Below, in pieces: positions 1-64,000 of a stretch of 64,000 nucleotides of DNA. Position 1 is the first letter of the stretch. Every line of letters begins with the position of its first letter. Source of the stretch: Periplaneta americana (taxonomy: Eukaryota; Arthropoda; Insecta; Blattodea; Blattidae); assembly GCF_040183065.1 (NCBI RefSeq), contig NC_091127.1, forward strand, positions 20,742,891-20,806,890, given 5' to 3'. The notes under the pieces were generated by a model. The model saw nothing but the letters and a program-made list of their open reading frames with translations, was not told where the DNA came from and made no database searches. Position numbers and translations under genes: made by a program.

Positions 1-264
1 CTATACAATGCCACACTCCAGACAATGCACTTGACTAGTCTTTTCCTTAGTTCAACATTTTACCAGGAGCATTATTATGAGCCATCATTCGTAAATGTTG
101 TGAAATCTGAAACGTTCGTCGCAGAGCATCTATAACACAATTAAAGAAGTAAAATTAACAAAGCATTCACTATAAAGTTGTATTATTTTTTAAACGTTTC
201 GACACTATAAGATGATGGGAATCACTTCAGTTTGTTTAATTTACTTACAATGATTAATAATTAG
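1..264. other. no recognisable feature
   Basis: AT-rich flank before the first hAT element. I see no coding signal, terminal repeat or tandem repeat here. Confidence 0.5.
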
Positions 265-322
265 CAGGGAACGGATTTATATGGACTAAAAATATATGAA
301 ATATGTAAATATATATGTAGTT

Positions 323-382
323 ATTTTTACCAAAATATGGAATTAAATATGGATTTTTACCAAAATATGGAATTAAATATGG
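323..382. repeat. subterminal tandem duplication, 2 x 30 bp
   Basis: Two perfect 30-bp copies (323-352 and 353-382) lie just inside the left end of the hAT element. Each contains two AATATGG motifs. The same motif recurs near the right end (about 2265-2355), so these are likely subterminal transposase-recognition repeats. Confidence 0.8.
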
Positions 383-501
383 ACTTAAAATTATAAAAAA
401 ATGACTATGTACGTTAAATATTGGTACATTTTAATCAAACTAAACAAAAAATATAATGGACGTACCTTATCTTCCAATGTAGTTTCAACAAAACACAATT
501 T

Positions 502-2100
<1,599 letters not shown>

Positions 2101-2659
2101 TTAATACAGTTTTGTAACTTACTTTCCCATTGTTGATAGGACTGCTAATTTTCAAATAACTCTGATGTTAAAGGGATTACTGAACATGTGTTTAAATCTC
2201 TATTGTTGAAATGTATTTTTAAAAGTTAATGGAATTTTGTTTTGTTTTATTGTTAAACCTAATATAATATGGACTGTTTTATATGAAATATGGAAAATAT
2301 ATGGAAATTAACGAAAATATGTACTAAACTCTAAAATATGGAAAAATATGGAAAATAAAAGTAGGATTTTTCAACCCTACACATTGTGAAACATAAAGAT
2401 AATGCAAAATATAAATTATATTAGCTTTATAAGTAAATATGTATTTGCATATAAATCCTTTCCCTGATTACGTGTTTTTCACACACTTGGCATAATACTA
2501 CTTTTCCATCCGTTGTCAATGTAGAATTTCTATGCCAATATTTTTCAACAGTAATATCACTAGAGGTTTTGATTTTATCGATAAATCTGCGAGTGGAACA
2601 CGAGAGATTTATCTAGAGAAAATCAAAACTCGAGTGGGATTTAATTGACTATTACACGA

Positions 2660-3145
2660 TTAGAAGAAATAAAGTACTCTAATACAATAAAATATTAATT
2701 GACTTACTGAAATTCTATTTCACTAATGTTAGCTTCACCAAAACGTTTGAACGGAGCCGCCATTTTCAGTTGACTGTTTATGCTGTAAACAAATGACGAT
2801 CGCAAAGCATGTTATAATACAGTACCATAAAGAATTTGCAGTTTGAAATGTTAGCAAACAAAGAAACAAATGGTAGGGAGGTGATAAAAACAGAAGAAAG
2901 TATATAAAGATTAGAAGAAATGAAGTACTCTAACACAATAAAATAGATACTGTATTAATTGACTTACTAAAATTCTATTTCACTAATGTTACCTTCACCA
3001 AAATGTTTGAATGGAGCCGCCATTTTCAGTCGACTATCTATGCGGAAAACAAATTAGGAATGCAAAGCATGTTTTATAGTATCAAAAAGAATTTGCAGTT
3101 TGAAATGTTCGCAAACAAAGAAACAAATGCTGGAGTAGTAATAAA
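2660..3145. repeat. tandem duplication of a ~235-bp unit
   Basis: The stretch starting TAGAAGAAAT at about 2661 recurs from about 2912. Both units contain AAAGTACTCTAA-type, TTGACTTACT, CGGAGCCGCC/TGGAGCCGCC and AAGAATTTGCAGTTTGAAAT blocks in the same order, with scattered substitutions and small indels. No ORF is associated. Confidence 0.8.
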
Positions 3146-3275
3146 AACAAACAAACGCTAGGAAGCGATAAAATTAAACAAATGCTATGGAACCGATAAA
3201 ATTGTGCGATAAGCAGCCATGATTGGTTGAAAGACGTACTTTCGTACTGTTTTATTGGTCAAAAGTAATATGACC

Positions 3276-3679
3276 TATACTCGTTTCTTTGAAAGATGGG
3301 ACATGACAGTTAAGCGGCCGAGCTTGGAACTACAGTGCTATGTTGCCAATATGGACTACCACGCTGCCAGTTGATGGTAGCTAACAATTGTCGTTAAGAT
3401 GGCTGACGTTAAAACATTCATTGACAATTGACGTGAAGGTAAGAAAACAATACAAAATCGACAGAGAATCAAAGACAAAACGTGCCAATGCTAACATTGT
3501 GTGCACAATAAATGTAGCCAAGAGAGCTATTAAGCACTCGCCATATGGAAACTGTAGGCTAAGTTTGGCAACTCAACCGTTGTTACCATAGCAACAGGCC
3601 TACCACGCTATGTGACATTCAGTTGTTTTTCCGATCGCAACGCTCCTGTCATGTCCCATCTTTCAAAAAAACAAGTATA
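3276..3679. mobile_element. short inverted-repeat element (MITE-like), ~404 bp
   Basis: A 34-bp terminal inverted repeat reads TATACTCGTTTCTTTGAAAG... at 3276-3309, with its complement at 3646-3679. The arms match at about 31 of 34 positions and share the core GAAAGATGGGACATGACAG. The interior has no coding frame I recognise; a 67-codon ORF inside is not convincing. No clear target duplication was found. Confidence 0.65.
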
Positions 3680-3689
3680 GTAAAAGTGT

Positions 3690-5150
3690 AATAGTCACTA
3701 AAAACGGTTTCATAAATGCTACAAGATCACTCCAATAATGCATATGATGTTCCAAGGAGTAAAACAAGCCGGAGGTTAATTGTCCCCCATTCAGATCTCC
3801 AGGTGGGGAACTACTGGAAGAGAATTGTCGGCATATTGATAACATAAAAAATAAGCAAATATGCCCGAATCCGTCCTCTATTCATTACAAATTGCAACAG
3901 CAGGAAATAAGATAAAATTATTAGCATGAAGCCTATTCTACTGGACATAATGATATTAATTATAATTATGGTATATATACTGTACTTATACTGTTGAGTA
4001 GGTATTTTGGTCAATGTAGAGTATCCACCGCCCACTGAACGAATATTGGTTAAACGAGCGTTGAACGACTTCCGCTGATTTTGAAATAGACACCGACGCA
4101 CTTATGTTAGGTTAGGTTAGTTTAGGCTTTTATTATCCCGTCAAGATGTTTAGGATTAGTGTAAAACTGGCCTATGTCTCCTATAGTGGGCGGGACATAA
4201 GTAACATTCACCGGTATTTTTTTTTCTGCATACCGATACTGAAAGCACTTTTCAGTAAATATGTTCTTGCATGCGCACCTAGGATACAGTTATGATTTAA
4301 AATCCATCACTTGAGAGAATATACACACCATTTCTACAGAAGAATAACATTTATTTGAAGGAGGGAAAATATAAAACTTTGCACAAAACAGGTTAGATTT
4401 TAAGAGCCAAGATCACACAGCATTATTACTACCAGTGTCTCGTTTAGTCTTCAACAATATAGTTAAACTGGAAGTATACTCCACGTATCTTTACTCTGAA
4501 CATCTCACAGTTTCAAGTATTCACTTTGCTTCAAAACTGGAACAATTTAAAGTATAAGCCTCATATATAAATAAATATAAAAGTGGTTCAAATACTTGAT
4601 ACTATGAAATACTACACTTGTAGGAAATCACACCCAAGGTTCCAAATATATAAGTAACAATTTATGACACTATGGCGTGACAACATTCTTAACAAAATGG
4701 AGTGAAACACATAATATAACCTGCAGTTACAATGTTTTTTTAAAATTCAATTTCTATTGTACTTTCAAAATTGTCTTTCACAGTTTATCTTTCAGAACAC
4801 TCCATTTCCAGCATACAAGCATTTCGTTCTCTAACCACATTCAACTTAGTTTCATATATATTCACATGATCATACTAGGTATATAAAACAACAAATGGAT
4901 TATCACATTGTTGGTGATTGCAGATATCTACGTACTATATGATAGGCCTTCAATAGGGAACATACAAGAATAGTGGTAATGTCTGAAAATATGATGACCA
5001 GCCTGGAATGTAGATTTAAAGGGAAGAAGCAAAGGTGATTTTTTTGTTCAGAAAGCTTTTCTCTGGACTATTCTGTAAATAAGTGAGTGGAACAACTTTC
5101 GGGGTTGTCTACTTTCATCATTACATGGTGGAGGTACCTACCTATTAGAG
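3690..5150. other. no gene recognised
   Basis: AT-rich sequence with short random ORFs only. The one notable item is a short TTAGG run near 4107. Confidence 0.4.
4107..4126 (+). repeat. interstitial TTAGG-type telomere-like repeat
   Basis: TTAGGTTAGGTTAG, then one further TTAGG after a single extra T. TTAGG is the canonical arthropod telomere repeat. Fewer than four units could also arise by chance in AT-rich DNA. Confidence 0.5.
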
Positions 5151-5185
5151 CAGTGATCGCCAAAAGCTGTGTCGCGACACATGCC
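5151..5185 (+). mobile_element. possible hAT terminal inverted repeat (solo end)
   Basis: CAGTGATCGCCAAAAGCTGT followed by GTCGCGACAC resembles the CAGTG-type ends of hAT elements. No matching right end was found nearby, so this would be a solo or truncated end. Confidence 0.3.
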
Positions 5186-5504
5186 CCTGCCTCCACTCAA
5201 GCGTAACCATGGCAACATACCCCCATCCTCTGTTTACAGCCTTCACTTCGATATAAGACAAGACATTTATCAGCAGCGGACGTACACAAGTGTGTAGGAT
5301 ATTATGTTTCGATGTCTTTTCCAAAAGAGATAATATGAAAACTTAATTTTAAGGAGCATGGGAGCAAAAGTATTTCTTTTGTGCAGATGGCAAAAATATG
5401 AAACACTTAATTTGTTGTAAAATTTTAAATGAAGTATAAAAGAACAATGTACGTTGTCATTATTCTTCTTGAAATAAAGACTACCACGCCCTTACCTGTA
5501 AATT

Positions 5505-5705
5505 GAATATTTTATTAATAAATGAACAATAAAAAAAGTATCGGCTTCTATGTCTTAATCAGGGTAAAATACTTCGACTTTTTTTCCGACGTATGTAGTA
5601 TAATTTTAATATTTCATTAATAAACAAATAATTAAAAAGTATCGGCTTCTATGTCTTCAACGGGGTAAAATGCTTCGACTTTTTTTTTAAGTGTGTAGTG
5701 TAATT
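5505..5705. repeat. tandem duplication of a ~100-bp unit
   Basis: Two adjacent copies share AAGTATCGGCTTCTATGTCT (5537 and 5637), then GGGTAAAATRCTTCGACTTT and a GTRTGTAGTRTAATTT ending. Divergence is about 10-15 percent. No coding content. Confidence 0.75.
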
Positions 5706-5709
5706 TACA

Positions 5710-7120
5710 ACTTCGTGACCAGCCTGGTAAGTATTTCTAATTTCAAATATATGCTGGTGCGAAGTACACGTTCTTTTTATGGTAAATAAGAAAATATACT
5801 TTATTTTATTAATAATACAAAAATAATGAATAGGAGAATAAAAGTTAACACGAAAAAATGTGTGTGTAGTTAATAAGTGGAAGAATATTATATTCTTTTT
5901 GTTTTTTGGCCGCAGTCCTTCTCTGCACTGTTATTCGCTTCAGTACCTGAGAAGATACCCACTCCACTCCTCTCCCTGCGACAATGGTGTGTGGGTTGCA
6001 TTTCTATTACGTCACAATTTCATGATGTTTGACAATCACTGCATTAGAGTAATTAAAGTTGATTATTCCAATTTGCTGATCAGGTAGGTACTCTTCTCCT
6101 CGTTTGATATGAAGGTAGACTTACCAAGAAAGCTTTTATATTAATTTCATACATTTTACAAAACTTACTGAAACTAATCGAAAGAAAAACCTTTCTGAAC
6201 AAAATCGATATTCAACACTTGTAACCTGTAACCTAATATTATTATTCGTTAACATTGCAATTGTAGTTGTCATCAAAAGAACTAATAAAATTTACGTCAA
6301 CTATTCATTATTATTTCCTACTAATTTAATTAACCAACGTGTCTTTGATGGCTAATAAGAAACTTTAAATATATACGGTATAAAATATTAAATATATATA
6401 TCAACAACAAAAAAATAGCAACACACTATCCATTTCAGGTAAAACATAAATTGGTAGCTATGTACACTTATGAAACATTATTTATACTACAATATGGAAC
6501 ATGAACTAAAGTGTTGCCTATTCAACCAAAAAAATTGCTATGAGACATTTACGTTTTGATAATATAACTTATAATCTTCAGATTCTCCTTGTAAATTTAG
6601 CGTCTAACATTATGAATATAAGAAGAATGGCATAGTACTGTACTATAACTAATAACCTACTTAAATTACTTAAATATTACCACACTCTTATTTGCATTTA
6701 ATATTACAACATGCATTAATTTTTAAAATTTAGAATCCTTGCTTCACAAAGTATTGTTGGGGGTTAATTCTACCAGTATGATAAGGATAAAAAAAATTAT
6801 GTATATAAAGCCATACCTTACCATTTTATTTTATTACGGTATCGGATTGACATGTGTGAACTCTGTAACACAACTGTATGCAATTTCTTTCTGAATAATT
6901 CGCTCTGATTTGTGGGCATGTTTCATCTGACCGTTAATGATGTCATCTTAAATTGAAAAAGAATAAAACATTATGTAACTTACACCTGATGTTAACATGA
7001 ATAAAGTAGACTTAACCACTATCCGAACATAAATTCAGTGGAGAAAGAAAAATGCTTAAAAAAATTATAATTCCACTTTTTGCCATGCCCATAATAGAGC
7101 CCGGATATGCATGCAAAAAG
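5710..7120. other. no gene recognised
   Basis: AT-rich sequence. Small ORFs (for example 5860-6087) show no domain signature. No terminal repeats or long tandem repeats were seen. Confidence 0.4.
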
Positions 7121-7122
7121 TA

Positions 7123-7751
7123 CAGAGAGTTCGCCTACGGGTGGGGCCAGGAAAGCGGCCTGCCTGCGGTGTCGCTTGTGGGAATCGTCTATCCGTAAGC
7201 TTCCGCTTTCTATACTATACTCTGTAGAGTTTTAATTTTAAAAGTTTAGCAGCAGTAAAGACTGATGTTTTTGAAACACTAACTTCCTGTGAAACACTTC
7301 TTAGAGATTTATTAGGAGAGCATGTAAATTATGCACTGATTTCATCAATTTTTTCTCCCGTCAATACTCTTCGTTTTCGCTTAATTTGTTAACAAGACGT
7401 CTAACAGTTTCTCTACCCTGAATTGGAGCACCCGGATATTTCACTTCAAATTGCCTACGCACCTCTCTACATGACTCTGTTTTCACATATGCATCATACA
7501 TAAAAACTCTCTGTTCAAGCGTGAATTTTGCGTTTTGCATTGTTAACAAATTTTACACACACGCTGAATATTTAAGCAACTGTGTCAAGGAACTGCACTG
7601 TACGTGTTAAATACTGCAACATCTGGCTCACAACTGATAACTTGTCGACCTTGATGTCCTTGATTGTCGAGCGTGTCTCAACAACTGCGCGCACAAAGCG
7701 GCGTATCAGTACTTGCCGATTTCCTGGCCTCACCCGTAGGCAAACGCTCTG
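7123..7751 (-). mobile_element. Tc1/mariner-like deletion derivative, 629 bp
   Basis: The termini CAGAG...CTCTG are each flanked by TA (7121-7122 and 7752-7753), the target duplication of the IS630/Tc1/mariner superfamily. The inverted repeats run about 35-40 bp, sharing GCCTACGGGTG and GGCCAGGAAA. Only the N-terminal DNA-binding piece of a transposase remains inside, so the element is non-autonomous. Confidence 0.8.
7361..7549 (-). pseudogene. transposase N-terminal helix-turn-helix (DUF4817-like) fragment
   Basis: The 62-codon frame carries an insect mariner-type HTH segment, recognisable from KFTLEQRVFMYDAYVKTESC and the later GRETVRRLVNKL. It stops right after the first HTH. The second DNA-binding domain and the catalytic DDE/D domain are absent. 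It lies inside the TIR pair 7123-7751 and is read from the right TIR inward. It is probably a relic of internal deletion, not a functional protein. Confidence 0.7.
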
Positions 7752-7970
7752 TATTTGAATATCTATGCATACATGTAAAAAAAGTTTAACAAAATATATG
7801 TCATGTATATATGAGAATTTACAATGTTAAACTAATATTGGAACAAATATTATGTAAATGTACATTTAGTCCCATTGTTAGTTACATTGTTTCTGTTGGC
7901 CGACTAGCAGCAGGTTTCTTCCATTACCACCTCTCCTTGCATCTGCAAACTCACGGCACTTTGTCAGATT

Positions 7971-8241
7971 CTTTTTTTTTTTTTATTTAATTTTAATAGG
8001 TTATTTTACGACGTTTTATCAACAGCTTAGGTTGTTTAGCATCTGAATGAGATGAAGGTGATAATGCCGGTGAAATGAGTCTGGGGTCCAGCACCGAAAG
8101 TTACCCAGCATTTGCTCATATTGGGTTGAGGAAAAACCCCGGAAAAAACCTCAACCAGGTAACTTGCCCCAACCGGGAATCGAACCCGGGCCACCTGGTT
8201 TCGCGGCCAGACGCGCTAGCCGTTACTCCACAGGTGTGGAC
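7971..8241 (-). mobile_element. tRNA-derived SINE, family A (271 bp)
   Basis: Read on the minus strand, a tRNA-like head carries a B box GGGTTCGATTCCC (complement at 8176-8188) and an A-box-like GTAACGGCTAGCGCG. A ~170-bp body follows, then an A-rich tail (T-run at 7972-7984 on the plus strand). The insertion is bracketed by the perfect 10-bp target duplication TTGTCAGATT (7961-7970 and 8242-8251). RNA polymerase III transcription is expected from the boxes. Confidence 0.92.
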
Positions 8242-8302
8242 TTGTCAGATTAAAACTTACATACGCTGTTATATTAATATAATACCACATCCATAGAATT
8301 AT

Positions 8303-8755
8303 CATTATTATTTTTACGAGGTTATTTTATGACGCTTTATCAACATTTATGGTTATCTAGCATCAGAATTAAATTATGGTTTATGTGCCGGAATTTTGTC
8401 CCGCAGTTCTTTTACACGCCAGTAAATCTACTGACATGAGCCTGTCGTATTTAAACACACTTAAATGCCATCGACCTGGGCTGGGATAAAACCCACAACC
8501 TCGAGCACAGAAGGCCAGCACTATACCGACTACGCTACCCAGGCCGACTCTAGCGTCTGAATGATATGAAGGTGATAATGCCAGCGAAATGAGTCCAGAA
8601 TCAGCGTCGTAAGTTATCCTGCATTTGCTCTTAATGGGCTGAGCAAAAACTTCGGAAAAAAATCTCAACCAGGTAACTTGCCCCAATCAGGATATGAACC
8701 CGGTCCTCTCTTCTCACGGTCAAGCAAGCTAACTACTACTCCACAGCGGTGGATT
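8303..8755 (-). mobile_element. SINE family A copy, interrupted by SINE family B
   Basis: The tail half (8303-8369) and the head half (8549-8755) align to the SINE at 7971-8241. The B box is degraded. The flanks CATAGAATTAT (8292-8302) and CATTGAATTAT (8756-8766) match at 10 of 11 positions and mark the target duplication. A second SINE sits inside it. Confidence 0.85.
8370..8548 (-). mobile_element. SINE family B, nested in SINE A
   Basis: This matches the SINEs at 33362-33553 and 36046-36274 (for example GTGCCGGAATTTTGTCC, CATTTAAACACACTTAAATG-like and GACTACGCTACCCAGGCC blocks). It lacks about 40 bp after AAATTATGGTTTA. The flanking TCTAGCATCAGAAT (8356-8369) and TCTAGCGTCTGAAT (8549-8562) agree at 12 of 14 positions and are the target duplication, so this insertion is younger than its host SINE. 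Confidence 0.85.
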
Positions 8756-8766
8756 CATTGAATTAT

Positions 8767-9287
8767 TAGCTGGGAGTTATGGCCTGCTCGTTCTCCAGAT
8801 CTAGCATCATGTGACTTTTATTCCTGGGAACACTGAAAAATAAAGAGTATGCAACTAACCCTCATATGCTGGAGGAACTTGAATAAAACATTCGAACAGA
8901 AATTCCTTCTATTAGTGCAGAAAAACTGATGCATATGAATGAAGTTTCTTACAATGGTGTGAATTATGTATCACTCAAAATAGGCAATACCGGTACTTCC
9001 AGCACCTACTATGAGCAGGATGTGTACTGAATATCATTAATGTACGATTAACGTAACTACCGGTACGTAAGTTTTAATCCAGCAAAGTGCTGTGAGTTCG
9101 CAGAAGCAAGCAGCGTCCTAAGTAGAGAGGACCTGCAAGTGGTTGGCTAACAGAAATACCAGGAACGTTCGTTGAGACCCGGGGAGGTATGCAAGGGCAA
9201 GGGTTACTGAACCTCCTCCTCCCCCATTTTGAAAAAATGAGAGTATTTTTTAATCCATAATTGTAATATTAATAAATAGACCTTAAC

Positions 9288-9342
<55 letters not shown>

Positions 9343-10558
9343 ATAACATTTAAAATACTGATAATGTAAATTGTAAACAGTTTTAATAATGACTCCCCCC
9401 TTGACAAAATTCTGCATATGCCACTGGCTGGGACTTGCTGTATTCATCTTATTCTCTTTTGTGTCACAGATCTATAATGAAAGTCATTCCGAAATTTTCC
9501 CCAGTGCAAGTTTAACATCTTTTACTACATAATTTTTTATATATCGTAGTGAAAGTATCCTTTCTACATCACAATTTAAAAATATACGTATGCTGCAGAT
9601 ACTGAAACAAACATGACTTTCTTCAGTAACCATTACTGTAAAACAAAATTCTTATTTTATTTTTTTTGTTAATCTGAGCATTAAAAAGGGCAATGTTGGT
9701 AAAAATATATTCGAACATGCACAATCAAATGCATGTCAAATCGTCTACGAAGTCGTAATTTTCAAAGGATATCACTTTTGCACATTTCCTGTGTATTATA
9801 TGTAATATGCATTTTCATATGAATCCAGGCTCTATTATTAATTAACAACAAAATTACAATTGCGATGGTTGCGATTTATTCTTTCCTTTATTTGCCTTTG
9901 TACTACAAAAATTAACTATCTGGAAATTACCGGTATAGAAAAAATCAAAGAGTAATAAATTAATATTAGTATATTTTTCATTAATATGATTAAATAACAC
10001 ACACTGTCTTGTATTTGTGTCTCATAAGCTAAATGTAAATGTCTTTGTATCGTCTCTCTATCATTCTATTTATTTCAGAATATTCGGTACCACATTTCAG
10101 ATTTTTTCCCATGTAATATTTACGGCGAGAAAAGACTCAACATAAGAGAAACCTGTAAATTAAATAAAATCTTGTTGTTATGATTTACTTTGTAGTAGTA
10201 ATCAAACTGTCGTATGTTTATTGGAACTTGGTAAACCATTATTCAAGAAAAAGTTTATGTAAAAGGGATTGCATAAATTTTCTCAAATGCTATTTACAAG
10301 CATATGCTATATACAGTATATAAAAATAATCAAGTTAGGAGAAAGAATTAGTTTGATAATGAGAACTGCTAGAACGTACAGCAAAAAGATATGAAGAATA
10401 ACTTAGGTACTGAAAACAGCCAATTTTGAGCAAACTGCTATTTTGTACTTTGAATGTTAAGGAACGTTATTTTCTGAGCAATAGTTTTCACATTTTAGAC
10501 GAAAGTATGTTAAAGGAAATACATACTTATCAACCCTGAAAATTAATTGAAGGAGATG

Positions 10559-10560
<2 letters not shown>
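8767..10560. other. no gene recognised
   Basis: AT-rich sequence with one ATA microsatellite (9288-9341). The 67-codon ORF at 9204-9407 is an artefact of that microsatellite. Confidence 0.4.
9288..9341. repeat. (ATA)n microsatellite
   Basis: About 18 uninterrupted ATA units. Confidence 0.95.

Positions 10561-10622
<62 letters not shown>
10561..10622. repeat. (ATA)n microsatellite
   Basis: About 20 uninterrupted ATA units. This is one of several ATA/ATT arrays in the window. Confidence 0.95.
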
Positions 10623-10623
<1 letters not shown>

Positions 10624-11289
10624 TGTTAGTCACAACACTATTCTTGATTTTACATTATGCTCGTTATTGATATTTCATATGTACTAAAATTATTACAAAG
10701 CTAAGCCATCAAATTTAATAAAATAGTATTGTATAACATATATCATTATATCATAGTTAACCTGATAAATAACGAGCATTGAAACTTTGATTACCCTTTT
10801 CCTCGAAGCTGTGGCATCAGTGGCGATTTCTATTAAGGAGCACAGGAGCAGTGCACCACCTCTTCAAATAACGCATGTTTTTAAATTTATATCAATGAGC
10901 TGCAGTAACTATGTGAGCGACATAATTCTTTATTATAATACTATGTAAAAATAACACTGCATGTGTACTGTTCTTGTTGACGCCTGGGACTTACGTTTAC
11001 CACCCGACACTTGCGGCACACTGTTCCATTCGAGCATGCGCAGTAATACTGTTTCACTGGCAGGCTTTGGAGCATGGTAGGCAGCCAGTACAGTGTGCGT
11101 AGGAGGGGTTAGGAGCACTTTCAGATGTGTTCTCAAGCTCGTTCCATCATAAATGTTACAATGAATAGTGTGCAAAATCTTTTAAATGTGTAATTTTCTA
11201 TAAGACCTTTACACGAAAAGATCAAAATAAAGAAGATGGGTAGACCAACACATGAATTAAAATTATAAGTGACGAAGAACAGTAACAGA

Positions 11290-11970
11290 GAAGTGACAAG
11301 AAAATTTAACATTCGGACTTACGAAAAATGCAATATGCGGCTCCAATAGAAAAGACGCTGTATTTTGTTTTCCTTGCCTATTGTTCGACGGCGAACATTT
11401 ATTGGCAAAAATAAGTACGTTTTATGAATTTTATTTATTTTTCTGTTTGAATTTAGGACTTGCGTAGTAACTACATAATTTTGATTATCGTTCTGCAGAT
11501 ATGATTGATTTGAAGCACATGAATGAAAGAATTAAAAAACACGATTCTTCAGCTACACACATCAACAATAATGTTAAATTAGCAGTGTTGGGTCAAACAA
11601 ACATACACACACAATTGGATTCAATTGGATTGTTGAACTTCACAATGATAAAGTTACCAAGAACAGATATGTGCGTGCGGTTTTGTGGAGCTTTTGAGTT
11701 GGCTTTAAGAGATCACGAAGACGGAAACTCATCTTTAAACGCGAGTATTTTTCTTGGCCTCATCAATTTCAGTTGTGAATTAGACGCACTCTTAAGGAAC
11801 AATTGGAAAGAGGAACAGTGTTTAAGAGCACATTAAACACTATACAGAACTAAGTCCTTCAAGCCATTTTGAGGTATGCCATGATGAGATTTCAAAGAAA
11901 TAAAGAAAGCTGCTGACTTTTTAGTAGTTAAGGCTGATGAGACAACACACGTATATCATTTACGGTGTGC
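11290..11970 (+). pseudogene. degenerate TTF zinc finger/DUF4371 hAT transposase
   Basis: In shifting frames I read RKFNIRTYEKC and CGSNRKDAVFCFPCLLF, a TTF-type zinc finger like those at the N-terminus of ZMYM1-like hAT proteins. Then comes an open 111-codon segment from 11501 (IDLKHMNERIKKHDSS, FCGAFELALRDHE, SIFLGLINFSCELDALL). After a stop at 11834 the homology continues in another frame (EISKEIKKADFLVVKADETT), where ADETT is the first catalytic-aspartate motif. Frameshifts, stops and a missing C-terminal half make it a pseudogene. Confidence 0.8.
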
Positions 11971-12108
11971 TGCAATAAAATTGAACACTTTACTTTGCTA
12001 TTACTGGACCTACATGGGAAACTGATTAACTGCAATTTCATGACTAACAAAATTATGTAAATTTATACCTACGTAACATATGTTAATAGTTATGTAGTAG
12101 TTAGAACC

Positions 12109-12109
<1 letters not shown>

Positions 12110-12151
<42 letters not shown>

Positions 12152-12152
12152 T
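12110..12152. repeat. (ATA)n microsatellite inside the hAT copy
   Basis: About 14 ATA units near the right end of the 10818-12215 element, followed by (ATAATC)-like units. Confidence 0.9.
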
Positions 12153-12223
12153 GATAATCATAATCATAATAAATATTTGTGCACCACCAGGCTTATTTAT
12201 CACCACACGCCACTGTGTGGCAT

Positions 12224-14180
12224 GAATATGCAGATCCTATCACAATTATCGACTGTTATTCAGTGAATTGATTTAAGATGACTTCATTTTTATGCCCACA
12301 TAAAAAATTCTCCCACATTTAAGTGTAGGACTTTTATACAATACTAATTTGTACTGTACTAATTTACAAACATAATCTGATTTCACCAAATCGTGAGAAT
12401 ATGTTAATGTTGAATATCCACATGAACTTCAGAGTTCATTTTCTGTAATAATGATGAGTAAATTGTGTAAATTTTATATTACACGATGTTCCTATAAAAT
12501 TTTGTATTGTTATTGAATTATTTCTTAAAATATCGATCAATTTTTAATCAAATACTCAGCAGTTTTTAATTTTTTTTACGTATATAAGTTATGAAATAAA
12601 GAAATCAACTCTGTGTCACAGAGGTGTTCATACGAGTTCCACATTTTGTCCAGACATAAGCAGAAATAACTTGAGAGTATTTTCTAACCTCTCCCTCAAT
12701 GATAACTCTACTCCCCCGAAAATTGAACTGTATTAATATTGAAAACTGTCTTAAAATACGTCATCTATGCTGAATAATACAAAAAGGGCTTCGAAACATA
12801 ATCCATGTAATTCACACACGAACTTTGTCCACTCAGTATCCTCATTTCAGCATTCATTCATTCATATGAACTCTTAAACCTAGAAACAATGGAAATGCAC
12901 AACTGTTACAATTTTAATAAGTATATTAACTGTACTAGACGATGACAGATAGCTACTGTGATGAGAATAAAAAAGGCAAAGCAAAGGAAGAGAAAAACGA
13001 GGACGGAGAAACAAAAAAGGAGGGGGAGGAAATGGAGAGGAAGAGAACAGAAACTGACAAACATCTGAAAAGCGCTTAATTTGCATTTTTACAATCTCCC
13101 CTGAATGAGAATTCTGGTAACATATATATACAGTTATATCTAAGAAAACATAGATATGCGCATCACACTACACACATAAAGTCTTGTTTCCTTGAGAGAT
13201 CAGCCTGAAAACTATTGTGTGAGAAATAAGGAATTGCACAGTCCACTTCAAAGCAGCAATCTAGCAAGAATGGACAGTGTGTGCAAGGAAGTCAAAACAG
13301 TATTTTTTTATTTATCATAGGTAATGTAGATGAATTTTTAATTAATGCTATTGTCATAATAATAGGTAAACATAACACAACTTATTCTATTTCCGTTTGA
13401 TCACCACTACGAGGATGAAATTTTTAAGCTGTATAACGGAATGCAATATATTATGGCAAAGCATATCAAATCTTGGTTCTGCCAAGACTGATTTTTAATT
13501 ACAAATTCTCACACTGCCTCAGTCTTAGAAAATCCATTTTGATTATAGTAAGTTAATTGAGTGACAAATTTGAAATAAGCCAAGTGACCATTATTGCTCA
13601 CTGAAGTGGTGACTACTATGTTTAAAATATAGTGAAACCTGTAGCCTGTATTTTCACTTAGCAGACAATACGAACATTTCAATATTGTCCAATGGTGATA
13701 ATAATTAGATTGTACTATTTTGTCCCTTATTTTCTAATATAGACCTAACATTTCATGGTTTCGCTGCTTCTTTCTGTTTAGTTTTTGGCAAGTTAGATGG
13801 TCTTTGTTGAGGTTTTATTCTGTTTAGTGGCATATTGTACATATTTGGTCTTCTATATGTACCCTATCTATGTAGCATTCAGATAAGCAACCAATGATAG
13901 CCAGTGAAGAGGCGAAATGCAGCTACAGCAGATTTTCTATGCATTGTCAAAATATGAGACTGTCGAATATTTGTATACCGTACATGTTTCTTCTAATTTT
14001 TTGTTTATCATTTGTTATATTTTTAGTTTTGATTTTTTATATCTTTTCATAGCTTAATATTGTTTCCTGAGGAGTTTGAAAAATAATTTTGATTCTTTTT
14101 AGCAAGCATATCTGCCATTTCATATTTTCCTATAATAGAATCACGAATTTTTTTAATTTCACGAAATATATCAGTTAACA
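12224..14180. other. no gene recognised
   Basis: AT-rich sequence without supported ORFs or terminal repeats. Near 13905 GTGAAGAGGCGAAATGCAGC faintly resembles the 3' coding end of Penelope-like elements, but this is too weak to annotate. Confidence 0.4.
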
Positions 14181-14183
14181 ATG

Positions 14184-14233
14184 TACGTTAAAATTTAACA
14201 CAAGAAAGACTTATCATACATAATCCGAAATAT
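14184..14233 (+). repeat. inverted copy of the Penelope-like 3' flank at 15803-15851
   Basis: About 45 bp (AATTTAACACAAGAAAG followed by CTTATCATACATA) is the near-exact reverse complement of 15803-15851, which directly follows the stop of the Penelope-like element on the minus strand. This suggests an inverted partial terminal repeat of the same element about 1.6 kb away. Confidence 0.65.
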
Positions 14234-14239
14234 ATCAGT

Positions 14240-14936
14240 TTAAAGTAAATCTACACCATTAACCACTATTAAACAGATCTATTTCCAGAGTTAAAGGTAA
14301 TGTCAGTTTACAATCTATTCATTTAGAGAACTTTGATATTCCTTAGATCCAACATAGATCTTTATGTGACTAGATCAGATATACATTCCTTCAACACTAG
14401 AAATAAAAATAAATTAGATTACACAAGGTGCAGATTGAGTGTGAGCTCAAATACCTGCTTTTTTAATGGCATAAATATATTTAATAAGTTACCATTGGAG
14501 GCGAGAAAGTTACCAATAAATAGGTTTAAGTCCTGCATACATAGATGGTTGCTGAACAGACCTTTCTATTCAGTGAATGAATTCATGGAGTGTGATGTAA
14601 ATATTGTATTTTAGAAATGTAACCCTTTCTTTATATTTTAATTTGTCTCTTTGTATTTTAATTATACCTTTTGTCTTTATATAAATGTGTTCACCTACAG
14701 CATACTCTGTTTATCTCTCAGTGTTTGTTTTGTTTATTTGACTATGTATGTTTATTTGCTTATAATTATTTGTTTACTTGTCTATATTTATTTGTGCTAA
14801 GTTTGTTTGTGCATGTGTGAGTGTATGTGTGCGTGTGTATATTATCAAACCTGACGATGTCATATCCAGGCCTTGTACACTGGTTTCTGACAAAAAAAAA
14901 AAAAAAAAAAAAAAATATTATTATTATTATTATTAA
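14240..14936 (+). mobile_element. 5'-truncated LINE (jockey/CR1-like), 3' end with tail
   Basis: The last ~90 codons of a non-LTR reverse transcriptase (14333-14614) are followed by a ~280-bp 3' UTR and a poly(A)-(TTA)n tail (14892-14936). 5' truncation and a simple-repeat tail are the normal outcome of target-primed reverse transcription. Confidence 0.75.
14333..14614 (+). pseudogene. LINE reverse transcriptase C-terminus fragment
   Basis: The residues DIHSFNTRNKNKLD, NGINIFNKLP and RFKSCIHRWLLNRPFYSVNE follow the pattern of the extreme C-terminus of jockey/CR1-type reverse transcriptases (HSYNTR...LFN.LP...FK..L...L....FY...E). No catalytic YxDD segment is left. Confidence 0.7.
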
Positions 14937-15074
14937 GACAAAACCCGTCACGTGACCTGTTTCCTGACAAACATGTTTAAAATGTTGTTATACACAGAGC
15001 GTTCAAAAATTATACAGTATGGTGACTTGGAATACGCACCGTAGGGATTTCAATGCTAAAATTTATATAAAAAC

Positions 15075-15740
15075 CTCCTGTACGTCAGCCTAAAAGGCTT
15101 TTCGTGTATTCCTATTGGAAGGGATGCTAGCATTGTCTTCCAAAATCTGTTCCTTGGACTAGTAACAGTATCTTGGTTAGCGTCCATTTCTAAGTCTTCC
15201 CTTGATATTGACAGTCAAATAGGATATTTGAAGCAGTCTCTTTCTCCTGTTTGCACATTCGACAGATGGGTTCCTCTTTATAGAGCCCCACTGTGCGTAG
15301 GTGTTTTCTGATGTGATCATGCTCAGTAATTAATGCAAATACACTTCTCACTTCTCTTCTGTCCAATTTGAGCAGAGATGAGATGAGAAAGTTGTTTGGA
15401 CCTAAGACCATTTTTGTCCAGGATAGGATTGCCACCTAAATTGGTGTTTATCTTTGATCCATGTCTTAACCTAGGTCTTGGCAGTGAGTAAACTGACTCC
15501 AACCACGGGTTCAGGTCCAACAAACAGTATCTCCGTACCATTTTTGGCCATTTGTCTGCACTTTCGTTTCCCTTAATGCCTTGATGTCCCGGTACCCATC
15601 GCAGTTCTAGCCTGTTATGAGAAAACAGGACTATCAGGGCATTCAGGCAATCCCATACCAATTTGAATTTTAAGGTATATATTACTGCAATGCAACTCTG
15701 AACATAGAAATTATTATTTAGATCTATCTCGTGCATACAG
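15075..15740 (-). pseudogene. jockey-type LINE: RNase H and C-terminal fragment
   Basis: Minus-strand reading shows KLVWDCLNALIVLF, then the RNase H loop WVPGHQGIKGNESAD, then in another frame LLKLDRREVRSVFALITEHD and CRMCKQEKETASNILFDC, the CxxC...C zinc-knuckle-like tail of these elements. A frameshift near 15430 separates the two halves. The reverse-transcriptase domain is lost upstream. Confidence 0.8.
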
Positions 15741-15799
15741 ATCTTCCTCGGATTATTATTTATTTTTTATACATCTTGATTACACAACTTTTAACACTG

Positions 15800-16866
15800 T
15801 ATCACTTCGGAATATGTATGATAAGACTTTCTTGTGTTAAATTCTAATGTACCTTATTTACATGTTTCGACCTATTTATGGGTCATCCTCAGAACTGGTC
15901 GTTGTTGGTCTTGGCGTCTCTTGTTTTGTTTCCTGTGAGGGTGTGTTCGTGTGGTATAATGTAGAGTCAAAGAGTGTGTGTGTGTGTTCTGAAATTGAGT
16001 TGTGTGTTGAGAGTTTCGTTGGGGTGTGTTTTCGTGTGTCTATATATTTCATATTGTTCTAGTGTGTTTAGTTTCTGGTTTTTTGGTTGGATGTGTAGTA
16101 TTTCCATGTCTGTGTTGATGTCTCTGTGGGTGTGGTTAGCATTTATGATGTGTTCTGCATATGTGGAGGTGTTTTGTAATTTTGTTATGGCTGTGATGTG
16201 TTCTTTGTAACGTGTTTGAAATGATTTGCCTGTCTGTCCTATGTAGAAGTTGTTGCAGGTGTTACATTTGAGTTTGTATACGCCTGTGTGGTTGTATTTG
16301 TTTGTTTTTGTGTGTTGAGATGTTTTTGTAGAGTGTTATTTGTTCTGTATGCGATATTGTAATTTAATTTCTTGAATGAGGTTGCAATTTTGTGTGTGTT
16401 TTTGTTTTCGTATGTTAGTATGATGTATTTTTTTGTGTTCTTGTGTTTGTGTTGTATTCTTATGTTTTTTGTGATTATGTTTTGTCTTACCGGTACGTAT
16501 TATGTTGTCTGTTATGTTAGGGTTATATCCGTTTTCTTGTGCTATGTATTTGATTGTGTTTAGCTCTTCGTTGTAATCCTGTTGGTTCATTGGTATGTTG
16601 AGTAGTCTGTGTACCATTGTTCGGAATGCAGCTTGTTTGTGTTGTGTTGGGTGGTTGGATGTGTTGTGTATGTGTGTTGTTGTGGGTTTTCTGAATACTT
16701 TGAATGTGTGTTTGTTGTCTACTTTTGTTATTGTGATGTCTAGAAAATTTATGGATTTGTTGTTTTCAATTTCTAATGTGTAGTGTAACTTTGGGTGTAT
16801 TTTGTTTATGTATTGATGTAGGTTTTGGATCTGTCTTTTGTTTCCTTTGTATAGTATTTTTTGGTC
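15800..16866 (-). pseudogene. Penelope-like element: RT end plus GIY-YIG endonuclease
   Basis: The minus strand encodes the end of a Penelope-type reverse transcriptase (NKSINFLDITITKVDN, FKVFRKPTTTHIH) joined to a GIY-YIG nuclease: GVYKLKCNTCNNFYIGQTGK then TRYKEH (about 16180-16285), ending in SSEDDP and a stop next to the 3' flank. The GIY-YIG tyrosines and the arginine of TRYKEH are present. A TAG/TAA stop follows RIQNK near 16336. The 5' part is truncated near 16866. Confidence 0.85.
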
Positions 16867-18207
16867 TCGGAAAGGACCAGATACGAATCACTATTTTGAG
16901 ACGAAGTTGTCCCATAGGCTGTGTGTTAGTGTCTGTAGGATGACGGAGAAGAGTTTTAACTAAAAGAAATTGTTTAATTCCTGCAGTGGTTAAAAACGTA
17001 TCGTTCAAGAAGGTAATTTAGTGAAGGAATAAAGAAGATATTGGTAATATGTTTATCTCTCAACGAGTATATTCCCATGAATCTTTTGATTTATATAACT
17101 ATAACTTGATACATTCCTTGCAGCTGATAACGTATCTGTAGGTACCGGTACCCTAAAAAGTTTTCTGCATTCACATAAATACGAATTAAGACCAGTAGTG
17201 GCCCGCGGTTACAAAGGTTGGCAGTTCTGCACGAAAAAGAAAAAATAGTGTATTTAGTAAACACATGCTGTTTATTGCATCTAAATCAGATAATGCGTGT
17301 AATTACAGCCCCTTCTCGAAGTTGACTGTGCACCCGAAATTGTACTCAAACCATCCTTGCGCTACACCTCTCCCACCTGGTACAACTAGTCAAGTAGTGG
17401 AGATGTGCCCCACATGCTTTTCTAGTTTAAGTCAAATTAACTAAATCCTTCACTCCAGTGTTTGTCCATGTATTTTCTACTCTAAACAGAATACACGGGT
17501 GGGGAAGAAACCATTTCCATGAGAGCAACAAAAAACCAATCATTTCCATTACACATTTCGGTATTAAAATGACTAGTAGGCTACACGATTTCCTCGACTT
17601 TTTCCAGAAATTTCAATATTTAAATTTTTTGTAGGACGTCCTAATTTCTTAAGTTAACATGCAATTTCTCTTTTAATGTCGAAAAGGGTTGGTCTATTAG
17701 GTTTTCATTTCATTCATTTTTAATATAAAATATTTCCTTAGACACACTGACTAATCACATCACACCACCCACAGTACTATAACACACTGGAACTATAATG
17801 ATATGCAGTAGTCCAGAAGCCTACGTGTTCTAACGCAGGTCATAAAGAGATGAGGGTGTTGACAGTTCTTTTGTATATTCGGAGAGAGCTGCTACGGTTG
17901 CAGCTCTAATGCAGTCTTATGGGACGGTGAAGAAAACCAGTTTTCTGCTGCCGACTACCCTACATTGAACTTCAGGAACTGCCGATTACAGATCCGAAAA
18001 GTACACTACAGCTAAAATTCTCGAGCAGTTCAAGGCTCCTACAGACAGTAAAATCTCGAATCGAAGAAGAATGAATTGGAAAAATAAATGAAACAATGAA
18101 GTAGATTACATAAAAGCACGTTTTACATTTTTAATTTTTTCAGGTCCATTTAAATAGCGATTCTGCAGTTCTTATTGTAGAGCCGCTCCTGATTAAGACT
18201 GAACTGT

Positions 18208-18253
18208 ACTGGTGTCTCAGTTAACGTGTACTGGTATCTCAGTTAACGAGAAT
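18208..18253. repeat. tandem duplication, 2 x 23 bp
   Basis: GTACTGGTRTCTCAGTTAAC occurs twice back to back with one substitution. Confidence 0.75.
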
Positions 18254-18527
18254 TACATCATAATCAAAGAACAGGTTGGTTTCACTATATTTACCGATAT
18301 TCTAAATAACTATGAGCAAGCATAAGTAGTGAGACAAATTGGTCAATTGGAAGTGATGAAACATACAATAATACTTCGTTTACAGCACAATGTTTACAAA
18401 CCGTATAATAAAACTTTGCAACTGCATTTTACTTTTAACAATATACACTTGTTTCACCTAATAAATTCCTCAAGCACTATGTATCAGCTTAAATGGAACC
18501 AGAGATCTTGCGATAGCAAGACTTTGC

Positions 18528-18646
18528 CTCTTTTGCTACCAGGAAGAATTCAATAATAAAGTGAGAATCAAACACAGGAATCATTGTAGATTTGAGTTAG
18601 TCTAACAGCGATCTATTTAACGTATTCCTGGTAGCAAGAGGGTTAA
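18528..18646. repeat. short inverted repeat
   Basis: CTTTTGCTACCAGGAA near 18531 and TTCCTGGTAGCAAGAG near 18629 are complementary except at one position. This may be a small MITE or a hairpin. Confidence 0.5.
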
Positions 18647-20379
18647 TTGCACAACTTCATAAGATTGTTATTAAATAAAAATAAAGACGATTCAGATATA
18701 TTTCTATGTGAGATTTTTTCCTCTATCTAAATTTACCACTGATGGTTCACCAACACATTCATCATTTAGAATAAATACTGGTACTGAAAAATATCGTATT
18801 GACCAACAATAATACTGTAATAGAAGTCTTTATATATAACAACAACCAACATATCACAGGGGACTGTATGCAAGCATTCAGGGCAGAAGGTTGTATGAGA
18901 GTTCTACATTTACATTCCTTCTCTTCAGTCCACACATCGTCATTAGACCTTGAATACTACGTGTAAAACGCTGCCTCAGGTATTCATTTCACAAAATAAC
19001 AAGCTCATATTTACATAAATTCATTCAACACGACTGCTGCATCACACACTTTCTTGTACTATAACTTTCGTATAAATTAAACACTACATATATATTATAC
19101 TTTTTTTGTCAAGTGTATGATACATTTCAAGACTGGATAAATACAATTTGCAAATATTCAACCCTTTTCACATAAACTTAAATAACTTATATACACACAT
19201 TAAGTTAAGAATGACAGACCACAATACCAGATTTTATTGTGAATTGATCAAAATATCGGGTAAAAGTTTCGATTGTCAATAACTTTCTCTGAATTGGACA
19301 ACCTCAGTCAAAGTGATAATTCACTAAAGTTGAAATGAAGAGCAATGTGCTTTTTATCCACACAAATTACAATAACTGGTTCTATACTATGGGTAATTAA
19401 GATACAAAAAGGGGTTAAAAACTTGGATTCTTAAAAAAAAAAGCCAAAAATTTGCATATATTTTCTCTTGTGCAATTCATTCTCCAGAATATACATTTTC
19501 TTCGTAAAAATAAATACCGATGCTACAATGTTATAACAAAAATTCGCTTAATTTCTTCTCATTTGAGGAGCATCGTTTCAAATCACATTATGTCCAAGAA
19601 ACAAAATTTTACAGGAAGAACGAAAAACTGATTACTCCTAATCTGGGTAATTTTTCACAAAGTGAAAAATATGACGTTATTATGCTTGAGGAGTACTTCA
19701 ATGAACTTGAAAAAATGAAATCACTTTTCAATTCTGTTCTTCAAATAGAAGGAAAATGTGTTGGACATAATACGTTTTGATCCAGTAATTGTACAGATGT
19801 TACAATTAAAAATTCTTAATTAGGAAAATACATAAAATAACCAATAATTATTCTTGTTATTAAAGAAAAACATTATCTGTTAATATAAAATTACAATTTC
19901 CACATTAAACATTCTGATATACAGAGTGTTCATAACTTCTTTCTGCAGTCATGAAGTCTTTAATGAGATAAATGATTGCACAAAAACCATTAATATTGTT
20001 TTATTAAATAAAACATTATTTTGTTAATACAAAAAAAAAATAAATATACCTATTAAAAAAATTTTGATGTAGGTCTACAGAGTGTTCATAATATCAATCA
20101 TTAGAATATTGCCGGGATGTGATAAATGTTTGTAGAGTCTCACAATCCCGGTATTTTCATTGAAATCAATTTTTACACGCCTTGCCTCATATTTCAGATT
20201 ATGTGCATGTTTTGCTTGCTTTTGCTTCTTTTGGCGTCCTCCTGAACGGTCACCTACAATAGTTTCTTGTTCCTTATTGGAAATAACTTTCATCACACAC
20301 AGCTCGCAAGGATGAGACTGTATTGTCCGCTTTGAATATGGAGCGTTGTCGAAAAAAGTGCGCCAGATTGTCAGTATAA

Positions 20380-20635
20380 CCCTAGATCATATATGTAACA
20401 GATATGTCGGGGTTATAGGCTTTGAGGTTAACAACTTTTGTCAGGTTTACTACGCTGCCATCTAGTTGTTACATAAGGAGTCACGTCATAATACCCATTT
20501 GAATTGCATTAGTGACTGTGCTACCATCTCGTGTTCGTTTACGGCGGACGGGTAGCGATCCTGGCGGTTGTTCTCTTCAAAGTGCTGCTGATTTTAACGT
20601 AGCGAGGAGTTATCTGTTACATATATGATCTAGGG
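20380..20635. mobile_element. MITE with 25-bp perfect TIRs and TATAA target duplication
   Basis: The 256-bp element begins CCCTAGATCATATATGTAAC and ends in its exact complement; the perfect inverted repeat spans 20380-20404 and 20611-20635. It is flanked by TATAA on both sides (20375-20379 and 20636-20640). The interior is non-coding. Superfamily unclear: a 5-bp duplication, or a 2-bp TA one with TATA context, are both possible. Confidence 0.85.
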
Positions 20636-20802
20636 TATAACTAACATAAGAAAGTAATTAATTAATTTCATTCATACCAATTCTATAACATGAATATTGG
20701 ACGTAATACGATATGAAACAAACACTATAAAGGACTGAATACGATTTGAAAGAACCGCTACTTTTAAGCAGTCATTTACACTGTTAGCGAATACGTTTTG
20801 AT

Positions 20803-22097
20803 AAGTGGCGGCTCCTGCATATTTTTTAAGAGGAGGAAAGAAGTTAACAGCGCAAAATGACACCTTCTTGAGAGAAACATGCTACAAATTACCCTACATG
20901 CATACATGTAAGACCAGGTAGTTGGGTTGGCCTTCCCTTTTGTATAGCAATAATCTGCTTTTGTAAACTGAGTTTCCTAAAGTGTCCAAAATATAATATG
21001 ATTTCACTTCCATTCATTGTTGAATAATTGCACAAATTAACAATTACAAGGAAATTCACAACCTCACAGCATTTTTCACGCACAGTACAGCATCACACGT
21101 GTTGGAAGAGACTGGCTACTAACACGTAACCGGAACTATTTTATGGAAATGGAAATGAGAAATAATCTGTTAGGAAAGCGAGAACACTGGACCCACCCAC
21201 GTGGTCTGTGTTGCCACATATACATTTTACAAGTTCAGCATCACATGCTTTTGAAGAATGTCAGTTTTTGTAAAGTCATACTACCATTATTGTTCAAAGC
21301 TGCCGGTGGCGGATTAATTTTTTATGTTAAAAAAATGTAGTTTGGATTACTTTCAATTTCAAATATATTTGTACAAAACTGACAACTTGACTGTTGTCCT
21401 GTCTAGTAGACAATGGATGGAAGTGAATTTCAGGGGCCAAAAAGATCTGCGATACTAACTTAGAACTACTTCCTCTTTGTTTTATATAAACCCAACTTCA
21501 ACTTTCAGATATCCTCGAAAGTTTCAAACCATGAATAGTAGCTTATATAAAGTGCAATGAATAATATATTTTGATTTATAATTTTTAAAAAGCTTATATG
21601 GTGTCTTTCATAGCTTTGCGTTAAAACTGTTTTTATTGTGTCTCCTCCTAGATGTGTTCTAGTCTGGTTGAATGCAAGATCGTTAGATGGCAGCAGTAAC
21701 GAGCTTGCTGCACGACCAGTCGGTTTCTATTTCCCGCCCATGCGCTGATTCAGAGGAGGATCTCCTCCCTATCCGTTCATTTACTTGCTTTAAAACTCTG
21801 CTTCTTTCTCTGGCCGCTAGTGCGCTGTTGTCTATGTGTGCTAACTGCAGTAAAGGAGGAATGGATTGACTTTCCTCCACACAAACAATCTCGCATCCTT
21901 CTCACAGTTTTCTAGCAGCACATGAGTGCGCGTCGTTTAAAACTCGATCAACCGAGGTTTTCTTATAGCTGTGAACTTAAAAATTATCGAATCTTCCTCG
22001 AATTTCAGGGCATATACTTCATTTGGTATTTACTTTCAAAAGAAGAAAAATGTGAGGAGGACGTTCCTCCCTTCCCTCCCCCGAGGAACCGCCACTG
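20803..22097. mobile_element. non-autonomous hAT element, 1295 bp
   Basis: The ends (A)AGTGGCGGCTCCT and AGGAACCGCCACTG form a hAT-type TIR. The flanking octamers GTTTTGAT (20795-20802) and GATTTGAT (22098-22105) match at 7 of 8. G+A/C+T-rich subterminal tracts (AGAGGAGGAAAG, CCTCCCTTCCCTCCC) lie next to both ends. No transposase remains; ORFs at 21683-21880 and 21971-22267 show no domain. Confidence 0.85.
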
Positions 22098-22105
22098 GAT
22101 TTGAT

Positions 22106-23516
22106 ACAATCAGAGTTCACAGCGTGAAAGACCGTATCCGAAACTATACGAAAATGTATCAAACTCAAGTTTGTCCACCAGTGGACATAATACGATTTGA
22201 AACGATGCTCCTCATTTTATACATAATTTTTCTAGAAATAAACACACATTCTCCCTGCTTTCAATGACACTGACCTCCACAGACACTGAGCAGAAAATTA
22301 GTTTAAAGTTATCTTTTAAGATCCACACGCCTAAAGCCATATACAATTGTGTTTGAGATTTTGTTTATTATATCTTTCCTGAATAGATCTCGTTTATATT
22401 TTACATATGTAGATTGCTATACCACGTAATAGAAAAGATTTGGAAACTCTAGTTTACAAGGACACAGTCTTAATATTAAAGACTGGGAAGAGTTTTAATA
22501 AAATCTCTGTAAAACTGCAAGTTTTGTCTACATTATAAGGACAGAAATGAAGGCATTTTGTATTCTCGTTAAAATTTTATACATGTATGTAATATGTAAT
22601 AGCATATCTATTGTTCTACGATTCAAGATTGTAAATTGTGAGCTTGTAATTTTGGAAAACAGATTCTAGATAACAATCTCTACATATATTTTGTATATAT
22701 TATATAAAATTCTTAAGACTACCAAAGTACATTTAATATGTAATAGGCAATTATTTAAACTTGGTTCAGGGACACCTACTATGTATTTGTCATTACCATC
22801 ACGTTGCCTAACATGTTGTAATACTGACTCTGATTATTGAAATTACGTATTTGTGATTGTCAGAACATATCCACCTTAATGTAGGCTTACATACATTATA
22901 TAGCTAGGTCATAGCATCACAGATCAATAGTGGAACATTTGATATGTCATATCAAGAAAACCTGGAGAGATGGGCTATATATACAATGGAAGGAACGGAG
23001 AAGAGGTTACCAGTACACTAATTTTTGGTTTCAATGAAAATAAAAACGAAATATTTGCCGTCTCAAATGCATGAATGTGTGTGTGGGACGCTTTTGCCAT
23101 CCAACTTTGAGCTCAAACCCTGAGTTTCGAGTCACTGTTATTGATAATACGTTACAGTGCTTCGTTAATTTACGAGCTTTCCTCTGTTCTTACAAGCAAA
23201 TGTTTTGATCTACAGTATACCGTTAATTATGGCTCTGACATACGTAGGCCTACTCAAGAAATTATCTATCACGTTGCCTAGATACTGATGCAGCTATTCA
23301 ACACTGCACCTCTCCACTATACAAGAAGAATGAAATGAGAACATTTATTACCGTAGAATTATTATAAATGTACGTACCAATTACAACTGAAATTAAAGAT
23401 AATTAAATTGCTGACAAACATTGTAAATTCTCTTTAGTAACGAAAAATCACATGAAATTAAAAACACAAAATCAACAATGACACTACCAACACCTGAAAT
23501 TTTTGTTTCTATGTAA
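22106..23516. other. no gene recognised
   Basis: AT-rich sequence without supported coding, tandem or inverted repeats. Confidence 0.4.
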
Positions 23517-23518
23517 TA

Positions 23519-24222
23519 AAAGGTGCGGCAAAACATCCTACCTAATTTAAAGTTTAAATAAAGAACAGATGGATCAAAATAAGGAAACTGTATTAATATG
23601 AATTGTATCTAAACAGTGGGAAATTTAGGTTTACATGCGTTGCCATAGCGATATGAAATAACATGCGCAAAACAACAAGAATTGAATAGGACATGAATAC
23701 ACGGAATTGACATTCAATTAGTGCAAATTGTAATCTGTAACGAATTCCAACTATGCCGTGGACGGGTGAAGAACGTGCTTACGCTGTGGTATCGTTTCTG
23801 GTAAGTGGTAATTGCGTTGTCGCTGCTCAGATGTTTCCCGGATGCTTAATTTCTTCACGTGGCGACATCCCCTGGTCAGCACGATCACCAGACCTTGCAC
23901 TCTGCGATTTTTTTTCTATGGGGGCATCTTAAGGCTGAGGTGTTTAAACATCGGCCGAGGACTTTGCCAGACCTAAGAAATGCAATACAGGAAGAAATTG
24001 GCCGTATTCCTCACGAAATGCTTGTTAGAGTCTTTCAGAATTTCCGAAGTCGCATTCAACAATGCATTGATAGTGAAGGACACCACTTGAGAGACACGTT
24101 ATTCAAAAAAATGAAAAATTCCCACTGTTAAGATACCATTCATATTAATAAAGTTTCCTTATTTTGATCCATCTGTCTTTTATTTAAACTTTAAATTAGG
24201 GAGGATGTTTTGCCGCACCCTT
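23519..24222 (+). mobile_element. Tc1/mariner-like deletion derivative, long TIRs, 704 bp
   Basis: Nearly identical ~68-bp inverted repeats (AAAGGTGCGGCAAAACATCC... and complement) are flanked by TA (23517-23518 and 24223-24224). The first ~28 codons of a transposase are fused to its last ~110 codons, so the centre of the gene was lost by internal deletion while both ends stayed intact. High TIR identity suggests a fairly young copy that could be mobilised in trans. Confidence 0.88.
23753..24131 (+). pseudogene. mariner-type transposase, internal deletion plus frameshift
   Basis: ATG at 23753 opens MPWTGEERAYAVVSFLVSGN, the HTH start of a mariner-type transposase. In the same frame it then reads IPWSARSPDLALCDFF, part of the catalytic core around the last acidic residues. 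At the T-run near 23908 there are eight T where seven would keep the frame, so translation stops soon after. In the shifted frame the C-terminus continues (FFLWGHLKAEVFKHRPRT, HEMLVRVFQNFRSRIQQCID) to a stop at 24131. Confidence 0.82.
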
Positions 24223-24777
24223 TAATGTAGAAACCAGTGGGAATGTTTGAAATCATTCTAAAAATTCATTATTTATCTATAATAAACATAAAATTATTTT
24301 TTAAACGTACACTGTTGCATATACGAGGTGATTAAATTGTTAAACGAGTTAAAACTTTTTAAGATTTAATATCTCCGACATCGGAACCATCACAGGTTCC
24401 AACATGAGGATCCTAATGCTCAAGACATACCGGTATAAGAGTTTTTTTGTTTTTAATGCTATGCTTGACTAACTAAAACGATTGTATAATGAATACTGCT
24501 TCAAAATTGCTTTTTGTATATACTCTAACCATAAAACCTGATTAGAAGATCTGGTCCCACTGTCCCAGCTGATTTGCCATTTAGTTTCAATAATACAAAA
24601 AATAACAATTTCAATTTTTGGTATCTCCTTAGTTGTTTATTCAATTTAGTTCGTGTGTTAGACACTTCGTTCTGTGGACGGAAGGGAGATTATCAAACAG
24701 AAAGAAGAAAGAATACAAATAAATACGAAACTCATTCAGAAAGAACTGATTATTTCTGTGAGGTTAACATAATACTA

Positions 24778-25744
24778 CAGTGAAACCTGTCTAAAGCGTC
24801 CATCCGAAGTTACCTTGTAAAATGGCCGTTTTATCAGGTGGCCGCTTGATTAAGGTTGCGGTTTTTTATGAAACAGCATCAAAGTACTGAATTTCATTGA
24901 CTTTTTAGTACTGTGCGCGTACAACAATCGGTGCATATTAATGTCAGCCTCTTCCATTCTTGCAACTAGCCTTTTCAAAACTCAATTTCTTCGCCCTCGC
25001 ACACTTGAACCATTCGTAAACGAAATCATTCACATTACTAAACATAGAATCTCTCTTCTTTTTTGGCCACCATACATATTTTCCTCCCATTCTTTTAATA
25101 TTTCATCTTAATTATACCGTGTATTTATGTTCTTCCACATTTGAATATTTCTGTAATTTTTCTCGCAGATGTTCCTTTCTCACTTTCTTCAATCATTTTT
25201 CGTCTCACCTCTAAACTTAATACCACTCTAGATTTACTGTTAGACATGATTTCTCTCTAAAACTAACGTCACAGTTCCTCTGAATCAACTGAATGAAAAG
25301 AAGAAAAATTCGTAAAAGCTGGTCCAAATAGAAAAAGATGGAAAGAGGAGAAAAAAAAAAGTCGAATGGTTAACTACTGACCTAAAACATACTGTGTCAT
25401 TTTCGATAGAAAACGTCCGTGTTTCAATTCTTTAAAAACGAGTAAGAATTTATAGCTGTGCAGGGTCGGAGTGGAAAGTGACAAAAGAGTCATAAAACAA
25501 TAACCAACTAACCTCAAGATATGGAGGGTGTACTGTTGTACACTTAGCTATTGTCCTCGTGACATTGCTTCCTGTCCTTAACCATCGAAAAAATAGGTCA
25601 GACAGTATCCGTGAAAAATTTTTTTTGTTGGACAGTGACTATTATAGTCAGGTTCCAATCCAAGCATCCAATTGGTTCCAGAGAAATTGGCCTTTTGGCC
25701 AGGTGGTCGTTTAAATGAAGTGACCGCAAAGGCAGGTTTCACTG
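24778..25744 (-). mobile_element. pogo/Tigger-like element relic, 967 bp
   Basis: The termini CAGTGAAACCTG and CAGGTTTCACTG are flanked by TA (24776-24777 and 25745-25746), as in the pogo branch of Tc1/mariner. A minus-strand CENP-B-type helix-turn-helix region lies inside. The DDE domain is missing. Confidence 0.82.
24940..25247 (-). pseudogene. CENP-B-type HTH of a Tigger/pogo transposase
   Basis: From ATG (25247) the frame reads SKSRVVLSLEVRRKMIEESE and KGTSARKITEIFKCGRTQ-like sequence with a stop at the expected Q. It goes on to NVNDFVYEWFKCARAKKLSF, matching the second HTH of CENP-B/Tigger proteins. Two internal stops are present. No catalytic domain follows. Confidence 0.75.
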
Positions 25745-25746
25745 TA

Positions 25747-26390
25747 TTTAAAAGTATGATCGAATCCAAAGAATGTTTTTTTTTTTCTTTTACTGCTTTT
25801 GGCATTCAAGACATCAATCAATCAGCTTGTGCATACACAAGACTCAGTCCTCAACCTTTTCATTCATCAGTTTCTGTTATTCTAACCTGCTGAAACTGTG
25901 TACAAAGAAAATCCACAAATGTCTGAGAATGCTAGTCTTGTTATGTTATTAATTGAAGTACTACCCTTCAGAAAGGGGGGTGGCTCCACTTTTTGACCAA
26001 ATTAGTGCCTTGCTTGTTTGATACGTTAAAAAATATGTCCGATTTTTAGTGCAAGAATGGTGTAATTCCGAACATTTGGTAGTAAGTTACAGTGGAATTA
26101 GACCTGAGCTTCCAATCGTTTCGTTGCAAAGAGAAGATAGCTCCTGAGCTATATATATACAGAGTGAACCCAGCTGGCGCCAGCGTTTTTGGCTTGTATC
26201 CTAGAGTACTCTACCCAGATTTTGAGCATGTTGCTAGTGCACCTGAGAATGGTATCACTTCGTTCACACGTCACATCAGCCTTTGCCAAACACAGTTGTC
26301 GTACTGACTGCAGCAAAAGTAAAACACTCGCACTTAACATTCCCGTTACTTATTTCACATGCCAAAAATGGTGACGTGGACTGTAATGTC
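25747..26390. other. no gene recognised
   Basis: Overlapping ORFs of 60-75 codons on both strands (26092-26374) have no recognised domain and are probably chance. Confidence 0.4.
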
Positions 26391-26394
26391 ATTA

Positions 26395-26925
26395 ATTTCA
26401 GAGACGTATTCTTTGGAATATTTCAAACACAAAAGTTTAATAAAATTTTGCTTGTTTTTTCTTCCTTTTCGTGATAAAAATTGTTTTATTTTAAACATTT
26501 CATAGTGTGTTTTGGGAAAGCCATTGATTTAAGTCCCAATATGCTCAGTTGATTTAAGAAAGCTGTGTATTATGACAAAGAACATTGAAATAATTATTTT
26601 GTCCTTTAAATATGTAGAACTCTGACCCAAGCAAATGTAACATTTTAAAATTTCTTTGCAGAACATAAAGTTACATTTGTTCAGATCAAATTTGTGCACA
26701 TTTAAAGGACAAAGCTAAAATTCTTTCAATATTTTATTATCATAATACACTGCTCTCTTAAATTTACTGAGCATATTGCGAATTAAATGGCTTTTCCAAA
26801 ACACCATATGAAATATTTCATATAAAACAATTTTTATCTTGAAAAGGAAGCAAAAACGAGCAAAATTGCATTAGACTTTTTTGTCTGAAATATATAAAAG
26901 AATAACTCCCTGAGATTACTTACGA
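26395..26925. repeat. long imperfect palindrome, ~250-bp arms
   Basis: The left arm (about 26395-26645) is the reverse complement of the right arm (about 26665-26925) at roughly three quarters of positions. Paired blocks include GATAAAAATTGTTTTAT, GTGTTTTGG.AAAGCCAT, CAATATGCTCAGT and GTGTATTATGA. It is probably an old fold-back or MITE-type element. No coding content or clear target duplication. Confidence 0.65.
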
Positions 26926-26929
26926 TTCA

Positions 26930-29005
26930 GTCTATATATATTGTGTTGTAGTTAATGATATTCTGACAGTAAATGTGTTTTCAGTGCAAAATGTGGCTAA
27001 TTAACTTATACCCGATTTTACTGCAGAAAGAGGATAGCTCCATTATTTGTTTATATTTCAGCACTTCTAAATTGCAGATTGCAATAAATGAATGAGTGAT
27101 AAAATAACACTTCTAGATATCTAGCACAACTATGAAAAAAAAAGAAGCTAAGTTAAAATTTGAATTTTTTAGAATATCTTTTGTTGTTTTCCATAACTTT
27201 GTAAAAGTGGAGTTATCTCGTTCTTGCAGGGAGCTCTTCAATTTTATTGAATCATTTTATATTTAATATTTCTCTATGTGGAATTCTTGTAACTTTTTTT
27301 TATCAATTTGGATTTCTATTTAAAGAGAAATATGAAATGCAGCTAATGTTATTTAAGCAATTTAAAAATACAGACTAAATAACCACATGTCCACATACAA
27401 TACAATTTTTCGCATTATTTTAAGCATCTAATTTTAAAAATAAAAAATTAATTTAACACTCAAATTTTGATAAACGTTATTAAAATTTTCATTCCTGTTT
27501 TAAATTAATAGTACTTACATAAAATAATGCAGTATGAAATTAACGTTCAATTTCTTATAGACATAAGAGTCTGAATCTGTCATTTTGTATGTTACTGATT
27601 TCTGTATGACTTATATTTCAAATTAAACTTCTCTATTTGCCAATGTTCAGTAGTAAGTAGATACAGTATGTTTCAAGTAAACTTTCAACTGCAACCGAAC
27701 AGTTTTTATGCAATTTCTTCAATCAATTTGAACTTTTCCTGAGATAAATGTATATTTCTTTCTGGATATGTTCTCCTGGACTCTGAATATAAATTATAAT
27801 TTATTAAAATCAGTACTAACATCTGAAATTATGAAGAGTTTACACACAGACACACACACATACATGTACATAACCAATTCACAAATTTCTGTCCTGTTAG
27901 GAAACCAAAGAAATTAGTCAACTGGTCCCTGCATAAGAGATAACACTCATGCTGAAAACCTTCAATGCAGAATTTCAGAGTTTTTGTTCCGTAATTTAAT
28001 TTTTGTTTGTGGCAGACATAACAATACTCAACTAAAACTTTATGGGACGTAAGTCACAAAATATATTAAAGACATATATATTTTTGCAAGAAACAATGAG
28101 AAAAAACAAAAATCTGATGCCTACTAAAAGTATCAATGACAAAGTTTAATGTTGTTTTACATTCGTATCTCTGGGTTAAAATGGTTTTTAAAGTTATTAA
28201 CAAATATACTAATGCACATGTTTAACTTTTTTTTTTTTTTTCCAATGGCAGGATTTTGGCAGTCGCCATTATTCCATACCACCACTAACTCTCCAGTATC
28301 GGTCACATTCACTGGATGATCTTATAGCCATGCAGCAATGTAAAACCAACCATTATTTTAAGAATTAACACCTAATAATATTATTAACATGTCTAATGTG
28401 TAGGTTTAATATTTTACAACTTTGGTAAAGGTTCTTTATTGCTGTAAAAAAAATTAAGACCAAGATATATATGAAATTATGCAAAATATTTCCAAAGGAG
28501 GAAATTTCGTCCAACGTTTCTTTGTTAAGGGTAATTATTGTTTTAGAATGAAATGTTTAAATTCACTATACAATACAATTTCAATGTACTTCATTTTTTT
28601 TATTTTAATGCTGCTCTCGTTAGTGCAGCAACCTCTGCATGAGGGCCAATCATAATGTTCAGTTTTTATTTTACACATTCCATATCAGTCCTCAGATTCA
28701 ATCATACGCATGCTTTAAAAAGTTATTGTACAATATCTTTCTAAATTAAAACAATATTTAATATATTTCTGAAGTTATTGCCAGTGATTTCATTGCAGAC
28801 TGATATTAAGAAAATTTACGCTGAAGAAGGGGAAGAGAGAGGGGGGAAAAGAGAGAATAAACGCAAAATAAAACTATTCACATCGAGGTTAAGAATTTAT
28901 AAACTAAACAAAAAGAAATCCATAACACGTGTCATTTAATATAAAATACCCTGCTAAGAACATGTGTTTGCCTCACAAAAATATAACAAGGTTATTTGTT
29001 GCAAA
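26930..29005. other. no gene recognised
   Basis: AT-rich sequence. A T-run at about 28227-28242 precedes a more GC-balanced ~110 bp on the plus strand. Read on the minus strand this could be the 3' end of a retroposed sequence, but I cannot identify a source. Confidence 0.35.
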
Positions 29006-29007
29006 TT

Positions 29008-29214
29008 AAGCTTTCAGGAATAACTCCCTGTAAAGTTAATTTGAATAATTTCGAGGGAAAAATTGTTCCGGGGTCGGGTATCGAACCCGGGACCTTTGGT
29101 TAAACGTACCAACGCTCTCCCACTGAGCTACCCGGGAACTCTACCCGACACCGATCCAATTTTTCCCTCTATATCCACAGACCTCAAAGTGGGCTGACAA
29201 CCGTCAAGCAACCA
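29008..29214 (-). mobile_element. tRNA-derived SINE family C, left (inverted) unit
   Basis: On the minus strand a leader GACGGTTGTCAGCCCACTTT is followed by a near-complete tRNA-like cloverleaf (CGGGTAGCTCAGTGGGAGAG A box; GGGTTCGATACCC B box, about 29085-29140). The tail AACAATTTTTCCCTCGAAAT runs to 29008. It forms the left half of a head-to-head pair with the copy at 29304-29549. Confidence 0.85.
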
Positions 29215-29217
29215 ACA

Positions 29218-29303
29218 TTCGATACCCGGCCCCGGAACAATTTTTCCCTCGAAATTATTCAAATTAACTTTACAGGGAGTTATTCCTGAAAGCTTAATTT
29301 GCA
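29218..29303 (+). repeat. SINE C tail fragment forming an 86-bp palindrome with 29008-29105
   Basis: TTCGATACCCGGCCCCGGAA through AAGCTTAATTTGC is a near-exact reverse complement of the opposite unit's tail. The two SINE units can therefore fold into a long stem with a ~110-bp loop. Confidence 0.8.
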
Positions 29304-29549
29304 TAATATACGTCACTGTACGTAACAGAAAACCACAATTTAAAGTCACACAGAGTTAGTGTGCACTCAAATGTTGGTTGCTTGACGGTTGTCAGCCCAC
29401 TTTGAGGTCTGTGGATATAGAGGGAAAAATTGGATCGGTGTCGGATAGAGTTCCCGGGTAGCTCAGTGGGAGAGCGTTGGTACGTTTAACCAAAGGTCCC
29501 GGGTTCGATACCCGGCCCCGCAACAATTTTTCCCTCGAAATTATTCAAG
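29304..29549 (+). mobile_element. tRNA-derived SINE family C, right (direct) unit
   Basis: Order on the plus strand: ATAATATACGTCACTG leader, GGTTGCTTGACGGTTGTCAG, then tRNA-like GGGTAGCTCAGTGGGAGAGC and GGGTTCGATACCC boxes (about 29455-29520), then the tail. The same arrangement occurs at 53024-53494. The stem TTGGT/ACCAA around a 7-nt loop is conserved, but there is no full acceptor stem, so it is a SINE and not a tRNA gene. Confidence 0.85.
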
Positions 29550-29591
29550 GTTATTTGATGACTTATATTTAAAGTAACATGACAAATAAGG

Positions 29592-30033
29592 GTAAAAACA
29601 TGTTGGAGTTGTTCATCTCGCCACGCATATCACAGCGCATCTCGCCGTGTGGCGATTAGGAAACAAACCAGCGATATATAAGGGGTAAATACATGCTGGA
29701 GTAGTTCCTCTCGTTATGCATCTCGCCGTTCAGCGGGAATCAAACTGGTTTGATTTTCAAGATGCAGCTGCCTGAAACTAGCGTTCTGATTGGTCGGTTG
29801 TCGCAACAGAACGTCATGATTCTCTCCATCTGTCCTCTCAAGGCATAAGATTGGAAGGAAATAAGTCGTACCAAAACTTGATAACTGTTAATGTAAATGA
29901 GATAAATAAAGACTTTCAGTGGCAGTAATTAGTTCATTTTCTGTTAATTTGTTGGGCAGTTTCTTTTCTTTTTTTTTTTTAATCTTGCAGTTCTTAATTG
30001 TTTATTATATTACAGTATGTTCATTTTCAAAGC

Positions 30034-30099
<66 letters not shown>

Positions 30100-30798
30100 T
30101 TTCGTTTTCAGAACAAAAAGTGTTTATACCGACGTAAAACTTTTGTACATTATTTTGAAAGCATATGTGTTTCTTATTGTGATTGACAGTAAAAGATTTT
30201 TGCTAATAATAAGTAATAAATTTTTATAATAGTACATTATTATACACTGTATAATTATTAATTACCTGAGAGTGACTACCAACCTCTCTTCAGCACTGAT
30301 TGGTTGTTTATGTATGTTAGTGTACACTTTTTGGATTTTAGGTTCTATTAGCATCAAGATGTAATTGAACGTTGACTGAGACATTCTTAAACATTAGTAA
30401 AATCTATCTGGAAATGCCTTAAGCTGCTGATATAATTGATAGAATTCACCAAGTTTAGTGCGTTCCTTATTGATTGGAGGCACGCTGTATTTTCTTCTTC
30501 TGTTGGTAAGTAACCACCACTTCATTGCAGCACTCGTAGATAAATCGCTATCACTGTCAGAATTTGTAAACATTTTTTAAGTACTAATAGGTACGACCAA
30601 TAAATTTATTAGTATTTACCACGTTGTGTTCATGGAGAATCTCACTTCTGTACTCATTGTCCGCGTAACGGGAGAATCATGGCGAGGTGAATTGCTTCAC
30701 TATGCTCTGCTGAGGCGAGATGCGAGATGCACGGCGAGTGAATGGTGAGGTGCGCGCTACTCGGAGAGGCGAAATGAACAACTCCAACATGTTTTTAC
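29592..30798. mobile_element. TIR element of ~1.2 kb with duplicated left terminus
   Basis: A 31-bp inverted repeat GTAAAAACATGTTGGAGTTG... (29592-29622) has its complement at 30768-30798, with one mismatch. A second, diverged copy of the left end (GTAAATACATGCTGGAGTAG) lies at about 29685. Repeated CATCTCGCC/GGCGAGATG motifs fill both subterminal zones. The interior has an (ATT)n array and no transposase. Target duplication not resolved. Confidence 0.7.
30036..30098. repeat. (ATT)n microsatellite
   Basis: About 20 units. The three overlapping ORFs of poly-Leu, poly-Tyr and poly-Ile here are artefacts. Confidence 0.95.
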
Positions 30799-30799
30799 A

Positions 30800-31301
30800 C
30801 TAAGGGCAGAAGTGGGTACAAACGTCTCACTTCCACAAAAGTAGAAATTTTATGGACTAAGGTCTATAAATAAATCTGTCAATTTTAAGTGCCAATTACA
30901 GTTGATGCTTCTGGTAAGTCAAATTGTGGGATATGCAGTAAGAGGAAATGTAGTTTCTATTGTTTGCATATGTAGTACTATTATTCCTTTACCAAAAACC
31001 ACTGTCAATCTTCATCATTAAATTTATAATCATCTGCAACAACTTGACCAATTATAAAATTTCTTTGTAGATACACATTCGTTACGTGCAAAACAATAAC
31101 CAAGATAACCCAGAAACTGAAAAGATAATAAATTAATATTTTAAATTCAGAATAATTACATGACGAGAAAGTAAATAAAAGCTGGTAAGTAATATGATAG
31201 GCCTATACCTAAACTTTGGTTAGTTTCACTTTACTGAATATTTGTACCATTTATCTATTAATCTACATTAAATGCCCGTAAATAATAATAATAATAATAA
31301 T

Positions 31302-31346
<45 letters not shown>

Positions 31347-31886
31347 GTCTGTCACATGTTACTACTGACACAGCTATTTATGAGTTATGTGTACAGAATA
31401 CAGAATTTTCTGAGATCTTAAAACACTGCTAGTGCAGCAAGTACAGCGTCATTCATTCAAGTAACTAGTGGCACAAATTTCAATGTTAAAGAGTGGTTAT
31501 AACACAGGTTTAAAAATGAAACAATACAACATTTGAGATCACGTGATGCAGTCAAAAAACATCTCAGAACACCACAGCAAGATTTTTCAAGATACACGTA
31601 AAGATAATTTTCAAAGTATGGTAGTTTTCTATCACTGAGCTACTGAAGATTCATGCTGAGTATCTTCTGAATGAGCAGAATACAACGCAACCGGGGGAAG
31701 ACATTCGTATGAGAAGTGATGTTATGTACAATGAAGAGTACATAGCGGGCAATCAACATCCCCCCCTGTCACCGAAAAAAAAAGTCTTTAAGTTATTCGA
31801 TAAAAAAAAAACCGCGTGAAAATCTTGTGCTTGATTAATTTTATTTTTATCGATCCAACCATATGCACCACTATATAAAGGGGCAC
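30800..31886. other. no gene recognised; one microsatellite
   Basis: Contains (AAT)n at 31278-31346. A plus-strand frame of ~59 codons without ATG (about 31636-31818) reads LLKIHAEYLLNEQN and GEDIRMRSDVMYNEEYIAG. I do not recognise it and list it only as a possible exon or chance frame. Confidence 0.35.
31278..31346. repeat. (AAT)n microsatellite
   Basis: About 22 units with one interruption (ATATTAAT) near 31300. Confidence 0.95.
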
Positions 31887-32632
31887 CAGCGAATAGGGAT
31901 TATAAAGAATGGACACTTCGCGTCGGTACCTTTGATGTAGCCGGACTGATTTCAATGACCTTCAAGCCAGTTAAAGCGTGAGATTCTGCTTTCTCCCTAG
32001 AGTTGGCGCTGACATCACACCAGCTAGCAGTCGACACAGCGGAAATATAACACATATAATTAATACATCTAGGTACATTATGTACTCAAAATAAACTGGA
32101 TCCATAAAATAATAAATCCGTCATTAACTGTAATGTCTAGACTCTAGAGTTCCTTTATAATGAGAGTTGAGACGTTGACCCCAACAACAATTAAAATATG
32201 TAATGATTTGATAGCGCTGAAAATGGAAAAACAAAACTCTTACGAGAAGTAAAACCATATACCTATATTATATTATATAATATACAAATATTAAACGAAT
32301 TCGATATTTAATTTTATAATGTATTATATTATTTTATAATATAATTTATGATATCTGAAATATAAAATATTATTATTACAACTAGTTTGTAACTGAGAAA
32401 TAAGGAAAAGCTGTTAACTTGAATTTATTTGAAGCAAAGCGTTACTGGATTATGCAATAAGGTAGGCGATGTTTGGATCCTGTGTCTCAACTCTATTCTC
32501 AATTATTATCTTAGCGTATGCTCGATTACACTAACCTCTAGCGCTTGAAAGTGGCACTATACGCTGGCGCACAGAGAAACAAAACACAGGAAAATTCGCT
32601 CAGTGTCCATTCTTTATAATCCCTATTCACTG
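31887..32632. mobile_element. hAT-like MITE, 746 bp
   Basis: A terminal inverted repeat of ~31 bp (CAGYGAATAGGGATTATAAA... ) sits at 31887-31917 and 32602-32632, with one mismatch. The flanks share GGGGCAC (31880-31886 and 32633-32639), a 7-bp perfect direct repeat close to the 8-bp hAT duplication. The interior is non-coding. Confidence 0.8.
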
Positions 32633-32639
32633 GGGGCAC

Positions 32640-33361
32640 TTTCAATGCAAAACATCCATCATCGTCACAGCTTGCGGCATTTGGGTGCCTCTTGTGATGA
32701 GTGGAACCTATGGTGGGTTTCAACGACTAAATTTAGAAGTTGTCTAGAGAAAGATTCTTCCACGTCACTAGCACTAGAAACATATACATAATCTTTATAA
32801 TCACGAATATAAATTTCCCAAACTAAACGTTCTTAGCAAGGGAAACAATGTATAACTACAAAATGCACTCGACTATCACTTGGAAAGAGGGACTGTATGG
32901 AAGTAATTTCACAGTAATGACCATATTCTCAATTTTTTACATCCTTAAACAACATACTGATTATCGTATAATAAAAAAATCACTACTTTTGTTATTATCA
33001 TAGTGATATGCATAGTGGAAATTTTTGAAACCCAGAAATGAGAGAATCTTACGAAATTCTTGTGTAAAAAAAAACATTATTTAAAGTACACTGCAGCTTA
33101 ACGAGCCCACATACATTAGGCGAACATCTGAAGAGTCTGTTTCATTATTGTTTGGAGCCTCATAGGAACCCTGACTTATGATTATCAATATATACACAGC
33201 GCAATCAAATAATACTTATGTGGAGTCTAACACCAATGTGAGTCGTGTGAGGACAAAATCACTAAATTACAGACTATATTTTATCTGTCCAATTTCTTCG
33301 ATTCCTAATCTTTATGTACTAAGAACTTGTTGCTTTCTATTAGACTTTGATTGATTGAAAT
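32640..33361. other. no gene recognised
   Basis: AT-rich sequence without supported features. Confidence 0.4.
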
Positions 33362-33553
33362 TAAATTAAATTATGGTTTATTTAACGACGGTCGCAACTG
33401 CAGAGGTTATATCAGCATCGCTGGTGTGCCGGAATTTTGTCCTGCAGGAGTTCTTTCACATGCCAGTAAATCTACTGATATGAGCCTGTCGCATTTAAAC
33501 ACACTTAAATGCCATCGACCTGGGCCGGGATCGAACCCACAACTTCGAGCATA
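33362..33553 (-). mobile_element. SINE family B, head-truncated
   Basis: On the minus strand a B box GGGTTCGATCCC (complement about 33530-33541) is followed by the family B body and the tail ending in TAAACCATAATTT. The A box and the first ~40 bp of the head are missing beyond 33553. Confidence 0.82.
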
Positions 33554-33817
33554 GATTACTGTGCACTTAACTACAGAATCACTCAGTTGAGTAAATCTTT
33601 AATATTCTCATAGCTAGCAGTGCATATTCTGTACAGATTACTGTGCACTTAACTGCGGAATCCCGGCCAAATAAGTAATTCAATTGAGTGCGCCCCTTGT
33701 ATAATGGCAGTTGACTTGGACATAAAACGTCAACATATATGCCGAACTTGGAGTCTGGCCAAAAGGGAAACATTGAAGGAGGAGGAGAGTTCGATCTGGT
33801 GCTGTGGATTGAATTCG

Positions 33818-33930
33818 GCGTAGCTCAGTGGTCAGAGCACTTGGTACGTAGAACCAAGGACCCGGGTTTGATCCCCGGAGCCAGAGCGAATTTTTCTCCT
33901 CAAATATTAATTGTCAATATTACAAATATT
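33818..33930 (+). mobile_element. tRNA-derived SINE head (family C-like)
   Basis: GGCGTAGCTCAGTGGTCAGA A box and CCCGGGTTTGATCCCCGG T-arm/B box, followed by AGCGAATTTTTCTCCTCAAA, mirror the family C layout (tRNA, then AATTTTTCCCTC). The conserved TTGGTACGTAGAACCAA anticodon-like stem is present. The ends of the insertion are unclear. Confidence 0.65.
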
Positions 33931-33974
33931 TTCCTGTAGGACAAATTAATAAATCTTTAATATTCTCATATAAC

Positions 33975-35220
33975 CTCAATATAGTTAAAATAGGGAGCAT
34001 ACAGTCATTTCAGCTGTGTAGCTGGCTTGAAATTGAAGACTGATAAACTTCCACTCGCTATTCGTTGATAGCTTCATTAATTTACTTAGATGTCATTCAC
34101 ATAACATAGTGTGAACGCATTATATTTTAATATGAACTTCAACTAAAATTAGATATGAAGAAACAGAAATACAATTTCATATAGTTCCAATTTTATTAAC
34201 CTCCTGAGAGACCGAAAACCACTGGTGAGTTAAAATCTGGCATATTTCTCTTTATTAAACTTACTGCTACGTTGTAAATTGTTAGTGATGACGACTCATC
34301 TTTGAAAATTATTTAGTGTCGCTGTGACAAGGCACAACCAATATTTCTTATACTAGTACTGAAACTTATAATTAAATTTTTTGGAGGGTAAAAGAAAAGA
34401 AATAATTTAGCTAAAATAGAAAAGTTAGTATCTAGAAAACTCATCTCTCCACTATATGCTTCATGCTACTTAGTGTTCTGTCCTATATTAATAAGCTGAA
34501 AAATAGTGTAATGTCACCACAGGACTCACTTTTAGGATTTGTTGCGATCCCCTAAAATACTGTTACTACAAAAACATTGCTTGTGTGTCGTCCAACATGT
34601 ACATTCTGCTGCCACACGTCATTCACACTGTCCTTAATAAGCCTTACGAATTGCAATTAATAGAAATAATAATCTACTTTATTGTGGAAGAGACTAAATA
34701 TTGCAAAATTGTTACTATCTTCGAAATTACAAATAAACATCAATAAACACTCAAAAGTGTATAATGTTAGCTCAAAGAAAAAAAAGTAATTGTCTATCAA
34801 GAAGTGTCTGTTTTCAAATACTAGTCAATGTAAACTATCACATATATTATATTATTTAATCCTCTCGGATCCAACATTTATTTTCAGAATGATAGATGCT
34901 CTGCAGATTACCATTACGTTGTTCCAATTTTCGTTCTCTTTGTGTTTTGTAATGTCAACAAATACCTATAACAAGAATTCCTTATCAGAGTATCTGCAGC
35001 TGTAAGGGTGACTCAAATATTGACCCAAGCTCTCAGGGATAATTAGAGAAGTTATTAAATGTTCTCTTATTAAAAGTCGTTAAAATACAGCAGTTTTAAT
35101 AGTTTTATTAACAACATATTCATTACGTAAACGGTTTCAATGGCGTGAGAGATCTTATCCATTATGACTTATAAAACTGGATAACATACTGTAATCGAAA
35201 TATGTTTTATGCATAATGAC
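33975..35220. other. no gene recognised
   Basis: AT-rich sequence. The ORF at 34790-35005 has no domain signature. Confidence 0.4.
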
Positions 35221-35483
35221 ATGGCAATCAGGGGCGGATGCAAGGGGGGGATTAAGGGGATATATCCCCTCCCGAAATTTTGAGAAAAATACGAAACAAG
35301 AAACAAAAATAATATTAATTTTAATTCGTGAATGTACATAGGAATTAGAGAGTTTTCCACTTAAATTCTCTTTGCTAAAGTGTTAAATTCCAAGAACTGC
35401 AGGGAGACAAACACAGCGTTCTTACTTCAAGACAGAGAGTCATGAAGAGTATTTTAGGCTTTTAATTTTCCTTCTCTTCTTAG

Positions 35484-36010
35484 ACTATTTCATTGGTCAG
35501 CTCAAGGACAGGTTTTTAAATCATAAAGGAATCCTAAAATCCATACAAACTTTTCTGTCTAAAGACATAGTGCGAGCATCAGATGAATATTTAGGAACTG
35601 CTGTTGAGGCTATAGTAAATCAGTGGCCCAATGATGTTGATGCATCACCAGAGTCTTTCTTCAATGAATTGAAGATGTGGAGAAGAAATTTCCTTCATCA
35701 GAAAAATCTTCACCTAATACGTACTGACTTTATATCATCTTTGAACAGATGCAATGAAATTATTTTTCCCTGCACTCACAGGGCGCTGAAACTTTTCTAC
35801 ACATTGCCTGTAACTACAGCAACACCAGAACGGTCGTTCTCAACATTGCGGTGTTTGAAGACTTACTTGAGGAGCACGATGGGAGCAGACAGATTAAATG
35901 GACTGGCCTTGATGTATAGCCTATACATAAAAATGTAGAAGTAAAAGCTCATGAAGTACTGGATGAAATGTCTGAAAAGCCTCGTCACCTTCTTCTGCAA
36001 ATGTCATTCT
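35484..36010 (+). pseudogene. hAT transposase C-terminal fragment (ZMYM1-like)
   Basis: The frame runs from about 35484 (DYFIGQLKDRFLNHKGILKS) through WPNDVDASPESFFNELKMW to the dimerisation block LPVTTATPERSFSTLRCLK and RSTMGADRLNGLALM, stopping at 35936. Homology continues in a different frame (PIHKNVEVKAHEVLDEMSEK), so a one-base indel near 35915 broke the last ~30 residues. A CTTCTCTTCTTAG acceptor-like site precedes the fragment. Confidence 0.82.
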
Positions 36011-36045
36011 GTCATTGTTTTTGTATTGCAGTCATTGTAAATGTT

Positions 36046-36274
36046 AAAATTAAAAAATTATGGTTTATTTAACAACGCTCGCAATTGCCGAGGTTATATC
36101 AGTGTCGCTGGTGTGCCAGAATTTTTTCCCTCAGGACTTCTTTTACATGCCAGTAAATCGACTGATATGAGGCCTGTCGCATTTAAACACACTAAAATGC
36201 CATCGAGCTGGGTTGGGGTAGAGCCCGCAATTTCGAGCACAGAAGGCTATACCGACTACGCTACTCAGGCCAAC
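36046..36274 (-). mobile_element. SINE family B nested in the hAT element
   Basis: A near full-length family B copy in minus orientation with a mutated B box (GGGGTAGAGCCC on the plus strand). The target duplication TTGTAAATGTT/TTGTAAATTTT (36035-36045 and 36275-36285) matches at 10 of 11. It postdates the hAT insertion. Confidence 0.88.
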
Positions 36275-36724
36275 TTGTAAATTTTTGTGACTCGGAAACA
36301 AATTGTGAGTATATAAACTTATTTCTCATTACTCCATTTTTACTATCTCCTCAAATCCCTCCCCGAAAAAAAATCCTGCGTCCGCCCCTGATGGCAATAT
36401 GTAAGTTGTGTCAAATATGCAAATATATTTAATGCTATTTATTTTAATCTAAGGTAATATGACAGATCATTAAATTGACGTACCTTCTACAAAAGTAGAT
36501 GAAAATGAATACATGAATAAATGAAATGAAACAAAATATTATATAATTATATAAAAATCAGGTGCTCTTTTTTTACTCTCTTACGAGAAAGGGACCCAAA
36601 CGCTTACACTTTTATTCTGAGGCTTAATGTGTTCACCACTCCTGTCCTGTGAATGATATTTTTCGCCGAATAGTTGCATTCTTGTACAAGAACAGCACGC
36701 TCTACAATTAACTAAATCCAGACT

Positions 36725-36935
36725 GTGGTAATGATGATGATATGAAAACAAATGATGGCGAAATGAGTCCGAGGTACAACGCCGAAAGTTACCCAGCAAT
36801 TCTGCTCCAATTGGCTGAGGAAAAACCCCAATGAAAAAAACCCAAACTAGGTAATTTGTCCCAACCGGGATTTGAAAGCGGGTCTGCTTGAAAGCAAGAC
36901 ATGCTAATTATTATCTGCAGCACAGCCATTCCAGG
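36725..36935 (-). mobile_element. SINE family A, diverged copy
   Basis: The body block ATGGCGAAATGAGTCCGAGG, the CGCCGAAAGTTACCCAGCA block and the B-box region CCCAACCGGGATTTGAAAGC align with 7971-8241 on the minus strand. The target duplication is not recognisable. Confidence 0.75.
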
Positions 36936-36939
36936 CAAA

Positions 36940-37320
36940 CTGGAAATTCCAATGAAAAAGTCTTTTTCAGAAATATTTGTTTATTATCAGTGTAAGACAT
37001 AGATAAGGCTTTAAATTTAAATATTCTAATGTTTTATTTTCAAAAGGAAAATATTTTACAAGTTTCATGGACATTGAATCTAAGTAGTCTTGACTAGGTA
37101 AGAGAGGGAGAGAGAAAAACTCATCCGGCCTTAATTAAGGATGACCACGAGGATCCGGAAATGAATAGCAAACAAATACAATTAATTAAATATGAATATT
37201 GTTATAAAAATAAAGTGTAATAATTAAGCACCATTGATTATCAATTGTAAAATAAAATCTTAGAAGATGACTATAAAATTATACTGATAGAAAAAGATTT
37301 TATTTAAAATTAGCATATCC
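36940..37320. other. no gene recognised
   Basis: AT-rich sequence. TCCGGCCTTAATTAAGGATG near 37126 and a second CCTTAATTAAGGCC at 37319-37332 are short palindromes next to the R2-like fragment. Confidence 0.35.
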
Positions 37321-37860
37321 TTAATTAAGGCCTTCTGAGTGGTATAAATGAAATTGTATAATCTGCAGGGAATCTTTGAGAATTTGCGAGATGATTTTTT
37401 GAATTTCAAAAGATGATATTGATAATTGTTTTAAAAAATGATACCGGTATGTAAATTTTGGTAAAGAACTCCGAGCACCAAAAAATAAACCTGTCATTGA
37501 CCAATTGAAGAGAGGGATGTTATACTTGGCACTAAGGTAGGGAATACAAGGTTCATAAATGGCCCTCTTTTCCTGATGAGCTTGGTTTAGATCTCTCTCC
37601 ATGCGTATAGTTGGATCTGTGATAATAGCCTTTTGTTGTTGCCTGTTTATTGCTATTATATCCGCTCTTCTGTGAGAGTCGTCTGCAGAAATACAGTGGA
37701 CCTCTTCATGAACTTCCCAACCCTTGTTTCGAAGAAGACAGGCGATAGCTCCACGGACTCTATGATGCCTGTTGTTACGCAATAACTCTCCTTTCCGACA
37801 AAAGCCCAACACGTGGCTTTTTGTTACTCTAAAGTTTGCAGCACTTACTCATAGAGAGAT
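37321..37860 (-). pseudogene. R2-like non-LTR element: restriction-like endonuclease domain
   Basis: The open 163-codon minus-strand frame (from 37812) matches the domain after the reverse transcriptase in R2/NeSL-type elements: HVLGFCRKGELLRNNRHHRV (end of the CCHC knuckle), NKGWEVHEEVHCISADDSHR, then [10 protein letters not shown]...TDPTIRMERD, the PD-(D/E)XK-type catalytic region, and YEPCIPYLSAKYNIPLFNWS. This nuclease nicks the target for target-primed reverse transcription. The reverse transcriptase itself is missing (5' truncation). The copy at 47410-48168 is the same family. Confidence 0.8.
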
Positions 37861-37915
37861 CAGCTATTAATGTATGTTTTTCAAAGAGCTATTGTTGTAG
37901 AAATATTTTTGAACG

Positions 37916-38578
37916 GCTGCAAAAGGGTATCTGTCGGATGCAGGGGGGAGAGCCATTAATCCTTTCCATTGGAGGCTTTAAGGAACCAACCTGGACAAAT
38001 ACCCAACGTCCCATCCCTACCGTCCCGTGGTGCAGCTGTTAGTAAGCATAATTTTACTAGCTGAACTAAAGGGAGGGGCTACTCATCAATTAGCACTGGT
38101 CAGCTTGATGAGTTATTGACTGAATTTGGTATAATTTTCCTCTATCCAATACCTAATTCCCTCTTTACCCTTTCGTATCCAGTCCTCTGACTGAACTCTT
38201 ACTTTCTTCGACCCCGACGGCATTAGAGCATTCGAGGCCTAGGGGTTCATTTCCCTTTCCTTCCTCCTCTTTCTACTTTTCTGTTCCTAGTGCTGACCTG
38301 CTATGGCACTAAAATCGTCCTCCAGTGGCTTAAGGAGGGAAAGCTGGTGATCAACAAGATCTCCCAGCTAGGTCCAATGGACCCGTCGACCAACAGCAGG
38401 TGTGGTCCTCCAGACATTCTGGGGGTTGTGTGTGAATGAAGTAGCCACCAAAACGTTAAAATATGGTGTACACTTAAATCGGCTACAACTTTCCATTTAA
38501 CTCCAACATAAAATATTGGAGTGCAAGAGGTCAAATGACTTTATTGTCAAACGCCTGGCATTAGAAAACAACAACAAC
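37916..38578 (+). mobile_element. 5'-truncated LINE 3' UTR insertion, 663 bp
   Basis: The 13-bp direct repeat ATATTTTTGAACG (37903-37915 and 38579-38591) brackets a sequence ending in GCATTAGAAAACAACAACAA, a (CAA)n tail. There is no convincing ORF; the 68- and 77-codon ORFs inside look like UTR. It inserted just beside the R2-like fragment. Confidence 0.82.
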
Positions 38579-38591
38579 ATATTTTTGAACG

Positions 38592-39160
38592 CCTGCATTG
38601 TTTATTTTATTGCTTCCTCAAATTTTGAGGTTACCCGTACACAAAGCATACCAGACGATAATCAATTTAGATGAGGATCAAGGAACTTTTTAATCTGTAT
38701 TATATTCTTTCTACCATTTATTTTAAGTAGATTGGATTAATAACAATTATCAATCTTACAGTTCAATTGAATATCTTGACTTAGAAATGTCAAAGTTGTT
38801 TCGAAACTGAAAAAATAATTCATCTGTAACATCCGTGACATGAAAGAAGCAGCTATAAAATGTTTACCGATTATGTTTTTGTGAATTAATTGGATGCCAT
38901 GAGACTTGCATAGCTTTCACATGAACATTATGAGAATGAATCTCTTTTTGCTTGAGGCAGAGACCTCAGTTTTACACTTTATGTTAATAAGGTATAAAGT
39001 GAGTTCACAAATCTTGTAAGATCTGTGAAGGAACTTTTTCTTTATTTTCTGCAATAATAATAAATTTTATTCTAACAACTTTTTTTCTGTAAAATGATAC
39101 TGATCTTATAAATTGATTCTAATGATATAAAGTTAACAAAAGTAATTTCAAATAATTAAT
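38592..39160. other. no gene recognised
   Basis: AT-rich sequence without repeats or supported ORFs. Confidence 0.4.
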
Positions 39161-39412
39161 TAAATGGCGATCTTACTCGTGTCAATTGTGTAAGCATGTG
39201 TGGCTTACAGCTGTTTCGGTGCTTCTTCACACCATCCTCAAAGCCTACTAGATCTCAACACTTTTCAACAATCGAACACACCCACACAACAGGCAGCGAA
39301 GTTCGAGATGATGCCGAGATCTAGTAGGTTCTGAGGATGGTGTGAAGAAGCACCGAAACAGCTGTAAACCGCACATGCTTACACAATTAACACAAGTAAG
39401 ATCGCCATTTAA
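39161..39412. mobile_element. Penelope-like 3'-end palindrome (96-bp arms)
   Basis: The arms 39161-39256 and 39316-39412 are near-perfect reverse complements (TAAATGGCGATCTTACTCGT...). The 59-bp loop encodes on the plus strand [19 protein letters not shown] and a stop, the C-terminus of the Penelope-like protein also seen at 57225-57620. So this is a 3'-terminal Penelope piece with its flank inverted on both sides. Confidence 0.82.
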
Positions 39413-39583
39413 TCAATTATTTATATTCAAGTGTTAAAAGTAGTGTACGAAAGATTCAACATGGAAAGTAATTTCATTTTCAATATATAGAGTTTGAAAA
39501 TAGTAAAAATGTAACATCCGTGACAACTGGAATGGCTGAGCAGTAGATAACCAGGGCTCTATAGTCACCATTTTCGCGCATCA

Positions 39584-40061
39584 CTATACTAAAAGCCACG
39601 TTATGAACCGACTAAACTGGAAGCAACGTTCTGTTGGTCTCTTTCTGAGCTCCGTTGCCACATAGTGGCGCGAGATTCAAAGCGTGTTCAGCGTTTGTCA
39701 CCGATATGTTTAAAATAACTACTGTATATAGTTCTCGATAACACTATCAACAATATTAGTAATTAAAATTACTGTTTTTAAGACAGCACGAGCTAATGAC
39801 GCTGGTACGAAATGCGACTCGTAATGCACGTGGTACTGCAAATGAACTGGCTACACTGTCTCCGTGATTCCGTTGCCAGATTTTCGTTAGCAGACGACAT
39901 TTTCACGCGAGGTCCAATGAAAAGCTCCGTTCTCGTTCTCCCCTCCATCCCCCACACTCAGAGTGTCATCACTGCACAGGCTACCCCTCTAACCCGCACT
40001 TTCCTCTCGCCATTCCAATTACTTCCTGGTTCGTCGGTTCATAACCTGGCTTTTAGTATAG
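39584..40061. mobile_element. MITE-like element, 478 bp
   Basis: A 29-bp inverted repeat (CTATACTAAAAGCCACGTTA..., 39584-39612, and complement 40033-40061) differs at two to three positions. The flanks GCATCA and GCATGA (5 of 6) may be the target duplication. The 104-codon ORF at 39812-40126 crosses the right terminus and is not supported. Confidence 0.7.
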
Positions 40062-40250
40062 GCATGATGAGTTCAGTCTTCCAGGTTCTTTCGCTTCAGA
40101 AAAGAGATTCAACACTGCTAGGCTAGCAGATTTCAGAAATATCTCAGGAACTATACTTGTGGGCGTTGGTAACTAACTAATCTTCCGTCCAAGACGTTCA
40201 CAATAAAGCTTTTAAAAAGTCATTACTTTGAGTCAGACCTAAACTTTGAG

Positions 40251-41609
40251 AATAACATATATCAAAATATGATTAATTATTATTCAGTCAATATGGCTTA
40301 AGCATTGCATTACATATGAAAGAAAAACATATGAGAAAAAATATTGATGTGTTACATCCTATTTAATCTTGATACAAACGTTTTCGCCCCTAATGGGGGC
40401 ATCTTCAGGTACAAATATAAGTATCATCGAAAATCAATTACAATACAACCTTTACATTTGAAACTGCCTTGACTAGAATAAAATATGACATAGTGACAAT
40501 ATTATCTATACCAACATTAAATGTCCTGTCAAAATACTAAAAACAAATTTATTTTAAAACAATGTGAATGTGCTTAGCTATACGAAGTAGATCCCTTGTA
40601 TGGCATCTCAAATGTATTGTGTTGTCAATAAAATCATTAAAAATACTAAAACTATACGAATTAAAATCTAATATTATCAAATATGGAGTCATAAAAGCAC
40701 ATATAGCTAATTTCGTGGAGCAATTGGAATTCTCGTAAAATGTTCAATGCCCTCATATCTGAAAACAAACATATATCTGTGATAGGTGAAATAGAGATTA
40801 TTTTTAAATGCCATGTGAAGATATGAAATTACTTACATCATGAGAATCTAATCATCATACACGAGTTGTTGAACAGAAGGGATGTGTTTTGCCCGTAATC
40901 TGCCTAATGGAATAATCTGCGATCCGATGACAAGTTGTTTGCATTCATTTTAATCTGTAACATAAGTTTTTATATTATAAAATGAAAAATTTGAAAAGGG
41001 GGTCAAAAGAATGCCTAAAAAATTTTTACTTACGTAAAGAGCAATAGAACCGTGTGTAGCTGTAGGCTTGGGTGTTTTCTTATTTCTTTATTTCACCTAT
41101 CACAGATATATGTTTGTTTTCAGATACGAGGGCATTGAACATTTTACGAGAATTCCAAATGCTCCACGAAATTAGTTATACATGCTTTTATGACTCCACA
41201 TTTGATAACATTAGATTTTAATTTGTATAGTTTCAGTATTTTTAATGATTTTATTGATAACACAATACATCTACTTCGTATAGATAAGCACATTCACATT
41301 GTTTTAAAATAAATTTGTTTTTAATATTTTGACAGGACATTTAATGTTGGTATAGATAATATTGTCACTATGTCATATTTTATTCTAATCAAGGCAGTTT
41401 CAAATGTAAAGCTTGTATTGTAATTGATTTTAGATGATACTTATATTTGTACCTGAAGATGCCCCATTAGGGGCGAAAACGTTTGTATCAAGATTAAATA
41501 GGATGTAACACATCAATATTTTTTCTCATATGTTTTTCTTTCATATGTAATGCAATGCTTAAGCCATATTGACTGAATAATAATTAATCATATTTTGATA
41601 TATGTTATT
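40251..41609. mobile_element. giant palindrome, ~540/522-bp arms, probable Penelope-like termini
   Basis: The left arm 40251-40793 and the right arm 41088-41609 are reverse complements with only scattered changes, separated by a ~294-bp spacer. Read inward to outward, each arm carries CCTGAAGATGCCCC then GGGGCGAAAACGTTTG, the PEDAP...-type motif seen at the 3' coding end of Penelope-like elements. No GIY-YIG or reverse transcriptase is left. Confidence 0.75.
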
Positions 41610-41611
41610 AA

Positions 41612-42670
41612 TACGAGGCTTAACTGAACATTTTCCAACATGAATTGTAAATTACTAAACTTTGAGGTTGATTGAGTAAAAATGAGAGTTTTTATGAGAT
41701 AAGAGACTTTAAACTTGCTACCCTTCATGAATACTGCTGAAACTGAACTTGCACTTTATAAAGTTTATTATTATTCCTGACCCTCTTTCTTGCTATTTGA
41801 AGTATACGGTTTGTCACGAGAGCATGGAACTGCTAATGTGATTTTTATGAGTCAGTGTATGGCTTCCCATCTACTTAATAAACGAGAGCCTAGAAAGCTC
41901 ATGTTTATAAAAGTGACATTACAAACACAAAAAGACAAACACTAATGGCCACACGATTTATAATGGTTAGTCATCAACTACAAAATCAATCTTTTCTGAG
42001 GCATACCACCACCTTTACTCACGGATTATAGTTCTCCATTCTTGAGGTCAATGTGATTGTGATCTTCTGGACTGGCACTGCGATTCAGTAACGCAAGTTT
42101 TCAAATATTCAGTAAAATATTTTCGCTCCATCTTCTTAAAGATGAAATATTTCTGTCTTTTTCTTCTTTCATAATGTCACAAGACAGCTTCTAGTTATAC
42201 ATACCATAGCATCTACATAAAGCGAGGGAGAGGCAGTAAGAAACTTCAAAAGAGTTTTAACAGCTTGTATATTATAAGTATGTTCTCTCCAATGAGACGA
42301 CATTTATGTTCAATGCATGTTCTTAATCTTTTAAAGAGGAAGTACTTCTCAAGAATACAGTGCATAAAAAAGATTACACTGTTCCAATTCATAGTAACTA
42401 CGTAATGCACTAGTCTACAATAAATCTCTTGCCATCACACTTCCTAATATTCTTTACGATTTATTTATCTATTTTTTTACAGAAGATCGAGAAGGATACC
42501 ATTAATTTTAATGGAGAAATTGAAGCTATATAAACATAAACAAAACAGTTCTTCTACAGGCCTACACATACTGTATTACATTTTACAATGAAGTTGTACT
42601 AGTACTTTTGGACTTCCGTTAATGCTATACTGTGTGTTTTGACTCCAAAAGCAACTAAAATTTAGAAAAT
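41612..42670. other. no gene recognised
   Basis: AT-rich sequence without supported features. Confidence 0.4.
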
Positions 42671-42673
42671 ACG

Positions 42674-43290
42674 TCATCATCATATCCCTCACGTATTAGA
42701 CCCTACAGGATCTGATACGGTCTCATGCCAGCGCTTGCGTGGTCTTCCCAATTTCCTCTTTCCTCTTGGTACATAAGTAAGAATCTGTTTAGGCCATCTT
42801 GTGCGATCCATCCTTTCGACATGTTTTTTCCACTGAAGGCGATATTGTTGAACAAAATTAACTATAGGATCCATTTTTAGTTCCTGCAAAATGTCCACAT
42901 TTTTACTTCGTTCCAGAAAAGAGCATCCCGCTGCTTGTCGCATTAACCTCATTTCAGCTGTTGTCAGCCTTTGCTCATCAGCTTTTCTGATTGTCCATGC
43001 CTCACTACCGTAAGTGAGGACCGGTCGAGCTAGTGTTTTATATACCTTTAGCCTTGTATGTTTCTGAACATGGGATGATTTGAAGACGGCGTTAATGACG
43101 CCAGTGATTTTTATAAATTTAGATATTTTGTTCGACATATCTTCATCAGTGATGTAAGAGAGGTTATAACCTAAATAGTTAAATGAATTAACACGTTCAA
43201 TTAAAGTATTATTTATCATAATCTTACTGGGAATTGGGTTCTCTCCCGAAAATGCCATGACTTTCGTTTTCTCTTTTGAGAATACGTAAA
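42674..43290 (-). pseudogene. LINE reverse transcriptase C-terminal fragment
   Basis: The open 189-codon frame (43258 to 42689) carries the post-catalytic part of a non-LTR reverse transcriptase: NSFNYLGYNLSY, KHTRLKVYKTLARPVLTYGS, EAWTIRKADEQRL, AAGCSFLERSKNVDILQEL and GKRKLGRPRKRWHE. A GATGATGATG-type tail follows the stop. The frame also continues upstream to about 43290 (SKEKTKVMAFSG). No YxDD motif is left. Confidence 0.82.
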
Positions 43291-43794
43291 TAGGCTATAT
43301 TAAAATGTTGTTGACTTCAATTGTCTGATATCTTACATCCTAGTACAGATTCGGAAGTATGACTATTGTTATTTGTTCCGGTTTGCTGGCTAGGCATTTT
43401 GAAGGAGGCGATCCTTTGTCATTTTTATGGCAGAATTATTGCTGATTGTCAGTGTGAACAACGAAACCAACTCAAGCAGTAACACATTAACTTTCTGTAA
43501 CATTTTACCAATCTTCCTAGATGATGAAAAGTGAAATATTTAAGAAACTTAGTGTGCAGAGTTCTCTCAAATTATTTCTCTCAAGTTAGCACATTTTATG
43601 ATATCTCAAGATATACTTCCGTTACACTGTACTTCTGTATTCTTTGTCGTATGGATGTTCCCTTCTAGTCAGGCAAACTGCAAAATCATTTCCAAAATAT
43701 TTGTGTGTGATGGTATCCACTGAAGTTCGTTATTTTATTCAGAATTGCGTTCGTTTATTTCTTGCTAAAATTAATTTATGTTTTCATTTCTTTG

Positions 43795-43910
43795 TACATA
43801 GATATATTACAGCAACAAATATTATTTTACAGTGGGTGCCAGCATATAGTGGGATATATGGAAGTGAAATTGCACATGCACTGGGGAAAAAGAAGGTAAA
43901 AAACCAATAA
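43795..43910 (+). pseudogene. LINE RNase H fragment
   Basis: The plus strand reads TATNIILQWVPAYSGIYGSE followed by IAHALGKKK, which follows the RNase H signature W.P.H.GI.GNE.AD.LAK with the H, N and D replaced. A short, degenerate scrap. Confidence 0.55.
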
Positions 43911-44034
43911 TTAGAAATGAAAATATCTTATATATACTGTGAGTATAAAATGTGAGCTATAAGTATTTACAATACAGGTACAATACAAAAAAACAATAAT
44001 ATAAAAAAACTTCTAAAATCACACGAAATTCAAA

Positions 44035-45075
44035 ATGGGAGCATTGCAAAATTTTCTCTTGTCACCGAGCATGATTTCATTACGCAATATTTATACAAAC
44101 AGAAGGAAAATTATCAGGACAAATTTCAGGGTGATAAAGATCAAGACAAGTATATTTCACAGAGTAATAGGTAGATTTAGTAACAGGTCTGTAAGTAGCA
44201 GTGCTGCCTTTCTTTGCTAAAGCAACTGCATTCTCGTTTCGCAGGATTCCACAATGAGATGGTATCCAATGGAATACAATTGTTTTATTGAGTGATATTA
44301 ATTGAGAGAGCATTTTAGTTATTACTGCTGTTTGAGATGAAGGTATCTAGAGACTATTGATAGAATAGCTGCTTTGGAGTCTGACAATATAACTGCATTT
44401 TTAAATTTATTGATGTTGCATAGAAGATTCCTGAGACTTTCACTTATTGCAATGATTTCTCCATCAAAACTGTTGTTCTATATCCAAGAGATCTATAAAG
44501 TGAGAAGAGACAGCACGTAACACCTGCACCTGCACCTTGTTCCCTGGAGATCAAGGATCCGTCGGTGTATAAATTAAGCCAGTTCTGTGAAGGGTACCTA
44601 ATATTAATTGTCTCTAAAGACAATTGTTTCATTATTTCAGTATTTCTTAGATGATACTCTATATTTAATAGAGTTAAAGGGTTTGGTTTAATTTGTAAGT
44701 TTTCTTTTAAATTCGGGATGTTGATTTTCTGTTTTAATTCCTGAACCATGGATACGAAACTTTGAGTTTTTAATCTACAGAGAGGACTGTATGAATGCCA
44801 ATTGTTTCCTGGTAATCTGATAAGTTTTTCATATTAGATCAGTGTTTTTCTTCTATTGTCATTTTGATGCTGTTAATATTAGTGAGGAATCTCATAGAAT
44901 CTATTGAGTTGTTTCGATTCCACCAGTAATGAGCCTGAGAGCTTGGTTTTCCAGATAATTGTACTACATTCTGTATATAATGAGGATTTAAAAGCTTCCG
45001 AACTATGTTACAATATGAATTAGAAGGAATGGGTCATTTTAATGCATTAAGTCGAATAACAATTTGCACACATTC
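44035..45075 (-). pseudogene. jockey-type LINE: pre-RNase H and RNase H region
   Basis: The minus strand reads YCNIVRKLLNPHYIQNVV, WWNRNNSIDSMRFL, then NWLNLYTDGSLISREQGAGA (first RNase H aspartate), FDGEIIAISESL (glutamate), AVILSDSKAAI (aspartate) and [20 protein letters not shown] (last motif, with the final D changed). Frameshifts and stops break it into pieces (44444-44749 and 44080-44313). It is a diverged relative of the LINE at 49390-50333. Confidence 0.78.
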
Positions 45076-45266
45076 GTCCGCAGACATGCACTGAATAGAG
45101 AAAGTACTTCGTATTACTGTATACTGTAATAAAAATGTAAGTTGTACCTATGCAATATACAAGCTGTCAGTGACTCACCCTCTTACGAGACTTGAAAGCA
45201 TTAAAAGAAGTGTTTTTACGCACCAGAGAGGTTTGAGCTTGGTACAAAACCAACCAAGTGTGAGCA

Positions 45267-45482
45267 TTATGAGCGTGGTGGGGTCTGTGACAGGGGTAGC
45301 TGTGTGAGAGCAGACGAGCTGAGGCGCGAGGTACGGGGTTCGATCTCAAGAGACATTCTGTACAGCTCGTCATCGTCCAGCAACAGTGACGGGTCCAGCA
45401 GGTAGTTGGTCACCTTGGTGATCAGGTCGATCTTGTATGGGGTCTGCTGAAAGTGTCGTATTTCTCGGATCACGTGAGCGAT
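45267..45482 (-). CDS. RasGRF terminal coding exon (exon 7 in window)
   Basis: The acceptor TTTGCAG|ATC is at 45483-45489. The exon encodes [20 protein letters not shown] through [20 protein letters not shown] and a Ser/Leu-rich tail ending TPPRS, then TAA (45267-45269). This is the end of the CDC25 fold plus a short C-terminal extension. No clear polyadenylation signal was identified downstream; a LINE relic begins about 190 bp away. Confidence 0.9.
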
Positions 45483-48400
45483 CTGCAAACAGACGAAATT
45501 CCAATTCAATATTCATAACAAAGTGTTTGCTTGAGGACCTTATATCATTTGGATGCATTACATCTAAGATAAAAATAACACAGATAAATAGCAGTTTCTC
45601 GAGAAAGAGACTGAGGTTCAATCCCTGAGAGATCGAAAGGGTTTGTGATGAGATAGACCGGAAGTTTAGGCATTATGTATCATTAAAATAGGCAGGCAAA
45701 AAGGCATCATAAATAGGTAGCTAAAATACGCAGGCAAAAAAGCATTATAAATAGCTAAAATACGCAATAAAAGGCAATTACAAAAACCTTGCTCTAGTCC
45801 CACAGCCTTGCACTTTCCACAAAGGGATTTCGGCAGCAAGAAAAGATTTACATAAGTCGAATGCAAATTGAGATTTTCGACTCTATATTGCAATTACTAT
45901 TGGAAGCAAAGAAAGCTTCTTCCCAGTAACCTTGGAAAGTGCATTTTTGTGTTTGGTTGTACTGATAATACCAGTTATATCATATTATGTTGCGATATGA
46001 AATATTTCTTTTCGTAGTTCACTGACTCCTCACATATTTTGCATGTAAGTACTTTACCGTCAGTACAAAATACGTCGAATCCAAAAATATTAACGTAACT
46101 TTGCAATTTACCGCGTAAAGGAACACTGAATTTCGGCATCTTGCTGCTATAGTCGCGACGCTGTTATTTCCGGCATGACTCCGCCTCTTTGCTTACGTCT
46201 TAGAAAGTGAAGGCTCTATAAAATCTAGTTAGGTAGTATCGTTCGCCATTTTTGCTCTTTCGTTGCCGAGCTACCGGACGAGGGATCTATTTGCCACATC
46301 GTTAAACATTATCATGTCGTAGCTCCTATGATATTAAATCAAACGCACTGTAATTCAGCAAATAACTGAGCGGCAAATAACGTCCTCGTGTGCATTCTGC
46401 GAACGCCAACGAAAGAGCCAAAATGGCGGACGATTATATTAAGTATTTATCGAGCCTTCTTTATCTTCATCAGCGAATCACAAGACGCACACGTTTAAAT
46501 GTAGCCGACCTGCAACGTGATTGGCTGTCAGAAATAAGAGCGACAGGACTATAGCTACAACAACGTCGCAATGAAATCTGAAAGAAAAATAACTGTTAAA
46601 AATAACGTTAGACCTGCACTCAATGTTGCCTTGTCAAATAAACACAAGTGATAATTAAAACGCTTACTGTTATACATTTTTGCACGGCAGCACTCATTGT
46701 TGCAAGGAGAATATGAACTGACTGAAAGACACTAATATACATTCGGTGAAGTCACTTTCATTGTAGTGGTTATAGAAATAAATTAAAATATACCTGTAGC
46801 AATTTTAATAATAAATTAATAAATAATAGATAAATAATCAAATAAAGGAAAAAAAAAACATTTATTTTGTAAATTAGGCATTTATATTTAAAAAGGCAGA
46901 AAAGGGCAACATAAAACTGTGACGTTTCAATCACAAAGGTATAATTCGTACAGATTTACTTTCAAAATGAAGATAGATTTAACACATTTAAAGAGGCATT
47001 CTGCCAAAGTTCTGGTCTCTGGTGATGAGTGAAGCAAACTGATAAAGTTTTCTTCGATTTGTTGCTATTTCTATCATATAAAATCTATTAAAATTTTAAA
47101 ACTTTTGTGAAATTGTCTCTGGCATCTATGAACTGCACATCCAGACATAAACGCAATGCTTCTCCCTGAAGTTATACACTTCATAGATCACTTGCTGATC
47201 ATTTTGCAGAAGAACTTTTGTATGACCCCTTCCATAGATGAGTTTACATAAAGTTTATCTGGTACTGATTAGTACCGGTACCATAAAGAGTAGTCAACCA
47301 CCCCCCCCCAAAAAAAAAAAACAGGTTATAAGCTAATTACATTTTTTTCCTTTCCTTTATTTACCGAAATTTTAAATAAATGTGTGTTAATTTAAGCTAG
47401 TCAGTAGTTGACAGTTTTACCTGTTACCATAAGAATGGTCGTAAAATTCGTAAACACTTAAGAAGTGACGCATTCCAAACTTGGACAAACCATACCTTGC
47501 GTGGTAAAGGGGTTCCGGTTATTGTTTATAGTGATCTCCCCAAGGCTAACTCATGGGTAAGCAATCGAAAGGGCCTATCTTCCTCAGAATGGACCAATGC
47601 TTTAAAAATGTCAAGCAATATTTCGGCGGTTCGCGCAATACCGGGCAGAACTCTTAAGCAAAACCCGCTGCCGTCATCCAGACTGTAGCGAGCTTGAAAC
47701 ACTTGGACACGTGCTTGGACAATGCCCTAAAGACGAGCTGTATGACATGTTTTGGCGACATCGTTAAAAACTTTAAATTGGGAGATTCATGAGGAAGTAC
47801 ATTGTGTATCATCAGATGGTTCTTTCAGACGGGCAGACATTATTGCTATTAACGGACGCTTAAAACAGGCTCTTGTTCTTGACCCTACTATCCGTTTCGA
47901 AAGAATCCTAAATCAGGCCACCGAAGTTGATATTGAGAAGAAGTCTATATATGAACCTTGTCTGCCGTATCTTTCTCAAAAGTACAACGTCCCTCTTAAA
48001 CAATGGTCCGTCATTGGTTTGCTGTTTGGCAGTAGAGGTTCAGTCACAAAATTCACATGGAATTATCTTAAGAAACTTCACATTCCTTTTGATTATGTAA
48101 TGTCTATTCTTATAAATATTATCAAGGATTCTCTTCAAATATTACATCATCATCTCTATTTCAATTAATCCACTTATATTTGCTTTCAACAGTTAACTTT
48201 CTTTTTTCTTTAATATATCACATCACATTATATTGTACATGTGACCAGCCTCATGGTCTAGTGGTCAGAGCTTCTGGCTATAGTTCATGAGGTCCCGGGT
48301 TCGAGTCCCGGTTAGAGCACAGGAATTTTTCCTTAAAGGGGATTATTCCTGTGTTCGTCAATGGTCTGGAATTTAGGTTAAGTTTAGATTTAAGACCTCT

Positions 48401-51400
48401 CCTGGCACTACATTATCATAATCATAATCATAATCATCCTATCACATCATCGGGGTAATGTAACTCCGCCTTCCAGGCGCCCCAACCTCAGAAGTGGGTT
48501 ACAACTAAGCCACGGCCAGGAGAGAAGACCAGAAATGTCGAAAAGACAACCTGGTGGCATTGGATAAAAAAAATAGAAAACAATTTCGTACTTTGATGGT
48601 GTTATTTCCTGTTTATTCACCTATGGTATACTTGTCTATATTCTTACCTACCATTCTCATCTTGGAGAAGTTGAGCAGCCCGTCATCTGTAAAGTTGGGT
48701 GTGCCTTCCTCTATGAAGGAGAGATCGGTGAGGTACATTCCCAGGTACGGTATGCAAGGAGGGTCACAGCGGTGTAAGGCGTCACGTAAGTTTCGGAAAC
48801 GTCCATCTGATGAAACTATATTCTGCAGCTTCTCGATTGTCTGCTTAGTCTGTAACAAGAGCGTCACATTCTGGACATCATGTGATGTATTGCAAGGGCA
48901 GTGTTCGACAAACAAATCCAAGGTTGAGGAAGAAGGCATGAGTGTGGGGACAGCAGCTTATTAAATATTATCCAATACCAATAAATGACTACTCTCCAGA
49001 CATTAACATTTGATACACAGTGTTCAACACAGAAGCTAAAGAGAATACCAACGATTAAAACCTTTTCGAAATAATACACTTAACTCCTTCCAACAAGTAT
49101 GTATTACTAGATTAAAAATGAAACGTTAATGAAGGAGTGGTACTGGCAAACACTAAATCGTTGGCTTGAAATGTCAAGGTTCTAGCAAAAAAAAAAAAAA
49201 AAACTTATGTGTAAATTAGTGTAACTCTGAAAATATTGAGAGTAGGACAAATGTTTATATGACATTTTTTGCTCAGAATGTCTTCGGAAATAGGCTTCGT
49301 GAGGGACGGTAAATCCTCGTGAATCACCCTGTATAGCCAGAAATAAATAAATGCAATCAATCTTCTTAATGTATCCAGCTGTCTGCTGACAACATAAAGT
49401 CCATTATAGTCCACTGTAGTCTATTCAGTTGTTGTTTTTCACGAGAAATGAGGGGTATTTTGATCGGTGTTCATTATAGATGCCTGTTGCTAGTAGCCAG
49501 AGTTGGGGTGTAGTCAATATATACTGCAGGGCTGTGTCTTCTGCAACCGGTATTGATGAGTTTAATTTACTTCTTTTGTGGTTTATGGATGGACAGTATA
49601 GAAGAAGGTGTTCCAGATCTTCATCATGATTATTATACCACAGACAAGTAGGATTATCAGAAATGTGAAATCGATGTAGGTACAATTGAGTGACAATGTG
49701 ACCTGTTCTGGCCCTTGTTAAAAATGTTTGAACATGTCTGGGCAAGTTTTTGTACATTTCCAGATCATTTGGTTTCTTTTGTACAGACTGTAAAATTTTT
49801 CCTTTGTCAGAAGAGAGCCAATTGTTGATCCATAGGTTTGTAAAATGAGACTTTACTGAAGTAAAAGCATTGGATAGAGATATCACTTGAAGAGGTCTTG
49901 GTTGCAAATATGTTGCCTGTTTTACAATATTATCGACTTTCTCGTTTCCAGGTATACCACAATGACTAGGTATCCATTGAAATGTTATTTCCTTTTGGAG
50001 TTCTTTTAGTTTACTTAGTCGTTTCTGAATTGGAATAATTCTATGTGCATATAGGTGTGGTACATATTTAATTATATTAAATATAGCCACTTTGGAGTCG
50101 GTAAGTATGCAAATAGATTTTTCAGAAATTTGAGTAACACACTGAAGAGCAGCATCAACAGCTAGCAATTTAGTGTCAAGACTGGAGGAGGATGAACATG
50201 GTATGAAATAACTTTCTTGATATTTTGGAATATAATACCCTGCTCCTGATATCCCATTATTAGGATTTAGAGATCCATCTGTATAAATTTGAAGGTGATC
50301 CTTATATGTACTGCAGAGGACCATTACGTACAATTACCAACAAACATGTGCATTTAGTATCCACTCTCATAAGAGACTGCTTGTACCATAAGAGTATCAT
50401 TACATATAATATACAGTATATATATATCCCATTATTTAATGCTCCCCCTCCACTCCAAATGTCTGCCAAAGCCAAGCTAACCTTCCACTACAGCTCCACC
50501 GTCCTCACGTTTCACAGATAATCCGTTCATCCAGTAGAAAAAGGATAACCATTTGCTGAGATGACCACTGAGTGGAGCTGGCCGTTTTCGGTAGCTTTTA
50601 CTTGTTTATTTTAAAAATACATCTAAACCACTTAATTGTATTAAGACAAACTACATACTGTTTTGGATACTTTCTCCCAGGTCTTCTTCAGCCTGAACAC
50701 GGAACTGTTCGTGAAGGCAGCACACACTTGCAGCACGCCATTGAAGTTGTGTAGACATCTCGAGATGTCGGCTACTGCAGCCCACTTTTCAATGGCAGCA
50801 ATTCGAGAGGCCATATTGGAGCGACGAACTATTTCAGAGACTACTAACTGAGAAACCTGTGAAGACAGAAACACGTTTACAGTTAATCACTCTAGTTCCT
50901 GCAAGCTTTCTCTCAAGGTAATGCGTAACTGAGTTTTTTGCAATTTCTAATTTCTCATTGCAGCTTTCTGAAAAATTTACATCAGTTACATATATTGCTA
51001 AAATACACGTGAGCATTTTTTTTCTTCAAATTTTTATGTTGAAAAAGTGCTAAGAAAAAATATATATTTTTAGTAGAGGTTTGTCTGGGCCTTACATAAA
51101 GATAATAAATTTCCTGAAAGTTTAAAATGAAGCTAAGATATCCTATAATGAAATGGCGTAGTGCTTTTTTACCTGGTTAATATGCTTCATTAGTAAAAAA
51201 GATTAAACTTTTTTTTTTCAACTTTGTACCCGACATGAAAAATCACAGCTTTCTTAATAATAGTCATATGATATGATATATGATATGATAAGGTATGATA
51301 TGATATGATATGATATATGATATGGTATGATATGATATATGATATGATATATGATATGATAAGGTATGATATGATATGATATGATATATGACATGATATA

Positions 51401-54400
51401 TGATATGGTATGATATGATATGATATATGATATGGTATGATATGATATATGATATGATATGATATGATATATGATATGATATATGATATGATATATGATA
51501 TGATATGATATGATGATATGATATGATATATGATATGATATATGATATGGTATGATATGATATATGATATGATATGATATATGATATGGTATGATATGAT
51601 ATATGATATGATAAGGTATGATATGATATATGATATGATATGATATGATATGATATGATATGATATATGATATGATATGATGATATGATATGATATATGA
51701 TATGATATGATATGATATGATATATGATATGATATGATGATATGATATGATATATGATATGATATATGATATGGTATGATATGATATATGATATGATATG
51801 ATATATGATATGGTATGATATGATATATGATATGATAAGGTATGATATGATATATGATATGATATGATATGATATATGATATGATATATGATATGGTATG
51901 ATATGATATATGATATGATATGATATGATATATGATATGATATATGATATGATAAGGTATGATATGATATGATATGATGATATGATATGATATATGATAT
52001 GATATATGATATAAGGTATGATATGATATGATATATGATATGATATGATATGATATATGATATGATATGATATGATATATGATATGATACGATATGATGA
52101 TATGATATGATATGATATATTTATTTCTACAGTTCTTATTTAGTAATGGGTCGCCACCACATCTCTGTATTCGTGCTCCCCATCACTTTCTAATTACAAT
52201 AACATATACATGTGCAGTCATCTAATAATAGTCATATGTATACATGAATGCAACATTTCATGCACAGACCTGTAGTGTGCAATGTTTCATTACTCTAGGT
52301 CAGTGATTCCCAAACTTTTTGAAGGTGCGACCCAAACTGGTAGGGTACTGAACTTCATTCGAAAAATACAAATTTCTGTAAAATCGAAAACAATGAAAGT
52401 TTAACTCAAAATTAGTGGAAACCACCCAAAGAACGACCAAAACATATAGTGCAATAACGACATGAAATATTACATGGTCATTTCTAGTAGCCTACTTTGC
52501 TGATATCTTCGAACATTTAAACACATTGAATAGTACCATTGCAAGCCAAGATATTAACATAATAACAGCCAGGGATAAAACCAAAGGATTTATACAGAAA
52601 CTTGATTTCTGGTCTATGTCACTTGACAAGAAGGAATGTGATGCATTAAAGAACTCCTGAAAAATTTAGCTATGTGTGATATGACAAATTCAGAATTAGT
52701 TAAATTAAGTTTGCACAATTCTAAACAACAGATTTCAAATATTTTCCGAAAGACACTCAAAACATTACAATAGTCACAGATGGATAATAAATTCATTTTT
52801 AGACAGCTGCGTTCAACTAGCTGAAATTTAAAAAAAGGAAAAAAAAAAAAAAAAATGTACGTACCTGTTCAGTTATAACCATGTCGAGGGGAAGCTTCCG
52901 CCTCTGACAATTTCTATAAACAATTTTGTTTATATGGCTATTGCGTGAGGACGTAAATTAACTGTCAAAGAAACGATAACTTACAGAAGCATTTGCAATT
53001 GTAATATTGTAAAATTTTGACTTGCAAATCAAGATTTCAGGTATAACTCCCTGTAAAGTTGATTTGAATAATTTCGAGGGAAAAATTGTTCCGGAGCCGG
53101 GTATCGAACCCGGGACCTTTGGTTTAACATACCAACGCTCTACCACTGAGCTACCCGGGAACTCTAACCGACACTGATCCAATTTTTCCCTCTATATCCA
53201 CAGACCTCAAAGTGGGCTGACAGGGAGTTATACTTGAAATCTTGATTTGCATAATACACGTCACTGTTCGTTAACAGAAAACCACAATTTAAGTCACACA
53301 GAGTTAGTGTGCACTCGAAGTCGGTTGCTTGACGGTTGTCAGCCCACTTTGAGGTCTGTGGATATAGAGGGAAAAATTGGATCGGTGTCGGTTAGAGTTC
53401 CTGGGTAGCTCAGTGGTAGAGCATTGGTACGTTAAACCAAAGGTCCCGGGTTCGATACCCGGCTCCGGAACAATTTTTCCCTCGAAATTATTCAAATTTT
53501 GACTTGTTCCACATCTTAAAGCTTCATTGCTCATGTAAGATCTATGGAATAAAATGAATGAATGAATGAATGAATGAACACAAACGGAGAACTATTCCTT
53601 ACTGTCATCCATCTCTTTTGCCTAGTCATATAGGAAAACGTCATATTCTTGGTAAAATAGCGACAGCCTAAAGTTTGTGTTAACATGAAACTAGTAAATT
53701 TATGAAGTTGGACGACTTTCTTTTCGTTCAGTGGTTACAGATGAAAATAACTTGTCACTGGTAACCATAAACTTACTTCATTGAAACGTTTCGTCATCAG
53801 GATAATATGAGGAGCCTTTGTAGCCTTGTCCGTCTTCATCCACGCCTGTCCGAGGAACTCTCTGCAATAAACAAACATTAACAACATTAATTTACTGTTT
53901 TCAGAGCAATTTGTCCTCCAATTATGAAGAACAGAATCTCCAATGTATAATGTGGATACAATTTATTACTTGGTATCAAGTGGATTAAAAAACTTACAGG
54001 CAACCAGGCATTGTTTCGTATTAAAAAAGAGTTATTTATATTAACATCATAAAACATTTCATTTTGACAAATTAATAAATAATAATTAGACCTACAGATA
54101 TTCGTCAATAGTGTTCATTATGATCTGATTAAAAGCTGTAACATATATAGATTGACAAATCGAACAGAAACTCTGACCAAGTTACTATGTGAGCGCTGGC
54201 TGTCTTGGGGAGGAGCAAGTGAGAAAGCACGGGGGGAAGGGAGAGAGCACTATGCACTATGTACTTGCAGGTCCACTCACAGTTTCTCAAACCTGCTAAC
54301 AAAAGCATTAAAAGGTTGACTAGTTGCCTGCAATGCTAGCATAATGGAACCTTCCTAGCCGACAGTCGAGGCAAAAATGAAGAATCCGTTATTGTGGTAA

Positions 54401-57400
54401 TACTGGAGAGTGGTTCTTCTATTGGTCGCGATGCCCACACACACCCTCTCAGATATTTACGTGGTGATTGGTGACTGAATGACGAGGAGCGAGGGAGAAA
54501 AAAGAAAGAAAGAGAGACATTCCAGAAGTTGGCGTGTTTTACGGGGTTTCACTTTAAGTTGTCAAACTATGCCATTATAATAGCAGATAGGAATCAAATC
54601 AAATGTAAATATGCCTTATTTTAGATTAAATAAGACCCATAATAATTAGGCCTACCGGTGCTTGTATCTTGCACCTAAATTTTATAATATGTTGCCTGAA
54701 AATGTAAAACATTTATATAGTTAAGTTTTAAAACTAGAGTATGAGTACAGTATACATATGGTTGGTAAAGCATCCTTTTTATACAATTCATGAATATTAA
54801 AATTTTAATTCATGTAATATTAATATGTAATTTACTTTTTAACAATTTACTATGTAGGGCCTGCTGTTTTTTAAATCTTAGCCTTGTCAATTGTCTGTAT
54901 AGCTCTTAAAGAAAAATATTTATAAATGCTACCGCTACTTCTAAATGGCATTCTAGTTTAAGATAACAGTACTGTATACTTTCAGAACTTCACTCCATGA
55001 AGATGCCGTCAGTATAAAATTCCTAACAGTCAAAACTTCACGAGATGGCTGAAACACTAAAAAAACTTTAAGTTCTAACTTTTTTTTTTTTTTTTAGATA
55101 CTTACTCACTAGATATAGACACAAATATCTGATGATCAACATAGGTCATCTGTTCTGCTATCTCGAGTGCTGACAATGTTTCTATGTTTTCCTTACTCGG
55201 AGTCTGCAAACACATAAAATATAATGCTAAGTAAGAAATATTTTCAGTGTTTTTCTGTACGGTAACAAACTTTATTATAATATGTGACATTCTCTGAGAT
55301 TACAGGTTCCTGAAGATGGAACTAACCTAAGAATTTAGAAGAAAGTTCATTTGAATTATTTACATTCCTGTAATAATAATAATAATAATGATATTGGAAC
55401 TTCCAGAAACTTTTGTCCAGTACCATACAGTAATCGTTTTGATGTGTGGTTACTGTGCTGACAATGCGATAGAGGTCCAGAAGTTCCATCTCGACTGACG
55501 TCAAGAGTCCCATAAGGGTTCAAGTAACACCCGTAAGTCATTTACAGTATATTCAGCATCATTCAAATCTAGTCTGCTATCCTCGAATTCATTCTTTGAA
55601 CTTATTATGGAGATGATAAAGGATAGAATTTTGCGTTGCCAATCAGGAAGCTTCTTTTATAAGTAAACATCAAACATGTTAACTGAGATTAACAGCACCT
55701 GCCTGTCAATTTTCTACCAACGGTCAAGAGTGTGTTTCTTAATTGAGACCCGGAATCCAAGAGGGGCCCAACTCCATTTTATATCGAAATCGAGTTAGAT
55801 ACACGATTGCATTGATTTCGTTACTGGGCATCTGTATACCAAAAATAGAGGCCCAACTCCAACATTTAACCATGTTAAAGTGATGTGAAATATCTATCGG
55901 AACCAAAGAGAGACCCAACTCCAGGCACTTGGCCTCTCTTGTACTCCATTAGGCAGTTGCGGCATTTTGTCGCTAGATGACAGCAGGAGCGTTCTACATC
56001 AGTTTTTTGAAAATGGCTTCAGCTTCAGACAACGAATCATCTGCTGATAGCATAAGCATAAGATAAGAATTTCGTGATTACAAGAATCACTTCCTTCAGT
56101 TTTTCAAAAAGACAGCAACAAAAAATGGAGAAAAATTCAAAATATCTGAGTATAAAGTTTTTACCTACAGTAAAACTCACGAGAATGAGATTGCAGTTTC
56201 ACGAACAATGTCAAATATTGTGTTTGATTACTTCAGATTAATTAAGCCAAATTCTAAGCCGGATCTTCCCAATGTACCTTTGTACACAAAACCCTGTCCA
56301 GTGAAGGCTGCCAAAATTCGAGACCTAAACACAATCAAAAATCATCTAAGACAGGACGTAGTCTCTTACACAGAATCATTGCAGTCAGCAGAAAACTTGT
56401 CCGATTCTGTGGTGATTAACATGTTAATGTGTATTGTGTAACAAATAAAAGTATTGTAAATCAAAGTGATTACTTGTCATTTACATTATTGTTTGTAAAT
56501 GCCACACATTAACCTTCAAACCACTCAATATGGCTGCAAACTTGTATGTAAAAGCTCCGGAATCCAAGAGGGGCCCAATATTTAATCACTTTAAAAAATT
56601 TATTTCTCATGCAAAATAATTAGTAGAAGCTTGTTGTCATGGTTATGAAAAGATGTAATGGAGATGTACTTACGAGAAAAAAATATAGTTAGTCAGAGGC
56701 ATTTTGTAGCAACAGCAAACATTTTTTCAGTTTCCCAAAAGTTTGATGTAATGGACTTCGGCCCTTCTTGGCTTCCGGGTCTCAATTGAGGCCTTGAAAT
56801 ATTATATTGATATGCTATGTACAATTTCAGGTTACGTATCAATTGAGGCAAGTGACTTGAGAACTCCAAGCAGTTCAAACCATGACCAGTACATGACACT
56901 GGACAATAATCCACAGATTTTATAGTATCGGTATTTCTAAAAACTCTGTTCCTTATGTTTGGCACTTAGCACCTTTGTTATTTAAAGGTCTCAATTGTGA
57001 AAGAATAGAAAGGGCCACTTTCTACTACTACAATCATTGTATCTTGAAATTGTGTGAACCTCATGGCTTTTCTCTGAAGTAATTTTTTGTGTTAAACAAA
57101 AGAACAGTCGAATAATTATTATATTAAAATAATTGATTAAATGGCGATCTTACTCGTGTTAATTGTGTAAGCATGTGCGGCTTACAGCTGTTTCGGTGCT
57201 TCTTCACGCCATCCTCAGAGCCTACTAGATCTCGGCGTCATCTCGAACTTTGCTGCCTGTTGTGTGGGTGTGTTCGATTGTTGAAAAGTGTTGAAATGTG
57301 GTGTCAAATAGTGTGTGTGTTCTGAAATTGATCTGTGTGTTGAGAATTTGATCAGGGTGTGTTTTAGTGTGTTTGTATATTTCATATTGTTCTAGTGTGT

Positions 57401-60400
57401 TGAGTTTTTGGCTTTTGGGTTGTATGTGTAGGATTTCCATGTCTGTATTTATGTTATTGTATGTGTGGTTAGCATTAGTTATGTGTTCGGCATATGTAGA
57501 TGTATTGTGTCCTCTGGTTATTGCTTTAATGTGTTCTTTGTATGCCGAACACATAACTAATGCTAACCACACATACAATAACATAAATACAGACATGGAA
57601 GTCCTACACACACAACCCAAAAACTCAACACATTAGAACAATAAGAAATATACAGACACACTAAAACACACCCTGATCAAATTCTCAACTCACAGATCAA
57701 TTTCAGAACACACACACTATTTGACACCACTTTTCAATAATCGAACGCACCCACACAACAGGCAGAAAAGTTCGAGATGATGCCGAGATCTAGTAGGCTC
57801 TGAGGATGGTGTGAAGAAGCACCGAAACAGCTGTAAGCCGCACATGCTTACACAATTAACACGAGTAAGATCGCCATTTAAGGGGAGAGGATGGTATTTT
57901 TTGGTGAAAAATGAGTAAATTTTCAGAAAACAAAAAAATTCTTTAAAATACTCTTTGATATGTGTGGAATGCATAGCATAACATTTTGTGGGTATTTGTG
58001 CCCTTATCGGATGTTGAGTCGCCATTTTTAAACTTCCTCCTTTATGGATTTTCAAATCACTCGCACACTTTTATTGTTGTTTCCGGTAAATTAAATTTAA
58101 AAAAAAAAAAAAAAAATTATTTAAAATACCCTTTGATATGTGTGGAATGCATTGCATAACATTTTGTGGGTATTTGTGCCCTTATCGGATGTTGAGAAGT
58201 CATTTTTAAACTTCCTGCGCTATGGATTTTTAAATCACACGCCCTCTTTTATCGGTTTCCAGTAACTTCATTTTTTTTGCTACATTGCCAGACAAAAATG
58301 GATATAATATCTGAACTATTAAAGATACATGCATGAAATTTAGAACACACATTCTTTAGACTATTAGGATACTTTTCTCTGTAACAGAATTTTGTTAATT
58401 GATTTCATTTTAAAAATACGTCCGTTTCTTTGCAAGAAAGGAAATCAGAAAATTGTTATTAAATTTTAATTGTTTATTTTACATATGTAGGGACTAATAT
58501 CACAATTCTGTTACAGACAGTTTGTAAAAATTGATTTTGCAAATACATTGCAAAACACTGTTTGAATCTATCTTTAAAAACGGTTTAGATATATCGGTTT
58601 TAGTACAATCCTGCATTGGGTATATTTTTTTCAAATTTGGGCCGCCAAATAATTTTTTTCAAAATATTTTTATTTGGTTGAGTTTCAACAGCTCTCTACA
58701 TACAAAAAATTAATATTTTACAGGAAATAGGAAAAAAGTTAAAAAAAAATACCATCCTCTCCCCTTAATCAATTATTTATATTCAAGTGTTAAAAGTAGT
58801 GTACAAAAGGTTCAACATGTACCGGTATTATATTTATTTATCTTCCTGACATCAGGAATAATGAATTTCTCCTTCCAGGTACATCAACCTCATAATTCGA
58901 TCACTATATTCTTTCACTTTGTACTGACCATTGGGGGAGCCAGCAGGAGGTCTAGGTCCACCTTACTGCTCTCTGGCTCTTCCTTCGTGATGAGGCGAAG
59001 TAGTTGTGATGCTGCCTTGTGCTCTGCAGGCAGCAGGTTCGGACTATATATTATATCGTCAAGGAACTCAATTGTTAAATTCTTCAGTCGCTGATCCATT
59101 TCAAAGTCCTACGAAACAAAAAAAGTTATAACCGACTGTGAAATCAGCCATCTTTTGTCATGCATGTGGTAAAGAAATGCAGCCTATACTAACAATTCCC
59201 AAATTATACCTAGGAAACAGATTGCTAGTTCTAAAAAGAGAGATTTAGGACTTTATAAAATTCAATTTAGGACTTTTAGAAGTTTATGGGATAAAATTAA
59301 CAATTAATAATTTTAATATGTTACGAGAAAATTCACAAACTATTAGGGAAAACATGGGAATTTTACTTGATACAAGTAAAGAGATAGGTTTGGAAGTAAA
59401 TTCAGAAAAGACAAAGTAGGTTATATTATTATGTCTCGTGACCAGAACATAGTACGAAATGGAAATATAAAAATTCGAAATTTATCCTTTGAAAAGGTGG
59501 AAAAATTAAAGTACCAGTACTTTGGAGCAACAGTAACAAATATAAATGATACTCGAGAGGAAATTGAATGCAGAATAAATACGGGAAATGCCTATTATTA
59601 TTCGGTTGAGAAGCTTTTATCATCCAGTCTGCTATCGAAAAAACAGAAAGTTAGACTGTATAAAACAGTTATCGGTACATTACCAGTTATTCTGTATGGT
59701 TGTGAAACTTGGACTCTCACTTTGAGAGAGAATAAGATGCTTAGGGAAATTTTTGGAGCTAAGAGGAATGAATTTACAGGAGAATGGAGAAAGTTACACA
59801 ACTCAGAACTGCACACATTGTATTCTTCAGCCGACGTAATTAGGATTTACCAGACTTGAGATAGGCATGGCATGTAGCACGTATGGGCGAATCCAGAAAT
59901 GCATATAAAGTGTTAGTTGGGAGGCCAGAGGGGGGAGAAAAGGACCTTTGGGGAGACTGAGACGTAGATGGGAGGATAATATTAAAATGGATTTGAGGGA
60001 CATGGGATATGATGGTAGGGACTGGATTAACTTGCTCAGGAGAGGGACTGACAGTGGGGTTATGTGAGGGCGGCAATGAATCTCCGGGTTCTCTGAAAGC
60101 CACTTGTAAGTAGGTAAGAATATTCCATTTTAGGAGGAATTCATGTACAAAGAACCGTGCTGCTGAATTCAACACTCAAAACCTGTCAATGAAAGAGACT
60201 GATTGCTGATTGGTCAGTTTCAATTCACATAATGGGGGTGTATTGACGCAAAAACTAATTTGTATGCTGTCGTGTAAGGTTACCATCCATCCGGAAAAAG
60301 GAGAACATGTCCTCTTTTTAATCATTTTATCCTGTTCCGGCAGGCATTAAAAAAAAAAAAAATTTAAATGTCCGGCATTTCGCATTTCAACTAGAATTAA

Positions 60401-62654
60401 TATGAATATTGAATAATGTGCGATATTATGCATAGAATATCTAAACAAATGGTGAAAACCTATGAAAGAATTTAACTGCTTTCAATGGTTGAAGCTGGAG
60501 CACATAAAAAAACATAAAATATGATGACCTATTGACATGCATTGAATTCTTACACTTTAAAAATGTCATTGTTCATGATTCTAAGCTATTTTATCAATTT
60601 TATTCTGGAATGTACAAAGATATGCCAATCAAGTTAATTTTGACAAAGATTTAAGTTTAGATAAACAATGGTGCAAATTCCTCAATTCCAATAGTTCTGC
60701 GAGCACTGAAACTTTCTCAGAACTCTTAAAAATATGTCGATTCTATTTATTTATCCCAAGTCACAATGGAAGTGCTGAGAAAGTATTTTTCTAATATCTG
60801 CTCAATGGACAAAAGAACAAAATCGCATGCTAACGGAGACAGTCAGAGGTATCATCATGGTGAAATAGAATTTCAAGGACATGTCCTGTGAACAGTTCAT
60901 AGTTATTTGTTACAAGATAGAAATTTGTCTCTTCAGGCTCCACCGATAAGTAGGGTACAGATGTAATACTGATCCAGTAACTAGTGAGAAAACTAAGGTG
61001 AGCCATTGTTTTTATCTTTAATTTTGTTCACACCAATTTTTGAAAAGTCCTCCTTTTTTCAGCAATGTCCTCTTATTTTAGATTCCATGTCCTCCTATAG
61101 AATTTCTTCTCATGGTAACCCTACTCTCGCCTAACCTGAACAACCTACCACAAGTGTTTTGATAAACAGTTATGCCCGATTAAGTAAATTACAAAATTTT
61201 AAAGTAAGCATGAAAAAAGATCTTTCCAAAAAATGAGTACCGGTAACCACGAGAAAATACACTTCCTCGTTGGAAGGATGATGTATTTTAAAGAGTAAAT
61301 ACATAGTGATTCATGAAGACTGTCATACTCTAGGCTCTGATTCCAACATCATTGTGAAGAAAAAAATTTTACATATACTGTACACGTTTTAGTTTGAATA
61401 GTTTCGAATAAAATGACGATTCTTCCTTCTGTAACACGCACCCTTGTGAAGTTCTCTCTCTCTGGACATCTGGAACTGTGTGTGTTACAGTACACTTGGG
61501 CAACTTCATGTATTGCTGCAGAAGGTGAGGTCTTTGAAAACTAGGTTTAACACAGATTTTTCAGGTGAATAATAGTGTGAATGTTCTTTAATAAATTTTT
61601 ATGCTCGACCATGCCGAAATGTAGTAATTATACACCTGGTAGCAGTCCTTTAATGCATGTCATTAAAGTACACCTATTCATTAAAGTTCAGGTTTTCGAT
61701 TATTCTCGGATATGCAATCGAAAGACAACTAGGGAAACGTCACGGAGACTGGAAATACAATACTGTCGCAGAAGGTTGTGTTCTGTTACTATAATAATTA
61801 GCGTTAATTGTAAATAATATTCAAGTAAATTCAATTTGTCATCTCGTTTTTCAATTCTAAATCAATTTCCAGGTTGTATCAAAATTAGTTCATGTTATTC
61901 TGTAGATTATAACAAGGTCAATGACATTATTGTTCCTCAGAAAAAATCAATACTTTCGCGTCTGCGCACAACTCACAATTTACGAGCGATGCACAAGGTC
62001 ACTTCCACTCTTCAGTTAGATACGAATAAAATGAATACTTCTGAATAATTTCAAGTTAGAAATATGGTCGAGCATAAAAAGTCGTATGAAACTTGCCTAT
62101 AATGGTAATTAAGATGCTCGTATGAAAATTATGAAACTTGCTTGCGCTCGTTTCATAAACAAACATACTCGCGTCTTAATTACTATCATTATAGGCTCGT
62201 TGCATAATGTACTATTAATACACTCAGTACCATTCTCGTAAATTATTTAAGTGCTTCATAATTTCCAAGTTTATGTTTAACATTCAGGAGGGTGTATGAT
62301 ATATAAACTTTCTTTATCACAATGATGCCAGAAATCAGATCCTAGAGTATGACACAATCTTCGTGAATCAACCTGTACGTGGATGGCCACTTTATTGGTC
62401 TGAACTGCACCTGTGCGTGCTTGGACACCCAGTGGCGTAGGACATTAAGCACCCGCATGGTGGCTGCAGTGGACATGACTGATTCCTTCCTGCGGTTTCG
62501 GTCCCTGCAGCTGCCCACACGCATGCTGGCGTCTCCCACACTGCACCTTCCGGCAGGGCCCACGACCGGCTTCGTGGGGAGTGTGTGGTCCCGAGGATTG
62601 CTTGAGGCAGACGTAGCAATGGCAAACGCAGCTGCTGCAGTGGAAGTGCTGCTC
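45267..62654 (-). CDS. Ras guanine-nucleotide exchange factor, RasGRF type, C-terminal seven exons
   Basis: Seven exons joined in the order 62654-62411, 59108-58929, 55203-55106, 53861-53777, 50856-50659, 48849-48652 and 45482-45267 give a continuous 405-residue reading frame ending in TAA. RasGRF proteins load GTP onto Ras at membranes in response to calcium or receptor signals. Here the REM domain begins in the first exon and the CDC25 catalytic domain fills exons 3-7. The signatures [52 protein letters not shown] and NFSKMRM match RasGRF more closely than Sos. All junctions keep phase. The PH, IQ and DH exons must lie right of the window, since no further exon is visible in 62655-64000. 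Confidence 0.92.
45900..46139 (-). pseudogene. hAT transposase N-terminal zinc finger fragment
   Basis: From ATG (46139) it reads [48 protein letters not shown], then a stop. In another frame it continues [20 protein letters not shown]. CxxC...H...H is the BED/CGGBP1-like zinc finger also seen in the transposase at 502-1992. Only the N-terminal ~80 residues remain. Confidence 0.75.
46209..46459. mobile_element. MITE-like inverted repeat, 251 bp
   Basis: Ends GAAGGCTC/GAGCCTTC. The arms stay complementary for about 55 bp (CGTCCGCCATTTTGGCTCTT-type blocks on each side) with ~80 percent match. No coding content. It sits upstream of the zinc-finger ATG of the surrounding hAT relic. Confidence 0.7.
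46920..47405. other. intronic sequence, no feature recognised
   Basis: AT-rich sequence with a C9-A12 run near 47302. Confidence 0.4.
47410..48168 (+). pseudogene. R2-like non-LTR element fragment: CCHC knuckle and endonuclease
   Basis: The plus strand reads [40 protein letters not shown], then (shifted frame) [20 protein letters not shown], the zinc knuckle. The open frame 47752-48168 follows with [40 protein letters not shown] and [19 protein letters not shown], the PD-(D/E)XK-like endonuclease. At least two frameshifts (near 47655 and 47750). Same family as 37321-37860. It sits in a RasGRF intron in antisense orientation. Confidence 0.82.
48241..48575 (+). mobile_element. tRNA-derived SINE, family D
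   Basis: The tRNA-like head CATGGTCTAGTGGTCAGAGC (A box) and CCCGGGTTCGAGTCCCGG (perfect T arm/B box) at 48250-48315 is followed by a ~200-bp body with an (ATAATC)n tract (48415-48437). The 3' end is AACCTGGTGGCATTGGATAA plus an A-run. The acceptor stem does not pair, so it is not a functional tRNA gene. It ends about 77 bp from RasGRF exon 6. Confidence 0.78.
48652..48849 (-). CDS. RasGRF exon 6 in window (CDC25 domain)
   Basis: 198 bp, 66 codons, phase 0 at both ends. Acceptor GTTACAG|ACT, donor ATG|GTAGGTAAG. It encodes [40 protein letters not shown] and [12 protein letters not shown] through NFSKMRM. The PPC.PYLG.YL block lines the Ras-binding face in CDC25 domains. Confidence 0.93.
49203..49331 (-). 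mobile_element. solo end of a Tc1/mariner-like element
   Basis: On the minus strand, TA then CAGGGTGATTCACGAGGATT begins the typical terminus of insect mariner-type elements (…TTACCGTCCCTCACGAAGCC, ACATTCTGAGCAAAAAATGT). The other end is missing and an A-run (49184-49203) follows. Confidence 0.6.
49390..50333 (-). CDS. jockey-type LINE RNase H/C-terminal ORF, 302 aa, uninterrupted
   Basis: This is the 3' part of a non-LTR retrotransposon polyprotein, truncated upstream of the RNase H. RNase H motifs: [20 protein letters not shown] (D), [13 protein letters not shown] (the usual E is K), [12 protein letters not shown] (D) and [20 protein letters not shown] (D). After that come [19 protein letters not shown] and [19 protein letters not shown], the C-terminal zinc-binding pattern. 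The frame is open to the stop at 49425, unusual for a 5'-truncated copy. It lies between RasGRF exons 6 and 5, in the same orientation as the gene. Confidence 0.85.
50659..50856 (-). CDS. RasGRF exon 5 in window (CDC25 domain)
   Basis: 198 bp, phase 0 at both ends. Acceptor CTTCACAG|GTTTCTCAG, donor AAAACA|GTATGTAG. It encodes [60 protein letters not shown] and KVSKT: the core helices of the CDC25 domain, with the invariant IEKW and RL..TW. Confidence 0.93.
51265..52120. repeat. intronic (ATATG)n pentanucleotide array, ~855 bp
   Basis: The unit TGATA/ATATG repeats over 850 bp with regular 7-bp variants (TATATGA), occasional 3-bp insertions (GATGATAT) and scattered GG substitutions (AAGGTATGAT, ATGGTATGAT). 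Internal higher-order order is visible. It lies in the RasGRF intron between exons 5 and 4. Confidence 0.95.
52301..52860 (+). mobile_element. hAT (Charlie-type) element, left end and transposase remnant
   Basis: The left terminus CAGTGATTCCCAAACTTTTT is the typical Charlie-type hAT end. From about 52500 the plus strand reads [40 protein letters not shown] and DKKECDAL in one or two frames, matching the middle of ZBED/GTF2IRD2-like hAT transposases. Stops follow. No right end was recognised. Confidence 0.72.
53024..53220 (-). mobile_element. SINE family C, left (inverted) unit of a second pair
   Basis: Same order as 29008-29214: tail, tRNA-like head (GGTAGCTCAGTGGTAGAGCG on the minus strand, B box GGGTTCGATACCC) and leader. 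The flanking tail sequence differs slightly (GCAAATCAAGATTTCAGGTA). Confidence 0.82.
53221..53494 (+). mobile_element. SINE family C, right (direct) unit of the second pair
   Basis: It starts with a ~30-bp tail fragment (CAGGGAGTTATACTTGAAAT) complementary to the left unit's tail. Then come the leader (ATACACGTCACTG...), GGGTAGCTCAGTGGTAGAGC, GGGTTCGATACCC and the AACAATTTTTCCCTCGAAAT tail. The overall architecture is the same as at 29008-29549. Confidence 0.82.
53495..53579 (+). mobile_element. probable LINE 3' tail with (GAAT)n
   Basis: ACATCTTAAAGCTTCATTGC, ATGTAAGATCTATGGAATAA and then (AATG)n looks like a non-LTR 3' terminus with its simple-repeat tail, fused directly to the SINE C unit. 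Only about 85 bp is present. Confidence 0.45.
53777..53861 (-). CDS. RasGRF exon 4 in window (CDC25 domain)
   Basis: 85 bp. Acceptor TTATTGCAG|A completes a codon split after GA in the previous exon. It encodes [20 protein letters not shown] and LMTKRFNE. Donor GAA|GTAAGTTTA. Small but strongly conserved in sequence and phase. Confidence 0.92.
53870..55100. other. intronic sequence, no feature recognised
   Basis: A moderately G-rich stretch at 54190-54250, otherwise AT-rich. No terminal or tandem repeats were identified. Confidence 0.4.
55106..55203 (-). CDS. RasGRF exon 3 in window (start of CDC25 domain)
   Basis: 98 bp. Acceptor GTGTTTGCAG|ACT, donor TAGTGA|GTAAGTATC. It encodes [20 protein letters not shown] and [19 protein letters not shown]...IF..I marks the first helices of CDC25 domains. 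It enters in phase 0 and leaves after two bases of a codon. Confidence 0.93.
55210..55738. other. intronic sequence, no feature recognised
   Basis: A short (AAT)n run at 55373-55390. ORFs at 55322-55541 have no recognised domain. Confidence 0.4.
55741..56787 (+). mobile_element. unclassified TIR transposon with a small ORF
   Basis: The inverted termini AATTGAGACCCGGAATCCAA and (complement) AATTGAGACCCGGAAGCCAA continue to ~39 bp with ~85 percent identity. AATT at both edges is either the end of the TIR or a 4-bp duplication. The motif GRCCCAACTCCA occurs at least three times near the left end (about 55765, 55850 and 55912), and AAGAGGGGCCCAA recurs at 56567. A near-open ORF (56013-56441) occupies the centre. 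I cannot place the superfamily from the ends alone. Confidence 0.78.
56013..56441 (+). pseudogene. transposon-borne protein of unknown family, one internal stop
   Basis: ATG at 56013 opens [17 protein letters not shown] and meets TAA at 56064. The same frame continues open for 125 codons: [77 protein letters not shown], stop at 56439. The KAAKIRDL segment and the final helices resemble C-terminal pieces of insect transposon proteins, but I cannot name the family. It may be a truncated transposase or an accessory protein. Confidence 0.55.
56790..57135. other. intronic sequence, no feature recognised
   Basis: AT-rich sequence between the unclassified transposon and the Penelope-like palindrome. 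Confidence 0.4.
57138..57880. mobile_element. Penelope-like 3'-end palindrome (~350-bp arms)
   Basis: The left arm 57138-57494 is reverse-complementary to 57541-57880 apart from small indels, with a 46-bp loop. Both arms encode the same Penelope-like C-terminus inward to outward ([43 protein letters not shown]) followed by the flank CTGAGGATGGYGTGAAGAAG and ending TCTTACTCGTG/TAAATGG. It is the same subfamily as 39161-39412 and related to the GIY-YIG copy at 15800-16866. Confidence 0.85.
57882..58764. mobile_element. TTAA-flanked TIR element (piggyBac-like MITE), 883 bp
   Basis: The termini GGGGAGAGGATGGTATTTTT and their exact complement are flanked by TTAA at 57878-57881 and 58765-58768, the target preference of piggyBac-type elements. 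It is inserted exactly into the Penelope-like flank: GCCATTTAA at the left edge continues as AATCAATTATTTATATTCAA at the right, the order seen uninterrupted at 39402-39430. An internal ~178-bp unit is tandemly duplicated (57942-58119 and 58120-58290). No transposase. Confidence 0.9.
57942..58290. repeat. tandem duplication inside the TTAA element
   Basis: The two units share TTTGATATGTGTGGAATGCA, CATAACATTTTGTGGGTATT and TGCCCTTATCGGATGTTGAG with ~90 percent identity and a 178-bp period. Confidence 0.88.
58929..59108 (-). CDS. RasGRF exon 2 in window (REM domain)
   Basis: 180 bp, phase 0 at both ends. Acceptor TTTCGTAG|GACTTTG, donor CCAATG|GTCAGTAC. It encodes [40 protein letters not shown] and [20 protein letters not shown]. 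The REM domain packs against and stabilises the CDC25 helical hairpin; LLP.EHKAA is characteristic of RasGRF. Confidence 0.93.
59315..60119 (+). pseudogene. LINE reverse transcriptase 3' fragment
   Basis: The plus strand reads [30 protein letters not shown], then (open 142 codons from 59431) [55 protein letters not shown] and [20 protein letters not shown]. After a frameshift near 59855, [11 protein letters not shown] and [20 protein letters not shown] follow. It ends GTAAGTAGGTAAG at 60119, a simple-repeat tail. It lies antisense within the RasGRF intron. Confidence 0.83.
60275..61123 (+). mobile_element. hAT relic with TAGGGTTACCAT ends
   Basis: Left TAAGGTTACCAT and right ATGGTAACCCTA (complement TAGGGTTACCAT) form hAT-type ends. 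Both are followed inward by GGACATGTCCTC-type sequence. The C-terminal dimerisation region is read from about 60745 (SICSMDKRT and so on) in decayed frames. The flanking octamers CTGTCGTG and CTCTCGCC match only 5 of 8. Confidence 0.65.
61302..62376. mobile_element. Tc1/mariner-like element with a nested repeat, 1075 bp
   Basis: TA (61300-61301, 62377-62378) flanks terminal inverted repeats of ~60 bp: CATAGTGATTCATGAAGACT...GTCATACTCTAGG and complement CAGGTTGATTCACGAAGATT...GTCATACTCTAGG. No transposase is left. A ~620-bp hairpin-rich repeat (61597-62216) is inserted inside. Its right end is 34 nt from the RasGRF exon 1 donor. Confidence 0.72.
61597..62216 (+). mobile_element. hairpin-rich ~620-bp repeat, copy 1
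   Basis: It begins TTTTATGCTCGACCAT, which recurs inverted at 62064-62079. It ends in a hairpin built of CTATAATGGTAATTAAGA and its complement (about 62098-62196) and TGCATAATGTACTATT. It is nearly identical in order and sequence to 63380-63987. Short ORFs (61581-61817 and 61836-62048) are not conserved as frames between the copies. Confidence 0.8.
62411..62654 (-). CDS. RasGRF exon 1 in window (linker and REM start)
   Basis: 244 bp. Acceptor CTTGTTGTAG|G adds one base to a split codon. It encodes an Ala/Ser-rich linker ([20 protein letters not shown]) and then [16 protein letters not shown], the first helix of the RasGRF REM domain. Donor CAG|GTGCAG is weak (no GTRAGT), but the frame joins exactly to DFEMDQRLK of exon 2. 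GC-rich compared with the surrounding intron. Confidence 0.9.
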
Positions 62655-62934
62655 CTACAACAAGACAGTCAATGGGAGTCACTACATGGCCTCTTCATCT
62701 TTTACATCTGTTACAACTTCGTCATTCTGTAGTGCGTGTGCTCCAGCATTTCACTAAAGGTACTACTTAAGTGAAATTTAGAAATCCAGAATGAACGAAA
62801 TCTAACTAGTGAGATGGAAGATGCACAATAGTGTTCCTAGATATAGATACGTGACTACCATCATCTTGCAGACTCTGAATAGTGTCGTCAGTTGAATTAC
62901 CTTAACTTTCCGTAGTTACGCAATATTTATAAGG
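62655..62934. other. intronic sequence, no feature recognised
   Basis: No additional RasGRF exon is visible here. Confidence 0.4.
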
Positions 62935-63300
62935 GAAGCTTTCCCATTGTATGGAATATAAAGAGGAAGTATTGCCAAGGAAGCTTTTAATATAAAAAGG
63001 AGCATTTTATGCGGATCTCTGGAAAAAAAAAAAACTAAGGAAGAGATTAGTGAAGTGCTTTGTATGAAGTGTGGCACTGTATGTGGCAGAAACATGGATG
63101 TTACGACGAAGTGAAGAGAAGCGAATAGAAGCATTTGAAATGTGGATATGGAGAAGAATGGAACATGTGTAGTGGAGAGGCAGAATAAGAAACGAAGCTG
63201 TATTGGAAAGAGAGGGTGAAGAAAGAATGATGATGAAACTGACCAGAAAGAGGAAAAGAAATTGGTTGGGTCACTGACATAGAAGGAATTATGGGGGGGT
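62935..63300 (+). pseudogene. LINE reverse transcriptase C-terminal scrap
   Basis: The plus strand reads LRKRLVKCFVWSVALYVAET, WMLRRSEEKRIEAFEMWIWR, RIRNEAVLER and RMMMKLTRKRKRNWLGH, the post-catalytic tail of a common insect LINE. Stops and frameshifts are present. Confidence 0.72.
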
Positions 63301-63379
63301 ATGGAGGGTACTGCCCCCCCAAACTTGTCTGAACTTTTTTTTTTCTATTAACGTTATAAAATATTGAATTCAAAATATC

Positions 63380-63987
63380 TTTTATGCTCGACCATGCCGA
63401 AATGTAGTAATTATACACCTGGTAGCAGTCCTTTAATGCATGTCATTAAAGTACACCTATTCATTAAAGTTCAGGTTTTCGATTATTCTCGGATATGCAA
63501 TCGAAAGACGAGGGAAACGTAACGAAGGCTGGAAATCCAATACTGTCGCAGAAGGTTATGTTCTGTTACTATAATAATTAGCGTTAATTGTTAATAATAT
63601 TCAAATAAATTCAATTTGTCATCTCGTTTTTCAATTCTAAATCAATTTCCAGGTTATACATTCTCTGCATTATATCAAGGTCAATGACATTATTGTTCCT
63701 CGGAAAAAATCAATACTTTCGCGTCTGCGCACATCTCACAATTCAAGAGCTATGAACAAGGTCACTTCCGATCTTCTGTCAGATACAAATAAAATGTATA
63801 CTTCTGAATAATTTAAAGTTAGAAATATGGTCGAGTATAAAAAGTGGTACCGGTATGAAACTTGCCTATAATGGTAATTAAGACGCTCGTATGAAAATTA
63901 TGAAACGAGCGCAAGCGATCGTTTCATAAACAAACATACTTGCGTCTTAATTACTATCATTATAGGCTCGTTGCATAATGTACTATT
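63380..63987 (+). mobile_element. hairpin-rich ~610-bp repeat, copy 2
   Basis: A direct copy of 61597-62216 at about 93 percent identity, missing ~15 bp (GTATCAAAATTAGTTCATGT region). Inverted TTTTATGCTCGACCAT/ATGGTCGAGTATAAAA lie at 63380-63395 and 63827-63842, and the 3' hairpin (GCGCAAGCGATCGTTTCAT stem) is preserved. This copy is not inside a mariner element. Confidence 0.8.
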
Positions 63988-64000
63988 TTGCTTTTGTTTA

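Follow-up and report, generated by a model that had tools for sequence, protein, structure and literature searches.

Predicted exons of a probably single-copy RasGRF orthologue across repeat-loaded introns in the cockroach Periplaneta americana

The analysed window (64,000 nucleotides; C11:20742891-20806890 of the 3.23-Gb genome) contains seven exons on its minus strand, spanning positions 62654-45267 (Table 1). The original prediction had described these exons, with their lengths, GT/AG sites, matching phases and stop-free frame, and the description was borne out: the lengths are identical to those first read, AG precedes all seven exon starts, GT follows all six internal exon ends, and the joined exons (1,219 bases) are open in one of three frames, with 405 codons leading to TAA and many stops in the other two. 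Weak donors occur at exons 1 (GTGCAG) and 2 (GTCAGT), and across both junctions the protein continues as in RasGRF; the remaining four begin with GTAAGT (twice), GTATGT and GTAGGT. Exon 1, whose translation contains the stretch AAAAFAIAT, requires two bases from a preceding exon. The GC content of the exons is 0.38-0.62, compared with 0.31-0.37 for the introns, which are 3302, 3725, 1244, 2920, 1809 and 3169 bases long (introns 1-6; 16,169 in total).

Table 1. Predicted exons, intron repeats and tRNA-like pairs. Positions are those of the window unless marked as extended (continued to the right of the window).
Feature	Position	Strand	Remarks
Window exon 1	62411-62654	-	244 bp; linker end and last REM part; splice sites, frame, RasGEF_N 70-99
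Window exon 2	58929-59108	-	180 bp; REM end and stretch preceding CDC25
Window exon 3	55106-55203	-	98 bp; CDC25 domain start
Window exon 4	53777-53861	-	85 bp; CDC25 domain
Window exon 5	50659-50856	-	198 bp; CDC25 domain; also genome-wide Pfam RasGEF match
Window exon 6	48652-48849	-	198 bp; CDC25 domain; also genome-wide Pfam RasGEF match
Window exon 7	45267-45482	-	216 bp; CDC25 end, 21-residue tail, TAA at 45267-45269
Chain A exons 1-4	276315-276209, 266423-266276, 235763-235504, 225348-225119 (extended)	-	
Chain A exons 5-8	214463-214270, 208698-208573, 142403-142301, 137924-137798 (extended)	-	
Chain B exons 1-3	118331-118144, 113970-113821, 110696-110494 (extended)	-	
Chain B exons 4-6	104610-104495, 96853-96611, 90204-89747 (extended)	-	linker exons
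Repeat, intron 1	61589-62229		at least 3 loci (3/40 scored), 96-97 percent
Repeat, intron 1	60275-61127		at least 36 loci (36/40 scored), 88-92 percent; none in 333 kb
Remnant, intron 1	59306-60121		11 other loci in 333 kb
Element, perfect 25-bp inverted ends, TTAA flanks, intron 2	57875-58769		at least 28 loci (28/40 scored), 90-95 percent
Long palindromic foldback element, intron 2	57137-57881		six other loci in 333 kb
Element, 41-bp inverted ends (88 percent), intron 2	55738-56789		at least 11 loci (11/40 scored), 94-96 percent, mostly end to end
Foldback, two divergent tRNA-Asn(GTT)-like genes, intron 4	53022-53498		at least 37 loci (37/40 scored)
Repeat, intron 4	52332-52866		at least 2 loci (2/40 scored), 81-84 percent
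GATAT/GATATAT short-period array, not transposon, intron 4	51264-52120		limits by eye
Retrotransposon end, intron 5	49425-50333	-	open frame, Pfam RNase H and zf-RVT
Short repeat, intron 5	49213-49349		three other loci in 333 kb
806-bp repeat, constant ends, intron 6	47437-48242		at least 12 loci (12/40 scored), 92-94 percent
Repeat, intron 6	45661-47028		at least 27 loci (27/40 scored) match all or part
tRNA-like pairs	29065-29524, 53022-53498; 76601-77213, 78805-79116, 285899-286178 (extended)		ARAGORN

The 405-aa protein matched the Pfam RasGEF profile over its full length (positions 1-181 of 181; 205 bits, E = 1e-60). Among 28 PDB matches, the best was the Cdc25 domain of mouse RasGRF1 (2ije; 339 bits, E = 3.2e-100), which was aligned without gaps and is identical at 147 of 233 positions (63 percent); E values of this order exclude a chance match. 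It was followed by SOS1 (at most 147 bits), SOS2 (at most 142), RalGPS1 (104), yeast Cdc25 (102), Epac2 (98) and RasGRP2 (79), which gives RasGRF1 a lead of more than 190 bits over the next RasGEF. The predicted assignment to RasGRF was thus upheld, no different RasGEF family appearing on top. The SOS, RasGRP, RalGPS, Epac and RalGDS-like families were ruled out by PDB score. Similarity to RasGRF is present in each of the seven exons, as judged by tblastn with an approximate human RASGRF1 probe, and exons 5 and 6 account for two of the 22 matches of a whole-genome Pfam RasGEF search. A search of NCBIfam (a prokaryote library) gave no match. Almost certainly, the seven exons form the 3′ end of an orthologue of vertebrate RASGRF1/2 that looks intact and probably exists as a single copy. 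They had been described as the 3′ half of the gene; the 3′ end stands, but the half does not, as the window holds about one third of the protein (405 codons versus about 884 upstream so far).

The search for the upstream part of the gene covered 269.5 kb added to the right of the window (extended coordinates reach 333,500). Local tblastn of the window and the first 199.5 kb rightward with the approximate RASGRF1 probe yielded 16 matches above 30 bits, all on the minus strand and all in protein order; further right, the same probe matched a coiled-coil piece (53.5 bits) and a PH1 piece (39.3 bits). Exact exon edges were fixed by splice site and phase. This analysis revealed 14 additional exons on the same strand, in the order PH1 end, putative coiled coil, IQ, DH, putative PH2, first REM part and linker, which form two chains (A, 8 exons; B, 6 exons), each stop-free when joined. 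The whole model comprises 21 exons, each preceded by AG, with GT following the 20 internal ends, in three joins without an internal stop, and the gene extends from position 45267 to at least 276315, i.e. over at least 231 kb. The exons would be spliced as drawn and would presumably yield a protein.

Three linker exons, in which the gene differs from human RASGRF1, showed no significant match to the RASGRF1 probe, and are supported by codon score or pattern, splice sites and phase. Chain B exon 4 was obtained by a pattern search, and exons 5 and 6 by a codon-score scan, after which their edges were reset by eye. In a control, the scan (trained on the window exons) recovered four of the seven starts, with one wrong donor and one exon shortened. 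Since chain A leaves two bases and the first two bases of chain B complete a codon, the phases call for another exon between the chains; a further exon is missing between chain B, which leaves no bases, and window exon 1, which needs two. Pattern searches for these two exons yielded nothing convincing. A 5,000-base stretch of N lies between chains A and B and may hide the first of them.

The PH, IQ and DH exons that the original prediction suggested looking for to the right of position 64000 were found, on the same strand and in order. Pfam matches above cut-off were obtained for (i) the PH1 end (PH, 31.7 bits, profile 68-103 of 105, i.e. the C-terminal third), (ii) IQ (20.5 bits, just over the cut-off of 20.3) and (iii) DH (RhoGEF, 134 bits on the joined upstream exons). 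A whole-genome Pfam RhoGEF search, independent of the RASGRF1 probe, placed two of its 43 matches on the upstream exons. In the PDB, the DH piece scored highest (81 bits) against BCR and a putative Rho/Rac GEF; since neither RasGRF nor SOS was among the best 50 matches listed, this search confirms the DH domain and not the family. The Pfam PH score for PH2 (15.0 bits) is below the cut-off of 25.1, one neighbouring exon being missing, and the RASGRF1 probe matched on either side (50.4 and 41.6 bits). Besides its similarity to this approximate probe, the putative coiled-coil exon gave weak coiled-coil-type Pfam matches, below cut-off.

For the start of PH1, the best matches listed by local searches reaching extended coordinate 333,500 were weak. 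A whole-genome Pfam PH search returned 18 matches, none of them near the gene; it also missed the PH1 exon in hand and is therefore indecisive on the location of the PH1 start. Beside this exon, a tandem copy of about 300 bp was observed (extended 275178-274892, 90 percent identical to 276280-275977). The duplicated segment 276280-275977 includes the final 72 bases of the PH1 exon together with the donor but not the acceptor, and the copy thus represents a truncated exon duplicate.

The window had been predicted to cover both the REM and the CDC25 domain. This was confirmed for CDC25; of REM, only the end lies in the window, in exons 1-2 (RasGEF_N profile 70-99 of 106; 21.8 bits, below the cut-off of 28.3). 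Profile positions 1-60 were matched about 48 kb upstream, at about 110.6 kb (54.5 bits, above cut-off), and the linker exons lie between the two parts. This distance, together with the one missing exon, would be compatible with the seven exons being a separate short gene (REM end and CDC25) and the upstream domains belonging to another gene. However, the acceptor of window exon 1 is clean and the exon requires two upstream bases, the REM domain is divided across both sides, and order and strand agree with RasGRF throughout; division into two genes is thus very unlikely, and a single RasGRF gene is the preferred reading.

The copy number of this gene was examined by a genome search with the 405-aa protein, in which 26 candidates were scored. 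Seven of the 10 matches are the window exons, and the other three do not exceed 41.5 bits or 45 percent identity. At this sensitivity, one RasGRF gene was seen, which is probably single-copy. Searches of the region up to 333,500 left two expected exons and the beginning of PH1 undetected, the introns are very long and loaded with repeats, and a shortened duplicate of one PH1 exon adjoins the real one, as might be expected of a decayed RasGRF pseudogene retaining a gene-like look. Against such decay, the 21 exons with AG/GT edges give three joins without an internal stop, the CDC25 domain is identical to that of mouse RasGRF1 at 63 percent of positions, the genome search revealed no better copy, and the stretch of N sits in one of the two intervals with a missing exon. 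We consider a pseudogene highly improbable.

The layout and the alignment scores also bear on whether the gene could encode SOS instead of RasGRF. Exons 1-2 alone matched SOS as the sole family in the PDB (at most 23 bits), because the RasGRF1 structure is without REM, and SOS obtained the second-best PDB score for the protein as a whole. SOS proteins have a long C-terminal PR domain. No PR domain of this type follows CDC25 in the cockroach gene, whose stop lies 21 residues past the last residue aligned to RasGRF1. As described in the excerpt of PMC3762125, SOS shares the DH-PH-REM-CDC25 layout, of which DH, REM, CDC25 and a putative PH domain occur in the cockroach gene, but has an N-terminal histone-like fold and the C-terminal PR domain, in contrast to the PH1-type exon, coiled-coil-like exon and IQ motif found here. 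Overall, SOS scores 192 bits below RasGRF1, and the probability that the gene belongs to the SOS family is negligible.

The cockroach gene resembles mammalian RASGRF1 and RASGRF2 in its CDC25 domain and in the order of its IQ, DH, REM, linker and CDC25 parts, with a long linker interrupting REM; with the PH1 end, the putative coiled coil and the putative PH2 included, the order would be PH1-CC-IQ-DH-PH2-REM-linker-CDC25. It differs from the mammalian situation (RasGRF-1 and RasGRF-2, according to the excerpt of PMC3762125) in that one gene copy was seen in the genome. The 21-residue tail of the cockroach protein is a further difference. As far as can be judged from its sequence, this RasGRF orthologue has the usual domain arrangement and is an ordinary gene of a known family.

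The introns had been predicted to contain at least twelve transposon insertions, and exactly twelve separate repeat segments were listed in the six introns (Table 1), with uneven support: eight genome-wide, three by copies within 333 kb and one by Pfam domains. The genome-wide searches covered introns 1, 2 and 6 and, apart from 50857-52120, intron 4. Since only 40 candidates were scored in each (of 27,241 for intron 1, 6,684 for intron 2, 6,732 for intron 4 and 9,613 for intron 6), the locus counts are lower bounds. Intron 3 had no copy elsewhere within 333 kb. All twelve segments lie inside introns; eight of them came from intron-only queries, and this location is therefore uninformative on how exons are avoided.

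Among these segments, the intron 2 element with TTAA flanks is presumably piggyBac-like, and the intron 1 remnant is one we take to be reverse-transcriptase-like, its open frame (59380-59859) having no Pfam match. The retrotransposon end in intron 5, which we assume to be non-LTR, had no other copy in 333 kb. The repeat at 61589-62229 is flanked by inverted repeats (81 percent) at 61307-61376 and 62299-62370. Segments 61597-62216 and 63380-63987 are two copies of one repeat (90 percent identical), which flank exon 1 about 1.2 kb apart. The GATAT array (about 860 bases) is open in three minus-strand frames. Repeats form much of the length of the six introns examined and have probably enlarged the remaining introns too; no sign of any role for them was seen.

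The most unusual thing seen is the occurrence of repeats with tRNA-like genes in divergent pairs. Ten of the 16 ARAGORN calls in 333.5 kb form such head-to-head pairs, of three isotypes (Asn-GTT, Tyr-GTA and Ser-GGA). Both Asn pairs in the window are flanked by inverted repeats, and units of the Asn form recur in tandem every 285-286 bp on C6 near 76.91 Mb. A further tRNA-like stretch, at window positions 48244-48330, contains a ggttcgagtcccgg B-box-like motif and is perhaps a tRNA-derived SINE; it received no ARAGORN call, showed no second copy within 333 kb at the threshold applied and was unmatched by the 40 scored intron 6 loci.

The original prediction saw no other host gene in the window. 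This held for the 10 of the 25 open frames (at least 110 aa) that were spot-checked with Pfam, three of which matched, all to transposon-type domains. Transposase-type frames in the window include one of 532 codons with DUF659 (502-2100, minus strand), a domain that we take to be linked to hAT, and one of 183 codons with a hAT dimerisation domain (35387-35938, plus strand).

RasGRF proteins form a family of membrane- and calmodulin-regulated exchange factors. In the cockroach protein, PH1, the coiled coil and IQ would respond to membrane and Ca2+/calmodulin signals; Rac would be loaded with GTP by DH-PH2, and Ras by REM-CDC25. Ras and Rac exchange and calmodulin binding are thus predicted from sequence, following the RasGRF scheme. 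In the excerpt of PMC3762125, RasGRFs are described as carrying PH1, CC, IQ, DH-PH2 and a REM-CDC25 core, with an IQ motif that binds calmodulin, a DH-PH unit that acts on Rac, and activity towards both Ras and Rac.

Among the entries listed in literature searches (titles and abstract starts), none was dedicated to an insect RasGRF. No new mechanism is implied by the present gene. The locus is firmly anchored by a host gene, for which the partial model comprises 21 exons across at least 231 kb. This is, in addition, a clean case of a conserved signalling gene with exons that have stayed open while about twelve repeat insertions are present in its last six introns (16 kb). To our knowledge, Drosophila, the best-studied relative in the lineage, is without RasGRF. 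It is tentatively suggested, at somewhat less than an even chance, that the cockroach gene may be a single, pre-duplication insect RasGRF, encoding an exchange factor for both Ras and Rac that is gated by calmodulin, in this same lineage. If this is true, a large-genome insect would allow one to ask what role RasGRF had before the vertebrate gene split in two.
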